This document shows, piece by piece, positions 1 to 64,000 of a stretch of 64,000 bases of DNA. The notes under the pieces were generated by a model. It was not told where the DNA came from and did no database searches. It saw only the letters and a list, made by a program, of their open reading frames with translations. Within the stretch, counting starts at the first letter, position 1. Each line of letters opens with the position of its first letter. The position numbers and the translations under genes were made by a program. The DNA lies in contig NZ_CP015749.1 of the NCBI RefSeq assembly GCF_001742145.1, forward strand, positions 3,720,001 to 3,784,000. Direction: 5' to 3'. Source of the DNA: Pectobacterium parmentieri (GTDB lineage: Bacteria > Pseudomonadota > Gammaproteobacteria > Enterobacterales > Enterobacteriaceae).

Positions 1-922
1 CAAACTGGACCTGTCGCCGCTGCTGCACGCCGCACAGCCTCAGCCGGGCAAAGCGCTGTACTGTACTGAAAGCAATCTGTCGTTCGATAAAGGCTTGTTG
101 AACAAAGAGTTGCTGGCACAAGCACAGCCGCACATTGATGCAAAACAGGGCAAAGCGCTCTATTTCGATATCCGTAACACCGACCGCTCCGTCGGCGCGA
201 CGCTGTCTGGTGCAATTGCAGAGAAACATGGCGATCAAGGGCTAGCTGGCGATCCGATTAAAGCGCACTTCTCCGGTACGGCAGGACAGAGCTTTGGCGT
301 CTGGAACGCAGGCGGCCTTGAACTGAAATTAACGGGCGATGCCAACGACTACGTGGGCAAAGGTATGGCGGGCGGTAGCATCTCCGTGCGTCCTCCGGTA
401 GGTTCAGCTTTCCGTAGCCACGAAGCCAGCATCATCGGTAACACCTGCCTCTACGGCGCTACCGGCGGTAAGCTGTTTGCCGCAGGCCGCGCTGGTGAGC
501 GTTTCGCCGTGCGTAACTCCGGCTGTATCACCGTGGTAGAAGGTATCGGTGATAACGGCTGTGAATATATGACGGGCGGTATCGTCTGCGTGCTGGGTCG
601 TACTGGCGTGAACTTTGGCGCAGGTATGACGGGTGGGTTCGCCTACGTGCTGGATGAAGACGGCGAATTCCGTAAACGCGTAAACCCAGAGCTGGTAGAA
701 GTGCTGGCTGTTGAAGAGTTGGCTATTCATGAAGAGCATCTGCGTGGCCTGATCACCGAGCATGTGCATCAGACCGGTTCACACCGCGGAGAAGAGATCC
801 TCGCTAACTGGCCGACCTGGGCACCGAAATTTGCTCTGGTGAAACCGAAGTCAAGTGATGTGAAGGCATTGTTGGGTCACCGTAGTCGTTCCGCAGCCGA
901 GCTGCGGGTTCAGGCGCAGTAA
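1..922 (+). CDS. gltB: Glutamate synthase (NADPH) large subunit, C-terminal part
   Basis: This is the 3' end of the large (alpha) subunit of glutamate synthase, which makes two glutamates from glutamine and 2-oxoglutarate together with the GltD subunit. The frame is open from base 2 to the stop at 920-922, so about 306 residues are visible and the start lies outside the window. The visible part is the glycine-rich C-terminal beta-helix domain typical of GltB, with repeated G-x-G-x-x-G units (for example TGGSISVRPP-like and GATGGKLFAAG segments). The stop lies 9 bp before gltD, so the two genes are co-transcribed. The assignment is firm because the partner subunit follows directly. Confidence 0.95.
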   Translation, partial: KLDLSPLLHAAQPQPGKALYCTESNLSFDKGLLNKELLAQAQPHIDAKQGKALYFDIRNTDRSVGATLSGAIAEKHGDQGLAGDPIKAHFSGTAGQSFGVWNAGGLELKLTGDANDYVGKGMAGGSISVRPPVGSAFRSHEASIIGNTCLYGATGGKLFAAGRAGERFAVRNSGCITVVEGIGDNGCEYMTGGIVCVLGRTGVNFGAGMTGGFAYVLDEDGEFRKRVNPELVEVLAVEELAIHEEHLRGLITEHVHQTGSHRGEEILANWPTWAPKFALVKPKSSDVKALLGHRSRSAAELRVQAQ

Positions 923-2350
<1,428 letters not shown>

Positions 2351-2370
2351 AAACACACCGCGTCTCTTGA

Positions 2371-2396
2371 GGGCAGCGCTGGCTGCCCTTTTCTTT
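2371..2396 (+). terminator. Rho-independent terminator of gltBD
   Basis: A GGGCAGC stem pairs with GCTGCCC across a short loop and is followed by TTTTCTTTT. It begins 21 bp after the gltD stop, so it should end the gltBD transcript. Confidence 0.8.
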
Positions 2397-2588
2397 TCCG
2401 GCTGTATCTGAAGCGCCTGTCAGCAACCCACTCTTTTTCTTTAGAATTTACACCAAATAAGCTAATAAACCCGTCATCTTTCCACTTCGTTTTAAAGAAC
2501 TTTTCGTAATAAATCCTTCAGCATCACGATAAAGGCGTACACTTATCTTCGGCATTTACTTGTCTTTATTGAGATTGGATTTCATTAA

Positions 2589-3371
<783 letters not shown>

Positions 3372-3413
3372 CACAACCGACCCACCGTTGCGTGGAGTAT
3401 GACGGATATAAGA

Positions 3414-3436
3414 AAGGGCACCGCAAAGGTGCCCTT
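3414..3436 (-). terminator. Terminator downstream of sspB
   Basis: AAGGGCACC pairs with GGTGCCCTT over a 5-nt loop. Read leftward it runs into TTTCTTAT, so it works best for the sspA-sspB transcript. It lies between the converging budC and sspB genes. Confidence 0.75.
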
Positions 3437-3446
3437 AGGAACGAAT

Positions 3447-3950
3447 TTATTTAACGACCCGCAACGAGGGCCTGCCACCTTTAGGCGGCTGTGGCGGTTC
3501 GTCATCAGAACCTGAGCTATCCTCAAGTGCTTCAGAATCAGGCGAGCTATCGACAATAGACATGACCGTCCCTGAAGCGGGTGCGCCTTCCTGAAAGTCT
3601 TCATATTCGCCTGCGCCTTCGTAAGCAGGTTCGGACTCAAACATCGTTCCAGCCCCATTCTCACGCGCATAAATCGCCATTACGGCCGCCATCGGCACAT
3701 GAACCTGACGCGGTACGCCGCCAAAACGGGCATTGAAACGAACGCTGTCATCAGCTAACTCAAGGCCGCCAACAGCACGCGGTGCGATGTTCAGCACGAT
3801 CTGGCCGTCACGGGCAAACTCCATCGGCACCATAACATCCGGCAAAGTGACATCGACGACCAGATGAGGCGTTAATTGGTTATCCAGCAACCAATCATAA
3901 AAAGCCCGTAATAAATACGGACGACGCGGAGACAGTTGAGACAACGCCAT
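3447..3950 (-). CDS. sspB: ClpXP protease specificity-enhancing factor
   Basis: SspB is the adaptor that delivers ssrA-tagged and some other substrates to ClpXP. The 167-residue protein has the folded SspB domain at about 1-110 (starting MALSQLSPRRPYLLRAFYDW), then a long acidic, low-complexity linker rich in E, D, S and P. A short basic C-terminal tail (RPSLRVVK) follows, which in this family is the ClpX-binding peptide. It begins 5 bp after sspA, the usual operon arrangement. Adaptor role and tail function are known for the family; the match is by sequence and context. Confidence 0.95.
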   Translation of the reverse strand: MALSQLSPRRPYLLRAFYDWLLDNQLTPHLVVDVTLPDVMVPMEFARDGQIVLNIAPRAVGGLELADDSVRFNARFGGVPRQVHVPMAAVMAIYARENGAGTMFESEPAYEGAGEYEDFQEGAPASGTVMSIVDSSPDSEALEDSSGSDDEPPQPPKGGRPSLRVVK

Positions 3951-3955
3951 ACAGT

Positions 3956-4597
3956 TTAACCTCGGGTTTGCAAACGCATTTCACGTTCCACTTCCGTCAG
4001 GGAAGCCAAGAACGCATCACGCTCAAAGACGCGTGTCATGTAGCCTTTCAGCTCCTTCGCGCCCAACCCACTCAGTTCAATACCTAACTGCGGCAGACGC
4101 CACAGCAACGGAGCCAGATAGCAGTCTACCAGACTGAACTCTTCGCTCATGAAATAAGGCGCTTCATTGAACACCGGGGCAATAGCCAACAGCTCTTCAC
4201 GCAATTGCTTACGCGCCGCATCCGCTTCCTGAGCGCTGCCATGCGTAATTTTCTTCAGTAAAGAATACCAGTCGCTCTCAATGCGATGCATCATCAGGCG
4301 GCTGTTACCGCGCGCAACCGGATAGACGGGCATTAACGGCGGATGAGGAAAACGTTCATCCAGATACTCCATGATAATTCGTGATTCATAGAGCGTCAGT
4401 TCGCGATCGACCAGCGTCGGCACAGAACCGTAAGGATTGAGGTCAATAAGATCCTGAGGCAGATTATCCATGTCCACCTGTTCAATCTCGACACTCACAC
4501 CCTTTTCCGCCAATACGATGCGGACCTGATGGCTAAAAATGTCGGATGGACCAGAAAACAGCGTCATTACCGAACGTTTGTTGGCAGCGACAGCCAT
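3956..4597 (-). CDS. sspA: Stringent starvation protein A
   Basis: SspA is a glutathione-S-transferase-fold protein that binds RNA polymerase and acts in the stationary-phase and acid-stress response. The frame stays open up to 4720, but the start at 4597 (MAVAANKRSVMTLF) is chosen. It follows a strong GGAGGT site and gives 213 residues, the family length. The thioredoxin-like N-terminal domain (LFSGPSDIFSHQVRIVLAEKG region) and the conserved PHPPLMPVYP segment are visible. It lies upstream of sspB in one operon; the promoter should be in the 327 bp before rpsI. Confidence 0.95.
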   Translation of the reverse strand: MAVAANKRSVMTLFSGPSDIFSHQVRIVLAEKGVSVEIEQVDMDNLPQDLIDLNPYGSVPTLVDRELTLYESRIIMEYLDERFPHPPLMPVYPVARGNSRLMMHRIESDWYSLLKKITHGSAQEADAARKQLREELLAIAPVFNEAPYFMSEEFSLVDCYLAPLLWRLPQLGIELSGLGAKELKGYMTRVFERDAFLASLTEVEREMRLQTRG

Positions 4598-4924
4598 GAA
4601 AACCTCCAAATTTATCGAGAAAATACGGCGAATAGCCGTGCAATGGGTAATCTGCAAACCGCTATTCGAAATTTTGCTCGCCAATGTGTAAACATCACCT
4701 GAAAAAACACGTCGTTTCAAACAGCGACGACAGTTGACACACGGGCATAAAATCGGCGAATAGCTTATCAGATTTTGTTCGTTTTGTGGGGAGATAAGCG
4801 CAATTTCATCGTTAACATACGGAAAGTAAAGCGTATATTTCGAAGAAATTTATTTTTAGGCATAAAAAACCCGGTGACAAGCACCGGGTTTTTCGCATTG
4901 ATTTCGCTGCAAAGCAGCCAGAAA
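4598..4924. other. Intergenic region between sspA and rpsI
   Basis: This 327-bp non-coding stretch holds the leader and presumably the promoter of sspAB in its left part, and the rpsI terminator at 4864-4893 in its right part. I see no convincing gene in it. Confidence 0.6.
4864..4893 (-). terminator. Rho-independent terminator of rplM-rpsI
   Basis: A strong stem (AAAAACCCGGTG pairing with CACCGGGTTTTT) with a 5-nt loop is followed leftward by a T-run. It lies about 30 bp past the rpsI stop and ends the ribosomal protein operon. Confidence 0.9.
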
Positions 4925-5320
<396 letters not shown>

Positions 5321-5332
5321 CTATAATCCCGA

Positions 5333-5779
<447 letters not shown>

Positions 5780-5928
5780 TTAGTTACACGTTGGTGAACA
5801 CCCTAACGCTCGAAAACAGTTGAGGCTCACACGACCATCAAGTCCAGCAAACCTACCCCTTCGAATAGCCATTGCCGGCACTATAAAGTTTTTGGGAAAA
5901 AAACTTTGTTGTAACGTGGGGTCGCAAG

Positions 5929-5934
5929 ATTATA
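5929..5934 (-). promoter_or_regulatory. Probable -10 element of the rplM-rpsI promoter
   Basis: Read leftward there is a perfect TATAAT followed by CTTGCGACC, about 170 bp before rplM. No good -35 hexamer is seen 16-18 bp upstream, so the call rests on the -10 box and on location. Confidence 0.5.
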
Positions 5935-5997
5935 GAGAAGTCATTCTCAAAAATCGACCTTTTTTCACACGCAAATCAAGAAAAACCACAGCCTGTG

Positions 5998-7149
5998 TTA
6001 CGCCAAATGTGGCTGCCGTAAGTACTCTTCGCTTTGCATTTCCTGCAAACGAGATAAACAGCGCTGATATTCAAATTTCAGGTGCTCTCCCTGGTAGATA
6101 GCAAACATCGGTGCCTGCGCAGAGATAATGAGCTTAATGCGACGATCGTAACACTCATCCACCAGCGCCAGAAAGCGGCGGGCGGTGTTCTCTTCCTTCG
6201 TTTCCATCACCGTCACATTGTGCAACAGCATCGTATGGTAGAGACGCGACAGCGCGATGTAATCATTCTGGCTCCGCGCCTCCGTACACAACGTGTGGAA
6301 ATCGACCGCCAGCACGCCGTCACTCACGCCAAGCGTCGTTAACGGACGATGATTGATCTCCAGCACCGGTCCCGGCGTTTGCCATTTCTTCCCGGTCAAA
6401 CGCGTAAACATCTGCTGCATTGCAGTACTCGTTTCTTCATTTAGCGGCGAGAGATAAAGGTGTGCCTGTGTCAGCGTGCGTAGACGATAATCGATACCGG
6501 CATCGACATTACGCACTTCACAGTGCTGTTTAATCAACGCAATCGCAGGAAGAAAGCGTGCACGTTGTAATCCATTGCGATAGAGATCGTCTGGTGGGAT
6601 ATTCGACGTCGCCACCAGTGCAATACCACGGGCAAACAGCGCTCGCAGCAGTTCAGCCAGCAGCATCGCATCGGTAATGTCAGAGACGAAAAACTCATCG
6701 AAACACAGCACATCCGTTTCGGCTTTGAAGCCATCAGCGACTTTTTCTAGCGGATTTTCCTGCCCCTGAAACTGGTTCAGCTCTTCATGCACACGCAACA
6801 TAAAGCGATGGAAATGCAGGCGCATCTTGCGCTCGGCGGGCAGGCTATGGAAAAACATATCCATCAGCCAGGTTTTACCACGCCCGACGCCGCCCCACAT
6901 GTACAGCCCTTGAACCGGGGTAGGCTCACGCTTATCACGTAGCCCCAGCCAGTTACGCCATTTCCCTGCGCGACCGGGGGCTCCCACGCCGTCATCCGTT
7001 GCACGTTCGCATAGCGCCTGATGTATTGCCTCCAGACGCGCAACGGTCTGCTGCTGTACCTCGTCCGGTTGATATTCACCAGCGGAAAGCGCCTGCTGGT
7101 AAAGCGCCAAGGGGGTTGTTTGCTGCGGTGTTGTCTGTGGAGTAGCCAT
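5998..7149 (-). CDS. zapE: Cell division protein ZapE (AFG1-like ATPase)
   Basis: ZapE (YhcM) is an ATPase that acts at the Z-ring late in division, mainly under low oxygen or heat. The start at 7149 (MATPQTTPQQ) gives 383 residues, close to the E. coli 375; the upstream ATG at 7197 would add 16 residues without family support. The Walker A motif GGVGRGKTWL, a Walker B-like LCFDEFFV, and the sensor segment VATSNIPPDDLY are visible, all typical of the AFG1 family. It is divergent from zapG(yhcB), the same neighbour as in E. coli. Confidence 0.95.
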   Translation of the reverse strand: MATPQTTPQQTTPLALYQQALSAGEYQPDEVQQQTVARLEAIHQALCERATDDGVGAPGRAGKWRNWLGLRDKREPTPVQGLYMWGGVGRGKTWLMDMFFHSLPAERKMRLHFHRFMLRVHEELNQFQGQENPLEKVADGFKAETDVLCFDEFFVSDITDAMLLAELLRALFARGIALVATSNIPPDDLYRNGLQRARFLPAIALIKQHCEVRNVDAGIDYRLRTLTQAHLYLSPLNEETSTAMQQMFTRLTGKKWQTPGPVLEINHRPLTTLGVSDGVLAVDFHTLCTEARSQNDYIALSRLYHTMLLHNVTVMETKEENTARRFLALVDECYDRRIKLIISAQAPMFAIYQGEHLKFEYQRCLSRLQEMQSEEYLRQPHLA

Positions 7150-7364
7150 CGCAATCCCTGAGAAAAAAGTTAGTCGTGTTTTGCTGTGTGTTGCCATCGA
7201 TTTAAGCCGTAATCGTCGCAGTTAACAACCTTGATGTCTGCGGCAGGTCAACATTCCCCTCAGTCATCGAGTATCAGGATTCCACTCAGGCAAGGTTAAC
7301 GGTTATAGTGGCTATTATTAAGTGAAAAACCCTACGGGACAACAACGTCAAAATAGGAGCTATT

Positions 7365-7769
7365 ATGACTTGGGAGTACGCGCTGATAGGTTTAGTCGTC
7401 GGTATTATTATTGGTGCTGTCGCCATGCGCTTTGGTAACCGTAAGCTGCGGCAACAGCAGGTCTTGCAAAATGAGCTGGAGAAAAGCAAAACCGAACTGG
7501 AAGACTATCGTCAGGAATTGGTTGGACACTTTGCCCGCAGTGCGGAACTGTTGGATAACATGGCGGATGACTATCGCCAGCTTTATCAGCACATGGCGAA
7601 AAGCTCCAATAACCTGTTACCTAACGTTCCCGGCCAGGATAATCCGTTTAAATACCGTCTGACCGAGTCGGAAGCGGATAACGATCAGGCACCGGTGAAC
7701 ATGCCACCACGCGATTATTCCGATGGTGCGTCAGGCCTGTTGCGGGGCGAACGCCCAATCCGCAAATAG
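7365..7769 (+). CDS. zapG: Cell division / envelope protein ZapG (YhcB)
   Basis: YhcB/ZapG is an inner-membrane protein with one N-terminal transmembrane helix (about residues 3-21, ALIGLVVGIIIGAVAMRF). A cytoplasmic coiled coil (about 25-80) rich in Q, L and E follows, then a flexible polar tail. It has 134 residues, the E. coli size. Family work links it to cell-envelope synthesis, division and cell shape. An AGGAGCT ribosome site precedes the ATG, and a terminator hairpin follows the stop. Confidence 0.93.
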   Translation: MTWEYALIGLVVGIIIGAVAMRFGNRKLRQQQVLQNELEKSKTELEDYRQELVGHFARSAELLDNMADDYRQLYQHMAKSSNNLLPNVPGQDNPFKYRLTESEADNDQAPVNMPPRDYSDGASGLLRGERPIRK

Positions 7770-7790
7770 TATCAACTCATATATCCTAAA

Positions 7791-7818
7791 CGTGGGGCAT
7801 TCTGGCCCCACGCTTTTC
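7791..7818 (+). terminator. Terminator of zapG
   Basis: CGTGGGGC pairs with GCCCCACG over a 6-nt loop and is followed by CTTTTCTCC, 22 bp after the zapG stop. Confidence 0.8.
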
Positions 7819-8016
7819 TCCTTGTTCTACGCTTATTAAGACACGCACCGCAGGCTGCCATCGCCCGCTCACACATCATGAAAAGCAAGAGTTACAATCT
7901 GCTGACGAAACAGCAGTGAACTTTACACATTGATCGCCAGTCTGACTCTTCACCGAGTCTTTAAGTTTATATATCATCGTTTTATTCATCCGCAGGCCGC
8001 AAGAGAGTTAATAACA

Positions 8017-9387
8017 ATGAAAAAAACGTCATTATTATTTAGTGCACTGGCAATGAGTATAGGTTTGACCCTGTCCACGCTTCCCGCAGCGAATGCTGCG
8101 CTGCCTGCCGTGGTTCAAGGGCAACAGACGCCAAGCCTGGCCCCGATGCTGGAAAAAGTCTTACCAGCCGTCGTCAGCGTGCATGTTGAAGGTACACAGG
8201 TACAGCGCCAGCGCGTACCGGAAGAGTTCAAGTTCTTCTTTGGCCCGAACTTCCCAACGGACAAACAAAATTCTCGTCCGTTTGAAGGACTGGGTTCCGG
8301 CGTGATTATTGATGCCGCAAAAGGCTACGTGCTCACCAACAATCACGTTATCAATAACGCCGACAAAATCCGCGTCCAGCTTAATGACGGGCGTGAATAT
8401 GATGCGAAGTTGATCGGTCGTGACGAACAGACCGATATCGCCCTGCTACAGTTGAATGGTGCCAAAAACCTGGTCTCCGTGAAAATGGCAGATTCCGATC
8501 AATTGCGCGTCGGTGATTTTGCCGTTGCGGTTGGTAACCCGTTCGGCCTTGGTCAGACGGCAACGTCCGGCATTATTTCCGCACTGGGACGTAGTGGTCT
8601 GAATCTTGAAGGGTTAGAAAACTTCATCCAGACCGATGCTTCTATCAACCGCGGCAACTCCGGCGGGGCGCTGGTTAACCTCAACGGCGATCTGATCGGT
8701 ATTAACACCGCGATCCTGGCTCCGGGCGGCGGGAATATCGGTATCGGTTTCGCCATCCCCAGCAACATGGCCCAGAATCTGGCGCAGCAGTTGGTTGAAT
8801 TCGGCGAAGTTAAACGCGGGCTACTGGGTATTAAAGGCAGCGAGATGACGTCGGAAATGGCGAAAGCTTTCAACGTCGATGCCCAGCGTGGTGCTTTCGT
8901 CAGCGAAGTCTTACCGAAATCTGCCGCGTCCAAAGCAGGTATCAAAGCAGGCGACGTGTTGACTACGCTGGATGGTAAACCGATCAGCAGCTTTGCAGAA
9001 CTGCGAGCCAAAGTCGGCACCACTGCGCCAGGTAAAACCGTGAAGATCGGCCTGCTGCGTGATGGCAAACTACAGGAAGTGTCCGTCGTGTTGGATAACA
9101 GCACATCGGCATCGACTAGTGCCGAAACGCTTTCACCCTCATTACAGGGCGCCTCTCTGACTAACGGTCAACTGAAAGACGGCAGCAAAGGCGTGCAGAT
9201 TGATAACGTCGCCAAGGACACGCCAGCAGCACAGGTGGGTCTGCAAAAAGGCGATATCATCATCGGCGTAAACCGCGAACGTATTGAAAACATCACGCAA
9301 CTGCGCAAGTTGCTGGAAGCGAAACCTTCCGTTCTGGCGCTGAATATCGTCCGAGGAGAAGAAACGATCTATCTGCTGCTACGTTAA
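8017..9387 (+). CDS. degQ: Periplasmic serine endoprotease DegQ
   Basis: DegQ is a periplasmic HtrA-family protease and chaperone for misfolded envelope proteins. The ATG at 8017 (MKKTSLLFSALAMSIG) starts a typical signal peptide ending near AANA and gives 456 residues, one more than in E. coli; the earlier ATG at 7930 has no support. The catalytic triad is H110 (TNNHV), D140 (QTDIALL) and S215 (GNSGGAL), followed by two PDZ domains (about 260-345 and 365-455). It stands directly upstream of degS as in E. coli. DegP is the alternative name to consider, but the context decides for DegQ. Confidence 0.95.
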   Translation: MKKTSLLFSALAMSIGLTLSTLPAANAALPAVVQGQQTPSLAPMLEKVLPAVVSVHVEGTQVQRQRVPEEFKFFFGPNFPTDKQNSRPFEGLGSGVIIDAAKGYVLTNNHVINNADKIRVQLNDGREYDAKLIGRDEQTDIALLQLNGAKNLVSVKMADSDQLRVGDFAVAVGNPFGLGQTATSGIISALGRSGLNLEGLENFIQTDASINRGNSGGALVNLNGDLIGINTAILAPGGGNIGIGFAIPSNMAQNLAQQLVEFGEVKRGLLGIKGSEMTSEMAKAFNVDAQRGAFVSEVLPKSAASKAGIKAGDVLTTLDGKPISSFAELRAKVGTTAPGKTVKIGLLRDGKLQEVSVVLDNSTSASTSAETLSPSLQGASLTNGQLKDGSKGVQIDNVAKDTPAAQVGLQKGDIIIGVNRERIENITQLRKLLEAKPSVLALNIVRGEETIYLLLR

Positions 9388-9445
9388 TCGCTCGTCTTTT
9401 TTTTACGACAGCCTAACTGGCCAGGGATGCCACGCCATAAAAAAT

Positions 9446-9470
9446 CGGACACCGAATCATGCGGTGTCCG
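9446..9470. terminator. Hairpin between degQ and degS
   Basis: CGGACACCG pairs perfectly with CGGTGTCCG over 7 nt. Rightward it is followed by AACTTCTCG, a weak tail; leftward it runs into a T6 tract. It probably attenuates or ends the degQ message, though its better orientation is toward degQ. Confidence 0.5.
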
Positions 9471-9522
9471 AACTTCTCGTGATATCCTCCTTTTACCTCC
9501 CTTTCCACAGTAACTCACGGCC

Positions 9523-10620
9523 ATGCTTGCTAAATTATTACGTTCAGCACTATTTGGTGCCCTTGTCGCCGGAATTATTCTGGCCGTACTGCCGTTTATC
9601 GGATCTGGCACGTCGTTTCTGAAAAGCAACGACAGAAATACTGATGGCTCGCCCGTAAGCTACCATCAGGGCGTCAACCGTGCGGCTCCTGCTGTGGTTA
9701 ATATTTATAATCGGGTTGCCAATACAGAAAAGCCCAATGAAGTCGCTATTCATCCTCTGGGTTCTGGCGTCATCATGAACGACAAAGGGTATATTTTAAC
9801 TAATAAGCATGTGATTAATAATGTACAGCAGATCCAGATCGAGCTGTCCGATGGCCGGCTGTACGAAGCCCGCGTGATCGGCTCCGATACCCTGACCGAC
9901 CTGGCGGTGTTGCAAATTGATGGGGTTAATCTGCCTGTCATTCCCATGAATCCAGATCGTATCCCGCACGTCGGCGATGTTGTGATGGCAATCGGCAACC
10001 CTTATAACCTGGGGCAAACCGTTACACAGGGCGTTATTAGCGCCACCGGCCGCGTCAGCCTCAGCACTTACGGTCAACAAAGAAGCCAGGTAGGACGCCA
10101 AAACCTGCTGCAAACCGATGCGTCCATTAACCACGGAAACTCTGGTGGTGCGCTGGTCAATACGCTCGGTGAACTGGTTGGTATTAATACCCTTTCTTTT
10201 GATAAAAGCAGCAATGGCGAAACGCCGGAAGGCATTAGCTTCGCGATCCCTGTGGCATTGGCTACCAAAGTGATGGGCAAGCTCATCCGCGATGGCCGTG
10301 TGGTGCGCGGCTATATTGGTATCAACGGCGTACAGCTCGAAAATATTGAGAACAGCACGTTAACCAACAATCGTGGTGCTCAGGGTCGATTGACTGGCAT
10401 TCTCGTTCAGACTATCGATCCCGGTGGCCCGGCGGATAAAGCGGGTATCCGCATTGAAGATGTCATCGTTAGCGTGAACAATAAGCCCGCGCGCTCGATT
10501 ATCGAAACCATGGAACAGGTTTCGGAAATCTCCCCCGGCACCGTCATTCCCGTCACGATTGAGCGCGATAACAAACAAATCACGCTACAAATGACGATTC
10601 AGGAATTCCCCACCCAATAG
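9523..10620 (+). CDS. degS: Outer-membrane-stress sensor protease DegS
   Basis: DegS is the inner-membrane-anchored HtrA protease that starts the sigma-E cascade by cutting RseA when its PDZ domain binds C-termini of misfolded outer-membrane proteins. It has 365 residues, with an uncleaved N-terminal anchor (about 4-27). The catalytic triad is H96, D126 and S207 (GNSGGAL), followed by a single PDZ domain (about 260-355). One PDZ domain and a membrane anchor separate it from DegQ. It follows degQ by 135 bp. Confidence 0.95.
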   Translation: MLAKLLRSALFGALVAGIILAVLPFIGSGTSFLKSNDRNTDGSPVSYHQGVNRAAPAVVNIYNRVANTEKPNEVAIHPLGSGVIMNDKGYILTNKHVINNVQQIQIELSDGRLYEARVIGSDTLTDLAVLQIDGVNLPVIPMNPDRIPHVGDVVMAIGNPYNLGQTVTQGVISATGRVSLSTYGQQRSQVGRQNLLQTDASINHGNSGGALVNTLGELVGINTLSFDKSSNGETPEGISFAIPVALATKVMGKLIRDGRVVRGYIGINGVQLENIENSTLTNNRGAQGRLTGILVQTIDPGGPADKAGIRIEDVIVSVNNKPARSIIETMEQVSEISPGTVIPVTIERDNKQITLQMTIQEFPTQ

Positions 10621-10667
10621 TGGTATCCAAGGCTAGTTGATAAAAATATCAGCAGGTAAGCAAGAAA

Positions 10668-10687
10668 CCGGGTGGGGCCCCACCCGG
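10668..10687. terminator. Palindromic terminator between degS and murA
   Basis: The 20-bp palindrome CCGGGTGGGG / CCCCACCCGG lies between the convergent ends of degS and murA. Leftward it is followed by TTTCTTGC, so it suits the murA operon; rightward the tail is weaker. Confidence 0.7.
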
Positions 10688-10725
10688 CTGGAAAATATCA
10701 TTTAAAGAGAAAACGGGTGAAGCGC

Positions 10726-12000
<1,275 letters not shown>

Positions 12001-12068
12001 TCAATGTCTTAATTCAATATTTCGTCACACTGATATCGGCGTTCTCTCCCCGCTCGCTCGGGGAATAC

Positions 12069-12323
12069 TTAGAAGCCGTTCAGTTTACGGTCGCGTTGCC
12101 ACTCTTCCGGCGTATAGGCCTTGATCGACAATGCATGAATACGGCCATCCGCGATGCACTCCGCCAGCGGCGCATAAACAGCCTGCTGTTTTTTGACTCG
12201 GCTCATTCCAGCAAAAAGTCCGCCCACCGCGATGACTTGAAAATGGCTGCCATCGCCAGAAACATGAACTTCTTCCAGTGCTAATGCGCTCATCAGCACA
12301 TCTTTAATTTCGTTATTTTCCAT
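12069..12323 (-). CDS. ibaG: BolA-family protein IbaG
   Basis: IbaG (YrbA) is an 84-residue BolA-like protein induced by acid stress; BolA proteins pair with monothiol glutaredoxins to carry or sense [2Fe-2S] clusters. The BolA fold is recognisable from [15 protein letters not shown] and the C-terminal KAYTPEEW segment. It lies between mlaB and murA as in E. coli. An ATG at the start of [14 protein letters not shown] is well placed. Confidence 0.93.
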
Positions 12324-12405
12324 CGCTCTCTATTTCTATGTCAGGGGGGAGTGATTTACAGGGAGGTATCTTAGATGAATATGGCGCTATCTTAAACAAG
12401 GAATG

Positions 12406-12439
12406 CGCCGATGCCTGAAGGAGAAATGAGGCATCGGCG
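12406..12439 (-). terminator. Hairpin after mlaB
   Basis: CGCCGATGCCT pairs with AGGCATCGGCG over about 12 nt, between mlaB and ibaG. No T-run follows leftward, so it may be an attenuator or mRNA-stabilising stem rather than a full terminator. Confidence 0.45.
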
Positions 12440-12446
12440 AGACAGT

Positions 12447-12737
12447 TTAAGACACAGGAATGATTTCATTCAGATTATAGAGCGCAATGAGCGTTTTTAG
12501 CCGATCGCTGGCACCGACAATCGTGATCTCATCGCCTGAAGACGGCTGCTGGTAAACGTGCATCAGCAATGCCAACCCGGCAGAATCGACACGGTTTAAA
12601 CCAGACACATCCAGCGTAGTTTTCTCCGCAAGCAACGATTCACGCTGCTGCCAGAACGGTAACAGCGTTTCACGATCGAGATCGCCGATTAATGCCAGCG
12701 TTGATTCCTGCGCCTGCCAGTTCAATGCGTTCGCCAT
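12447..12737 (-). CDS. mlaB: Phospholipid ABC transporter STAS-domain protein MlaB
   Basis: MlaB is the small cytoplasmic STAS-domain subunit of the MlaFEDB complex, which moves phospholipid between inner and outer membranes through MlaC. The ATG at 12737 (MANALNWQ) gives 96 residues, close to the E. coli 97; a TTG at 12749 in the same frame is possible but less likely. The STAS core with DRETLLPFWQ and DVSGLNRVDSAGLALL, including the conserved Ser-Ala-Gly turn, is clear. It starts 13 bp after mlaC. Confidence 0.93.
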   Translation of the reverse strand: MANALNWQAQESTLALIGDLDRETLLPFWQQRESLLAEKTTLDVSGLNRVDSAGLALLMHVYQQPSSGDEITIVGASDRLKTLIALYNLNEIIPVS

Positions 12738-12750
12738 ATTCGTACCCAAA

Positions 12751-13380
12751 TTACTTTTTCTGATCCAACGTGATGGTCTGCTTCGCCGAGGATTCTAGCT
12801 GTTGAGTCAGGCCATCAACGCCTTTTTGACGCAGTATTGCCGCCCACTCGTTTTGCTTAGTGGTGATCATGCTGACACCTTCGGCAATCATGTCATACGC
12901 CTGCCAGTTACCGGTTTTACTGTTCTTACGCCATTGGAAATCCAGACGTATCGGAGGACGGCCGCCGTTATCAACGATAGTGACGCGAATGGAAACGATA
13001 TCAGCATTACCCAGTGGCTGTTCAGGGGCGATTTGATAGTTCTGCCCGTTATACATCGCCAGAGCCTGACCGTAAGCCTGCTCCAGATAGGCTTCAAACG
13101 CTTTGAAATAGGCATCACGCTGTGCCGGCGTCGAATCTTTGTAGTAACGACCGAGAACTAGCGCACCGGCGTATCTTACCTGCACATACGGCAACAGCTC
13201 TTCGCGCACGACGGTACGCAAATAGTCAGGATTTTGCTTGATTTTCGGCTGATCGTTCTTCAAACGATCAAACGTTTTTGCTGCCGTTTCGTTCATTAAA
13301 CGATAAGGGTTCGTTTGATCCGCCGCGTTGGCTAATGGCGCAACCACCAGTAAAGCCACCATCAGTAAGCGTTTAAACAT
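12751..13380 (-). CDS. mlaC: Periplasmic phospholipid-binding protein MlaC
   Basis: MlaC is the soluble periplasmic carrier that shuttles phospholipid between the outer-membrane MlaA-porin complex and the inner-membrane MlaFEDB complex. The 209-residue protein starts with a signal peptide ([19 protein letters not shown], cleavage after about residue 19), followed by the Ttg2D/MRP domain. It sits 12 bp after mlaD in the operon. Confidence 0.96.
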
Positions 13381-13392
13381 GCAGATATCCTC

Positions 13393-13959
13393 TTATGGAT
13401 GTGAAGGAACAGGTTCGTTGCTGTGCTCAGGGTTTGCCGCAGGATCGGCACCCGGCTCCGTACCCGATTGACCGGCATTATCCTCGCTATTGCCGCCGCT
13501 CTTATATAGGAATTGGCCGATGAGATCTTCAAGCACCATGGCAGACTTGGTATCCTGAATCACACCACCGTCCTTCAGGATCGTCGTGCCCATCTCTTCA
13601 TCTTCAAACCCCATGTTCAGTGCCAGATACTGTTCGCCCAGCAAGCCAGAGGTACGAATAGCCAGAGAACTGGTATCGGGAATATGATCGTAGCGCTGCT
13701 GAATATCCATCGCCACGCGTGGCAAATACGTTTTCTCATCCAGCGAGATATCCGCTACGCGACCAATAACCACACCGCCAATTCTGATCGGAGAACGCGC
13801 TTTCAACCCGCCAATGTTGTCAAACGTCGCGTACAGGCGATACGTTGGCTCACTGCCGATCGATTTGAGATCGGCCACTTTCAGACATAAAAAGAGAATG
13901 CCAGCCAGCGCGATCAACATAAACACACCAACCCAAACTTCAGTTTTCTTTGTTTGCAT
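13393..13959 (-). CDS. mlaD: Phospholipid transporter MCE-domain protein MlaD
   Basis: MlaD is the single-pass MCE protein that forms the periplasmic hexameric ring of MlaFEDB. The start MQTKKTEVWVG at 13959 matches the E. coli protein and gives 188 residues. One N-terminal membrane helix (about 8-26) is followed by the MCE domain (about 38-117, ATFDNIGGLKARSPIRIGG region), a helical stretch, and a proline- and asparagine-rich tail that differs in length from E. coli. It begins 4 nt after the mlaE stop. Confidence 0.95.
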   Translation of the reverse strand: MQTKKTEVWVGVFMLIALAGILFLCLKVADLKSIGSEPTYRLYATFDNIGGLKARSPIRIGGVVIGRVADISLDEKTYLPRVAMDIQQRYDHIPDTSSLAIRTSGLLGEQYLALNMGFEDEEMGTTILKDGGVIQDTKSAMVLEDLIGQFLYKSGGNSEDNAGQSGTEPGADPAANPEHSNEPVPSHP

Positions 13960-13963
13960 CGAC

Positions 13964-14746
13964 TCAGTTCCCAAACATCAGTGCTGTCAGCACAAAATCC
14001 AATCCCAGTACCGCTAACGACGAGTGCACGACGGTTCGCGTCGTTGCACGGCTGATCCCCTCAGACGTCGGGATCGCGTCATAGCCGTTAAACAGTGCAA
14101 TCCAGGTCACGGTAATCGCAAATACGATACTTTTAATCACGCAGTTCAGCACATCCTGACGCCAGTCAACCGCGCCCTGCATGGCAGACCAGAAGAACCC
14201 GCTGTCGATACCTTTCCAGTCCACACCGACCAACGCGCCCCCCCAGATCCCCACGGCGACAAAAATCACCGCCAACAGCGGCATGCTAATTAACCCCGCC
14301 CAAAAGCGCGGTGCGACAACGCGGCGCAGCGGATCGACCGCCATCATCTCCATGCTGGAGAGCTGCTCGGTTGCCTTCATCAGCCCGATTTCCGCCGTCA
14401 GCGCGGAACCCGCACGCCCGGCGAACAGCAGCGCCGTCACCACCGGGCCAAGTTCACGCAGCAACGACAGCGCCACCATCATGCCCAAACTGGCTTCAGC
14501 GCTGTACGTCGTCAGGATGATATAGCCCTGTAACCCCAGCACCATACCGATAAACAGACCGGAAACCATGATGATAAGCAGTGATTGCACGCCAACGCTG
14601 TAAAGTTGTTTCACCAACAGCGGCCACTGTTTTCTGAATTCGGGCTTACCCACTAGCGCATTAAACAGCATCAGCCCAGCGCGCCCAAACGCAGCACTGG
14701 CGAAGATCCCCTGACGCCCTAGCGACGCCAACGTCCGTAATAACAT
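13964..14746 (-). CDS. mlaE: Phospholipid ABC transporter permease MlaE
   Basis: MlaE is the membrane-spanning permease subunit of the MlaFEDB complex. The 260-residue hydrophobic protein has about five to six membrane segments and the conserved family stretch around [21 protein letters not shown], which couples to the ATPase. It begins 7 bp after mlaF, consistent with one operon. Confidence 0.96.
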
Positions 14747-14753
14747 GACTGCG

Positions 14754-15566
14754 TTAACCCCCTGAACCTAGCAGCGACGTTTTATAGTCACCGGCAGGAA
14801 AACGGAAAGGCACTGGCCCGTCGGCGATGCCATCCAGGAACTGACGGACCTGCGGGTCATCGTTCGCCCTCAGTTGATCCGCAGTCCCTTCTGCTATCAC
14901 CCGTTTGTCGGCCACGATATAGGCGTAATCGGCGATGCTCATCACCTCCGGTACATCGTGAGAAACGACAACGCAGGTCACGCCCAATGCATGGTTTAAC
15001 TCATCGATGAGCTTCACCAGCGTCCCCAATGTGATCGGATCCTGCCCGACAAAAGGCTCATCAAACATAATCATCTGCGGGTCGAGCGCAATGGCTCGCG
15101 CCAGTGCGGCACGCCGCGCCATGCCGCCAGAAAGCTCCGCTGGCATCAGTTCGGCAGCCCCACGCAACCCTACCGCTTCCAGCTTCATCATGACGATGCT
15201 ACGCAGTAAGGATTCCGGCAGTTGGGTATGCTCACGCAGCGGCCAGGCGACATTATCAAACACGTTCAAATCGGTGAATAACGCCCCAGACTGAAACAAC
15301 ATGCTCATTTTCTTGCGCGCGTTGTACAGTTCGCTACGCGACAGCGCCGGGATATTCTCGCCATCAAACCAGATTTCACCGCTGTCCGGCGATAGTTGCC
15401 CGCCGATCAAACGCAGCAACGTGGTTTTACCGATACCAGAAGGCCCCATGATTGCAGTAACTTTGCCTTTAGGGACATTAAGTGTGATGTCCGTGAAAAT
15501 CTCTCGCTCTCCGCGCCGAAAGCTAAGACCACGGATCTCGACCAGATTAGTTGCCTCATGGTTCAT
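14754..15566 (-). CDS. mlaF: Phospholipid ABC transporter ATPase MlaF
   Basis: MlaF is the ATPase that powers the Mla complex. Two ATGs are possible, 15575 and 15566. A TAAGGA site touches the first and lies 9 nt before the second, so 15566 ([14 protein letters not shown]) is preferred, giving 270 residues. Walker [10 protein letters not shown], signature LSGGMARR, Walker [12 protein letters not shown] and the switch histidine in VVSHD are all present. It is the first gene of the leftward operon and is divergent from yrbG. Confidence 0.96.
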
Positions 15567-15953
15567 TATTTCCATTCCTTACCAATCAGTACGCATATAG
15601 AGGTCTTTCACTCCAGCCTAACGGCTGGCTTTAATCAGAGTGAGAGTTTTACAAAAACTTACCGTAAGTTCTTGTCCAAAATGGCGGCATAAACCGTTAC
15701 CTGATTTTACTTATCGCGACAGGTTTTACTTTTTCGCCAAGCGCCGTCAGAATTAGCACTCATCACAGAAAAATGCTTTTTGTGCGAAAATCGTCCAGAA
15801 ATACTGACTTATTCGACAACAAGCCAGTGATTATACACTAAATAATTCGAGTTGCAGGAAGGCGGCGGCGCAGTGGGTCTCCAGAAACTTACCCCAGCCA
15901 ACGCACATACAGCTTGAAGTATGATGGGTATATATCCTATTAAAGGACGCTGC
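15567..15953. other. Divergent intergenic region mlaF / yrbG
   Basis: This 387-bp stretch should hold the promoter of the mla-murA operon on its left side. On its right it holds a shortened ERIC repeat at 15832-15932 and then an AAAGGA site for yrbG. I see no gene in it. Confidence 0.6.
15832..15932. repeat. ERIC-type repeat, internally deleted copy
   Basis: This repeat starts with TATACAC-TAAATAATTCGAGTTGC and ends with CTTGAAGTATGATGGGTATA, the two ends of an ERIC (intergenic repeat unit) element. It measures 101 bp instead of 127 bp because the central palindrome is missing or replaced. It sits just upstream of yrbG and its right end reaches to within 21 bp of the chosen start. Confidence 0.85.
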
Positions 15954-16919
15954 ATGCTTTTTGCAACACTACTCTTGTTCGTTGGTTTGCTACTGCTGGT
16001 TTACGGTGCCGATCGTCTTGTCTATGGCGCGGCTGTGCTTGCGCGTTCTCTCGGCTTACCGCCTTTCGTCATCGGCATCACCATTGTTGGCTTCGGCACT
16101 TCGCTACCTGAGCTGATCGTTTCTGTTACCGCAGCCTTAAACGATCAGAACGACATGGCCGTCGGTAATGTGATTGGCTCCAATATCACCAATATCTTAC
16201 TCATTCTTGGCAGCGCAGCGCTCATTCGCCCACTAACCGTACATTCGGCCCTGTTGCGCCGGGAATTGCCGCTCATGGTGTCCGTCACTTTATTGTGTGG
16301 CGTTTTACTGCATGATAGCTATCTGAGCCGTGCCGACGGCATGATGCTGCTCTTTGCCGCTATTCTGTGTCTGGCGTTAATACTGCGTATGGCACGACAG
16401 GCGCAGCGGGAAGGCGGCGACAGCCTGACTCGTGAACAGTTGGCAGAGCTCCCGCAAGACGACAGCAACCAGATGGCTGCCGTGCTGTGGCTGATCCTCG
16501 GTATGATTATTTTACCCATGGCCGCCCGTATGGTAGTGGATAACGCGACCGTCATTGCGCGCTACTTCGATGTCAGCGAATTGACCATCGGGCTGACCAT
16601 ATTAGCGATCGGCACCAGCCTGCCTGAACTCGCTACGGCCATCGTCGGAACATTGAAAAAAGAAGATGATATCGCGCTGGGCAATCTGATTGGCTCGAAC
16701 ATTTTTAATATTGCGATTGTACTCGGCATACCCGCACTACTCTCGCCGGGCGCGCTGAATCCTCAAGTTTTTCAGCGCGACTACTGGGTCATGCTGGCGG
16801 CAAGCGTGCTGTTAACTGCACTGTGCCTCAGCAAAAAACGCCGTATAGGACAGGGCGCTGGCGTATTATTATGCTGCGCGTTTATCGCCTACCTTACGGT
16901 GTTGTTCTGTTTTTCATAA
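15954..16919 (+). CDS. yrbG: Calcium/sodium:proton antiporter YrbG
   Basis: YrbG belongs to the CaCA cation exchanger superfamily in the inner membrane. The ATG at 15954 (MLFATLLLFVGLL) follows an AAAGGA site and matches the E. coli start, giving 321 residues; the frame also continues upstream through the ERIC element to 15921, which is not credible. Two inverted alpha-repeats are visible as FGTSLPELIVSVTA and IGTSLPELATAIVG, each with the acidic residue of the ion site and a following GNxIGSN motif. It heads the yrbG-kdsD-kdsC-lpt cluster. The E. coli protein has no firmly assigned physiological substrate. Confidence 0.93.
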   Translation: MLFATLLLFVGLLLLVYGADRLVYGAAVLARSLGLPPFVIGITIVGFGTSLPELIVSVTAALNDQNDMAVGNVIGSNITNILLILGSAALIRPLTVHSALLRRELPLMVSVTLLCGVLLHDSYLSRADGMMLLFAAILCLALILRMARQAQREGGDSLTREQLAELPQDDSNQMAAVLWLILGMIILPMAARMVVDNATVIARYFDVSELTIGLTILAIGTSLPELATAIVGTLKKEDDIALGNLIGSNIFNIAIVLGIPALLSPGALNPQVFQRDYWVMLAASVLLTALCLSKKRRIGQGAGVLLCCAFIAYLTVLFCFS

Positions 16920-16959
16920 TTACGCTGTTCCGTTTTTAACCATAATCAGGACTATTGGT

Positions 16960-17997
16960 ATGTCACAGTTTGAACAAGACGCTCACCTAAAACAGCAGTC
17001 TGACCGTGCACTATCCGAACATAGACTACAACCCGATTTCGATTTCCAGCAGGCGGGCAAGCAGGTACTGAGTATCGAACGCGATGGGCTTGCGCAATTA
17101 GATCAGTATATTGACGACAATTTTACCCTCGCCTGCAAAAAGATCTTTCACTGCCAGGGCAAAGTGGTGGTGATGGGAATGGGCAAATCCGGTCACATCG
17201 GTTGCAAGATTGCCGCAACCTTCGCCAGCACGGGTACACCTGCTTTTTTCGTTCATCCGGGCGAAGCCAGCCACGGTGACCTCGGCATGGTGACGCCGCA
17301 CGATATCGTGATCGCGATTTCCAATTCTGGCGAATCCCATGAAATCCTGTCGCTGATCCCTGTTCTGAAACGCCAGAAAGTGTTCCTGATCTGCATGACC
17401 AGCGCACCAGAAAGTACGATGGGTAAAGCGGCGGATATACACCTGTGCGTCCACGTTCCGCAGGAAGCCTGCCCGCTCGGTCTGGCCCCCACCACCAGCA
17501 CCACCGCAACACTGGTCATGGGCGACGCACTCGCCGTGGCTTTGCTACAGGCGCGCGGTTTTACTGCCGAAGATTTCGCCCTATCTCACCCCGGTGGCGC
17601 ACTTGGCCGCAAACTTTTACTGCGTATCAGCGATATCATGCATTCGGGCGACGAGATCCCCCATGTCTCACACGATGCCTCACTGCGTGATGCGCTGGTG
17701 GAAATTACGCGCAAAAATCTGGGTATGACGGTAATCTGCGAAGCGGATATGAAAATTCAGGGTATCTTTACCGATGGTGACCTGCGCCGCATCTTCGACA
17801 TGAATATTGACTTGAACAGCGCGCGCATTGCTGATGTGATGACCGCGGGCGGCATCCGGGTCGCGCCGAACATGCTGGCGGTAGATGCACTTAACCTGAT
17901 GCAGTCGCGCCACATCACCTCAGTGCTGGTGGCAGAAAACGATCGTCTGGTCGGTATTGTTCATATGCACGATATGTTGCGGGCTGGCGTGGTTTAA
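16960..17997 (+). CDS. kdsD: Arabinose-5-phosphate isomerase KdsD
   Basis: KdsD converts ribulose-5-phosphate to arabinose-5-phosphate, the first step of Kdo synthesis for LPS. The 345-residue protein has an N-terminal SIS sugar-isomerase domain (about 55-200, with GMGKSGHIG and SNSGESHE) and two C-terminal CBS domains (about 215-345). The N-terminus is about 17 residues longer than in E. coli, with a polar segment before FDFQQAGKQ. The chosen ATG has a reasonable upstream site. It lies between yrbG and kdsC as in E. coli. Confidence 0.96.
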   Translation: MSQFEQDAHLKQQSDRALSEHRLQPDFDFQQAGKQVLSIERDGLAQLDQYIDDNFTLACKKIFHCQGKVVVMGMGKSGHIGCKIAATFASTGTPAFFVHPGEASHGDLGMVTPHDIVIAISNSGESHEILSLIPVLKRQKVFLICMTSAPESTMGKAADIHLCVHVPQEACPLGLAPTTSTTATLVMGDALAVALLQARGFTAEDFALSHPGGALGRKLLLRISDIMHSGDEIPHVSHDASLRDALVEITRKNLGMTVICEADMKIQGIFTDGDLRRIFDMNIDLNSARIADVMTAGGIRVAPNMLAVDALNLMQSRHITSVLVAENDRLVGIVHMHDMLRAGVV

Positions 17998-18016
17998 AAA
18001 GAAAGGATAATTGTGA

Positions 18017-18583
18017 ATGAGTGAAACCAGGGCGCAAACCGATACCTGTTATGGGCCTGTCGATCAACAGGTACTGGATAAAGCCCGTGAAGTTCGCCTG
18101 TTAATCTGCGACGTTGACGGCGTGATGTCCGATGGTCTGATTTACATGGGTAACCACGGCGAAGAGCTGAAAGCGTTTAACGTCCGTGACGGTTATGGCA
18201 TTCGCTGCCTGCTGACATCTGGTATTGAGGTTGCCATCATTACCGGGCGTTCCGCAAAGCTGCTGGTCGATCGGTGTAAAACGCTGGGCATTAACCACCT
18301 TTATCAGGGGCAATCAGATAAGGTTTTGGCCTTCAACGATCTGTTGGATAAACTATCGGTAACAGCGGATCAGGTGGCATACATCGGTGACGATATGATC
18401 GACTGGCCAGTAATGGCACAGGTTGGTCTGAGCGTTGCTGTAGCAGACGCACACCCATTACTGTTACCGCGTGCGGATTATGTCACTCGCATTGCGGGTG
18501 GCCGTGGTGCCGTACGTGAACTGTGTGATTTGATTCTGTTCTCGCAGAATAAGCTGGAGCATGCCAAAGGGTTGTCAATATGA
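18017..18583 (+). CDS. kdsC: Kdo-8-phosphate phosphatase KdsC
   Basis: KdsC removes phosphate from 3-deoxy-D-manno-octulosonate 8-phosphate to give Kdo. It is a 188-residue HAD-family C0 phosphatase. The nucleophile motif is CDVDGVMSDG (about residues 31-40), motif II is ITGRSA and motif III is YIGDDMIDW. It follows kdsD by 19 bp, and its stop overlaps the lptC start by 4 bp, so translation is coupled. Confidence 0.97.
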   Translation: MSETRAQTDTCYGPVDQQVLDKAREVRLLICDVDGVMSDGLIYMGNHGEELKAFNVRDGYGIRCLLTSGIEVAIITGRSAKLLVDRCKTLGINHLYQGQSDKVLAFNDLLDKLSVTADQVAYIGDDMIDWPVMAQVGLSVAVADAHPLLLPRADYVTRIAGGRGAVRELCDLILFSQNKLEHAKGLSI

Positions 18584-19146
18584 GTAACACCAAGCGTTGG
18601 CTGACCGCTTTTCTGGCCCTGTTGGTGCTTGTCCTCATCGGCTGGAATATTGCGGATGACGACACCGTACCGGCACCGAATGCAAATGATCCTACAGTGC
18701 CAGTCTATACCAGCGAAAAGACCAACACTCAGGTATACAGCCCTGCGGGTAAACTGAGCTACAGACTCATTTCGGAAAAAGCGGAGTATTTCAACGACGA
18801 GCAATTGAGTTGGTTTACGACCCCCGTTGCCACGCTGTTTAATGAACAGGGCATTGCAACCTGGTCAGTACGCGCCGATCGCGCCAAGCTGACAAAAGAC
18901 AAGATGCTCTATCTGTACGGCCACGTTGAGGTGAATAGCCTGACGAAGGACGCGCAGCTTCAGCGCATCACAACGAATAATGCCCAGGTGAATCTGGTAA
19001 CGCAGGACGTCTCCTCCGATGATGAAGTCACCCTGTACGGCACCAGCTTTACCTCAAGCGGAATGAAAATGCGCGGAAATCTGCGTAATAAAACGGCCGA
19101 GTTGATCGAAAAGGTAAAAACCTCTTATGAAATCCAAAACCAATAA
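18580..19146 (+). CDS. lptC: LPS export protein LptC
   Basis: LptC is the single-pass bitopic protein that receives LPS from the LptB2FG transporter and passes it to LptA. It has 188 residues (191 in E. coli), with one N-terminal membrane helix (about 7-24) and a periplasmic beta-jellyroll domain. It overlaps kdsC by 4 bp and lptA by 20 bp, a tightly packed LPS operon. Confidence 0.96.
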   Translation: MSNTKRWLTAFLALLVLVLIGWNIADDDTVPAPNANDPTVPVYTSEKTNTQVYSPAGKLSYRLISEKAEYFNDEQLSWFTTPVATLFNEQGIATWSVRADRAKLTKDKMLYLYGHVEVNSLTKDAQLQRITTNNAQVNLVTQDVSSDDEVTLYGTSFTSSGMKMRGNLRNKTAELIEKVKTSYEIQNQ

Positions 19147-19699
19147 TCTGATGCGTAACACCCTGATCGCCAGCTCGCTGTTCGCCGTCAGCGTTTCCGC
19201 CTTTGCCGTCACGGGCGATAGCAACCAACCGATTCGCATTGATTCAGCACAGCAATCTCTGGACATGCAGGGCAACACCGTGACGTTCACGGGCAATGTT
19301 GTCGTGAAGCAAGGGACGATTGAAGTGAAAGCCGACAAGGTTGTCGTGACGCGCCCACAGGGCACGCAAGGCAGCGAAGTAGTGGAAGGTTACGGTAACC
19401 CTGTGACGTTCTACCAGATGCAGGACAACGGCAAACCAGTAAAAGGCCACGCGCAAAAAATCCGTTACGAGCTGGCTACTGATTTTCTGGTACTGACAGG
19501 CAATGCCTATCTGGAACAGCAGGACAGCAATGTAAAAGGCGATCGCATCACCTATCTGGTGAAACAGCAGCAGATGGAAGCGACCAGCGATAAAGGAAAA
19601 CGCGTGACGACGGTGTTAGTCCCCTCTCAGCTTCAGGAGAAAGAGAAAAAGAGCCAGCCTTCTCGTTCTCAACAATCGCAACCACGGGTCACTGAATAA
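19127..19699 (+). CDS. lptA: LPS export periplasmic protein LptA
   Basis: LptA forms the periplasmic bridge that carries LPS from LptC to LptD. It has 190 residues, with a signal peptide to about residue 27 (ends VSAFA). The OstA/jellyroll domain follows, with SLDMQGNTVTFTGNVVV and ITYLVKQQQMEA segments near-identical to E. coli, and then a polar, Ser/Gln-rich tail. The start inside the lptC end matches the E. coli N-terminus (MKxKTN). Confidence 0.97.
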   Translation: MKSKTNNLMRNTLIASSLFAVSVSAFAVTGDSNQPIRIDSAQQSLDMQGNTVTFTGNVVVKQGTIEVKADKVVVTRPQGTQGSEVVEGYGNPVTFYQMQDNGKPVKGHAQKIRYELATDFLVLTGNAYLEQQDSNVKGDRITYLVKQQQMEATSDKGKRVTTVLVPSQLQEKEKKSQPSRSQQSQPRVTE

Positions 19700-19702
19700 G
19701 TT

Positions 19703-20428
19703 ATGGCAACATTAACCGCAGAAAATCTGGCCAAGGCGTACAAAGGCCGTAAGGTCGTGGAAAACGTCAGCCTCACCGTCAATTCCGGTGAAATCGTCGG
19801 CCTACTAGGGCCGAACGGGGCGGGGAAGACCACCACGTTCTACATGGTCGTGGGCATCGTCCCGCGCGATGAAGGGCGCATCGTCATTGACGACGACGAC
19901 ATCAGCCTGCTCCCCCTGCACGAACGTGCCTTGCGCGGCATCGGCTATCTGCCGCAGGAAGCCTCTATTTTCCGTCGCTTAAGCGTCTATGACAACCTGA
20001 TGGCGGTATTGCAGATCCGTAAAGATCTGACCACAGAACAGCAGGAAGATCGTGCCAATGAACTAATGGAAGAATTCCATATTATTCATTTGCGCGATAG
20101 TCTGGGACAATCGCTGTCCGGCGGGGAAAGACGCCGCGTAGAAATTGCGCGAGCGCTGGCAGCAAATCCCAAATTCATTCTGCTGGATGAACCGTTTGCG
20201 GGCGTAGACCCGATCTCCGTACTGGATATTAAAAAAATCATTGAGCATCTGCGTGACAGCGGGCTTGGCGTGTTGATTACCGATCATAACGTCCGCGAAA
20301 CGCTTGATGTCTGTGAACGAGCCTACATTGTGAGTCAGGGCAACCTGATCGCCCACGGTTCACCGACCGATATTCTGGCCGATGAACAGGTGAAGCGCGT
20401 CTATCTGGGCGAAGGCTTCCGACTCTGA
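19703..20428 (+). CDS. lptB: LPS export ABC transporter ATPase LptB
   Basis: LptB is the ATPase of the LptB2FG LPS extractor. It has 241 residues, with Walker [10 protein letters not shown] (about 38-46), the Q-loop in [11 protein letters not shown], signature LSGGERRR, Walker [13 protein letters not shown] and H-loop LITDHN. It begins 3 bp after lptA. The permeases LptF and LptG are encoded elsewhere, as in other enterobacteria. Confidence 0.98.
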
Positions 20429-20477
20429 TAGGGTAATATTTTCTCTTTGCAGTACTTATGGGACGTTAGCGCGATTT

Positions 20478-21911
20478 ATGAAGCAAGGTTTGCAACTCAG
20501 GCTTAGCCAGCAACTGGCCATGACTCCACAGCTCCAACAGGCAATTCGGCTGTTGCAGTTGTCCACGCTTGAATTGCAACAGGAGATTCAACTGGCGCTG
20601 GAAAGCAATCCGTTGCTCGAGCAAACGGATCAGCACGACGAAATCGAGTCATTCGAAAAGGCAGACAGCGATTCACTGGATACCGGTGAAGCCCTTGAAC
20701 AACGGGATATGCCGGAAGAATTGCCGCTTGACGCCACCTGGGATGAGATTTATTCCGCAGGCACACCGTCGGGCACGGGTTCTGACTATCGCGACGAAGA
20801 ACTGCCCATTTATCAAGGCGAAACCACGCAAACGCTTCAGGATTACCTGATGTGGCAGGTTGAGCTGACGCCGTTTTCAGATACTGATGCGGCCATCGCA
20901 ACGTCGATTGTTGATGCGGTGGACAACACCGGCTACCTTACCGTGCCGCTGGAAGACATTCTTGACAGCATCGGTGACGACGACGTGACGCTGGAAGAGG
21001 TCGAAGCCGTACTTAAACGCGTGCAGCGCTTTGATCCCGTTGGCGTCGCCGCTCGCGATCTGCGTGATTGCCTACTGGTACAGCTTTCTCAGTTTGACAA
21101 CCGTACACCACGCTTGCTCGAAGCTCGCCTGATCGTCAGCGATCATCTCGATCTGTTAGCCAATCATGATTTCCGTAGCCTGATCCGCGTGACCCGTCTG
21201 AAAGAGGAAGTGCTGAAAGAAGCGCTGGCGCTGATCCAATCGCTCGATCCACGTCCGGGTCAGTCAATTAACACCGGTGAATCCGAATATGTGATCCCTG
21301 ATGTGCTGGTGCGCAAGATACAGGGCGTGTGGGTCGTTGAATTGAACACCGACAGCGTTCCCCGTTTGCAGATTAACCAACAATATGCAGCACTGGGTAA
21401 CAGCGCGCGCAACGACAGCGACGGGCAATTTATCCGCAGTAACCTGCAAGAAGCACGCTGGCTCATCAAAAGTCTGGAAAGTCGCAACGATACGCTGCTG
21501 AAAGTAACCCGTCGCATCGTCGAGCAGCAGCAGGATTTCTTCGAGCAGGGTGAAGAATTCATGAAGCCCATGGTATTGGCAGACATCGCCCAAGCGGTAG
21601 ATATGCATGAATCCACCATCTCACGCGTGACAACACAGAAGTTCCTGCACAGCCCACGCGGCATTTTTGAGCTAAAATATTTCTTCTCCAGCCACGTTAA
21701 TACCGATAGCGGCGGAGAAGCTTCGTCAACGGCTATCCGCGCGCTGGTGAAAAAGCTTATTGCAGCGGAAAACCCTGCGAAGCCATTAAGTGACAGCAAG
21801 CTCACCACGCTGCTCTCCGAGCAGGGCATCATCGTGGCACGCCGTACCGTCGCAAAATACCGAGAGTCTTTATCTATCCCACCATCAAATCAGCGTAAAC
21901 AACTGATTTGA
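20478..21911 (+). CDS. rpoN: RNA polymerase sigma-54 factor
   Basis: RpoN directs RNA polymerase to -24/-12 promoters that need enhancer-binding activators. It has 477 residues, as in E. coli. The glutamine- and leucine-rich activator region lies at about 1-50, an acidic linker at about 55-110, the core-binding domain in the middle, and the C-terminal RpoN box ([10 protein letters not shown]) at about 455-464. It is followed by hpf and ptsN, the conserved rpoN cluster. Confidence 0.98.
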
Positions 21912-21934
21912 TCTCAACAGAGAAGGAAGACACT

Positions 21935-22222
21935 ATGCAGCTCAACATTACCGGACACCACATCGAGATCACTGAACCGTTGCGTGATTTTGTAAATGGT
22001 AAATTTGCCAAATTAGAGCAGTATTTTGACCGGATTAATCAGGTCAATGTGGTATTGAGAGTGGAAAAAGTTCAGCAAATTGCCGAGGCCACGCTCCATG
22101 TTAATGGTGGGGAGCTGCATGCAACCTCCGAAGCAGCAGATATGTACGCTGCGATAGATTTATTGATTGATAAGCTGGCAAGACAGCTCAATAAGCATAA
22201 AGATAAACTCAAGCAGCACTAA
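21935..22222 (+). CDS. hpf: Ribosome hibernation promoting factor
   Basis: HPF is a small ribosome-binding protein that helps form inactive 100S dimers in stationary phase. The ATG at 21935 (MQLNITGHHIEIT) gives 95 residues, the short-HPF length, and follows a GAAGGAAG-type site; the frame is open further upstream into the rpoN end. The S30AE domain, with RVEKVQQIAEATLHV, is recognisable. It lies between rpoN and ptsN as in E. coli. Confidence 0.97.
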   Translation: MQLNITGHHIEITEPLRDFVNGKFAKLEQYFDRINQVNVVLRVEKVQQIAEATLHVNGGELHATSEAADMYAAIDLLIDKLARQLNKHKDKLKQH

Positions 22223-22302
22223 TTTTCTCCTTTACCATTTGGTAAAGGAACAAACCCGCCCCATCTGTTGGATGGAGCGGGATCACCAGAAGTGAAAATA
22301 AA

Positions 22303-22776
22303 ATGAGCCACGATCCCGTATTGCAACTCAGCACCGTATTACGTCCTGAGTGCGCCCGAAGCACAGTCCATTGCCAGAGTAAAAAACGGGCATTGGAAAT
22401 TATCAGCGAGCTGGCCGCCAAACAGCTTAACATTCCCTCGCAGGTTATCTTTGATGCCATTCTGACCCGGGAGCGGATGGGCAGCACGGGGATCGGCGGC
22501 GGCATTGCCATTCCTCACGGTAAGCTGGAAGACGATAATGCGCTGGGTGCCATCGGTGTTTTCATCCAGCTAGAGCAACCGATCGCTTTCGATGCGATTG
22601 ATAATCAGGCCGTTGATCTGCTTTTTGCCTTGCTGGTTCCAGCGGAACAATGTAAAACCCATTTGCATACCCTGTCGCTTGTTGCCAAGCGGCTAGCGGA
22701 TAAAACAGTTTGCCGACGTCTGCGGGCGGCGCAAAGCGATGAAGAGCTATACCAGATTATGACGGAAGCGGATTAA
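22303..22776 (+). CDS. ptsN: Nitrogen-PTS EIIA component PtsN
   Basis: PtsN (EIIA-Ntr) is the terminal phosphate acceptor of the nitrogen-related PTS. It regulates potassium uptake and other targets according to its phosphorylation state. It has 157 residues; the phosphorylated histidine is H72 in IAIPHGKLEDD. The partner NPr (ptsO) is two genes downstream, with rapZ between them, which is the standard order. Confidence 0.96.
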   Translation: MSHDPVLQLSTVLRPECARSTVHCQSKKRALEIISELAAKQLNIPSQVIFDAILTRERMGSTGIGGGIAIPHGKLEDDNALGAIGVFIQLEQPIAFDAIDNQAVDLLFALLVPAEQCKTHLHTLSLVAKRLADKTVCRRLRAAQSDEELYQIMTEAD

Positions 22777-22930
22777 GCTGGATGATAGCCATACTCACGA
22801 TGACGGGCTATTCGCGGTAGAACGAGAGAATGCTTGCAATCCATGCGCTAAGCCGTCATTTTCTAGCGATACATCATAAAAATAGTGGCAATGAAAATTC
22901 GCCATCACGTTGCCAGAGGGGAGTCGTCAG

Positions 22931-23788
22931 ATGGTGCTGATGATTGTCAGCGGTCGCTCAGGTTCAGGAAAATCTGTCGCCCTGCGCGCATTGGAAGATA
23001 TGGGGTTCTACTGCGTAGATAATCTACCAGTGGTTCTGCTGCCAGAACTGGCGAATACGCTCGCTGCTCGTAATATTTCCGCAGCGGTCAGCATTGACGT
23101 GCGCAATATGCCGGAATCTCCAGAGATCTTCGAGCATGCCATGGAGCAACTGCCATCAAGCTTCTCGCCTCAACTGCTGTTTCTGGATGCCGATCGCAAT
23201 ACGCTGATCCGTCGCTATAGCGATACCCGTCGCCTACACCCGCTGTCCAGCAAGAATCTGTCGTTGGAAAGCGCGATTGATGAAGAGAGCGACCTGCTGG
23301 AACCACTGCGTTCGCGCGCCGATCTGATTATCGACACCTCGGAGATGTCGGTGCACGAGCTGGCCGAAATGCTGCGCACACGGCTGCTCGGCAAGCGGGA
23401 ACGCGAGCTTACGATGGTGTTCGAATCGTTCGGTTTCAAGCACGGCATTCCTATCGATGCGGATTACGTCTTTGACGTGCGTTTCCTGCCGAACCCGCAC
23501 TGGGACCCAAAATTGCGCCCGATGACGGGTCTGGATAAGCCCGTAGCGTCCTTCCTCGATAGACATACCGAAGTTCACAATTTCATCTACCAGACTCGCA
23601 GTTATCTGGAACTGTGGCTGCCGATGCTGGAAACCAATAACCGTAGCTATCTGACCGTCGCCATTGGCTGTACCGGCGGTAAACACCGTTCGGTGTACGT
23701 CGCGGAGCAGTTGGCAGACTACTTCCGCTCACGCGGTAAGAACGTACAGTCGCGCCACCGTACACTGGAAAAGCGTAAACCCTCGTAA
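22931..23788 (+). CDS. rapZ: RNase adapter protein RapZ
   Basis: RapZ guides RNase E to the small RNA GlmZ, linking amino-sugar supply to GlmS synthesis. The ATG at 22931 ([15 protein letters not shown]) gives 285 residues and matches E. coli; the frame is open to 22910. A Walker A motif lies at residues 8-15. The C-terminal RNA-binding region has [15 protein letters not shown] and ends in a basic tail ([12 protein letters not shown]). Its place in the rpoN-ptsN-ptsO cluster is conserved. Confidence 0.97.
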
Positions 23789-23819
23789 TCTTCGGCAAAC
23801 CAGTATAGCCAGGTAACCC

Positions 23820-24092
23820 ATGACAGTCCGGCAAACGGTTGAAATCAAAAATAAGCTCGGTATGCATGCTCGTCCAGCGATGAAGCTGTTCGAGCTGGTG
23901 CAGAGCTTTGATGCAGAAGTGATACTGCGTAATGACAGCGGCACCGAAGCCGAAGCCAGTAGCGTGATTGCCATGCTGATGCTGGACTCGGCTAAAGGAC
24001 GTCTCATTGAGGTCGAAGCCGCCGGCCCAGATGAAGATCAAGCGCTTGCAGCCGTCATCGGGCTGTTTGAAGCCGGGTTCGACGAAGACTAG
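23820..24092 (+). CDS. ptsO: Phosphocarrier protein NPr
   Basis: NPr is the HPr-like carrier between EI-Ntr (PtsP) and PtsN. It has 90 residues, with the phosphorylated histidine H16 in [14 protein letters not shown] and the conserved [14 protein letters not shown] segment. It is the last gene of the rpoN cluster, and a terminator follows about 90 bp later. Confidence 0.97.
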
Positions 24093-24181
24093 CTATTTCC
24101 TTAGCTGGCTATCTGTATACCTTAGTGCTTCACTTTCCCCTCCGAACCTCCTACTATCCACATATATCATATTTTCTTATA

Positions 24182-24213
24182 CCCCCTGCGTTAATCCGCG
24201 GGGGGTTATTTTT
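24182..24213 (+). terminator. Terminator of the rpoN-ptsO cluster
   Basis: CCCCCTGCG pairs with CGCGGGGG over 6-7 nt and is followed by TTATTTTTAT. It lies between ptsO and rnk. Confidence 0.85.
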
Positions 24214-24245
24214 ATATCATCTGAAAATACCAACTGGAGAGGAGT

Positions 24246-24656
24246 ATGACGAAACCTAACCTGACAATCAGTGAATTAGATGCAGAACGTCTGGATAAGT
24301 TATTGGAGCAGCCCGCCTTTGCGGACAGCGATATCGCACAGGCGTTGAATGAGGAACTGGATCGCGCAGAAATTCTGCCTTCAGCATCGATTCCCTCGCA
24401 TGTCGTCACCATGAATAGTCGGGTGCGTTTCCGCGATCTGAATACCAACGAAGAGCATATCCGCACGCTGGTTTATCCCGCCGCGGTGAAAGACAGTAAA
24501 GAACCGCTGTCGGTGATGGCTCCGCTGGGCGCAGCACTATTGGGAATGCATGTGGGAAACGCTATCACCTGGCAGTTGCCAAACGGTGAAGAAGCGCGAA
24601 TTGAAGTGTTAGAACTACTCTATCAGCCAGAAGCCGCGGGCGAGTACCACCGCTAA
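24246..24656 (+). CDS. rnk: Regulator of nucleoside diphosphate kinase
   Basis: Rnk is a GreA/GreB C-terminal-domain-like protein that binds RNA polymerase; in E. coli it is linked to NTP-pool regulation. It has 136 residues, exactly the E. coli length, with LDAERxDxLLEQPA at the N-terminus and the FKBP-like domain (TLVYPAAV, SVMAPLGAALLGM). A GAGAGGAG site precedes the ATG. In E. coli it lies elsewhere on the chromosome, so its place after ptsO is a rearrangement relative to that genome. Confidence 0.93.
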   Translation: MTKPNLTISELDAERLDKLLEQPAFADSDIAQALNEELDRAEILPSASIPSHVVTMNSRVRFRDLNTNEEHIRTLVYPAAVKDSKEPLSVMAPLGAALLGMHVGNAITWQLPNGEEARIEVLELLYQPEAAGEYHR

Positions 24657-24674
24657 GCCAGAGAAACGCAGTAG

Positions 24675-24713
24675 AGTAACAGCCGTCGGGCACTGCCGAC
24701 GGCGACGGTTACT
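24675..24713. terminator. Inverted repeat between rnk and pmbA
   Basis: AGTAAC-a-GCCGTCGG pairs with CCGACGGC-gacg-GTTACT, forming a long stem between the two convergent gene ends. There is no clear T-run on either side, so the terminator call is tentative. Confidence 0.5.
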
Positions 24714-24727
24714 CATACAGGCCAGGT

Positions 24728-26068
24728 TTATTCCCCTGCAATCTTCATTTCAGGCAGCAACACAGAACCACACTGGATATTGCTCCGGGTTTCGATATCG
24801 TTCCCCACCGTCACAATATTACGCAGCATATCTTTCAGGTTGCCCGCGATGGTAATCTCGCTGACCGGATACTGAATCTCGCCGTTTTCGACCCAGAAGC
24901 CAGATGCCCCACGAGAATAATCCCCCGTCACACCGCTCACGCCCTGCCCCATCAGTTCGGTCACCAGCAGGCCTTTGCCCATCTGTTTCAACATACCGTT
25001 GAAATCCAAGCCTTGCCCGGCAATCCGCCAGTTATGAATCCCCCCCGCGTGACCAGTGCTCTGCATCCCCAGCTTACGCGCGGAGTAGCTCGTCATCAGC
25101 CACGTCTGCAACACGCCCGCCGTCACAATTTCACGCGCCTGCGTCCGCACACCTTCGCTATCGAACGGCGTAGAAGCCAGTCCTTTCAACAAGTGTGGCA
25201 GTTCCTCAATCGTCAGCCACTCCGGCAGAATCTGCTGACCTAGCTTATCCAACAGGAAAGTGGACTTGCGATAAACGCTGCCGCCGCTGATGGCACCAAC
25301 CAAATGACCAAACAGACCCGTAGCCACTTCCGCAGAAAACATCACGGGTGCCTGCATGGTTGGCAATTTACGCGGGGACAGACGAGATAACGTCCGACGC
25401 GCGCACTCTTCGCCCACCCATTCAGGGCTAAGTAAATCTTCCAGCGCACGGCCGACGGTGTAAGCATAATCCCGTTCCATATCGCCATTCACTTCGGCAA
25501 TCACGCAACTGGACATGGAATGGCGGCTGGAGCAGTAGCTTTTCAGCAAGCCGTGGCTATTACCGAACACCTTAACGCCGTAGTGACTGTTAAAGCTGCC
25601 GCCTTCGGTGTTGGTGATACGTTTGTCAGCCTGTAATGCAGCCTGCTCTGCGCGGGCAGCTAACTCAATGCCGCGATCCGCATCCAGCTCAGTCGGGTGA
25701 AACAGATCCAGATCCGGCGCATCAAACGCCAGAAGATCGCGGTCCGCCGGACCAGCAAACGGATCGACTGAAGTATAACGTGCGATATCCAACGCGGCCT
25801 GCACAGTACGGGCTATCGCATCCGGGCTGAGATCGGTTGATGATGCGCTGCCTTTACGCTGTTGGTGATAAACAGTGATGCCCAACGCACCATCGCTGTT
25901 GAATTCAACATTTTCAACGTCACCATAACGGGTACTGACGCTAATGCCCGTCGTTTTTGACACCGCGACTTCTGCTGCATCGGAGCCGGCACGCGCCAGT
26001 TCCAACGCCTGAGCAACCGCGAGTTCCAGCGCTTTACGCTGCTCTGCAACCTGAGTAGTTATCGTCAT
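24728..26068 (-). CDS. pmbA: Metalloprotease PmbA (TldE)
   Basis: PmbA/TldE partners with TldD to form a periodically selective peptidase that matures microcin B17 and degrades the CcdA antitoxin in E. coli. It has 446 residues and the conserved family features NxEGG-like ([13 protein letters not shown]) and [18 protein letters not shown]. The metal site is on TldD, encoded at 31553 in this window, so both halves are present. It is divergent from darP, the E. coli arrangement. Confidence 0.96.
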
Positions 26069-26435
26069 TGTTCTGCCATAATGAGTGGAAGAAAGCTCAC
26101 CATCATCTTCACTCGAACCGTATGAGTAGTAGAGAAATATGCTCTAAATAATTCAAGTTTCAGGTAGGCGGCAAGCGAAGGAGTCCCGATAAGCTTACTC
26201 AAGTAAGTGATTCGGGTGGCTAAACGCAGCCAACGCACATGCAACTTGAAGTATGACGAGCATAAAATGGTGTAGCATAATGCTTTCTAGTCTAACAGGA
26301 TCTACGGACAATTTCGCACAAAGCCCAAACCTGTTAGTATCAGCCTCTTTTTTCTGGTGGGCACGCTGTTCACCATCCCGGAGCCACCGCGCATCGCGTT
26401 AGGCATTGCTCCTGGACACTTTTTAGGAGCCAACC
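26069..26435. other. Divergent intergenic region pmbA / darP
   Basis: This 367-bp stretch contains a full-length ERIC repeat at 26138-26264, with promoter sequence for pmbA on the left and for darP on the right. I see no gene. Confidence 0.6.
26138..26264. repeat. ERIC-type repeat, full length with altered termini
   Basis: This 127-bp element has the ERIC layout: TAAATAATTC near the left end, a central palindrome around CCCGATAAGCTTACTC / AAGTAAGTGATTCGGG, and CAACGCACATGCAACTTGAAG near the right end. The termini are TATGCTC and GAGCATA, a perfect inverted pair but different from the usual TATACCC / GGGTATA. Confidence 0.92.
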
Positions 26436-26987
26436 ATGAAGCAAAAGTACGAAGACTGGCTGAACGACGCTTCAGACAATCAAGAAGACGACGAAGATGA
26501 TGAAATTATCTGGGTCAGCAAAAGCGAAATAAAGCGCGATGCCGAAGCGCTGAAAGATCTCGGCGCGGAACTGGTTGAGTTGGGGAAAAACGCCCTGGAG
26601 AAGATCCCGTTGGACGACGATCTGCGTGCGGCGGTGGAGTTGGCGCAGCGGATCAAGAAAGAAGGCCGTCGCCGTCAGCTACAGCTAATTGGCAAGATGC
26701 TGCGCGCCCGCGATCCGGAACCGATCCAAACTGCGCTGGATAAGCTGAATAACCGTCATAATCAGCAGGTGGCCTTGTTCCACAAACTGGAACAACTGCG
26801 CGACCGGCTAATTACCGAGGGAGACGATGTGGTTCCAGAGATTCTGACGCTGTATCCCCATGCCGACCGTCAGCAACTGCGTTCTCTGGTGCGTAATGCG
26901 CAGAAAGAGAAAGCAGCGAACAAACCGCCGAAAGCCACCCGTCAGATCTTCCAGTATCTGCGCGAGCTAGCTGAAACCAAAGACTAA
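26436..26987 (+). CDS. darP: Ribosome biogenesis factor DarP (YjgA)
   Basis: DarP (YjgA) associates with late 50S precursors and assists peptidyl-transferase-centre maturation. It has 183 residues, with a strongly acidic N-terminal segment (about 10-28) before the helical domain that starts at [15 protein letters not shown]. It is divergent from pmbA as in E. coli. A TTTTTAGGAGCC ribosome site precedes the ATG. Confidence 0.94.
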
Positions 26988-27039
26988 CGGTAAGCGCAGG
27001 ATGAGGAGCATAGCTCACTCATCCTGTGTGTTATCAATA

Positions 27040-29028
27040 TTAGTCGCTCAGCGCATGCTGATAATCACGTAGAATCCCAGTCAACCGTCCCACAGGTACC
27101 GTCACGTTAGGGGGAAGTTGCTGTTCTGTCAGTATCTGTTGGTAGCGTTCAAGTTCCTCTAATAACTGCGTGAAATAGCGGCTGCGCGTGGTATCGCGGC
27201 GGGCCAAAATCACCTGCTCAGCCGTCGCACGAATCTGACGATGAAAGGCAGACAGCGCCGCGTTTTGCGGAATATCCAGCGTTCTCAGGCGTTGATGCAT
27301 GATGATCATCCATAAGGCAAGGCGATACTTAGCCATGTCGTCAGGGAAGCGGTTCAGCAGCAGGAACAGTTGTTGGTACAGCGCTGGTAGATGATTTTCC
27401 TTACGCCGCGTCGTATCGGTTGTCAGCGCAGAAACCGCGCCATACACAAAACGGTTCAGTAGCGTTCTTCCCGTATGCGATTTGGTGTTATCGCGAATCA
27501 GCAGGATCACCATCAACGCCACGAAACAGCCAATAATCTGACCGATCGCGTTGTCCAGAAATAAGCTGATGTTAAACGTCATCGGGTTATTCAGTAAGAG
27601 AACATTAATCGTACTGATCAATGCCCCCAGCGAGCCCAGCCGACGCTTCTGTACTTCAACGCCGAGAAAGAAGGTCATTGCGCCCAGGCTTAGGCACAGC
27701 AGTAATATACTTTGCTGCGTTGACGGTAGAATAAACATAAACATCAACGCCCCCAGCGGTAGCGAATAGATCGTCCCGTACAGAAAATCCATCCCCACCA
27801 TCTTAGGATTCGGCAGGCGCATCGCAAGCGACGTCACTACCGCAATCATCATCATACAAATACCGCCAGAGCTCCATCCCGTGCTGAGCCAGAACAGGCA
27901 GCCCAATGCGGTCGCCACGCCAGTGCGTAAGCCGTTGATCATCGCATGGTGGGTTTCGGCTGATGGTACTTTAATTTCCACATCGTGGTTCAACACATCA
28001 GCTTCGATCTTACTGATACGTCCGTTAGTCTGCACCCCCTTCGCCAACAGCAGGTAGCGCGTTGCCGCCCCAACCCAACTAGCCAGTGTAGGCGGCACGT
28101 CGCGACTGTCGGCGGCAATCAGGTGGCGCAATGCTTTCACATGGTGATGCACATCACCAAACGATTCGACGGGCGGATCCAACACCTGCTTCAGGCTACT
28201 TTTTACATGCGTAGGAACATCTTGCAATGTCAGATAGGTTTCACACGCTTGTGTAATCATCGTAAGTGATTGTGTGTGCAGCGACGTTAAGCGACGATTG
28301 CTGTTCTGCCAGCGCGATGACTCCATCATCAGATTGCTGCGCATGCCGTCTAGTGCAGTAGTCTTGCGCACCAACGCGTGCCATGTCGTGTCTATCGTCC
28401 CCTCGTCTGCTCCACTCATGCTGAGTTGTAGTAACCGGTACTGACCTACCATCAGCTCGCGAAGGCTACGGTCAACATCCTGCTTGATCGATCGCGGTGC
28501 GAACAGTAAATCCGCAAAAATGACACAGGCAATACCCAACACAATCTCACTACAGCGCTCCACAGCAAACTGCGGCGTCAACATCGGCGTCCCTTGCGTC
28601 GCCAGAATAATAATCAACGTGGTATAGCCTGCGAGCCCGAAAATATAGGAATTTTCGATTTTAACCAGCGAAGAAATCCAATTGCAGAGGCCAGCCCAAA
28701 TACAGCACAGCAGCATCATCACAACAGGTGCGCGAATAGTGGAGATAATGATGGCAAGTGCACCAATACAGCCGATAAATGTACCGACAATACGCAACAT
28801 GCCACGATGGCGAATGGCACCAGAAAACGGCTCACCACCTGCCACGAACGCAGGGCCACCAGCGACAATCGCCGCCGTCATAACTGCCGTATTCGGGGTC
28901 CCCAATTGCAGGTGAAACCCCAGGAACAGGGAAAGTACGACGGCAAAGGTCAGCTTAAAAGCAAAGCGAAAGCGCGCAAGCTGTGGTGTCGTAAAGAATA
29001 GGGGGTCTGCCAACAACGAGGTTTTCAT
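27040..29028 (-). CDS. aaeB: p-Hydroxybenzoic acid efflux pump subunit AaeB
   Basis: AaeB is the inner-membrane component of the aromatic carboxylic acid efflux pump and works with the fusion protein AaeA. The second of two adjacent ATGs (29028) is preferred because GTGAGG is better spaced from it, giving 662 residues (655 in E. coli). Two blocks of membrane segments (about 20-165 and 370-510) alternate with cytoplasmic regions, the FUSC-type architecture. It begins 11 bp after aaeA. Confidence 0.95.
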
Positions 29029-29039
29029 CATCGCCTCAC

Positions 29040-30005
29040 TTAACCGAACTCACGCAGGCGATAGAAAAGGCTGATGAGCAGCGAAGGCCTTTTGTCATTG
29101 TTGACCTGCTCGCCAGTAATCAACACCGTCGCGGTAGTGCCCGCCGGATAGAGGTCACCCATTTGACGATCCAGGCGAATTTTCACCGGCACGCGCTGTG
29201 CCAAACGCACCCACTCCAAGTTGGAATCTACATTTGCCAAGCCTTTCGTATTTGCACTGTTGCTGTTGTTATTGACCCCAGCCGCTACGCTATCCACCGT
29301 GCCGTAAAATATCTTTTCGCTACCGAGTGGGGTAATTTCCGCACGATAACCGCGGCGCACGCCTTCAAGCTTGGTCTCTTCCATGTATGCCAGCAGGTAG
29401 AACGAATCCTTTTTCACCAGTGCCACTACCGTGTTACCACGCTCGATAAACTCGCCGTTTTGCACATGCAGATTGGTGAGCCAGCCGTCGGCCGGGGCAC
29501 GTACCACGGTACGTTCCAGTTCCAATTTCGCCAGTACCAATACTGCCTGCGCTTTAGCAAGCTGGTGCGTTGCGGTTTCCAATGCGTTACTGGACTGATC
29601 GATATTTTCCTGCGACATCGCACTGACGCCCAATCGCGCCCGACGACCTGACTCTCGGCGTTTTTCCGTCACCAGCGCCTGATAGTAGGCGACATCGGCT
29701 TCCGCCTGCGTCACAGCCTGCTTGTAGCGCGGCTGATCGATAACAAACAACACATCACCTTTATTCACCAGTTGATTGTCCGTAACGCGCACATCCGTCA
29801 ATAACCCACTGACATCCGATGCAATCGCCACCACATCTGCAGTGAACTTGGCATCACGCGTCCAGGGCGATTCGGTATAAAACGCCCAGACACGAAAAAT
29901 GGCCACAATTGCACACAGCGCAACGGCTAGCGTGATGGCCATACGGCTCAATTTTTTAGCCAGCGTAGCCTGCCGTCTAAACAAGGTTAAAAAGAAATTT
30001 TTCAC
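29040..30005 (-). CDS. aaeA: p-Hydroxybenzoic acid efflux pump subunit AaeA
   Basis: AaeA is the membrane fusion protein of the Aae pump. The best start is a GTG at 30005 (first residues [12 protein letters not shown]), placed 7 nt after the aaeX stop behind GTGAGGCG. It gives 321 residues (310 in E. coli). A longer ATG start at 30095 would read through aaeX in another frame and lacks support. There is one N-terminal membrane helix (about 22-41), a lipoyl/barrel-sandwich domain, a helical hairpin (about 95-150) and a beta-barrel domain. The [10 protein letters not shown] segment after the helix is characteristic. Confidence 0.93.
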
Positions 30006-30012
30006 AGACGCC

Positions 30013-30216
30013 TCACAGGCCGTAACGGAACAGTAAATAGAATAAGCAGCAGAACAGCGCGCTGTTAAACAGCGCCGGATGCCAAACGAAATCATAGATA
30101 CCCGTCGGTAGCAGTAGGCGGTTCACGACAAAGAACAGGGTCAACGACACCAGCAAGACAAAAAATATGGGGGGAAATGACAGCCCGAACAACACCATAA
30201 CTGGGAGTGAACTCAT
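30013..30216 (-). CDS. aaeX: Small membrane protein AaeX
   Basis: AaeX is a 67-residue membrane protein of the DUF1656 type that precedes aaeAB in enterobacteria; its role is not established. The ATG at 30216 ([16 protein letters not shown]) gives exactly the E. coli length and follows an AGGAAAAGAGG-type site. Two membrane helices and the conserved [15 protein letters not shown] motif between them are clear. Confidence 0.93.
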
Positions 30217-30576
30217 CCTCTTTTCCTTTTTCTCGTAGATAGCGGTAACGAACAAGTGTGCTACCAGGTAGTAAATTATGTCGTGCGGCTCCATTGCGTC
30301 GTGCTGACGTTCTGCATTGACAACAGGGCCTCATCCCGCAGGCTGACGGCCAACGAAGGAGATAGCGTTAAACTGATGAGTAGCGATATCAGCAGGGGGC
30401 TGACTAGCGATGGGAAATCAGTGTATTACTCTCTATTGGGTAAATAATCATAATCATTGGATAGTCTTGGGTGGACAATGCTCCACCCGACACCAACGGA
30501 TAGGCTATATTATGAATACTTATTATCGCCTTATCTACATAGTGTGATCTAAATCACTTTTAAGCCAGAGTGAATA
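30217..30576. other. Divergent control region aaeXAB / aaeR
   Basis: This 360-bp stretch separates the efflux operon from its LysR-type regulator and should carry both promoters and the AaeR operator. A CRP-like site lies at 30543-30558. No gene is seen. Confidence 0.6.
30543..30558. promoter_or_regulatory. CRP-like site upstream of aaeR
   Basis: TGTGA-TCTAAA-TCACT matches the CRP consensus half-sites (TGTGA, TCACA) with the correct 6-bp spacer and one end mismatch. It ends 18 bp before the aaeR start, a position that would suit repression of aaeR or activation of the divergent genes only if promoters lie further out. Confidence 0.5.
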
Positions 30577-31521
30577 ATGGAAAGACTAAAAAGTATGTCA
30601 GTGTTTGCTCGCGTGGTGGAATGTGGTTCTTTTACCGCCGCCGCCCGCCAGTTGCAGATGAGCGTATCCGCCGTCAGCCAGACCGTCAGCAAGCTTGAAA
30701 ATGAACTACAAGTTAAGCTGCTGAACCGCAGCACGCGCAGCATTGGGCTGACGGAAGCGGGAAAAATTTACTATCACGGCTGTCGCCGCATGCTGCATGA
30801 AGCTCATGAAGTACACGAACAACTTTATGCCTTTAACAACACGCCGATCGGCACGCTGCGCATCGGCAGTTCTTCCACCATGGCGCAGCATGTGTTGTCC
30901 ACCATGACCGCCAAGATGCTAAAAGAATATCCCGGTTTGTCCGTCAATCTGGTTGCTGGCATCCCCGCTCCCGACCTGATCGCCAACGGCTTAGATATCG
31001 TTATCCGTGTCGGCCCGCTGCAGGATTCCGGCCTGTTCTCGACGCGTCTGGGTTCAATGCCGATGGTGGTCTGTGCCGCGAAAAGTTATCTGGCGCAACA
31101 CGGTACGCCGGAGAAACCGACAGATATGGGGAATTTTTCCTGGCTGGAATACAGTGTACGACTCGATAGCGAATTCGAACTAATCGCACCGGAAGGCATT
31201 TCGACCCGCATCACACCACAGGGGCGCTTTGTCACTAACGACCCGCAAACGCTGGTGCGCTGGCTCAAGACAGGGGCAGGTATCGCGTATGTTCCGCTCA
31301 TGTGGATCGTGGACGAAATCAATCGCGGCGAAATAGAGATTCTGTTCAACCGCTACCACTCCGACCCGCGTCCGGTTTACGCGCTTTACACCCGTAAGGA
31401 CAATCTGCCGCTAAAAGTGCAGGTCTGCATTAACTACATGACGGAATACTTCAAAAACGTCGCTCTGATCTATCAAGGTTATAGTGAGAATGATAGCGAG
31501 GACAAAAAACCGCGCTCATAA
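30577..31521 (+). CDS. aaeR: LysR-family regulator AaeR
   Basis: AaeR is the LysR-type activator of aaeXAB in response to aromatic carboxylic acids. It has 314 residues, with the N-terminal winged helix-turn-helix at about 5-60 (GSFTAAARQLQMSVSAVSQTVSKLE region) and a LysR substrate-binding domain to about 300. It is divergent from aaeXAB and convergent with tldD; its stop codon lies inside the loop of a shared terminator hairpin. The C-terminus is polar and slightly longer than in E. coli. Confidence 0.95.
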   Translation: MERLKSMSVFARVVECGSFTAAARQLQMSVSAVSQTVSKLENELQVKLLNRSTRSIGLTEAGKIYYHGCRRMLHEAHEVHEQLYAFNNTPIGTLRIGSSSTMAQHVLSTMTAKMLKEYPGLSVNLVAGIPAPDLIANGLDIVIRVGPLQDSGLFSTRLGSMPMVVCAAKSYLAQHGTPEKPTDMGNFSWLEYSVRLDSEFELIAPEGISTRITPQGRFVTNDPQTLVRWLKTGAGIAYVPLMWIVDEINRGEIEILFNRYHSDPRPVYALYTRKDNLPLKVQVCINYMTEYFKNVALIYQGYSENDSEDKKPRS

Positions 31522-31532
31522 AGCGCGGTTTT
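31506..31532. terminator. Bidirectional terminator aaeR / tldD
   Basis: AAAACCGCGCT pairs with AGCGCGGTTTT over 5 nt, with A-run and T-run on opposite sides, so it can work both ways. It overlaps the last codons of aaeR and lies 20 bp past the end of tldD. Confidence 0.85.
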
Positions 31533-31552
31533 AACCGGGGGATCAGAACAAA

Positions 31553-32998
31553 TTACGCGGTCCCGCCGACAGTCAGGCTTTCCAGCTTCAGCGTAGGCTG
31601 ACCAACACCGACTGGCAGGCTTTGCCCTTCTTTGCCGCATACGCCGACACCTTTATCCAGCGCCAGATCGTTGCCGACCATCGAGATCTGCTGCATTGCT
31701 TCAATGCCAGAGCCAATCAGCGTCGCGCCCTTGACCGGCGTGGTAATCCGACCTTTTTCGATCAGGTAGGCTTCGGATGTCGAGAAAACGAATTTACCAG
31801 AGGTGATATCAACCTGACCGCCGCCAAAGTTTGGCGCATACAGGCCGTATTCGACACTGGAGATAATCTCTTCCGGTGTGGATTTTCCAGCCAGCATGTA
31901 GGTGTTGGTCATACGTGGCATCGGTAGATGCGCATAAGATTCGCGGCGACCGTTGCCCGTCGGCGCAACGCCCATCAGACGAGCATTCAGCTTGTCCTGC
32001 ATGTAGCCTTTCAGAATACCGTTTTCGATCAGAACATTGTATTGCCCCGGAACGCCTTCATCGTCCATTGAGATGGAGCCACGACGTCCGCTCAACGTGC
32101 CATCGTCCACCACGGTACACAGCTCTGACGCGACGAGTTTCCCCATCTGTCCGCTGAATACTGACGTACCGCGACGGTTAAAGTCACCTTCCAGACCGTG
32201 ACCGACCGCTTCATGCAGCAGCACGCCCGGCCAGCCTGCGCCCAACACGACAGGCATCGGCCCTGCGGGGGCAGCTACCGCCGACAGGTTAACCAGCGCC
32301 ATGCGCACCGCTTCTTTTGCCCACGCATCGACGCGAGGCTCGCCGTCCGTCACTTCCCAGAAATACGCATAGTCACCACGCGTGCCGCCGCCGCTGGCAC
32401 CGCGCTCACGTTTACCTTCCGCTTCGACCAGAACGCTGATCGACAGACGAACCAGCGGGCGCACATCTGCCGCCAGCGTGCCGTCAGTTGCAGCCACCAG
32501 AACCAGCTCATACACACCAGTCAGGCTGGCAGAGACTTCCTGCACCCGCGTATCCGCAGCACGCGCGACCGTATCCGCACGCTGCAACAGTGCAATCTTA
32601 TCTTCACGTGTCAGGCTATCCAGCGGATTCAAGGTTGGATAGAGCGCGCGATGCGACACTTCACCCAACGTGCGAACTTTACCGGCGCCCTGTTCCCGCA
32701 CAATGCTGCGCGCGGCCTGAGCACTCTGATGCAATGCATTCAGCGTGATCTGATCGGCATACGCAAACCCAGTCTTTTCACCGTCAATCGCACGGATACC
32801 CACGCCCTGATCGATGTTATAGGAACCGTCTTTAATGATGCGATCTTCCAGAACCCAAGATTCATGGTAGCTGGATTGGAAATAGAGGTCGGCATAGTCC
32901 AGCCGACGTTCATTAAGCGACCCCAGCACAGCGGCGAGATCGTCAAGATTCAATTTGTTGGCGGTGAGTAATTGCTCACTGACAAACGAAAGGCTCAT
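31553..32998 (-). CDS. tldD: Metalloprotease TldD
   Basis: TldD is the catalytic, zinc-binding half of the TldD/TldE peptidase. It has 481 residues as in E. coli. The zinc motif HEAVGH is at 262-267, followed by [12 protein letters not shown]; the Gly-rich C-terminal barrel includes [15 protein letters not shown]. PmbA, its partner, is encoded at 24728-26068. It ends the leftward mre-yhdE-rng-yhdP-tldD series. Confidence 0.97.
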
Positions 32999-33054
32999 AG
33001 TTTTTCACTCTTTATCAGATAATTGGCTGAGTACGCTGCGCCGCCCTAACGGCA

Positions 33055-36000
33055 TTATTCGCCTTTCTTTTTGTTCGGCTCACGCAGCACTTCCTGAATC
33101 TTTGGCTGATCGAGGCTACCGGAAATCTGGTAGCGAATCAGCGAAATCTTGTTCCATAGCGGTGCCAGCACTCTACTGGCAGCAAACACCGCAGCCCCCA
33201 CTACCGGATTGACGGCAAATGCGGTTGCTACGCCCACCGTTGCAGAAATTTCCGGGGCGATAACCGCTTCCATATTGACCTGTCGCTGAGCGAGGTCGAG
33301 ATCGCCTTTCATCGCGATATCTGCCTCCAGCCCGTCGATCAGCATATCATCAGTATGAAGTACACCGTCTTTAATCCATGCGGTGCTGCTAATCGAATCG
33401 AAGTAAAACCCACGACCAAACGTATCACTAAAATCGAACCGCAGCTTACGCATCAGCGCATCGAAGCTCAATAAACGCAGCAACTGCCCTGCCTGACCGG
33501 TGCCGACTTCAGCAATTTCGCCTTTGCCAATGCGCGTGTGCAATATTCCGCTCAGGCTAGCAATATCCGGCGCCCAAGGTGTCCCACGCCAATACAGATC
33601 GTAATCCACATCGAAAGAACCGGCCTTCAACGGTGAAGCTACGCCAAACCAGTTAGCATTCTGTTCCAGACTCTCCCCCGTCAGGCGGCCTTTTAGCGCC
33701 GTCCGCACGCCTTCTGCATTTTCCTGCCAGGACCCGTTTACCGTCAGGCGAGCCTTGCCTGTATCAATAATACCGTCCGCCAGCGTCAATTTTTCCTTCT
33801 CTGGCAACAGCGTTCCCTGAATACGCCCCATATTCTGCCCGATAATCCAACACTGCCGGCAGTTAACCGCCAGCGACGGCCAGTCTTCAAAGCTGATACT
33901 CGGATCGTTCAGTGGCGATTTTTTCTCCGCCAGAGCCACCGGATTGGTCGCTTCATTACCTTTCCACTGAGGATTGTAGTAAAGATAATTGATGTCGCTG
34001 CGCCACATGCCGCGATTAGGTATCGCGACCGTTCCGTCAATTTCGCGTCCTTTCGCCCGCACTTCACTGCCGCCAAGCGTATTTTTGCGCGTAATTTCCA
34101 GATCGTGCCACTGCTGCCCCAACAGTTGCAGTTCAGGCGTTCGCAGCGTCACCGCGTCTGGGAAACGAAGAGAGCTATGCGCCTTTTTCCCTTCCACTGG
34201 CGTCGAGGAACGTAGCGAAGGCAAAAGCCCCAGCCAGCTTTCAGCATCCAATGGCGGAAGATCGAGCATCAGCGCGGCATCCTCTGGCAATGCTGGTGCC
34301 ACCGTTGCCGCATTCTGCCAGCTTGCCCGCGCCAGCATCACGGTGTCGCCTTTCAGCAGCCATTGGCTATTGAAGCGGTTATCCTTGCCCACTCGCCCCT
34401 GCATCGTAAAACCATTCAGGTCACCGCCGGCTTTGACCTCCAGCGGCAAGTTCTCGCCAGCGGGCTTATTTAACGGGTTAGGTAAGTGACTACTTACTTT
34501 GTTTAAATCAGCTTGTACATCAATATTATAGGTTGTTTTACCCGAGTGCGGCAGATTGATGGCTACCGTACTCTTCCAGTTAGCCGCACCAGACAGAACT
34601 TTGCTTACCGATGCCGGTAAACCGGGCAATAGTGCAGGCTGCCAGTCACCCTGCAAGTCTACATTCACCAAAAAAGCCTGCGCCTGCTCTTCCGTCGTGA
34701 AATTAACCGCCATTGGCTGATTCAGCCAATTTGCCTGAAGCGTCTCACTGCGCAAATTGCCGTTTTCATAGCGGAATTTACCTGTAAGATCCTTAATCGT
34801 GGTATCCAATGGCTTGATGTACAGGGTGTTATTGTTCAGCGCAATGTCACCACTGGCGCGGACATCATCACCAACCAGTGGGATATCCAAATGCAGTGAG
34901 CCTTTCACCGACCCGCCAATTTTTAGTTCATCCAGCGCCATACCCAGCGAGGATTTCAGCGGCGTCTGATGGAAATAGTTGCCCACCTCCGGTCCTGGAC
35001 CGTCTAGCTCACCATCAACGAGCAGCATCTCTTTTTCATAATCGGGAATAACCGCGCTAATATTTTTGCCTTCAACCTTACCCAGCCAGGTTTGTGGCGC
35101 AAACATCCACAGACCGTTGTTAGCAAAATCCAGATTGATATCCAGCGGCGTCAGCGCAGGCCAGCCCGGTTGAAACTCGAAAGTCGCCTCTTTCACCGGC
35201 ACCCAGACTTCAAACTGGCCTTCGTTATGCGTAAACGGGAAATGCTGCGGGTTACCGGCAAAGATCAGCGTCGCATTATCGACTCGACCGCCTTTCAGCG
35301 CACCGCTCAGATAATCCACCAGTTCAGTACCCATAAACAGTTCAGGATAATAGCGCCAGGCATCAGCCGCATCGGTCAGCCGGATACCCGCCAGAATATC
35401 CAGCTTCGGTTCCTGCTTAGCAGGCTGTTCATAACGGAAATCACCGTTAGCCCACAGTGATTTAGCCTGTACATCCAGACCGTGGCTCCAGAGTGACAAA
35501 CCTTGCGCATCATTACGCCAGTCTATCGTGCCACTGGCCTGCTTGATTTCTAGCGGCGCGCGGAACATATCCACATAGGGCAGCGTACTCTGCTTTAACG
35601 AGACGCTGACCTGACCACGCTCGACGCTACCGCGTGCAGAACCGGAGAAATGATCGACTCCCGGCAGTAATTCCCACTGCTTCCAGCTCACATCCTGCCA
35701 GTTGGCGTGAAAACGGCTTCTCTCCGGCTGTTGCAAAGGGATATCGACAGCAACGGTATTCAAGGTGCCCGTCGGTTGCAGTTCATCCCAGCGCGCTTTC
35801 AAGGCTGGCGTCGTACTGGACAACAGCGGAAGCAGCGTGCTTACGCGCTCCAGCGCCAGATTGCTGGCCCGAACGCGTAGCTCTTCCTGTCGATCGGGCC
35901 CCAGCATGTGCTCGTTTTTTGGCAGCCACAGAGCAGAGAGTCGACCTTTCGGCCAGGCAACGCCATCCGTTGCCAGATTCAACTCAGGAACCTCCACCTG

Positions 36001-36885
36001 CCAGCCATTTTCCTGACGGCTGACATGTAGCGTCATATCATCCACATTCAGGCGGTGCGCATCATGGCCTTCACCCCAATTTGCCGTCCCCTGATTGAGG
36101 AGCACATCGCCACTGTGGATATCACCATCACGGACGTTGAGCCACGCAGCCAGACTAAAATCAGCGTTTTCCAGCCCGGTATTGTTTTTCATCCAGCGGC
36201 TAAGCCAAGGCTTCATATCAATGTTGTCGGCTTGCAAATAGAACGTGCCGTTGCCAAGCAGTCCCTGCTCATCGTGCAAATCCATACGCATCTGCACCAC
36301 GCCGTGCTGGCCGTTAAAACTCGACAGGCTAATCAAGCCTTCCGCACGATGGCGTTTGTCAGAATTCAGCCAGGTCAGTTGAGGTACGCTGAGTTCCGCT
36401 CGGGAACCAGAAGGGGTAAGAAAGGTAATCCGGCTATCACGCAGGTCAAAGTGGTCAAACTGGCGCAGGAAAAGATCGCTGACCTTTCCTGACTCCATCA
36501 GTTTTCTATCCTGCTGCTGCCCATTAAATTGGCTATTAAGATCGAGCTTTAGCTGATGAAATGTGAGATCGCGAAACTGCCAGCGCCCGTGCAGCAGCGA
36601 TTGCCACACGTCCAGTGCCAGCGTAATGCGCTCAACCTGCCAGTCCGATTCCGGCAGAGAAGTGCGAAATTTTTCAATTTCCAGCGTGGGGCCAAAGGAC
36701 TCCCAACGCCCGGTCATTGAGCCGATTTCTAACGGGACGCCAGCAGCGGACTGCGCCCAAGCCACCAACTGTGGCCGAAAATGGTCGAGTTGTGGCAACA
36801 CCAGTCTTAAGCCGCTGACTAACAGCGCAACCATCACGACAAGAGTGGCACCCGTGATGACTACTATTCCGGGCAGTCGCCTCAC
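33055..36885 (-). CDS. yhdP: AsmA-family phospholipid transport protein YhdP
   Basis: YhdP is a very large (1276-residue) inner-membrane-anchored protein of the AsmA/TamB family. In E. coli it works with TamB and YdbH in moving phospholipid to the outer membrane. There is one N-terminal membrane helix (about 5-28), then a long periplasmic beta-rich body, and a C-terminal AsmA-like region (about 1050-1250). It ends in a charged tail (REPNKKKGE). It lies between rng and tldD as in E. coli. Confidence 0.95.
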   Translation of the reverse strand: MRRLPGIVVITGATLVVMVALLVSGLRLVLPQLDHFRPQLVAWAQSAAGVPLEIGSMTGRWESFGPTLEIEKFRTSLPESDWQVERITLALDVWQSLLHGRWQFRDLTFHQLKLDLNSQFNGQQQDRKLMESGKVSDLFLRQFDHFDLRDSRITFLTPSGSRAELSVPQLTWLNSDKRHRAEGLISLSSFNGQHGVVQMRMDLHDEQGLLGNGTFYLQADNIDMKPWLSRWMKNNTGLENADFSLAAWLNVRDGDIHSGDVLLNQGTANWGEGHDAHRLNVDDMTLHVSRQENGWQVEVPELNLATDGVAWPKGRLSALWLPKNEHMLGPDRQEELRVRASNLALERVSTLLPLLSSTTPALKARWDELQPTGTLNTVAVDIPLQQPERSRFHANWQDVSWKQWELLPGVDHFSGSARGSVERGQVSVSLKQSTLPYVDMFRAPLEIKQASGTIDWRNDAQGLSLWSHGLDVQAKSLWANGDFRYEQPAKQEPKLDILAGIRLTDAADAWRYYPELFMGTELVDYLSGALKGGRVDNATLIFAGNPQHFPFTHNEGQFEVWVPVKEATFEFQPGWPALTPLDINLDFANNGLWMFAPQTWLGKVEGKNISAVIPDYEKEMLLVDGELDGPGPEVGNYFHQTPLKSSLGMALDELKIGGSVKGSLHLDIPLVGDDVRASGDIALNNNTLYIKPLDTTIKDLTGKFRYENGNLRSETLQANWLNQPMAVNFTTEEQAQAFLVNVDLQGDWQPALLPGLPASVSKVLSGAANWKSTVAINLPHSGKTTYNIDVQADLNKVSSHLPNPLNKPAGENLPLEVKAGGDLNGFTMQGRVGKDNRFNSQWLLKGDTVMLARASWQNAATVAPALPEDAALMLDLPPLDAESWLGLLPSLRSSTPVEGKKAHSSLRFPDAVTLRTPELQLLGQQWHDLEITRKNTLGGSEVRAKGREIDGTVAIPNRGMWRSDINYLYYNPQWKGNEATNPVALAEKKSPLNDPSISFEDWPSLAVNCRQCWIIGQNMGRIQGTLLPEKEKLTLADGIIDTGKARLTVNGSWQENAEGVRTALKGRLTGESLEQNANWFGVASPLKAGSFDVDYDLYWRGTPWAPDIASLSGILHTRIGKGEIAEVGTGQAGQLLRLLSFDALMRKLRFDFSDTFGRGFYFDSISSTAWIKDGVLHTDDMLIDGLEADIAMKGDLDLAQRQVNMEAVIAPEISATVGVATAFAVNPVVGAAVFAASRVLAPLWNKISLIRYQISGSLDQPKIQEVLREPNKKKGE

Positions 36886-36926
36886 TAATTTCTCCTTCTT
36901 TCGTCGCCGACGACGAGCGCACGAAT

Positions 36927-38396
36927 TTACATCATGACGACGTCGAACTGCTCCTGGCTATACAGGGGTTCGATTTGTACTTTGACCTGCTTGCCGACGA
37001 AAATTTCAACTTCAGCTAAGGCGTGCGACTCTTCGCTTCTCAGCGCTTCCCCGACAGCCGGTGAAGCATAGACCAGGAAACGGTCGGTATCATAGGCGTG
37101 GTGGACGCGCACGATTTCACGCATGATTTCATAGCAGACGCTTTCCACCGTCTTCACCGTGCCGCGACCATGGCACGTCGGGCATTCATGACACAGCACG
37201 TGTTCGATACTCTCGCGCGTGCGTTTACGCGTCATCTCGACTAATCCTAGTTGAGAGAAGCCGTTAATACTGGTTTTGACTCGATCTTTACTCAGCGCCT
37301 GCTCCAGTGAATGCAACACCCGCCGACGATGATCTTCGTTATTCATATCGATGAAATCGATAATGATGATGCCGCCGAGGTTGCGCAGGCGCAGTTGTCG
37401 CGCAATCGCCTGTGTCGCTTCCGTATTGGTATTGAAAATGGTTTCATCCAGATTGCGGTGGCCGACGAAGGCCCCCGTGTTGATATCGACGGTCGTCATC
37501 GCTTCTGTCTGGTCGATGATCAAATAGCCACCAGACTTCAATTCAACCTTTCTGTCCAGAGAACGCTGAATCTCATTTTCCACATCAAACAGGTCAAAAA
37601 TCGGCTGTTTTCCGGCATAGTGTTCGAGCTTACGCGTCATCTCCGGAATATATTCGGAGGTAAATTCCAGCAGCGCTTCATACGTCAGCCGAGAGTCGAT
37701 CCGAATGCGATCCAGCGCCGCCCCGGCGAAATCACGCAAAATTCGCTGTGCGAGCGCCACTTCGCCGTAGAGCTTACATTTGGTCTGGTTGCGTTTTTTG
37801 CGCTCCATGACCTTGCCCCATAGACGCTTCAGAAACGCGGCATCCTGCGAAAGCTCTTCTTCACCGATCCCTTCCGCAGCGGTACGAATAATGAAACCAC
37901 CATCATCATCGCAATACTCCGCGACCGTTTTCTTTAAGCGCTCACGTTCCGCTTCGCTCTCAATACGCTGTGAAACCCCAACGTGTGAAGCTCCGGGCAT
38001 AAACACCAGATAACGCGATGGCAGCGTGATGTCAGTCGTCAGACGTGCGCCTTTGGTCCCCAGTGGATCTTTAACCACCTGAACCATGAGATCCTGTCCC
38101 TGACGCACCAGTTCGGCGATATCACGGACGTGAAAATTCTTCTGTTCGTCACCGGCGACACATTCGGTGTGCGGCATAATATCGGACGCGTGCAGGAATG
38201 CGGCTTTATCCAGGCCAATATCCACAAACGCCGCCTGCATGCCCGGCAGGACGCGACTCACTCGGCCTTTATAAATATTGCCGACAATACCGCGTTTCGC
38301 ATCACGCTCAATGTGAATTTCCTGCAGAATACCGCCGTCGATATAGGCAACGCGCGTTTCTGACGGTGTAACGTTTACCAGTAACTCAGCAGTCAT
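36927..38396 (-). CDS. rng: Ribonuclease G
   Basis: RNase G is an endoribonuclease that matures the 5' end of 16S rRNA and decays some mRNAs. The ATG at 38396 ([15 protein letters not shown]) gives 489 residues, equal to E. coli. An S1 RNA-binding domain lies at about 38-128. The catalytic aspartates are in [12 protein letters not shown] and IIIDFIDM, and the zinc-link motif is CPTCHGRG. The gene overlaps the end of yhdE by 11 bp. Confidence 0.97.
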
Positions 38397-38979
38397 GTTT
38401 TCCTCTTGCACTCCGCAACGCAGCAAAATTACTGAATAGTTCGTGAGTTTCTACCAACGGTAGTCCAACCACCGCGTAATAGCTTCCGTTAAGCGACCGG
38501 ACAAAGCACCCGCCTTTGCCCTGAATGCCGTAAGCCCCGGCTTTATCCATCGGCTCACCGCTGGCAATGTATCGCTCGATATCCTGCGACGAAAGCGGAC
38601 GGAAGAGGACATCGGTTATCACCAGGCAGCTCAATATGTCGTCTTTATCCGCCAACGCGACGGCAGTCATCACCTGGTGTTGCTTCCCGGACAGTTGGCT
38701 CAGCATCTCTGCCGCATGGATTTCGTCCTGCGGTTTTTCCAATACTTGTCCGTTCAGTACCACGATGGTATCGGCCCCCAGAACGGGCAAATCCAACGGA
38801 GCAACCGCAACGCCTGCGGTCGCTTTTTCATGCGCCAGACGCCGGACGTAAACGTCCGCCGCTTCCTCCGGTAAACGCTGTTCTTCCACCGCCGCATTCA
38901 AAACAGAAAAAGGAATATCGAGCTGCGCGAGCAGTTCGCGGCGACGGGGAGAAGCGGAAGCCAGATAAAGCTGGGTCAT
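38386..38979 (-). CDS. yhdE: Nucleoside triphosphate pyrophosphatase, Maf family (YhdE)
   Basis: YhdE is a Maf-family pyrophosphatase active on dTTP and UTP in E. coli. It has 197 residues, with the N-terminal motif [12 protein letters not shown] (5-16) and the catalytic [16 protein letters not shown] region (about 68-83). It lies between mreD and rng; the end overlaps rng by 11 bp, which couples the two genes. Confidence 0.95.
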
Positions 38980-38987
38980 GAATCACC

Positions 38988-39476
38988 TTATTGCACAGTA
39001 AACTGACGACGAATTTTACGCATCAGCAGGAACAGCCACGGCCAGAGTACCCCATCAACGACGCTGTTCCAGAGCGTTTCCGGTCGGAAAGAGACATTAA
39101 TAACTAAAAATTCCGCCCAGAACACCGTGAGATCCATCAACAGTGACAAGACCATGACGATTAATGCCTGCTGCCATAACGCCATATTCCGGAACAACTG
39201 AAATTTAAAGGCCACCAGATAAGCAATAATGCTCAACGCCAGCGCCCGCACGCCCAGTGTAGACCCCAGGATCAGATCCATAATCAGACCCAATATAAAT
39301 CCGGTACCAACGTTTACCCGATGTGGCAATGCCATCACCCAGTAAATAAGAAACAGTGTCAGCCAGGAGGGGCGAAACATGTAGATCTCATCCGGCCACG
39401 GCATAATCTGCAACACCATGGCGATCAGAAAAGAAAGCCAGATAATCCAGTTGCCATGCCTGCGATAACGGTTCAT
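38988..39476 (-). CDS. mreD: Rod shape-determining protein MreD
   Basis: MreD is an integral membrane protein of the rod (elongasome) complex. It has 162 residues with about five membrane helices, starting [16 protein letters not shown]. Its start overlaps the mreC stop by 4 bp. Identity is fixed by similarity and by its place in mreBCD. Confidence 0.96.
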
Positions 39477-40456
39477 TGGCGGCCTCTCTGCGGCTCGGCG
39501 GTGGGCGCAGGGGCATTAGGTGGAAGCGGCGGCCCCATTTCATCAGGTGAAGGTAACACCTGCGGCATCATCTGCATCAGGCGCTCATTGGCAACCCGAT
39601 GCACTTCCGCTGGCGGCAGCGACGTATTGGCATTATTTTCCACGCCCCACAGCAACAACAGATAGCGTAGGCGCTGTAGCCCCGCCGTCGGACGCGCCTG
39701 AATAATCGTATAGGCTCGCTGCGTATCTGCTTTGACCGATGACACTACCCCGACCGGATACCCTTCAGGGAAACGCCCACCCAGACCCGATGTGACCAAC
39801 ACATCACCCACTCGGATATCGGTATTATTAGGCAGATGCTCCAGTTGCAGATCGTCGGTACAGCCATTGCCAGCGGCAATCACGCGGATATCATTGCGTA
39901 GCACCTGAATCGGCAACGCATGGGAAACATCACAAATCAACAAAACCCGGCTGGTAAACTGACCAACCGCCACAACCTGACCCACCACGCCTTTATCGCT
40001 GATGACTGGTTGCCCTTCATACACGCCGTTCGCCTGACCCTTATCAATCACCACCTGATCGCTATAAGGATCCGTTCCAGCGGACATCACCTGCGTGACC
40101 ATCTTCTGCTCATCCTGACGCAGTGGAGAACCCAGCAATTCGCGTAACCGCGCATTTTCCTGCTTGAGCTGACCTAGCAGCAAAAGGTCACTGTTTTTCA
40201 TCAACAGTTCCTGACGCAGCGCGGTATTTTCAAGACCTAATTGCTCACGGGTTGCCAGTGAGGCGGACATGTTGTCCAGCGCCTGACGCGGCCCATTGGC
40301 CAAAAAATAGAATGGGCTGACGGCGGTATCCATGTACGTTCTGATTTTAACGAACGAACCGAGCCGACTGTCCGCAACGATCACGATAATCGCGGTAACG
40401 ACAGTAAGGAAAAGTCGTAATTGCAGGGAAGGCCCCCTGCTAAAAAGCGGCTTCAT
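39473..40456 (-). CDS. mreC: Cell shape-determining protein MreC
   Basis: MreC is the bitopic periplasmic scaffold of the elongasome. The ATG at 40456 ([17 protein letters not shown]) matches E. coli; the frame continues open to 40525. It has 327 residues, about 40 shorter than in E. coli because the proline/alanine-rich C-terminal tail is short. A membrane helix (about 15-32), a coiled coil (about 65-105) and the MreC beta-barrel domain follow in order. Confidence 0.96.
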
Positions 40457-40620
40457 AAAGTTTGCGTATTCCTCGACAGCAACCTCAAATCGCTCCTGGC
40501 GATTTTTAACGTCACAAAGCAGCACCCTGTAGGGCTACAGGCAAATAAAAAAGGGGTAACCACGAGAGATGAAAAACGCAAGCGTTCATCCATCCGGTCC
40601 CCCCCTTTTTCCAGACAGGA

Positions 40621-41981
<1,361 letters not shown>

Positions 41982-43919
41982 CTAAACACGATGCTGCGGT
42001 GAATATTTTTTCAGCTCATCCGTTACAGGGATTGATGCGGCAAAAAAATCGCCTTGCCCGCCATAAACCCCCTTACCCAACAGCATCCGCCACTCCTCTT
42101 TGGTACGCACACCAGCGGCAAACACCCGAGTTTGCGTACCTTTACAGGCTTCGGTCAAGCTTTGCACAAAAAGCTGATTTTCCGGGCGACGTTCAAGACT
42201 GCGCACCAAACCGGGATGAAGCTTGATGACCTCCACGGGAAGCGACTTGATATACGTCGTGCTGACCAGTGTCAAACCCGCCTGCGTTACCGCCAAGCGA
42301 CAGCCTAATTCCAGGATCACATTAAGAACCGGGCGCAGGCGACCGATATATTGACAAACATCAGCCTCTGCAAGTTCAAATAAAATGCACTGCCGCTGTG
42401 TTTTCGGACATTGCAGCAATATTTCGTTCAACCAGCGCAAGAAAGGTTTTTGCAAAAGTGAGTCCACACTTACTGGAAGAGCCAGCGTTTCTCCGGGCCA
42501 GTTCGCTGACAAATCAACAATTCGAGCGACCAGTTGGCGATCATAGCTAGCCGCCAACCCCAACTGTTGAACCAGAGGCATATACTCTGCGGCGAGCAAT
42601 TCCTGTTCCCCGTCGTAAATCCGGCTCATCATTTCACGATGATGCACAACGCCCTCTTTGGTGACAGCGGGCTTCTGGTACAATCGCGGCCCGCCACGCG
42701 CCAACGTTTGTTCCAGCAAGGTCCGCCATTTCACGCTGCCGCGCCCTTTATCCGGCACCTGCCTGTCAAACACGCACCAACTGTTGCCCCCCTGCAATAC
42801 CGCATTACGCGTCGCATCCTCCACGCTTTCCATAACCTGCTCAGCACTTTGCCCGCCGCGATAGGCGCAAATACCAATGTGGAGAACCTCCTCCCGATCG
42901 ATAAGCGAACAGGCAGGGAGAATATCAATGGCTTTCACCAACTGCGTGGCAATCGCATTAGCTTCCTTTAGCGTACTGTGGGGGAGTAATACGGTGAAAT
43001 CGCTGCTGAAATAGCGCGCCAGCAGCGCAGAGGGGTAGCGCATGACAAACGTCGACAGCAGGTTGACGAGCGTAAAACGGTATTCCTGCAGGATAGCGCT
43101 ATCGCCATGCGTTTCCTGTAACGTTTCAAAATCAGGCACGCGGATCATCATAACGATGCCGTGTGTCCCCACCTCTTCGCCATCTTCCAACTGCGTGGTC
43201 AGTTGATTATCAAAAAACAGACGATTGTTCAGCCCGGTTTCAGCATCCTGCGCGGCAAAGGCACGAATTAAGGTATCAACCCGCCCGCGTTCCTCACGCG
43301 CTTCCACTAAATCAGACAACAGTTGGTCGAGTGCCCCGCTGGTATTGACGGGCCATTCATGTACTGCCCCCTGCATCACCGATTCACGTTCGCCTTTGAG
43401 AATACGCTGCGCTCGCTTTTCCAACTCTTCCTGTCCGGCAGTCTGGCGGCGTAGCCAGCGAATGGAGAAGTAAAGCATCAGGAGCATCAGGCTTGCGGCC
43501 AGTAACACCGACAGCGTCGACACCACAAAGCGCGGTAAACCAATCAGCGGATCGACATACTTTAAGGCGATCGTCATGTTCAAATGATGCATCAGCGGGA
43601 ATTCGACTTCATGATAGAGATGCGCCCGTTCCCAACTGGCCTCGGGCAACTGTATTGCATAGAGGATCGAATCGCTATCCTGAATCTCCAGCGCGACAAT
43701 TCCCGCCGTTTTCATCATCCCCGGCAGCCAATACCGGATATTTTCAGGCGATTGCACTAATAACGCCTGATCGATACTGGCCGTGACCTCACGTAACTGC
43801 TGCGCTGTTTGCGACTGGCTATAATAACAGAGGCTAAATATACTACTGAAAAGCATAAGGAAAATGGCGAGTGCCGTCAGCAATATCACGAGTATAGAGA
43901 ATCTGGTCGTAAATCCCAT
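41982..43919 (-). CDS. csrD: RNase E specificity factor CsrD
   Basis: CsrD (YhdA) targets the small RNAs CsrB and CsrC for RNase E decay. It has 645 residues. Two N-terminal membrane helices (about 6-34 and 130-155) flank a periplasmic part, followed by a HAMP-like segment and degenerate GGDEF and EAL domains. The GGDEF signature position reads FSSDF and the EAL position is also altered, so no cyclic-di-GMP synthesis or breakdown is expected, as for E. coli CsrD. It lies upstream of mreB as in E. coli. Confidence 0.94.
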   Translation of the reverse strand: MGFTTRFSILVILLTALAIFLMLFSSIFSLCYYSQSQTAQQLREVTASIDQALLVQSPENIRYWLPGMMKTAGIVALEIQDSDSILYAIQLPEASWERAHLYHEVEFPLMHHLNMTIALKYVDPLIGLPRFVVSTLSVLLAASLMLLMLYFSIRWLRRQTAGQEELEKRAQRILKGERESVMQGAVHEWPVNTSGALDQLLSDLVEAREERGRVDTLIRAFAAQDAETGLNNRLFFDNQLTTQLEDGEEVGTHGIVMMIRVPDFETLQETHGDSAILQEYRFTLVNLLSTFVMRYPSALLARYFSSDFTVLLPHSTLKEANAIATQLVKAIDILPACSLIDREEVLHIGICAYRGGQSAEQVMESVEDATRNAVLQGGNSWCVFDRQVPDKGRGSVKWRTLLEQTLARGGPRLYQKPAVTKEGVVHHREMMSRIYDGEQELLAAEYMPLVQQLGLAASYDRQLVARIVDLSANWPGETLALPVSVDSLLQKPFLRWLNEILLQCPKTQRQCILFELAEADVCQYIGRLRPVLNVILELGCRLAVTQAGLTLVSTTYIKSLPVEVIKLHPGLVRSLERRPENQLFVQSLTEACKGTQTRVFAAGVRTKEEWRMLLGKGVYGGQGDFFAASIPVTDELKKYSPQHRV

Positions 43920-44227
43920 CCCTGCGTCCTATTCCAAATAATTGTCATTTCTGCGAGTTTGTTGTTTTTTATCAGTTCGCATAAGTCAGCTACAACGCAT
44001 AGTACCAGCACTAGCGAAGGTAACTGTATTAACAAATAGTATCTGTAATAACTATACCCTAAATAATTCGAGTTGCAGGAAGGCGGCGAGCGAGGGAATC
44101 CCGATGAGCTTACTTGAGTAAGTGATTCGGGTGACTGAACGACGCCAACGCACATGCGGCTTGAAGTATGACGGGTATATAGTCGTTAATGACTTCCCCA
44201 TTTTAATCCTGCCACAGGAGATAGCCC
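43920..44227. other. Divergent intergenic region csrD / acuI
   Basis: This 308-bp stretch holds a full ERIC repeat at 44053-44179 and, on either side, the presumed promoters of csrD (leftward) and acuI (rightward). A CCACAGGAG site precedes acuI. No gene is seen. Confidence 0.6.
44053..44179. repeat. ERIC-type repeat, canonical copy
   Basis: This 127-bp element has perfect inverted termini TATACCC and GGGTATA. The central palindrome (CCCGATGAGCTTACT / AGTAAGTGATTCGGG) and the flanking GTTGCAGGAAGGCGG and CCAACGCACATGCGGCTTG segments match the ERIC consensus as I know it. It is the best-preserved of the three copies in the window. Confidence 0.95.
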
Positions 44228-45205
44228 ATGCAGGCTTTAGTTCTTGAACAGTCAGACGGACTGACCCACGCTCAGATTCGCGAGATTGACGCCGAGCAGC
44301 TTCCCGCCGGGGATGTGACTGTTGATATCAGTTGGTCCAGCATTAATTATAAAGATGCGCTTGCCATTACGGGCAAAGGCAAAATTATTCGTAACTTCCC
44401 AATGGTTCCAGGGATCGATTTTGTCGGGACCGTGCGCCACAGCGACAGCGATCGGTTTACTGTCGGTCAGCCCGTCATCCTGACCGGTTGGGGAGTGGGT
44501 GAAAACCATTGGGGCGGCCTGGCACAACAGGCACGCGTGAAGAGCGATTGGCTGGTGCCGCTCCCCACGTCGCTGGATGCACGTAACGCCATGATCCTTG
44601 GTACGGCAGGCTTTACCGCGATGCTGTGCGTAATGGCACTGGAAGACGGCGGCGTGACGCCGGAAAGCGGCGACATTATTGTGACGGGTGCCAGCGGCGG
44701 CGTCGGCAGCACGGCAGTCGCTCTGCTTGCAGAGCTAGGCTATCAGGTTACCGCCGTCAGCGGCCGTGCTGACAATACGGATTATCTGAAAAAGCTGGGT
44801 GCCAAACAGGTACTGGATCGCAGCGAATTCAGCGGAAGTCCTCGCCCGTTGGAGAAACAACGTTGGGCTGGTGCGGTTGATACCGTCGGCGATAACGTGC
44901 TGGCGACGCTGTTGGCGCAGATGGATTACAACTCGACGGTCGCCGCGTGCGGTCTGGCTGGCGGTATTGCACTGCCAACGACCGTGATGCCATTTATCTT
45001 ACGTAATGTTCGCCTGCAAGGTGTGGATTCCGTCATGGCACCGCTGGCTCGCCGCCAGCAAGCGTGGGATCGTCTGGCTACCATCCTGCCGGAGTCGTTT
45101 TACCAGCAGGTGACGCAGGAAATCGGGTTGGAAGACGTACCTGCCACTGCCGCCGCGCTACTGGAAAACAAAGTCACTGGCCGCACGCTGGTGAAAATCA
45201 GCTAA
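44228..45205 (+). CDS. acuI: Acrylyl-CoA reductase (NADPH) AcuI / YhdH
   Basis: AcuI (YhdH) is a medium-chain zinc-free quinone-oxidoreductase-type enzyme that reduces acrylyl-CoA to propionyl-CoA with NADPH. It has 325 residues, near the E. coli 324. The cofactor loop is VTGASGGVGSTAV (about 154-166), and ISWSSINYKDALAITGKGKI and MVPGIDFVG near the N-terminus are typical of the family. In E. coli it lies between csrD and accB, as here apart from inserted genes. Confidence 0.94.
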   Translation: MQALVLEQSDGLTHAQIREIDAEQLPAGDVTVDISWSSINYKDALAITGKGKIIRNFPMVPGIDFVGTVRHSDSDRFTVGQPVILTGWGVGENHWGGLAQQARVKSDWLVPLPTSLDARNAMILGTAGFTAMLCVMALEDGGVTPESGDIIVTGASGGVGSTAVALLAELGYQVTAVSGRADNTDYLKKLGAKQVLDRSEFSGSPRPLEKQRWAGAVDTVGDNVLATLLAQMDYNSTVAACGLAGGIALPTTVMPFILRNVRLQGVDSVMAPLARRQQAWDRLATILPESFYQQVTQEIGLEDVPATAAALLENKVTGRTLVKIS

Positions 45206-45241
45206 CGCCTTTCGTTGACGCATCAATTTGCAGAACGAAAA

Positions 45242-45296
45242 CGATGATAATGGAATAGAAGAGTAAAGCGTCTTTACGACCTATCCATTATCATCG
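45242..45296. repeat. 55-bp near-perfect inverted repeat after acuI
   Basis: Arms CGATGATAATGG (45242-45253) and CCATTATCATCG (45285-45296) are exact reverse complements. An inner AATAG/CTAT and GTAAAG/CTTTAC extend the pairing nearly to the centre. It begins 36 bp after the acuI stop at the left edge of the AT-rich island. It could be an acuI terminator (no T-run follows), a mobile-element end or an integration hotspot. Confidence 0.7.
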
Positions 45297-45322
45297 ATCG
45301 ACGCACTTTAATCAGTAAGCGA

Positions 45323-45430
45323 CTGATAGTTATCAGTTCGAACTATGATGGTGATTCTGACTCTTGTATCATCTACAATGTTAGACCTAACTCACCAACA
45401 TACTTACCTGTTTTTAACAGGCGCAATATA
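45323..45430 (+). pseudogene. Fragment of a SUKH/SMI1-like immunity gene
   Basis: About 108 bp align without gaps to bases 45798-45905 inside the intact gene that follows, with roughly a dozen mismatches. Translated in the same frame it gives LIVISSNYDGDSDSCIIYNV and then a few matching residues before the similarity ends. It has no start, and the N-terminal two-thirds are missing. It is a decayed third copy of the tandem family. Confidence 0.8.
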
Positions 45431-45473
45431 GTCGTGGCAAGAATTCAATGCAGGGAGAGACGGAGCTTTAATT

Positions 45474-45998
45474 ATGGGAATAGTTGAAAAAGATTTTGTT
45501 GGTTGGAGAATGAATAGCTCAAATTTCGACTCCAATTTAAATAAGGTAAAAAGTGCAATTATCCTTATCGAAAATAAACTCATGGTAAAGTTACCAATCG
45601 AATTCAATGATTATTTAACATTAACAAATGACGAGGCCATTGCACCTATTAGAAAAAAAGAGTATTGCCTTGCCAAATATGCTCAAGGCGTTAGATCTGT
45701 ACGCACATCTGTTTTATTCCCATCAGAGCAAGTCATCGAGTATACAAAACTATCCCAAGAGTCCATATACGACGAACGATATTTGTTGCCTACTGGTCTG
45801 ATAGTTATCGGTTCGAACTATGATGGTGACTCTGATTCTTGTATCATCTACGATGTTAGACCTAATTCGCCAACATATTTACACGTTTTTAACTGGCGAT
45901 ATTATGTTGATAATGTAGTTGTGAGCGAAGGCCTGGGACTGCTTGCTCATTCTTTGAAAGCATTTCTCAGCACACCAACAGCGATAGATGCGTTGTAA
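45474..45998 (+). CDS. SUKH/SMI1-KNR4-like protein, probable immunity protein (copy 1)
   Basis: This 174-residue cytoplasmic protein has no signal or membrane segment. The pattern IENKLMVKLPIEFNDYLTLTND followed by GLIVIGSNYDGDSDSCIIYDV resembles the SUKH (SMI1/KNR4) superfamily, many members of which neutralise polymorphic toxins. The gene is clearly more AT-rich than its neighbours. It is paralogous to the next gene throughout its length, including the shared end ...DAL-stop and following bases. A GGAG site lies 8 nt before the ATG. No toxin gene is adjacent. The family call is by eye, and the toxin it might neutralise is unknown. Confidence 0.7.
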   Translation: MGIVEKDFVGWRMNSSNFDSNLNKVKSAIILIENKLMVKLPIEFNDYLTLTNDEAIAPIRKKEYCLAKYAQGVRSVRTSVLFPSEQVIEYTKLSQESIYDERYLLPTGLIVIGSNYDGDSDSCIIYDVRPNSPTYLHVFNWRYYVDNVVVSEGLGLLAHSLKAFLSTPTAIDAL

Positions 45999-46090
45999 TT
46001 TATGCTAAAGGTATCATCGGTACAGACAGAAGCATATAACTCAGAATCAATACATAGTGGGCATTCAATGTGCCGAAATGGGGATGCTAA

Positions 46091-46615
46091 ATGACAATTG
46101 AGAAAACAGACCTTAATAATTGGGATATGGATGAACCTAATTTCATTCCAGATGTGAATAAAATAAATTCATCTATAACATTCATTCAAAATGAGTTGAA
46201 AGTAATCATTCCTAATGAAATGCAAGAACTGATGTTTTTGACAAATGATAAACCGATTGGTCCGACAGAGGGTATTGATAGTGTTTTGGTTAAATATAAT
46301 GATAAAACAATAATTATTAACATAGAAATCACCTATAGCAGTAATTATATCGTCGAATATACAAAGCTGTCCCAAGAATCCATTTATGAAAAACGATTTT
46401 TGTTACCAAATGGATTAATTGTTATAGGTTCAAGTTATGATGATGCGGGTTATGCTTGCCTGATTTACGATGTAAGACCTGACTCTGTTACATATAAACA
46501 TGTATTCCACTGGCGACATTATGTTGATAATTTAATTATGGGCGAAGGATTAGGATTAATTGCTCACTCACTGAAAGAATTTCTAAGCATGCCAACATCA
46601 GAAGATGCGTTGTAA
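46091..46615 (+). CDS. SUKH/SMI1-KNR4-like protein, probable immunity protein (copy 2)
   Basis: This is a second 174-residue paralogue of the preceding gene, of equal length and colinear. The N-terminal half is more diverged (start MTIEKTDLNNWDMDEPNF) and the C-terminal half well conserved (YTKLSQESIYEKRFLLP, GLIVIGSSYDD, VFHWRHYVDNL). The contrast suggests a conserved fold with a variable specificity surface. It is AT-rich like copy 1. A GGGGA site lies about 6 nt upstream of the ATG. The role as an immunity protein is inferred from the family. Confidence 0.7.
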   Translation: MTIEKTDLNNWDMDEPNFIPDVNKINSSITFIQNELKVIIPNEMQELMFLTNDKPIGPTEGIDSVLVKYNDKTIIINIEITYSSNYIVEYTKLSQESIYEKRFLLPNGLIVIGSSYDDAGYACLIYDVRPDSVTYKHVFHWRHYVDNLIMGEGLGLIAHSLKEFLSMPTSEDAL

Positions 46616-46633
46616 TTTATACGGGTAGAAGCA

Positions 46634-46837
46634 CGTTTGCCTAAAAATCGAACCGAACCCAGCGCCACTGCGGGGTGAACCGATTATTAATGTGGGAAGC
46701 CGGCTGTCACTATCAATGGTATTGCAGTGGTAGACGGCAAAGCGTTATTCAAGAACACCAACTGTGGCATCGGACTGAGCTGTTACACCCTGCAAGAAAG
46801 TATTTCATCTCTTCTACCGCAATTCATCTATAACTAA
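46634..46837 (+). pseudogene. Decayed coding remnant, unknown family
   Basis: Bases 46697-46837 hold a 46-codon open tail starting KPAVTINGIAVVDGKALF and ending LLPQFIYN-stop. Two single-base indels upstream (near 46673 and 46696) would join it to RLPKNRTEPSATAG and EPIINVG from the other frames. There is no start codon. It has the look of the 3' end of a frameshifted gene. Its position next to immunity-type genes suggests a lost toxin or secretion-linked gene, but I do not recognise the family. Confidence 0.45.
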
Positions 46838-46898
46838 GTGAACGGTAAGCAGTAGAAACGCCACCCTGCATCAACAATAATAACTGGCAGGAGTTCAC

Positions 46899-47900
46899 AT
46901 GCATAAACATCGCAAACCCACTGAAGCCGACGTTACTCCGGAATCCCTCTTCTATCAGCGTCGGCGCATATTAAAAGCACTGGGTATTTCTGCGGCGGCG
47001 CTCGCATTGCCGCTTTCCGCACAGGCCGATCTGCTTGCCTGGTTTAAAGGCAGCGATAAACCCAAAGCCCCGCCGGGTAAACCGCTCACATTTAGCCAAC
47101 CTGCGGACTGGAAACTCGATCTTCCACTCACGCCGGAAGATAAGGTCACGGGCTATAACAACTTCTATGAATTCGGCTTAGACAAAGCCGATCCGGCAGC
47201 CAATGCAGGTGGATTAAAAACCGAAGGCTGGACCATCAAAATCGATGGCGATGTCGCTAAACCTCTCACGCTGGATATTGACGATTTGCTAAAACGCTTT
47301 CCGCTGGAAGAGCGGATCTACCGTTTTCGCTGCGTCGAGGCATGGTCGATGGTGATTCCGTGGGTCGGGTTTGAGCTGGCTAAGCTGATTAAATTCGCCG
47401 AACCTACCAGTAACGCGCGCTACGTAGCATTTCAGACGCTTTACGACCCAGAACAGATGCCGGGGCAAAAAGATCGCTTCATGGGCGGCGGGTTGGAGTA
47501 CCCCTATGTAGAAGGGCTGCGGATGGATGAAGCGATGAACCCCTTGGCACTGCTGGCTGTCGGTGTTTATGGCAAGACACTGCCACCGCAGAACGGCGCG
47601 CCCATCCGTTTAGTCACGCCGTGGAAATACGGATTCAAGAACATCAAATCCATCGTCCATATCCGGTTTACCCGTGAGCGCCCCCCTTGCACATGGAATC
47701 TGGCGGCCTCGGACGAATATGGTTTCTACGCCAACGTTAACCCGCATGTGGATCATCCGCGCTGGTCGCAGGCCACAGAGCGCGTCATCGGTTCAGGTGG
47801 CCTGCTTAACGTTGAACGCCAACCCACGCTGCTATTTAACGGCTACGCAGAACAGGTCGCCTCACTGTACCGCGGCCTGAATTTGCGCGACAATTTTTAG
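46899..47900 (+). CDS. msrP: Protein-methionine-sulfoxide reductase catalytic subunit MsrP
   Basis: MsrP (YedY) is a periplasmic molybdopterin enzyme that repairs oxidised methionines in envelope proteins, using electrons from MsrQ. It has 333 residues. The Tat signal has RRRILKAL at 21-28 and a hydrophobic stretch ending near AQA. The molybdenum-ligating cysteine is C145 in [18 protein letters not shown] site precedes the ATG. It forms an operon with msrQ, 37 bp downstream. Its need for molybdenum links it to the uptake island at 51142-58425. Confidence 0.97.
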
Positions 47901-47936
47901 CCATAATATCCTACCGGGATAGGAACTCACCTCAGC

Positions 47937-48536
47937 ATGAGACTGACTTTACAACATATTAATCGGCTAAAAGTGCTACTCCATCTGGCAGGTTTTCTGC
48001 CGCTGCTGTGGCTGATATTGTCGGTCGATCAGGGGTGGTTCAGTGCCGATCCCGCCAAAGATATCCAGCACTTTACTGGCCGAATGGCGCTAAAGTTGTT
48101 GCTGGCGACGCTGTTGGTCACACCGCTGGCGCGCTACGGCAAACAGCCACTATTAATTCGCTGCCGACGTCTTCTCGGGCTATGGTGTTTTTTCTGGGCG
48201 ACGCTACATCTGGTGAGTTATTCGCTGCTGGAACTGGGCCTGGACCATTTGGCTCTGTTGGGTAAGGAATTGATATCCCGCCCGTATTTAACGCTGGGGA
48301 TCATAAGCTGGCTGATTTTACTGGCACTGGCGATAACCTCACCGCAAGCCATGATGCGCAAGTTGGGATCTCAATGGCAAAAACTGCATAATTTCGTCTA
48401 TTTAGTCGCCATCCTTGCACCTATCCACTATCTTTGGTCAGTTAAAACGCTGTCCCCACAGCCCATTTTGTATGCGTTAGCGGCGCTGATATTACTGCTG
48501 TTCCGCTATAAGAAATTCCGTCAATGGTGGCGCTAA
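47937..48536 (+). CDS. msrQ: Heme-binding membrane subunit MsrQ
   Basis: MsrQ (YedZ) is an inner-membrane b-type heme protein that passes quinol-derived electrons to MsrP. It has 199 residues and about six membrane helices of the ferric-reductase-like fold, with histidines in helices ([29 protein letters not shown]) suited to heme binding. It follows msrP. Confidence 0.96.
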
Positions 48537-48777
48537 GCGCGGTGTTAACACAGGAAAAAGCGCTTGCTAACCACCGCAAGATCTACGTCTTCTCACGACC
48601 TGGCGCAGGAATATCTCCGCAGATAAGACCAGTAATTAGCTGCGAATTGCCACGATATGGTTATAATGCTCGACTTTACCTTCTCGGGCCGGACAATTTT
48701 CGTCACGAAAGGTGACAAACGAATAGCTTCGCGCTATTTTGTGCGACACCAAGTCAATCGCGGGAGATAGCAGCACA

Positions 48778-49230
48778 ATGGCAGAAAATTTTCACATTTT
48801 GCTCTTGAATGGTCCAAACCTGAATCTGCTAGGTACCCGGGAGCCAGACAAATACGGTAAGACGACGTTAGCAGACATTGTCAGCGGACTGGAAACACAG
48901 GCGCAGACACTGAACGTGAAGTTTTCCCATCTGCAATCCAATGCGGAACATGTCCTGATCGATACCATCCATCAGGCCAGAGGAAACACAGACTTCATTC
49001 TGATTAACCCGGCGGCATTTACCCACACCAGCGTTGCACTACGTGATGCTCTGCTGGCGGTCGCCATTCCGTTTATCGAAATTCATCTGTCCAACGTGCA
49101 CGCACGTGAGCCTTTTCGTCATCACTCCTATCTTTCTGATGTTGCGGTAGGCGTGATATGCGGCCTGGGGGCAGATGGTTATCAGTATGCTTTACAGACG
49201 GCGGTAAAACGCCTGTCAACTTCCAATTAA
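48778..49230 (+). CDS. aroQ: 3-Dehydroquinate dehydratase, type II
   Basis: AroQ catalyses dehydration of 3-dehydroquinate to 3-dehydroshikimate in the shikimate pathway. The ATG at 48778 ([19 protein letters not shown]) gives 150 residues, the type II size. The catalytic tyrosine is in [10 protein letters not shown] and the catalytic histidine in [18 protein letters not shown]. It precedes accB by 24 bp. Confidence 0.97.
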
Positions 49231-49254
49231 ACAAAAGAGTACGGAACCACATCC

Positions 49255-49722
49255 ATGGATATTCGTAAAATCAAAAAACTGATCGAACTGGTTGAAGAGT
49301 CCGGCATCGCCGAACTGGAAATTTCTGAAGGTGAAGAATCAGTACGTATCAGTCGTGCCCCAGCCGCAGTTAACTACCCGATGATGCAACAGGCCTACGC
49401 AACGCCAATGATGCAGCCACAGCCTGCTCTGGCCGCCGCCGTTGCACCAGCGCCAGTGGAAACTGTAGCCGCACCGGCTGCCATCAGTGGGCACATCGTT
49501 CGTTCTCCAATGGTTGGAACCTTCTACCGCACCCCAAGCCCGGATGCTAAATCTTTCGTGGAAGTGGGTCAGCACGTCAACGTTGGCGATACCCTGTGCA
49601 TCGTCGAAGCCATGAAAATGATGAACCAGATCGAAGCCGACAAAGCGGGCGTGGTTAAAGCCATCCTGGTCGAAAACGGTCAACCGGTTGAATTTGACGA
49701 GCCACTGGTTGTCATCGAATAA
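49255..49722 (+). CDS. accB: Biotin carboxyl carrier protein of acetyl-CoA carboxylase
   Basis: AccB carries biotin for acetyl-CoA carboxylase, the first step of fatty-acid synthesis. It has 155 residues. An N-terminal domain is followed by an Ala/Pro-rich linker (about 60-76) and the biotinyl domain, with the modified lysine K121 in EAMKMMNQ. It lies directly upstream of accC. Confidence 0.99.
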
Positions 49723-49733
49723 CGAGGCTTATC

Positions 49734-51077
49734 ATGCTAGATAAAATCGTTATCGCTAACCGCGGAGAGATTGCGCTGCGTATTTTGCGTGCCTGTAAAG
49801 AGCTAGGCATCAAAACCGTCGCCGTTCACTCCAGTGCGGATCGCGATTTGAAACACGTATTGCTGGCGGACGAAACCGTGTGTATCGGCCCAGCACCGTC
49901 AACAAAAAGCTATCTGAATATCCCAGCGATTATTTCCGCTGCAGAAATCACCGGCTCCGTCGCGATCCACCCCGGCTACGGTTTCCTGTCCGAAAATGCG
50001 GATTTTGCCGAGCAGGTTGAACGTTCTGGCTTTATCTTCATCGGCCCACGCGCAGAAACCATTCGCCTGATGGGCGATAAAGTGTCTGCCATCACCGCAA
50101 TGAAAAAAGCAGGTGTTCCAACCGTACCAGGCTCTGATGGCCCGCTGACCGACGACATGGACGCTAACCGTGTTCATGCAAAACGCATCGGCTATCCGGT
50201 CATCATCAAAGCCTCTGGCGGCGGCGGCGGTCGTGGCATGCGCGTGGTGCGTAGCGACAAAGAGCTAGAACAATCCATCAACATGACCCGTGCGGAAGCC
50301 AAAGCGGCTTTCAACAACGACATGGTCTACATGGAAAAGTACCTGGAAAACCCACGTCACGTGGAAATTCAGATTCTGGCTGATGGTCAGGGCCATGCCG
50401 TCTATCTGGCCGAGCGTGACTGCTCTATGCAGCGTCGCCACCAGAAAGTGGTGGAAGAAGCGCCAGCACCGGGCATTACGGACGAGCTGCGTCGCAATAT
50501 CGGCGATCGCTGCGCCAAAGCCTGTATCGATATCAACTATCGTGGTGCGGGTACGTTCGAGTTCCTGTACGAAAACGGTGAGTTCTACTTCATTGAAATG
50601 AACACCCGTATTCAGGTGGAGCATCCGGTCACCGAGATGATTACCGGCGTGGATCTGATCAAAGAGCAGTTACGTATTGCTGCTGGTCAACCGCTGTCCA
50701 TCAAGCAGAAAGACGTCAAGGTTCGCGGCCATGCGGTAGAATGCCGTATCAACGCGGAAGACCCAAACACGTTCCTGCCAAGCCCGGGTAAGATTACGCG
50801 TTTCCACGCACCGGGCGGCTTTGGTGTCCGTTGGGAATCGCATATTTACGCCGGTTATACCGTACCGCCGTATTACGATTCCATGATCGGCAAGCTGATC
50901 ACCTACGGTGAAACCCGTGAGATCGCGATTTCCCGTATGAAGAACGCGCTGGCTGAACTGATCATCGATGGCATCAAAACCAACATCGAACTTCAGATGA
51001 AGATCATGAGTGATGAAAACTTCCAGAGAGGTGGCACTAATATCCACTATCTGGAGAAGAAACTCGGCTTGCAGTAA
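49734..51077 (+). CDS. accC: Biotin carboxylase subunit of acetyl-CoA carboxylase
   Basis: AccC carboxylates the biotin on AccB using bicarbonate and ATP. It has 447 residues (449 in E. coli) and the ATP-grasp fold. The glycine-rich loop [13 protein letters not shown] lies near 159-171, and catalytic segments include [15 protein letters not shown] and [14 protein letters not shown]. It begins 11 bp after accB and is followed by a strong bidirectional terminator. Confidence 0.99.
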
Positions 51078-51094
51078 CGCTGCACGATTGAGCT

Positions 51095-51120
51095 AAAAGG
51101 CCAGCACATGCTGGCCTTTT
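51095..51120. terminator. Bidirectional terminator accC / TonB receptor
   Basis: AAAAGGCCAGCA pairs with TGCTGGCCTTTT over 2 nt, with A-run and T-run flanks. It can end both the accBC transcript and the leftward receptor transcript. Confidence 0.9.
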
Positions 51121-51141
51121 GTTATTGATGCCTACGCGGTA

Positions 51142-53133
51142 TTAGTATTGGTAAGCAACACCTAACCAATAATTCCGTCCTTCCTCAACATACCCTTCCT
51201 GATAAGCGTAAGCCGTATCAAACAGATTATTTACGGATGCATTCACGCTGAAACCCGCACCCAGACGATAATCCACCCGCACATTGGTCATCGCAAATCC
51301 GCGCGTTTTATCGTTATTATCTGAATTATTGAATCCCCAGCTACGCGCTTCTTCCATCACCGTAATGCTGACCGGCTCAACAGGCGTGATCGTTGCCCAG
51401 GCAAATACCTTATGCTTCGGCAGATCCACAATGTTGCCAATGTCTTTGCGTTTCGCATCACTATGAATCAGCCCATAGTTAACTCCGACGGTTAGCCAGT
51501 CTTTGACATCACCGTGAATGCCCAGATCCATACCGTAGTAATCCACCCGGCCACTGTTACGGTTTTGGATCAGGCTCGGCGTAATGTTATGCGCCAGAAT
51601 CGCATCCGATACCCGGTTGTAATACACGCTGGCATCGTAGCCCCAGCCTTCGGTAAGGCCACCGCGATAGTTCAGCTCAAGGTTTTGTGCACGCTCTGGT
51701 TTTAAGTTTGGATTAACCAATGCGGTCTGATTTTTGGCAGGCTTAGACGTGGTGTAACGCTCTTTCAGCGTGGGGAAACGGCTGCGTTCAGACAGCGATA
51801 ATTGCAGCTCATCGCGATTATCGAAGCGATATTTCGTCATCATCTGCCAGTTAAACGCATCCTGATTATTTTGGTCATAATTCGTCAGGGTGCCATTCTT
51901 CTCATGCTTCATACCCTGCTTACTGTCGCGCCAGTCGTAGCTCACGCCAAATACCGCGTCCAGCTTGTCGGACAGATTCCACTGGTATTCACTTGCCATC
52001 GACCAGGTACGATCTTTATAGCGATCGTAAGGCGCATCCAATGCCCCTTTTTCACGATGCACATCATCTTTCCAGTGTATGGCAAACGACAGTTGATCCA
52101 GTTCGCGCATATCAATGCCTAATTGCAGCCCCGCGCCGTTACTGAAATCCGCATAGTGGCTATAGTTCCCAACCTTGCTTTTGAAATCCGCCAGCGTTTT
52201 ATACATCAGCAAGGTATTTTCAAATTCATCGTGATAGAAGCGGCTTTTTAACGTCATTCTGTCACTTAACTTTGTCGTACCCTGATAGTAATAACTTTTC
52301 TTGTTGTAGTCCGGCCATTGCCAATAACGTGCCGACTGACTGCTGTTGCCCGCATAAGGCGGCGTATTCTTTTCACCTTCCTGATTGATGTAGGTGAACG
52401 TATATTCATCTGATTCACGTGGTGTAAACCCAACCTTAAGCATGCCGCGCTTATCATCGTTGGCGGAATTCATCCGTTGGCCTTCACTACCGGCAGTCGG
52501 GTTATCAACTCCATGGGGCAACCCGGTAAACCGTTGCTTCTGGCGGCTACCGCTAATCTGAAAGAACCCCAGCTCGCTTTTCCCGCCAAACGATGCATCC
52601 ATGTTATGGGCATTGTCACGCCCGCGTGACCAACCCTGATTCACACGCACATTGGCTTCCAACTCTTTTTTCGGCCGCAGCGTCGTGAGGTTAATCGAGC
52701 CTCCCATTTGATTCGGGCCTTGCAGCAAAGAGGTATACCCTTTAGACACCTCAACCGCTGCCAAGTCGGAAGCCTGGAAACGGCCAAGATCCAGATTCCC
52801 ATCATAGGGAACATAAATCGGCACGCCGTCGAGGAAAACCGGCACTTGTCGGCTATCAAATCCGCGGACTTTCACCTGTTGCTCGCTGCGTCCGCCTGAC
52901 TTTTGTAACATCACACCCGGCACGATATTCAGCGCTTCCGCCACGTTGCGTCGATTTAATCGGTTAATGGTTTCCTGATTGACCACATCGTTGGTCGCCG
53001 CGACCGGACTGCTCCACACCGTCATCACGTCCTTATCCTTCGTGGCCTCAGCCGTTTCACCAGCGGCGGCATAAGCACAAGAGGCTGGTAATAAACTGAC
53101 GGACAACAACCAACTTAATTGTTTTATTTGCAT
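51142..53133 (-). CDS. TonB-dependent outer-membrane receptor, probable molybdenum/tungsten-related
   Basis: This is a 663-residue TonB-dependent receptor. It has a signal peptide of about 23 residues (ends CAYA/AAG) and a plug domain at about 45-150 with PGVMLQKSGGRSEQQVKVRGF and VFLDGVPIYVPYDG. A 22-strand-type barrel follows, ending in the aromatic C-terminal YQY. The substrate cannot be read from the protein; BtuB- or siderophore-type receptors are alternatives. A near-consensus ModE box lies 24 nt before the start, and the adjoining operon holds ModD and a FecCD-type ABC system. I therefore infer uptake of molybdate, tungstate or a chelate of these. Confidence 0.85.
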   Translation of the reverse strand: MQIKQLSWLLSVSLLPASCAYAAAGETAEATKDKDVMTVWSSPVAATNDVVNQETINRLNRRNVAEALNIVPGVMLQKSGGRSEQQVKVRGFDSRQVPVFLDGVPIYVPYDGNLDLGRFQASDLAAVEVSKGYTSLLQGPNQMGGSINLTTLRPKKELEANVRVNQGWSRGRDNAHNMDASFGGKSELGFFQISGSRQKQRFTGLPHGVDNPTAGSEGQRMNSANDDKRGMLKVGFTPRESDEYTFTYINQEGEKNTPPYAGNSSQSARYWQWPDYNKKSYYYQGTTKLSDRMTLKSRFYHDEFENTLLMYKTLADFKSKVGNYSHYADFSNGAGLQLGIDMRELDQLSFAIHWKDDVHREKGALDAPYDRYKDRTWSMASEYQWNLSDKLDAVFGVSYDWRDSKQGMKHEKNGTLTNYDQNNQDAFNWQMMTKYRFDNRDELQLSLSERSRFPTLKERYTTSKPAKNQTALVNPNLKPERAQNLELNYRGGLTEGWGYDASVYYNRVSDAILAHNITPSLIQNRNSGRVDYYGMDLGIHGDVKDWLTVGVNYGLIHSDAKRKDIGNIVDLPKHKVFAWATITPVEPVSITVMEEARSWGFNNSDNNDKTRGFAMTNVRVDYRLGAGFSVNASVNNLFDTAYAYQEGYVEEGRNYWLGVAYQY

Positions 53134-53157
53134 GACATTGTTCCCTTAAAAAAACAC

Positions 53158-53185
53158 ATTGCTGTATAAATTTTTATATAACGAT
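53158..53185. promoter_or_regulatory. Predicted ModE operator of the TonB receptor gene
   Basis: ATTGCTGTATA, 6-bp spacer AATTTT, TATATAACGAT. The right arm matches the E. coli ModE consensus arm exactly and the left arm differs at two of 11 positions, with the expected 11-6-11 geometry. It lies 24 nt before the receptor ATG and overlaps TATA-rich -10-like sequence, as expected for repression by Mo-loaded ModE. Confidence 0.78.
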
Positions 53186-53200
53186 AGATATCACCGTTTC

Positions 53201-53221
53201 TCCCGACCCGATCGTTCGGGA
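53201..53221 (-). terminator. Hairpin between modD and the receptor gene
   Basis: TCCCGA pairs with TCGGGA over 9 nt, starting 9 bp after the modD stop. There is no T-run leftward, so it is a weak terminator at best; some read-through from the operon into the receptor gene is possible. Confidence 0.35.
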
Positions 53222-53229
53222 AAGCGGCG

Positions 53230-54078
53230 TTAGAGTATTGGGGTTAAAACAACGCGAATATCGGCGGAAGGCGCATGGTAAGGTGCAGAAGTGACCAACA
53301 ACGACACCCCCGTTGCGGCATAACGTTGAACCGTTTGCAGGTTAATTCCCCCCGCCGCCGACACCCTACAAGCAGGCGCATGCCGGGCCGCGTAAGACAA
53401 CGTGGATGCCACCTGCTCAGGCGTAAACTTATCAAGCTGTAGGACATCTGGTCCAGCGTTGAGCGCCTGTATCGCCTCATCGGGATGATCCACTTCAACG
53501 ATGATCGCTTTCTCCGGTGCAGCGTGACGCAACTGAGCAATGTGAGAGACCCAATCATCCTGATGCGGCAAAAAACGGCGGTGATTTGTGAAGAGCAGAA
53601 CAGTTTCTGCGCACCCCAGGCGATGCACGATACCGCCTCCAGCCAGCACGGCCAGTGTCGAGAGCGGTTTCGTGCCGGGAATAATTTTACGCGTACAGGC
53701 AATCTGCCCGGATGGAACCTCGCGAATATAAATAGCCTTCATTTGATACAGATATTCGCTGACACCACAGCACCATTCCAGTACGTTCTGTGTGACCTTC
53801 CACCCTTGATGTAACGCGGCAACCTTTCCTGTCGCAGCCAGCATCGCCTCACCGGGCTGCACGCGTGCACCTTCCTGAACGCCATATGTCACTTGCAGTC
53901 CCAACCGCTGCAACAAACGTTCCGCCACTGGCATGCCACTCACACATCCGCCCTGACGATGGAAAAACGTGATTTCCCCCTCTCCCTGCCCAATTCCCAG
54001 CGCACGGGTGGTGACATCGCCGTACTGAATATCCTCCAGCAGGAGTTGGTCAAGGTACGCATCTGGGATGTAAATCAT
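53230..54078 (-). CDS. modD: ModD, QPRTase-like pyrophosphorylase of molybdenum operons
   Basis: ModD resembles quinolinate phosphoribosyltransferase (NadC) and is known from molybdenum-transport operons such as that of Rhodobacter capsulatus; its reaction is not established. The start at 54078 (MIYIPDAYLDQLLLEDIQYGD) gives 282 residues. QPRTase-type motifs are seen: CTRKIIPGTKPLSTLAVLAG, GGGIVHRLG, and an acidic VEVDHPDEA in the barrel. NadC is the alternative, but the operon and the missing NadC-specific pattern at the N-terminus favour ModD. It overlaps the methyltransferase stop by 4 bp and is last in the operon. Confidence 0.85.
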   Translation of the reverse strand: MIYIPDAYLDQLLLEDIQYGDVTTRALGIGQGEGEITFFHRQGGCVSGMPVAERLLQRLGLQVTYGVQEGARVQPGEAMLAATGKVAALHQGWKVTQNVLEWCCGVSEYLYQMKAIYIREVPSGQIACTRKIIPGTKPLSTLAVLAGGGIVHRLGCAETVLLFTNHRRFLPHQDDWVSHIAQLRHAAPEKAIIVEVDHPDEAIQALNAGPDVLQLDKFTPEQVASTLSYAARHAPACRVSAAGGINLQTVQRYAATGVSLLVTSAPYHAPSADIRVVLTPIL

Positions 54079-54896
54079 CGTGTAAACTCCGCATGTGGCA
54101 CCACATCCCAGTAGACAAACGCCCAATCCCTCGTCGGCGAAACGAGCGGAATATCATCATGTTGGTGTGCATCGTAATAGATTCTCAGGCGCTGTATTTC
54201 TTCCTCATTCAGCTTGCCTAATGACCAGGCCACGCCTTCCGCAAAACGTTCGAATGTTTCGGCATGTCTTTGGCAATTCTGCCCGCGAATAAAGCTCACG
54301 TTGGCGTAAATCCCCATGCGATAGAGGATATTTACGGCATAGATATAGTTCGGTAGCGATGTCGACGTTCGGCCGATAGCCGCCGAAATCCGTGGATCGA
54401 CAAACGTAGGAGAAACCGTATGGGTGGTGTACACCCGCAGTCGAGCTTTCTGGTTTAGCTTGTAGAGTGCAGCCGCCAAATCCATGACCAGCGTAGACCG
54501 CGACGCCACGACAATGTCGCAGTCGGGCAAATTCGCCCAGTCATCTTCCCAGGCTCGGTGAGCAAACGTTGCATTCGTTATCCCCATGGCATCAGCCCGA
54601 CGGCGTGCCACGTCCAGCATGCCCTCGCTGTAATCGATGCCGTAAACCTGTTCAAGCCGCGACGCTACATTCAAACACACCGAACCCGGCCCGCATCCTA
54701 CATCCAGCAGCGTTTTAGCATCCGAAAAATCCATATTGGCGATGAACTGCTCCAGATACGGATCGCGTGGCCCTGCGCACTCTACTGCCATGTTTTCTGC
54801 GCGCTTATCCCAGTGTTCAGGTGTTTTGGCCGTTCTGGCCGCCCGCGCCATATGCGCCTGATAAAGCGCTGAAAAATCAATCTCATCAATAATCAT
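54075..54896 (-). CDS. Class I SAM-dependent methyltransferase
   Basis: This 273-residue methyltransferase has the SAM-binding motif TLLDVGCGPGSVCLN (about 62-76), an acidic residue after strand 2 (VYGIDYSEGM) and a motif IV-like CDIVVASRS. The substrate is unknown. It lies between the ABC ATPase gene (46 bp away) and modD, which it overlaps by 4 bp, so it is translated with the molybdenum system. It may alter a small-molecule ligand or a component of the transporter; this is inference only. Confidence 0.8.
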   Translation of the reverse strand: MIIDEIDFSALYQAHMARAARTAKTPEHWDKRAENMAVECAGPRDPYLEQFIANMDFSDAKTLLDVGCGPGSVCLNVASRLEQVYGIDYSEGMLDVARRRADAMGITNATFAHRAWEDDWANLPDCDIVVASRSTLVMDLAAALYKLNQKARLRVYTTHTVSPTFVDPRISAAIGRTSTSLPNYIYAVNILYRMGIYANVSFIRGQNCQRHAETFERFAEGVAWSLGKLNEEEIQRLRIYYDAHQHDDIPLVSPTRDWAFVYWDVVPHAEFTR

Positions 54897-54942
54897 ATTC
54901 TCTTCCTGACTTCTCTTTTTATTAGATGCCGCTTACCTGCAC

Positions 54943-55701
54943 TCAGGTACGGAAATGGGCGTGTATATCCGCTTCTTTGACGCCATACAGCGCCGCGAGC
55001 CTCGCGGGTGCCAGCAGCACGTCCGGGCTTCCTTGTTCCGTACCCGCCCCGGGGTGCAGCAAGACCACGTTATCCGCCACAGCTCGCGCATGCTGGGGAT
55101 GGTGTGTGGACATCAGCACCGCAATACCGCTTTCTTTAAGCCGTTTGATGTGTGCCAATAATCGAATCTGATTGCCAAAATCCAGACTGGCTGCCGGTTC
55201 ATCCATCACCATCAGCAAAGGTTGTTGTACTAATGCGCGAGCAATCAGCACGCGCTGTCGCTCTCCACCGCTCAGCGTCGCGTATGAGCGCTGGCTCAAC
55301 GACAGAATCCCAAGCTGGGATAACACCGCTTCAGCACACGCGATTTCACGCTTTCCCGGTGTGGAAAAGATCGACAAACGGGGGTGGCATCCCATCAGCA
55401 CCATATCCAACACGCGAAAAGCAAAGGGAGAGTCATGCGCCTGAGGCACATAGGCCGCAACATTCGCGAGCGCCTTGGCAGACCATGCAGTAATGGGTTT
55501 TTCGGCGATGTGTATCTGGCCGGAAAAGGCAGGGATCAAGCCCAGCAGGGTACGCATCAGCGTAGTTTTGCCGCTGCCATTCGCGCCCAGCAAGCAGGTA
55601 ATCTGCCCGGATGGCAGTGAAAATGAGATGTCACGATTCACCACGGTGCGGCCATATCCGACGCTAACCGCCTGAAGCGTGGCGATACAGGTATCCATCA
55701 T
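54943..55701 (-). CDS. ABC transporter ATPase, FecE/BtuD/MolC type
   Basis: This 252-residue ATPase has Walker [10 protein letters not shown] (about 38-46), Q-loop [10 protein letters not shown], signature LSGGERQR, Walker [14 protein letters not shown] and H-loop STHHPQHA. It belongs to the type II importer family (FecE, BtuD, Haemophilus MolC). The start overlaps the permease stop by 4 bp; a second ATG follows directly. It energises the permease encoded upstream. Confidence 0.9.
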
Positions 55702-56693
55702 GCTCTTTCCCCTCTCAACAGCAGGAGCAGAAAGAAGGGCGCACCAATGGACGATGTCAGAATGCCTAAAGGCAGTTCAATCGCGGCCAGCGTACGTGCC
55801 AGTGTATCGGTGAGTAACAGTAGCAGCGCACCGACAGCAATAGAAACGGGCAATAGCCGATTGAAATTGTCTCCGACGATCAAACGGCAGATGTGTGGCA
55901 CCACCAGCCCTATCCACCCGATGATTCCCGCAATCGACACGGCACTGGCGGTAATTAACGTCGCAGCAAAAATGAATAACAGCCGGGTATAACGAATATT
56001 CACCCCCAGCGTGCGGGCTTCTTCATCCGGCAGGCTCAACAGATTCATACGCCAGCGCAGTAACATGAGCGGAGCCAACCCAATCATAATTAGTATCGCT
56101 GCAACCTTTAAGTCTTGAACAGTGGTGGCGGAGAGCCCGCCCAATAGCCAGAAGGTAATTGATGGTAACTGAGTATAGGGATCGGCCAGGATCTTGATCA
56201 ACGCGATCGCCGCGCCACCTAATGCACCGATCGCCATGCCGACCAACACCAATGCCAATACGGGATCGTGTCGCTTCGCCATACGCGCAATCAGACAGAC
56301 CAGCGTCACCGCTCCCAGCCCACCAGCAAACGCCAGAAGCTGAATAAACAGCATGGGTAAGCCGAGGAAAATCCCGAACGTCGCCCCCACGCCAGCTCCC
56401 GCAGAGACGCCGAGAATATCGGGGGACACCAGAGGATTACGGAACATACCTTGATAAGCCGCACCGGCGGCGGCCAATCCGGCACCAATTAGCATCGCCG
56501 CCAACATGCGCGGCAAGCGAATGTTCCAGAATACGGTCGCTTTACGTGGTTCAATCGACGACGTTCCCTGCGGAGAAGTGATAATTTGCAGAATTTCATG
56601 CACAGAGAGGGAATAGTGCCCCACCGCTAATGCGAGCAGTGCACTGCTGATAAGCAAAACCCCCAGCAACAGAGCAAGAGTGTGAATCCTCAT
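55698..56693 (-). CDS. ABC transporter permease, FecCD/BtuC/MolB type
   Basis: This 331-residue inner-membrane permease has about ten helices and the FecCD family signature: GAGLAAAGAAYQGMFRNPLVSPDILGVSAGAG near 75-107 and GIIGWIGLVVPHICRLIVG near 265. These motifs mark BtuC-type importers, including Haemophilus MolB for molybdate. The start overlaps the binding-protein stop by 4 bp and the stop overlaps the ATPase start. Confidence 0.92.
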   Translation of the reverse strand: MRIHTLALLLGVLLISSALLALAVGHYSLSVHEILQIITSPQGTSSIEPRKATVFWNIRLPRMLAAMLIGAGLAAAGAAYQGMFRNPLVSPDILGVSAGAGVGATFGIFLGLPMLFIQLLAFAGGLGAVTLVCLIARMAKRHDPVLALVLVGMAIGALGGAAIALIKILADPYTQLPSITFWLLGGLSATTVQDLKVAAILIMIGLAPLMLLRWRMNLLSLPDEEARTLGVNIRYTRLLFIFAATLITASAVSIAGIIGWIGLVVPHICRLIVGDNFNRLLPVSIAVGALLLLLTDTLARTLAAIELPLGILTSSIGAPFFLLLLLRGERA

Positions 56694-57727
56694 GCCACTC
56701 TCAGCAGGTGTTCAAGCTGCTCATCATTGAGATCGGTATGGTAAAACAGGCGGAAAAACGCTCGGGTATCGCTTTTAAGTTGCTGGGCTGCGGCAGGGTC
56801 AAAATGGCTTTGTAAACGACACAGCCCCAGCAGCCGGTTTAGACCAGGCGGCGCATCCAGCCAGCCAAACGGCAGACCGGACATCAGGATAACGCGCTGC
56901 TGTGCCACCGCATCTACACCTTGCCATTGCGCGGAATGTGTAATGTGCTGATAGCTCTGCACATCCTGCGTGATGATAAGATCCGGGTTCCACGTCAGAA
57001 TGTGCTCCATCGACACCTGAGTCAGCGTGTTTAATTCTCCAGCGGTCGCGACGTTATCAAAACCCAACAGCTCTACCGCTTCGGTATGAAGCGAGCCACG
57101 CAAACCCGTTTCCAGCCCCATCGCCCCACGAGCAAAATAAAAACGCGGTTTCTCGGTTTGTGCGCTGGTACGGTAAGCATTGGCTCGTTGTAAAATAGCC
57201 TCAGCAAACTGTGCTTGCTGCTCTGCCCGCACCGTAACATTCAATAACTGCCCCACCTGCCGGAGCTGTGAAGGCGTATCCTGAAGACCACCATCCACCA
57301 GCACGTAAGGCACGCCGGTCTGCTGCGAGGTTCTCTGCGCCAGTGAGCGATACGTTTCATCGGCACTTCCGCAATCAATAATGATATCGGGGTTCAGCGT
57401 CAGCAGCTTTTCCAGCGATAACGTACTCGCTCGGCCTGATAAGCGCCCCAAGCGTGGCAATCGACGGACAGTTTCAGAAAATAATGCCCCCGACTCACCC
57501 GACAAATCGAATGATGAAAAACCCAGCAGCTTTTCCGGTACCAACGCCAGTAGCAGCAGATCAGCAGGAGGCCCTGCGCTGATCACACGCTGAATATCAG
57601 AAGGTTCAGGAATCTGGCCAAACCGCCCAGCAATTCGGTCAAACGCATGCGCAAAAGAAGCAGGTAAGAAAGACAACGCAGAAAGTGTCGCCAGATACGA
57701 CAAGAAAGTCCGTCTGTTCATTCCCAT
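56690..57727 (-). CDS. Periplasmic substrate-binding protein, FecB/BtuF/MolA type, Tat signal
   Basis: This is the periplasmic binding protein of the FecCD-type importer. The ATG at 57727 (MGMNRRTFLSYLATLSALS) is preferred because GGGATC lies about 5 nt before it; 57721 is an alternative. It has 345 residues. The N-terminus has a twin-arginine motif (NRRTFLS) and a hydrophobic stretch ending SFAHA, so Tat export is likely. Two lobes are recognisable by LLLALVPEKLLGFSS and EHILTWNPDLIITQDV, with a long linking helix between. It is first in the operon, behind a ModE box. Confidence 0.88.
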   Translation of the reverse strand: MGMNRRTFLSYLATLSALSFLPASFAHAFDRIAGRFGQIPEPSDIQRVISAGPPADLLLLALVPEKLLGFSSFDLSGESGALFSETVRRLPRLGRLSGRASTLSLEKLLTLNPDIIIDCGSADETYRSLAQRTSQQTGVPYVLVDGGLQDTPSQLRQVGQLLNVTVRAEQQAQFAEAILQRANAYRTSAQTEKPRFYFARGAMGLETGLRGSLHTEAVELLGFDNVATAGELNTLTQVSMEHILTWNPDLIITQDVQSYQHITHSAQWQGVDAVAQQRVILMSGLPFGWLDAPPGLNRLLGLCRLQSHFDPAAAQQLKSDTRAFFRLFYHTDLNDEQLEHLLRVA

Positions 57728-57749
57728 GATGATCCCAAAGTTAAATAAC

Positions 57750-57777
57750 AACGCTATATATATTTTTATATACCGAC
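57750..57777. promoter_or_regulatory. Predicted ModE operator of the ABC-methyltransferase-modD operon
   Basis: AACGCTATATA, 6-bp spacer TATTTT, TATATACCGAC. One of 11 and two of 11 positions differ from the ModE consensus arms. It lies 22 nt before the binding-protein ATG, almost the same distance as the box before the receptor gene, and overlaps a TATATA -10-like stretch. Confidence 0.75.
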
Positions 57778-57926
57778 ATTATCCACACACTAAATTCAGG
57801 GTCAATCACTCGGATCACATTTCCAGCGATATTAGACGTTGATAACCAGTACAATAAATGCGATGCGTTTTATCAATTCACAAAGAGAATGGGAAAGAAG
57901 GGAGAAATAATCTGCGGGAAAGAATA

Positions 57927-57963
57927 AGCCGATAAACCCGTATCCGTCGGTTTTTTATCGGCT
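57927..57963 (-). terminator. Long inverted repeat after the Mop gene
   Basis: AGCCGATAAA (57927-57936) and TTTATCGGCT (57954-57963) are exact reverse complements; inner AACC/GGTT bases extend the stem. It lies 34 bp past the Mop-gene stop and about 150 bp before the operon's ModE box, so it probably ends the Mop transcript, although the T-run lies inside rather than after the stem. Confidence 0.6.
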
Positions 57964-57996
57964 AAGCGCGATATGATTTACGCAAAAAAGCAGTAA

Positions 57997-58425
57997 TTAT
58001 TTCCGGGTAGCCAGAATAATGCTGGAAGCCTTCACCAACGCGATCAATTCACTGCCCACCTCAATCTGCATATCTTCCGTGCTTTCATTGGTAATGGTTG
58101 ATGTCAACGTCAAACCACCGCTGGTAACCAACTGTACCGTCGAGTTTACGGCACCTTTAATGACAGAACTCACCTTACCGTGAAACTGGTTGCGGGCAGA
58201 AAAAGTCAAACCACATTCAGCCGATGCCAGAATGACCCAGGGTGCTTTCACTAAGGCAATGGCGGGCTTACCGACAGCCAACGCCATCGAATCACAACTG
58301 GTTCGCGTAATGACTGTCGTTAGCTTATCTCCGCTCTCCAGCGTCAATGCGACTTCATTGTTTACTGCACCCTCAACAATAGAAGATACCGTACCCGATA
58401 ATTGATTTCTTGCTGAAACTGACAT
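57997..58425 (-). CDS. Tandem Mop-domain molybdate-binding protein (molbindin)
   Basis: This 142-residue protein consists of two Mop (TOBE) domains of about 65 residues: SARNQLSGTVSSIVEGAVNN at the start of the first and SARNQFHGKVSSVIKGAVNS at the start of the second, each ending in a VGxxxxALVKAxxxIL pattern. Di-Mop proteins bind molybdate or tungstate between subunits and buffer it in the cytoplasm. The ATG at 58425 follows AAAGGAG at 6 nt; an upstream ATG at 58467 is less likely. It lies 269 bp upstream of the transporter operon in the same direction. Confidence 0.9.
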   Translation of the reverse strand: MSVSARNQLSGTVSSIVEGAVNNEVALTLESGDKLTTVITRTSCDSMALAVGKPAIALVKAPWVILASAECGLTFSARNQFHGKVSSVIKGAVNSTVQLVTSGGLTLTSTITNESTEDMQIEVGSELIALVKASSIILATRK

Positions 58426-58512
58426 AACGACTCCTTTGGGTTCATCTTTAACATAGACGGTAGACACAATATCACACTGATAGCGGGAAGCTGCGACATG
58501 ATGAATTGTCTG

Positions 58513-58540
58513 ATTGTTATATCCACCGATACATAAGCAA
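58513..58540. promoter_or_regulatory. Weak ModE-like site upstream of the Mop gene
   Basis: ATTGTTATATC, spacer CACCGA, TACATAAGCAA has the 11-6-11 layout but matches only about 15 of 22 consensus positions. It lies 87 nt before the Mop-gene ATG. It could be chance in AT-rich sequence. Confidence 0.25.
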
Positions 58541-58798
58541 CATGATGCGCGGCCCCATCAATCGGGTGGCACGACTATTATTTCGCTTCCGCATCACCAA
58601 TATTCAGCGTTGTCGTACCTGAAGGTGAAATAATAGCGGAATAGTATGCTTTCCCCTGAGAAAATTATGCGATACGACTTCCATCATTCGCTAATTACCT
58701 CAACATTAACAAACCACATACCTAATTAGAGTTATTTCCATGGCGAGATATCTGCTATATTCGCCCATATCGATCGGTGATGTTGCCGAAATAAGAAA

Positions 58799-58881
58799 GT
58801 GACATGCCTAATACTGGTCACTTAACCCCGCTGTTAGGGGAAACACAGGGGGAGGTTTCCGCAGGGGGGATGAATTCTATG
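58799..58881 (+). ncRNA. Possible structured G-rich leader element
   Basis: Successive stems can form: GTGAC/GTCAC (58799 and 58817), CCCC/GGGG (58826 and 58837), and GGAAAC/GTTTCC (58839 and 58855). A run of six G and an ATG at 58870 follow. TGGTCAC occurs twice around the block. Position beside molybdenum genes and upstream of yhdT makes a riboswitch-like leader possible, including the Moco RNA family, but I cannot match it to a family by eye, and strand is uncertain. Confidence 0.25.
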
Positions 58882-59112
58882 TGGTCACCCCATGTATTTC
58901 GATACTTAAACGATGATATTCCACGCCACACCGCTTTTTGACACATTCTGATAAAGCGTTTTTTTCACCAACTACTGAGTACCCTGCTGCTGGCTTTTGC
59001 ACCTATGACGTAATTCTTACTAGTCAATTGGCCCACATGCCGTAAAATTCCCGCTTTCGTCATCACGACACTCATAACAATACCTATGCTCCCATTTACG
59101 GTGGAGAAGAAC

Positions 59113-59355
59113 ATGGATACACGCTTTCCTCAGGCGCACAAAGAGGCACGCTGGGCTTTCGGCCTGACGCTGGTTTATTTAGTGGCCTGGGTGCTTGCCG
59201 CCTATTTGCCTGACAACACACAAGGGATAACCGGCCTTCCACACTGGTTTGAGATGGCCTGCCTGCTGCTGCCGCTCGTGTTTACGCTGCTGTGCTGGCT
59301 CATGGTGCGCGTTATTTTCCGCGATATCTCACTGGAGAGTGACGATGCAAATTGA
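59113..59355 (+). CDS. yhdT: Small membrane protein YhdT
   Basis: YhdT is a conserved two-helix inner-membrane protein (DUF997) encoded just before panF. The ATG at 59113 (MDTRFPQAHKEARWAFGL) gives 80 residues, equal to E. coli, and follows GGTGGAGAAG; an ATG at 59086 in the same frame is less likely. It overlaps the panF start by 11 bp, so the two are co-translated. It may assist PanF, but its role is not known. Confidence 0.93.
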   Translation: MDTRFPQAHKEARWAFGLTLVYLVAWVLAAYLPDNTQGITGLPHWFEMACLLLPLVFTLLCWLMVRVIFRDISLESDDAN

Positions 59356-60796
59356 GATTTTATTACCGCTGATTGGCTACCTGCTGCTGGTCTTTGGACT
59401 GTCGGTCTATGCGTACCGTCGCCGTCAGGCGGGTAACTTTCTTAATGAGTATTTTCTCGGTGGCCGCTCGATGGGCGGGTTTGTGCTGGCGATGACGCTC
59501 ATTGGCACCTACGTCAGCGCCAGTTCTTTTATCGGCGGGCCGGGTGCGGCGTATAAATACGGGCTGGGCTGGGTGCTGCTTTCGATGATCCAGCTTCCCA
59601 CGATGCTGCTATCGCTCGGCATTCTGGGGAAAAAATTCGCCATTCTGGCTCGACGTTACAATGCCATCACGCTGAATGACATGCTGTACGCCCGCTACAA
59701 CAGCCCGCTGCTGGTATGGTTCGCCAGCATCAGCCTGCTGGTGGCGTTTATCGGTGCGATGGCCGTGCAGTTCATCGGCGGCGCACGCCTTCTGGAAACC
59801 GCCGCGAACATTCCTTATGACATCGGCCTGCTGATTTTCGGCGTCACCATCGCGCTGTACACCACGTTTGGCGGCTTCCGCGCCAGCGTGCTCAATGATG
59901 CGATGCAGGGCATCGTGATGTTAATCGGTACGGTCATCCTGCTGGTCGGCGTGATTTATGCCGCTGGCGGCTTACACAGCGCAGTGGATAAGCTGCAACA
60001 AATCGACCCGATGCTGGTATCGCCACAGGGCAGCGGCGGCATTCTGTCGATGCCGTTTATGGCTTCATTCTGGGTGCTAGTCTGCTTCGGCGTCATCGGC
60101 CTGCCGAACACCGCCGTTCGCTGCATCTCTTACCGCGACAGCAAAGCACTGCACCGTGGAATTATCATCGGTACAATTGTCATCGGTATTCTGATGCTCG
60201 GCATGCATCTGGCTGGGGCGCTGGGGCGTGCCGTTATGCCAAATCTGACGATTCCCGATCAGGTTCTACCGGCGCTGATGGTCACCGTGCTGCCGCCGCT
60301 GGCCGCGGGGATCTTTCTCGCCGCGCCAATGGCCGCTATCATGTCCAACATTAATGCGCATTTGCTTCAGGCGTCTGCCACGATCGTCAAGGATCTCTAT
60401 CTCAGCGTGCGCCCAGAGCAGATCCATAACGAACGTCGCATCAAGATCCTGTCCAGCGTGACAACCCTGCTGTTGGGGCTGCTGGTACTGCTGGCCTCCT
60501 TACGGCCACCGGATATGATTATCTGGCTGAATCTGCTGGCGTTTGGCGGGCTGGAAGCGGTGTTCCTGTGGCCGCTGGTGCTGGGCCTGTATTGGGAACG
60601 CGCGAATGCTGCGGGTGCGCTTAGCGCCATGTTCTCCGGTGCCATTTGCTATACCTTACTGGCCAGCTTCAATCTTCAGTTGGCCGGATACCACCCTATC
60701 GTGCCATCGCTGTTACTCAGCCTGATGGCGTTTATTATTGGCAATCGCTTTGGTCATAACCCACCAGCGCCAGTTGCCGCTTCATCTTCACTTTAA
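59345..60796 (+). CDS. panF: Sodium/pantothenate symporter PanF
   Basis: PanF imports pantothenate, the coenzyme A precursor, with sodium. The ATG at 59345 ([15 protein letters not shown]) gives 483 residues, exactly as in E. coli; the frame is open far upstream through yhdT in another phase. It has about 12-13 membrane helices of the solute:sodium symporter family, with the signature segment [21 protein letters not shown]. It overlaps yhdT and is followed by prmA after 17 bp. Confidence 0.97.
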
Positions 60797-60813
60797 ATGT
60801 AATAGAGACTGCT

Positions 60814-61701
60814 ATGCCGTGGATTCAACTGAAAATAAACACCTCAGGAAAGGTTGCTGAACAACTGGGTGACACCATGATAGAAAGCGGTGCGGTATCC
60901 GTTACGTTTCAGGATACGCACGATACTCCCGTGTTTGAACCGCTGCCGGGCGAGACCCGTCTGTGGGGCGATACCGACGCGATTGCGCTGTACGATGCCG
61001 AAATCGACATGAACGCGGTTATCTCCATGCTGGAACAAGATCCGCTGCTGGGCGTGGGTTTTAAGCACAAGATCGAACAGTTGGAAGACAAAGACTGGGA
61101 ACGTGAGTGGATGGATAACTTCCACCCGATGCAGTTCGGTAAACGTCTGTGGATTTGCCCAAGCTGGCGTGAAATTCCTGACCCGAGCGCCGTCAACGTG
61201 ATGCTCGATCCCGGTCTGGCGTTCGGTACCGGCACCCACCCAACGACGTCACTGTGCCTGCAATGGCTCGATGGACTGGATCTTGAAGGGAAAACCATCA
61301 TCGATTTCGGCTGCGGCTCCGGCATTCTGGCAATTGCCGCTCTGAAACTGGGTGCAGCACGCGCTATCGGGATTGATATCGATCCGCAGGCAATTCAGGC
61401 CAGCCGCGACAACGCACAGCGCAACGGCGTTTCTGAGCGTCTTGAGCTTTATCTGCCGAAAGACCAACCTGCCGACCTGTCTGCCGATGTCGTCGTCGCC
61501 AACATCCTCGCTGGCCCACTGCGCGAACTGGCACCGCTGATTAGCGATCTGCCAAAAGCAGGCGGTCACCTCGGCCTATCCGGCGTGCTGTCCACGCAGG
61601 CCGATGGCGTCGCAGAAGCCTACGCAGACAAGTTCACGCTCGACCCCGTGGCTGAACGCGAAGAATGGTGCCGCATTACCGGCCAACGCCGCGCATCGTA
61701 A
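60814..61701 (+). CDS. prmA: Ribosomal protein L11 methyltransferase
   Basis: PrmA trimethylates ribosomal protein L11 at several amino groups using SAM. It has 295 residues (293 in E. coli), with the N-terminal L11-binding domain at about 1-60, a linker, and the catalytic domain with FGTGTHPTT and [15 protein letters not shown] (motif I, about 165-179). It follows panF as in E. coli. Confidence 0.97.
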
Positions 61702-61737
61702 TAACGTTCTCTTTTAATAACATTCCCTTTTAGTCCC

Positions 61738-61761
61738 GCCCACCGTCTATGCAACGGTGGG
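61738..61761 (+). terminator. Hairpin after prmA
   Basis: GCCCACCGT pairs with ACGGTGGGC over 6 nt, 36 bp past the prmA stop, followed by GCACTTCTTCC. The T-run is weak. Confidence 0.6.
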
Positions 61762-61882
61762 CGCACTTCTTCCTGTCATATCTCACGATTGATCCCCATA
61801 CACAGGCGTATGATGCTTGCGACCGGACGCACCTACGCCCGGCACTCAACAACGCCGTATCATTATTTTTAAGGGATGAAAA

Positions 61883-62617
61883 ATGAAAGGTAAACTCTCT
61901 ATCGCATTGATGCTGTCGGTCTGCTTTTCCGCGTCGGCAACAGATTCGGTTCACTGGGGCTACGAAGGCAACGGCGATCCGGCGCACTGGGGAAAACTCT
62001 CCCCGGATTTTTCGCTGTGTGAAACGGGGAAAAATCAATCTCCCATTAATATCCGACAAGCACTAAACACCCAGCACGATCCCCTACAGTTGGCTTTCCA
62101 GTCCGGAACACAGCAGATTATCAACAACGGGCATACCATTCAGGTCAACGTTAGCCCTGGAAATACGCTGCTGCTGGATAACGAGACATTCACCTTGCAG
62201 CAATTCCACTTTCACGCACCGAGTGAAAATGAAATTGACGGTAAACAATTTCCGCTGGAAGGCCACTTTGTCTATAAAAACGCGGATGGCGCGCTCACCG
62301 TTATTGCGCTGATGTTTCAGGAGGGAGCAGCCAATCCACAGCTAGCCACGGCATGGCAGCAGATTCCGGCTCGTGTCGATCAGGCGGAGGACGTGCGCAC
62401 GCCAGTTGCAATTCAGGCCCTGTTACCGACGTCATTAAACTACTATCGGTTCAGTGGGTCACTCACCACGCCACCGTGCTCAGAAGGCATCCGCTGGCTG
62501 GTGCTGGATCATCCCGTCACCGCCTCTGCTGAACAAATAAGCCAGTTCAGCTCAGTCATGCATCACGCCAATAATCGCCCTATACAGCCGCTTAATGGTC
62601 GAATCATCATCCATTAA
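61883..62617 (+). CDS. cah: Periplasmic alpha-carbonic anhydrase
   Basis: This 244-residue alpha-type carbonic anhydrase interconverts CO2 and bicarbonate in the periplasm. A signal peptide of about 19 residues (MKGKLSIALMLSVCFSASA) precedes the mature enzyme. Zinc ligands H109 and H111 lie in QFHFHAPSEN and H128 in EGHFVYK. The C-terminal FSGSLTTPPCSEGIRW motif and two cysteines (one in SLCETGK, one in PPCSEG) for a disulfide are present. Between prmA and dusB E. coli has no such gene, so it is an insertion relative to that genome. An AAGGGATG-type site precedes the ATG. Confidence 0.92.
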   Translation: MKGKLSIALMLSVCFSASATDSVHWGYEGNGDPAHWGKLSPDFSLCETGKNQSPINIRQALNTQHDPLQLAFQSGTQQIINNGHTIQVNVSPGNTLLLDNETFTLQQFHFHAPSENEIDGKQFPLEGHFVYKNADGALTVIALMFQEGAANPQLATAWQQIPARVDQAEDVRTPVAIQALLPTSLNYYRFSGSLTTPPCSEGIRWLVLDHPVTASAEQISQFSSVMHHANNRPIQPLNGRIIIH

Positions 62618-62974
62618 GAGACTCCGTGAGGCTGGTCAGAGCATTTGCCGGCCAGCCTCAGGTAAATTGGTGCCCTTTTTTGCCGCATTAACCAACGCAT
62701 TTCACTGATAAAGCATGGCTAGCCTGTTGTATCTCCAGTAAAAACGACCTCGCTTACAGATAAAATTCTGTAAGCAGATGAATATTTTACAGAGCAAAAA
62801 ATCGACACAAAAACATAACATACTGTTAAATATGAATAATATTTTCATATGCCTCTACGAACTGCATTTTCATTGATCGATAGCCGTAAATTGGTCAAAG
62901 TTTGGCCTTTCATCTGACGTAAAAAATGCGTAATATACGCGCCCTTGCAGGCACAGTATGGTCAATTTTTGTCT
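62618..62974. other. Intergenic region between cah and dusB
   Basis: This 357-bp stretch holds an inverted repeat just after cah (GAGGCTGG at 62628-62635 with CCAGCCTC at 62652-62659, a possible terminator), an AT-rich tract at 62755-62860, and the dusB-fis promoter region at 62890-62945. No gene is seen. Confidence 0.65.
62892..62940 (+). promoter_or_regulatory. dusB-fis promoter with Fis-type upstream site
   Basis: The segment around TGGTCAAAGTTTGGCC (62892-62907), then TTTCAT (62908-62913) as -35, a 17-bp spacer and TAATAT (62931-62936) as -10, followed by a GC-rich stretch (ACGCGCCC), closely matches the E. coli fis promoter as I recall it. The GC-rich discriminator fits stringent control, and the upstream segment resembles the Fis autoregulatory site. 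Confidence 0.8.
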
Positions 62975-63940
62975 ATGCACATTGGACAATTTCAGCTTAC
63001 CAATCGTTTGATAGCAGCCCCAATGGCTGGTATTAGCGATCGCCCATTTAGAGCACTCTGTCACGCGATGGGCGCTGGAATGACCGTGTCTGAAATGCTG
63101 TCTTCCAATCCGGAAGTCTGGCGTTCAGACAAGTCGCGTTTGCGAATGGTACATAGTGATGAACCGGGTATCAGGGCCGTGCAGATTGCCGGTTGTGACC
63201 CCGATGAGATGGCGGCGGCAGCGAGAATCAACGCTGATTCCGGCGCGCAGATCATTGACATCAATATGGGCTGCCCGGCGAAGAAGGTGAACCGCAAGAT
63301 GGCAGGATCTGCGTTGTTGCAGTATCCGGATTTGGTCAAACAGATCCTCTCTACGGTAGTGAAAGCGGTAGACGTACCGGTAACACTGAAGATCCGTACC
63401 GGTTGGGCACCAGAGCACCGCAACTGTGTAGAAATTGCCAAATTGGCTGAAGACTGTGGCATTCAGGCGTTAACTATTCACGGACGCACTCGTGCGTGCC
63501 TGTTCAATGGTTTCGCCGAATACGACAGCATTCGGGCAGTTAAGCAGGCCGTTTCCATTCCTATTATTGCGAATGGCGACATTACAGACCCGCATAAAGC
63601 CAGAGCGGTTCTTGACTACACTGGGGCTGACGCCCTGATGATAGGACGAGCCGCTCAGGGAAGACCCTGGATCTTTCGGGAAATCCAGCATTATCTGGAC
63701 ACAGGGGAGTTGCTGGCACCACTGCCGTTGGTAGAGGTCAAGCGCTTGTTGATCGAGCACATACGGGAATTGCACGACTTTTATGGTCCAGGCAAGGGAT
63801 TTCGTATCGCTCGTAAGCACGTATCCTGGTATCTCCAGGAACACGCCCCAAACGACCAGTTTAGGCGCACATTCAACGCCATTGAGGATGCCAGCGAGCA
63901 GCTGGAGGCGTTGAAGGCATATTTTGAAAATCTTGCGTAA
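62975..63940 (+). CDS. dusB: tRNA-dihydrouridine synthase B
   Basis: DusB reduces uridine to dihydrouridine at a D-loop position of tRNAs, using FMN. The ATG at 62975 ([19 protein letters not shown]) gives 321 residues, equal to E. coli; the frame is open to 62945. The FMN-binding start [15 protein letters not shown], the catalytic cysteine in [17 protein letters not shown], and [12 protein letters not shown] and ANGDI segments are clear. fis follows after 23 bp, so the two form the dusB-fis operon. Confidence 0.97.
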
Positions 63941-63963
63941 ACAGAAAAAGAGCTGACAGAACT

Positions 63964-64000
63964 ATGTTCGAACAACGCGTGAATTCTGACGTACTGACCG
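63964..64000 (+). CDS. fis: DNA-binding protein Fis, N-terminal fragment
   Basis: Only the first 12 codons are in the window (MFEQRVNSDVLT), which match the N-terminus of Fis, the nucleoid protein of growing cells. It lies 23 bp after dusB, as in other enterobacteria. The rest lies beyond the window. Confidence 0.9.
   Translation, partial: MFEQRVNSDVLT

Follow-up and report, generated by a model that had tools for sequence, protein, structure and literature searches.

Gene content and organization

The window, that is, the whole stretch of DNA analysed, spans 64,000 nucleotides (positions 3,720,001-3,784,000) of the single-contig, 5.03-Mb genome of Pectobacterium parmentieri. Family profiles confirmed the gene set that the preliminary description had placed between positions 51142 and 58425, with every gene on the minus strand. 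In the direction of transcription, a separate gene for a di-Mop molybdate-binding protein (57997..58425; TIGR00638 twice above cut-off) precedes genes for a periplasmic binding protein of the MolA/4pag class (56690..57727; Peripla_BP_2 and structure comparison), a FecCD-family permease (55698..56693; PF01032, 292 bits), an ABC ATPase of the FecE/BtuD type (54943..55701; family profiles), a class I SAM methyltransferase of a ModE-linked family (54075..54896; family profile, homologues and a predicted model) and the quinolinate-phosphoribosyltransferase-like protein ModD (53230..54078; TIGR01334 above cut-off). A 663-aa TonB-dependent receptor follows (51142..53133), with the Pfam Plug and TonB_dep_Rec_b-barrel domains both above cut-off.

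Two gene starts were corrected. The binding protein begins at an ATG at 57727 or 57721, with the TTG at 57751 lying upstream, and ModD begins at the ATG at 54078, which overlaps the stop codon of the methyltransferase gene, within a longer frame of 53230-54126. The Mop start stands as previously described (ATG at 58425, longer frame 57997-58467, two Mop/TOBE domains). Overlaps of 4 bp join the binding protein to the permease, the permease to the ATPase and the methyltransferase to ModD. Because of these overlaps and a gap of only 46 bp between the ATPase and the methyltransferase, the five genes from the binding protein to ModD look like one operon.

The module lies between accC and yhdT, which are adjacent in a Klebsiella pneumoniae record (yhdT follows accC after 108 bp). 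Among named sequences, those nearest to its genes come from Pectobacterium. It is accessory. The receptor was found at E 1e-100 or better in 11/149 family genomes and the methyltransferase at E 1e-50 or better in 16/149, counting our own genome in each case, in a sample that includes many reduced genomes. At 1e-40 or better, the methyltransferase was present in 4/299 genomes of a phylum sample, but not in another genome of the same genus (G389). A search of a plasmid collection returned only the flanking core genes (sixteen records, none covering 80 per cent of the query).

ModE-type operators in the window and genome

We scanned for the pattern CGNTATATAN6TATATANCG (sixteen scored positions), the core of the Escherichia coli ModE consensus as quoted in PMC545781. 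Both of the ModE boxes proposed earlier were recovered. The one ahead of the operon (57752..57775) matches without mismatch (0/16), and the one ahead of the receptor (53160..53183) has 2/16 mismatches and lies 26 bp 5' of the receptor ATG. The window holds no further site with three or fewer mismatches; shuffled windows had a mean of 0.15 sites, and 2/100 of them reached two.

A promoter-like site, TTGACC-16-GATAAT, lies on the minus strand at 57778..57805 and ends 2 bp ahead of the operon operator. Such promoter-like sites are weak evidence alone (two in the scanned stretch vs 2.1 in shuffles). Pectobacterium sp. PL152 (L035) shares the promoter-operator stretch of the operon, with one mismatch in the operator, and also has an operator at the place of the receptor operator. 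An operator directly past the -10 box is in a repressor position and should block transcription. Scanning for promoters ahead of the receptor gave no match, and the window scan showed no strong operator ahead of the di-Mop gene.

Only two sites in the 5.03-Mb genome match perfectly, at the module operon and at the moaA promoter. With up to two mismatches there are nine, which adjoining reading frames assign to moaA, the module operon, the module receptor, a second TonB receptor, a lone binding protein, a twin-arginine molybdoenzyme (formate dehydrogenase-like by eye), an hscC-like DnaK gene, a LysE-type gene and a further gene that shows no evident link to molybdenum. At up to three mismatches the genome count (30) is not above that of a reversed-pattern control (31), so weak single sites mean little; one 3-mismatch site sits between modE and modA (775179). 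The genome encodes ModE itself (128.8 bits against a cut-off of 98.5) and also ModABC.

Conservation of gene content and operators

Named loci in other genomes were found through an alignment of methyltransferase homologues, and the best 80 of 402 confirmed loci were used. These come from Enterobacterales, Shewanella, betaproteobacteria and a few others. Among them, the receptor, binding protein, permease and ATPase occur together with the methyltransferase in 55/80, either with ModD (forty-three loci) or without it (twelve, of which seven are from Shewanella). The rest have the methyltransferase alone (ten), the methyltransferase and ModD (five) or other partial sets, several of them at contig ends (ten). 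In three Edwardsiella loci the methyltransferase and ModD stand under an operator with no importer genes beside them.

The 80 loci (1,577,994 bases) contain 99 operators with up to three mismatches (18, 40, 26 and 15 at 0, 1, 2 and 3 mismatches), and 94 of these adjoin the start of a binding-protein, receptor or methyltransferase gene. When the whole set of loci was dinucleotide-shuffled five times, each round gave two to nine sites, at most one of them with two mismatches. These shuffles supersede an earlier reversed-pattern control on the loci (0, 5, 18 and 60 sites at 0 to 3 mismatches), since the reversed pattern also matches shifted TATATA runs inside real sites.

We then considered the 117 start regions of binding-protein (57) and receptor (60) genes, taking for each locus the first on the plus strand with over 180 bits. 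An operator was present at 48/57 binding-protein genes and 32/60 receptor genes. Many receptors without an operator of their own stand close behind the operon. The neighbourhood comparison that the preliminary description had suggested thus gave a strong result: 80/117 starts carry an operator, vs 0.46 expected from local 450-bp shuffles that preserve the AT content of each region. These shuffles speak strongly against chance matches in AT-rich promoters as the source of the sites, and with up to two mismatches the comparison is 68/117 vs 0.02. Operators are absent from 15/80 loci, including two with complete operons (L078 and L091).

Beyond the window, a separate Mop gene adjacent to the operon was confirmed only in PL152, and we rejected the di-Mop gene as a conserved part of the module. 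The Mop matches of three other loci (L101, L103 and L111) are modE, as is that of L100 by eye; matches also occur in L106 and L108.

Links to ModE and molybdenum genes in other genomes

ModE was found in each of the twenty-five genomes searched among the 80, above cut-off in twenty-three and below it in Shewanella marina and Castellaniella. In the family sample it is present in 10/11 receptor genomes and 15/16 methyltransferase genomes vs 91/149 overall, many of the remaining genomes being reduced. The lone exception in both sets is G082, in which ModE was not found and which does carry operators.

Molybdenum genes also occur within the clusters. The cluster of an Acidovorax MAG has, in order, the receptor, a weak SBP_bac_11-like protein, the binding protein, permease, ATPase, methyltransferase, a DUF364/DUF4213 'putative heavy-metal chelation' protein, ModD and ModE. 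A Comamonas cluster includes modE and has modB (TIGR02141 above cut-off) between the methyltransferase and ModD, and in Allopusillimonas modE follows the methyltransferase. Two loci (L100 and L103) have DUF2478 proteins between the receptor and the binding protein.

Operator scans of our own genome were extended to five others, allowing up to two mismatches (reversed control in brackets). Shewanella indica has three sites (2), one in the modA-modE gap with no mismatch and two at the module operon. The Acidovorax MAG has two (1), both ahead of the module receptor, while Edwardsiella anguillarum has eight (2) and Pectobacterium PL152 seven (4). Proteus mirabilis has eleven (4), and ten of these are at the module operon, at molybdenum genes or near modE: two at the operon, two about 1 kb from the ModE match, and single sites at moaA, PhsA, each of two DMSO-reductase-type enzymes, an FhlA-like gene and a ModA-ModB-like importer; the eleventh is unassigned. 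The co-occurrence of operators, the presence of ModE in 25/25 genomes and the modE genes inside the Acidovorax and Comamonas clusters together support the ModE control that the preliminary description had proposed from the window, as far as sequence comparison can.

Additional receptors with the operator

The second TonB receptor with an operator in our genome (730 aa, C1:215753-217942) is followed by its own binding protein. Its sequence has twenty-five matches across 20/149 family genomes. Every intact closer homologue (17/17) has the operator, eleven of them at 56-100 per cent identity and six at 39-41 per cent. It is missing from the two pieces of a broken copy and from six receptors at 30-32 per cent identity. 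In one genome (G134) a receptor of this type heads a run of receptor, binding protein, permease and ATPase, with modE about 10 kb away. The group at 39-41 per cent identity adjoins homologues of the lone binding protein (e.g. in G115). Two further receptor groups, located elsewhere, thus share the same operator type.

Protein families and tests of other regulators

The module receptor is TonB-dependent by its Plug (78.5 bits) and 22-strand-type barrel (116.9 bits). It does not reach the cut-off for any of the named NCBIfam receptor families listed, the nearest being siderophore, heme and B12 types. Structure comparison puts the binding protein in MolA's structural class, at class level only: 4pag is nearer, MolA shares just 18-20 per cent identity, and YiuA is also near in fold. 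Together with the FecCD permease and the ATPase, it gives the module the composition of a MolABC-type importer. In public records the binding protein is often called an iron transporter.

The methyltransferase model has a pLDDT of 89.9, and its fold, similar to those of many class I enzymes (TM to the model about 0.44-0.59), gave no clue to the substrate. ModD scores 352.9 bits with TIGR01334 (cut-off 178.85) and 156.1 bits with the nadC profile, below its cut-off of 198.4. We compared fifty-one ModD proteins (over 150 bits, 230-420 residues, leaving out broken or cut copies such as that of L067). All of them retain the equivalents of Arg139, Lys140, His161, Arg162, His175, Glu201 and Asp222, and all have Lys in place of Arg105 and Phe in place of Lys172, so the quinolinate site is incomplete. 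In the quinolinate phosphoribosyltransferase of M. tuberculosis, the Lys172Ala and Arg105Ala variants are reported as inactive (PMC4065032). As ModD lacks one required lysine in 51/51 proteins, it and the methyltransferase may process a chelator.

Control by Fur or B12, which the preliminary description had set against its own reading, was not borne out at the level of sequence. We found no good Fur box: the best match is 12/19, and 53 window positions reach 12 or more. No riboswitch matched in Rfam up to E 0.1. In the 16/80 loci whose neighbours were read by eye, no siderophore or B12-synthesis genes were evident. One of these loci (L098) adjoins a different TonB receptor.

Proposed function and alternatives

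ModE control and a role in molybdenum metabolism are well supported by these comparisons. We interpret the cluster as probably a module under ModE control that takes up molybdenum (or tungsten), its substrate most likely chelated. Because the operators lie beside the promoter or gene start, molybdenum-loaded ModE should repress both the operon and the receptor, and scarcity of molybdenum would open the genes. As their families suggest, the receptor would pass the substrate across the outer membrane, and the binding protein would hand it to the FecCD/ATPase importer for entry into the cytoplasm. We infer that chelated molybdenum or tungsten is the favoured transported species, since the ligands of TonB receptors are typically too scarce or too bulky to rely on porins, and this genome already has ModABC for free molybdate. 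More freely still, the methyltransferase and ModD could modify, in the cytosol, the chelator or a metabolite related to it and thereby release the molybdenum, and Mop could buffer the oxyanion.

Import of free molybdate or tungstate is an unlikely alternative, in which a MolABC-like importer would have gained an outer-membrane step and the methyltransferase and ModD would be separate molybdenum-starvation genes in the same operon. The structural class of the binding protein is that of MolA, and molybdate is moved by MolBC-A (PMC4031551, as reported there); the three Edwardsiella loci, with both enzymes under an operator and the importer genes not beside them, also fit. However, TonB should be unnecessary for a small oxyanion, the genome already has ModABC, and the importer, methyltransferase and receptor are kept together in 55 of the best 80 of 402 loci. 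It is rather improbable that the module imports something other than molybdenum or tungsten during molybdenum shortage, such as an iron chelate, a pterin or another cofactor for molybdenum-independent metabolism, with ModE providing the timing only. The iron-transporter labels in public records, the nearest receptor profiles (siderophore, heme and B12 types, all below cut-off) and the closeness of YiuA in fold would suit such a substrate, while the clustering with modE, modB and ModD and the failure to find either a good Fur box or a riboswitch count against it. Finally, we give very little credence to an ordinary iron or B12 importer whose operators are chance matches in AT-rich promoters. 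The genome-wide count at the 3-mismatch level is indeed no higher than its control, but the 68/117 regions with up to two mismatches, and the operators at all intact closer homologues of the second receptor and at none of the six at 30-32 per cent identity, speak against it.

The uptake of chelated molybdenum or tungsten may be part of something larger. One can imagine a proteobacterial molybdophore economy with ModE-repressed TonB routes and up to three receptor groups for different molybdenum chelates; the chelator would be made, recycled or taken apart by the methyltransferase and by ModD, the latter a re-specialised phosphoribosyltransferase. We regard this as a tentative and somewhat doubtful extension. 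One candidate molybdophore that has been put forward is 8-hydroxyquinoline-2-carboxylate (PMC7356571).

Significance and relation to known systems

With operators of this type in many bacteria, the module, though often labelled iron transport, probably brings scarce molybdenum (or tungsten) into the cell from outside. Passage of molybdenum across the outer membrane is usually ascribed to porins, and a TonB receptor under a molybdenum sensor would give it an energised step of its own. The reading would offer a role for a cluster of Proteus, Providencia, Morganella, Citrobacter, Shewanella and others whose annotation is often iron transport. It would also provide a testable setting for ModD, which takes its name from the mod genes. 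The available text of PMC2700814 goes no further than listing ModD as a possible quinolinate phosphoribosyltransferase. We did not find a TonB-dependent molybdenum receptor in searches of the open literature. The portions available of PMC5343134, PMC3759002 and PMC2667191 contain nothing on TonB-dependent molybdenum uptake. ModE is one of the regulators reconstructed in Shewanella (PMC3223726); the main text of that study, as available, has no mention of TonB, though its supplementary ModE regulon tables may include this operon.

The closest comparison is with MolABC (HI1470-HI1472), the molybdate/tungstate importer of Haemophilus influenzae, whose MolBC-A is described as a low-affinity molybdate importer (PMC4031551). 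To that plan the Pectobacterium module adds a TonB receptor, a methyltransferase, ModD and ModE-type operators. It resembles the ModE-ModABC system in its operator type, which is that found at modA-modE of Shewanella indica, and in having ModD and Mop as family members; it differs in that its importer is of the FecCD class and not ModB, and in its outer-membrane receptor. With BtuB-BtuFCD (B12) and siderophore TonB/ABC systems it shares the TonB receptor, Peripla_BP_2 protein, FecCD permease and ATPase. Unlike them, it has ModE-type operators, no B12 riboswitch or good Fur box, and scores below B12 and siderophore cut-offs. ModD likewise shares seven site residues with NadC but not the residues at 105 and 172. 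An outer-membrane step for molybdate has also been reported in Pseudomonas aeruginosa, where it is said to involve ModA that is secreted and IcmP, an outer-membrane protein (PMC8602904, PMC11734730). As described in these sources, that system depends on ModA secreted by the H2-T6SS and on the protease-like IcmP, with no TonB receptor operon, in contrast to the module found here.

Related loci and further ModE-type sites

The P. parmentieri genome holds a second TonB receptor with its own binding protein (C1:215753-219027, extracted as L017:2754-6028), and to this receptor belongs a ModE-type operator with 1 mismatch out of 16 positions. Homologues in other genomes have kept the operator, and the full importer is present there. 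Elsewhere on the same contig, a MolA-class binding protein stands alone (C1:1041179-1042213, or L018:5180-6214) and has a ModE-type operator with 2 mismatches. In one genome of the family sample (G115), a receptor of a third group is followed by a homologue of this lone protein.

A ModE-type operator heads the retained methyltransferase and ModD genes in Edwardsiella (L072:10001-11667, L080, and L088), with no importer or receptor matches near them at these three loci. Edwardsiella anguillarum also has a separate di-Mop gene (L184:1943-2371) about 420 bp downstream of a perfect ModE-type site, the only perfect site in that genome. At a Raoultella planticola locus (L098:10001-13167), which lacks a ModE-type operator, a different TonB-receptor-like gene adjoins the methyltransferase homologue. 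Betaproteobacterial clusters include an extra DUF364/DUF4213 protein, putatively involved in heavy-metal chelation (L101:10841-11713), and extra DUF2478 proteins (L100:6423-6998; L103:6491-7105).

Among Pectobacterium-like genomes, ModE-type sites also lie upstream of an hscC-like DnaK gene in two genomes (L020:6566-8257 and L212:3331, with 1 and 2 mismatches) and of a LysE-type exporter-like gene in two (L008:1581-2207; L194:818-1444).
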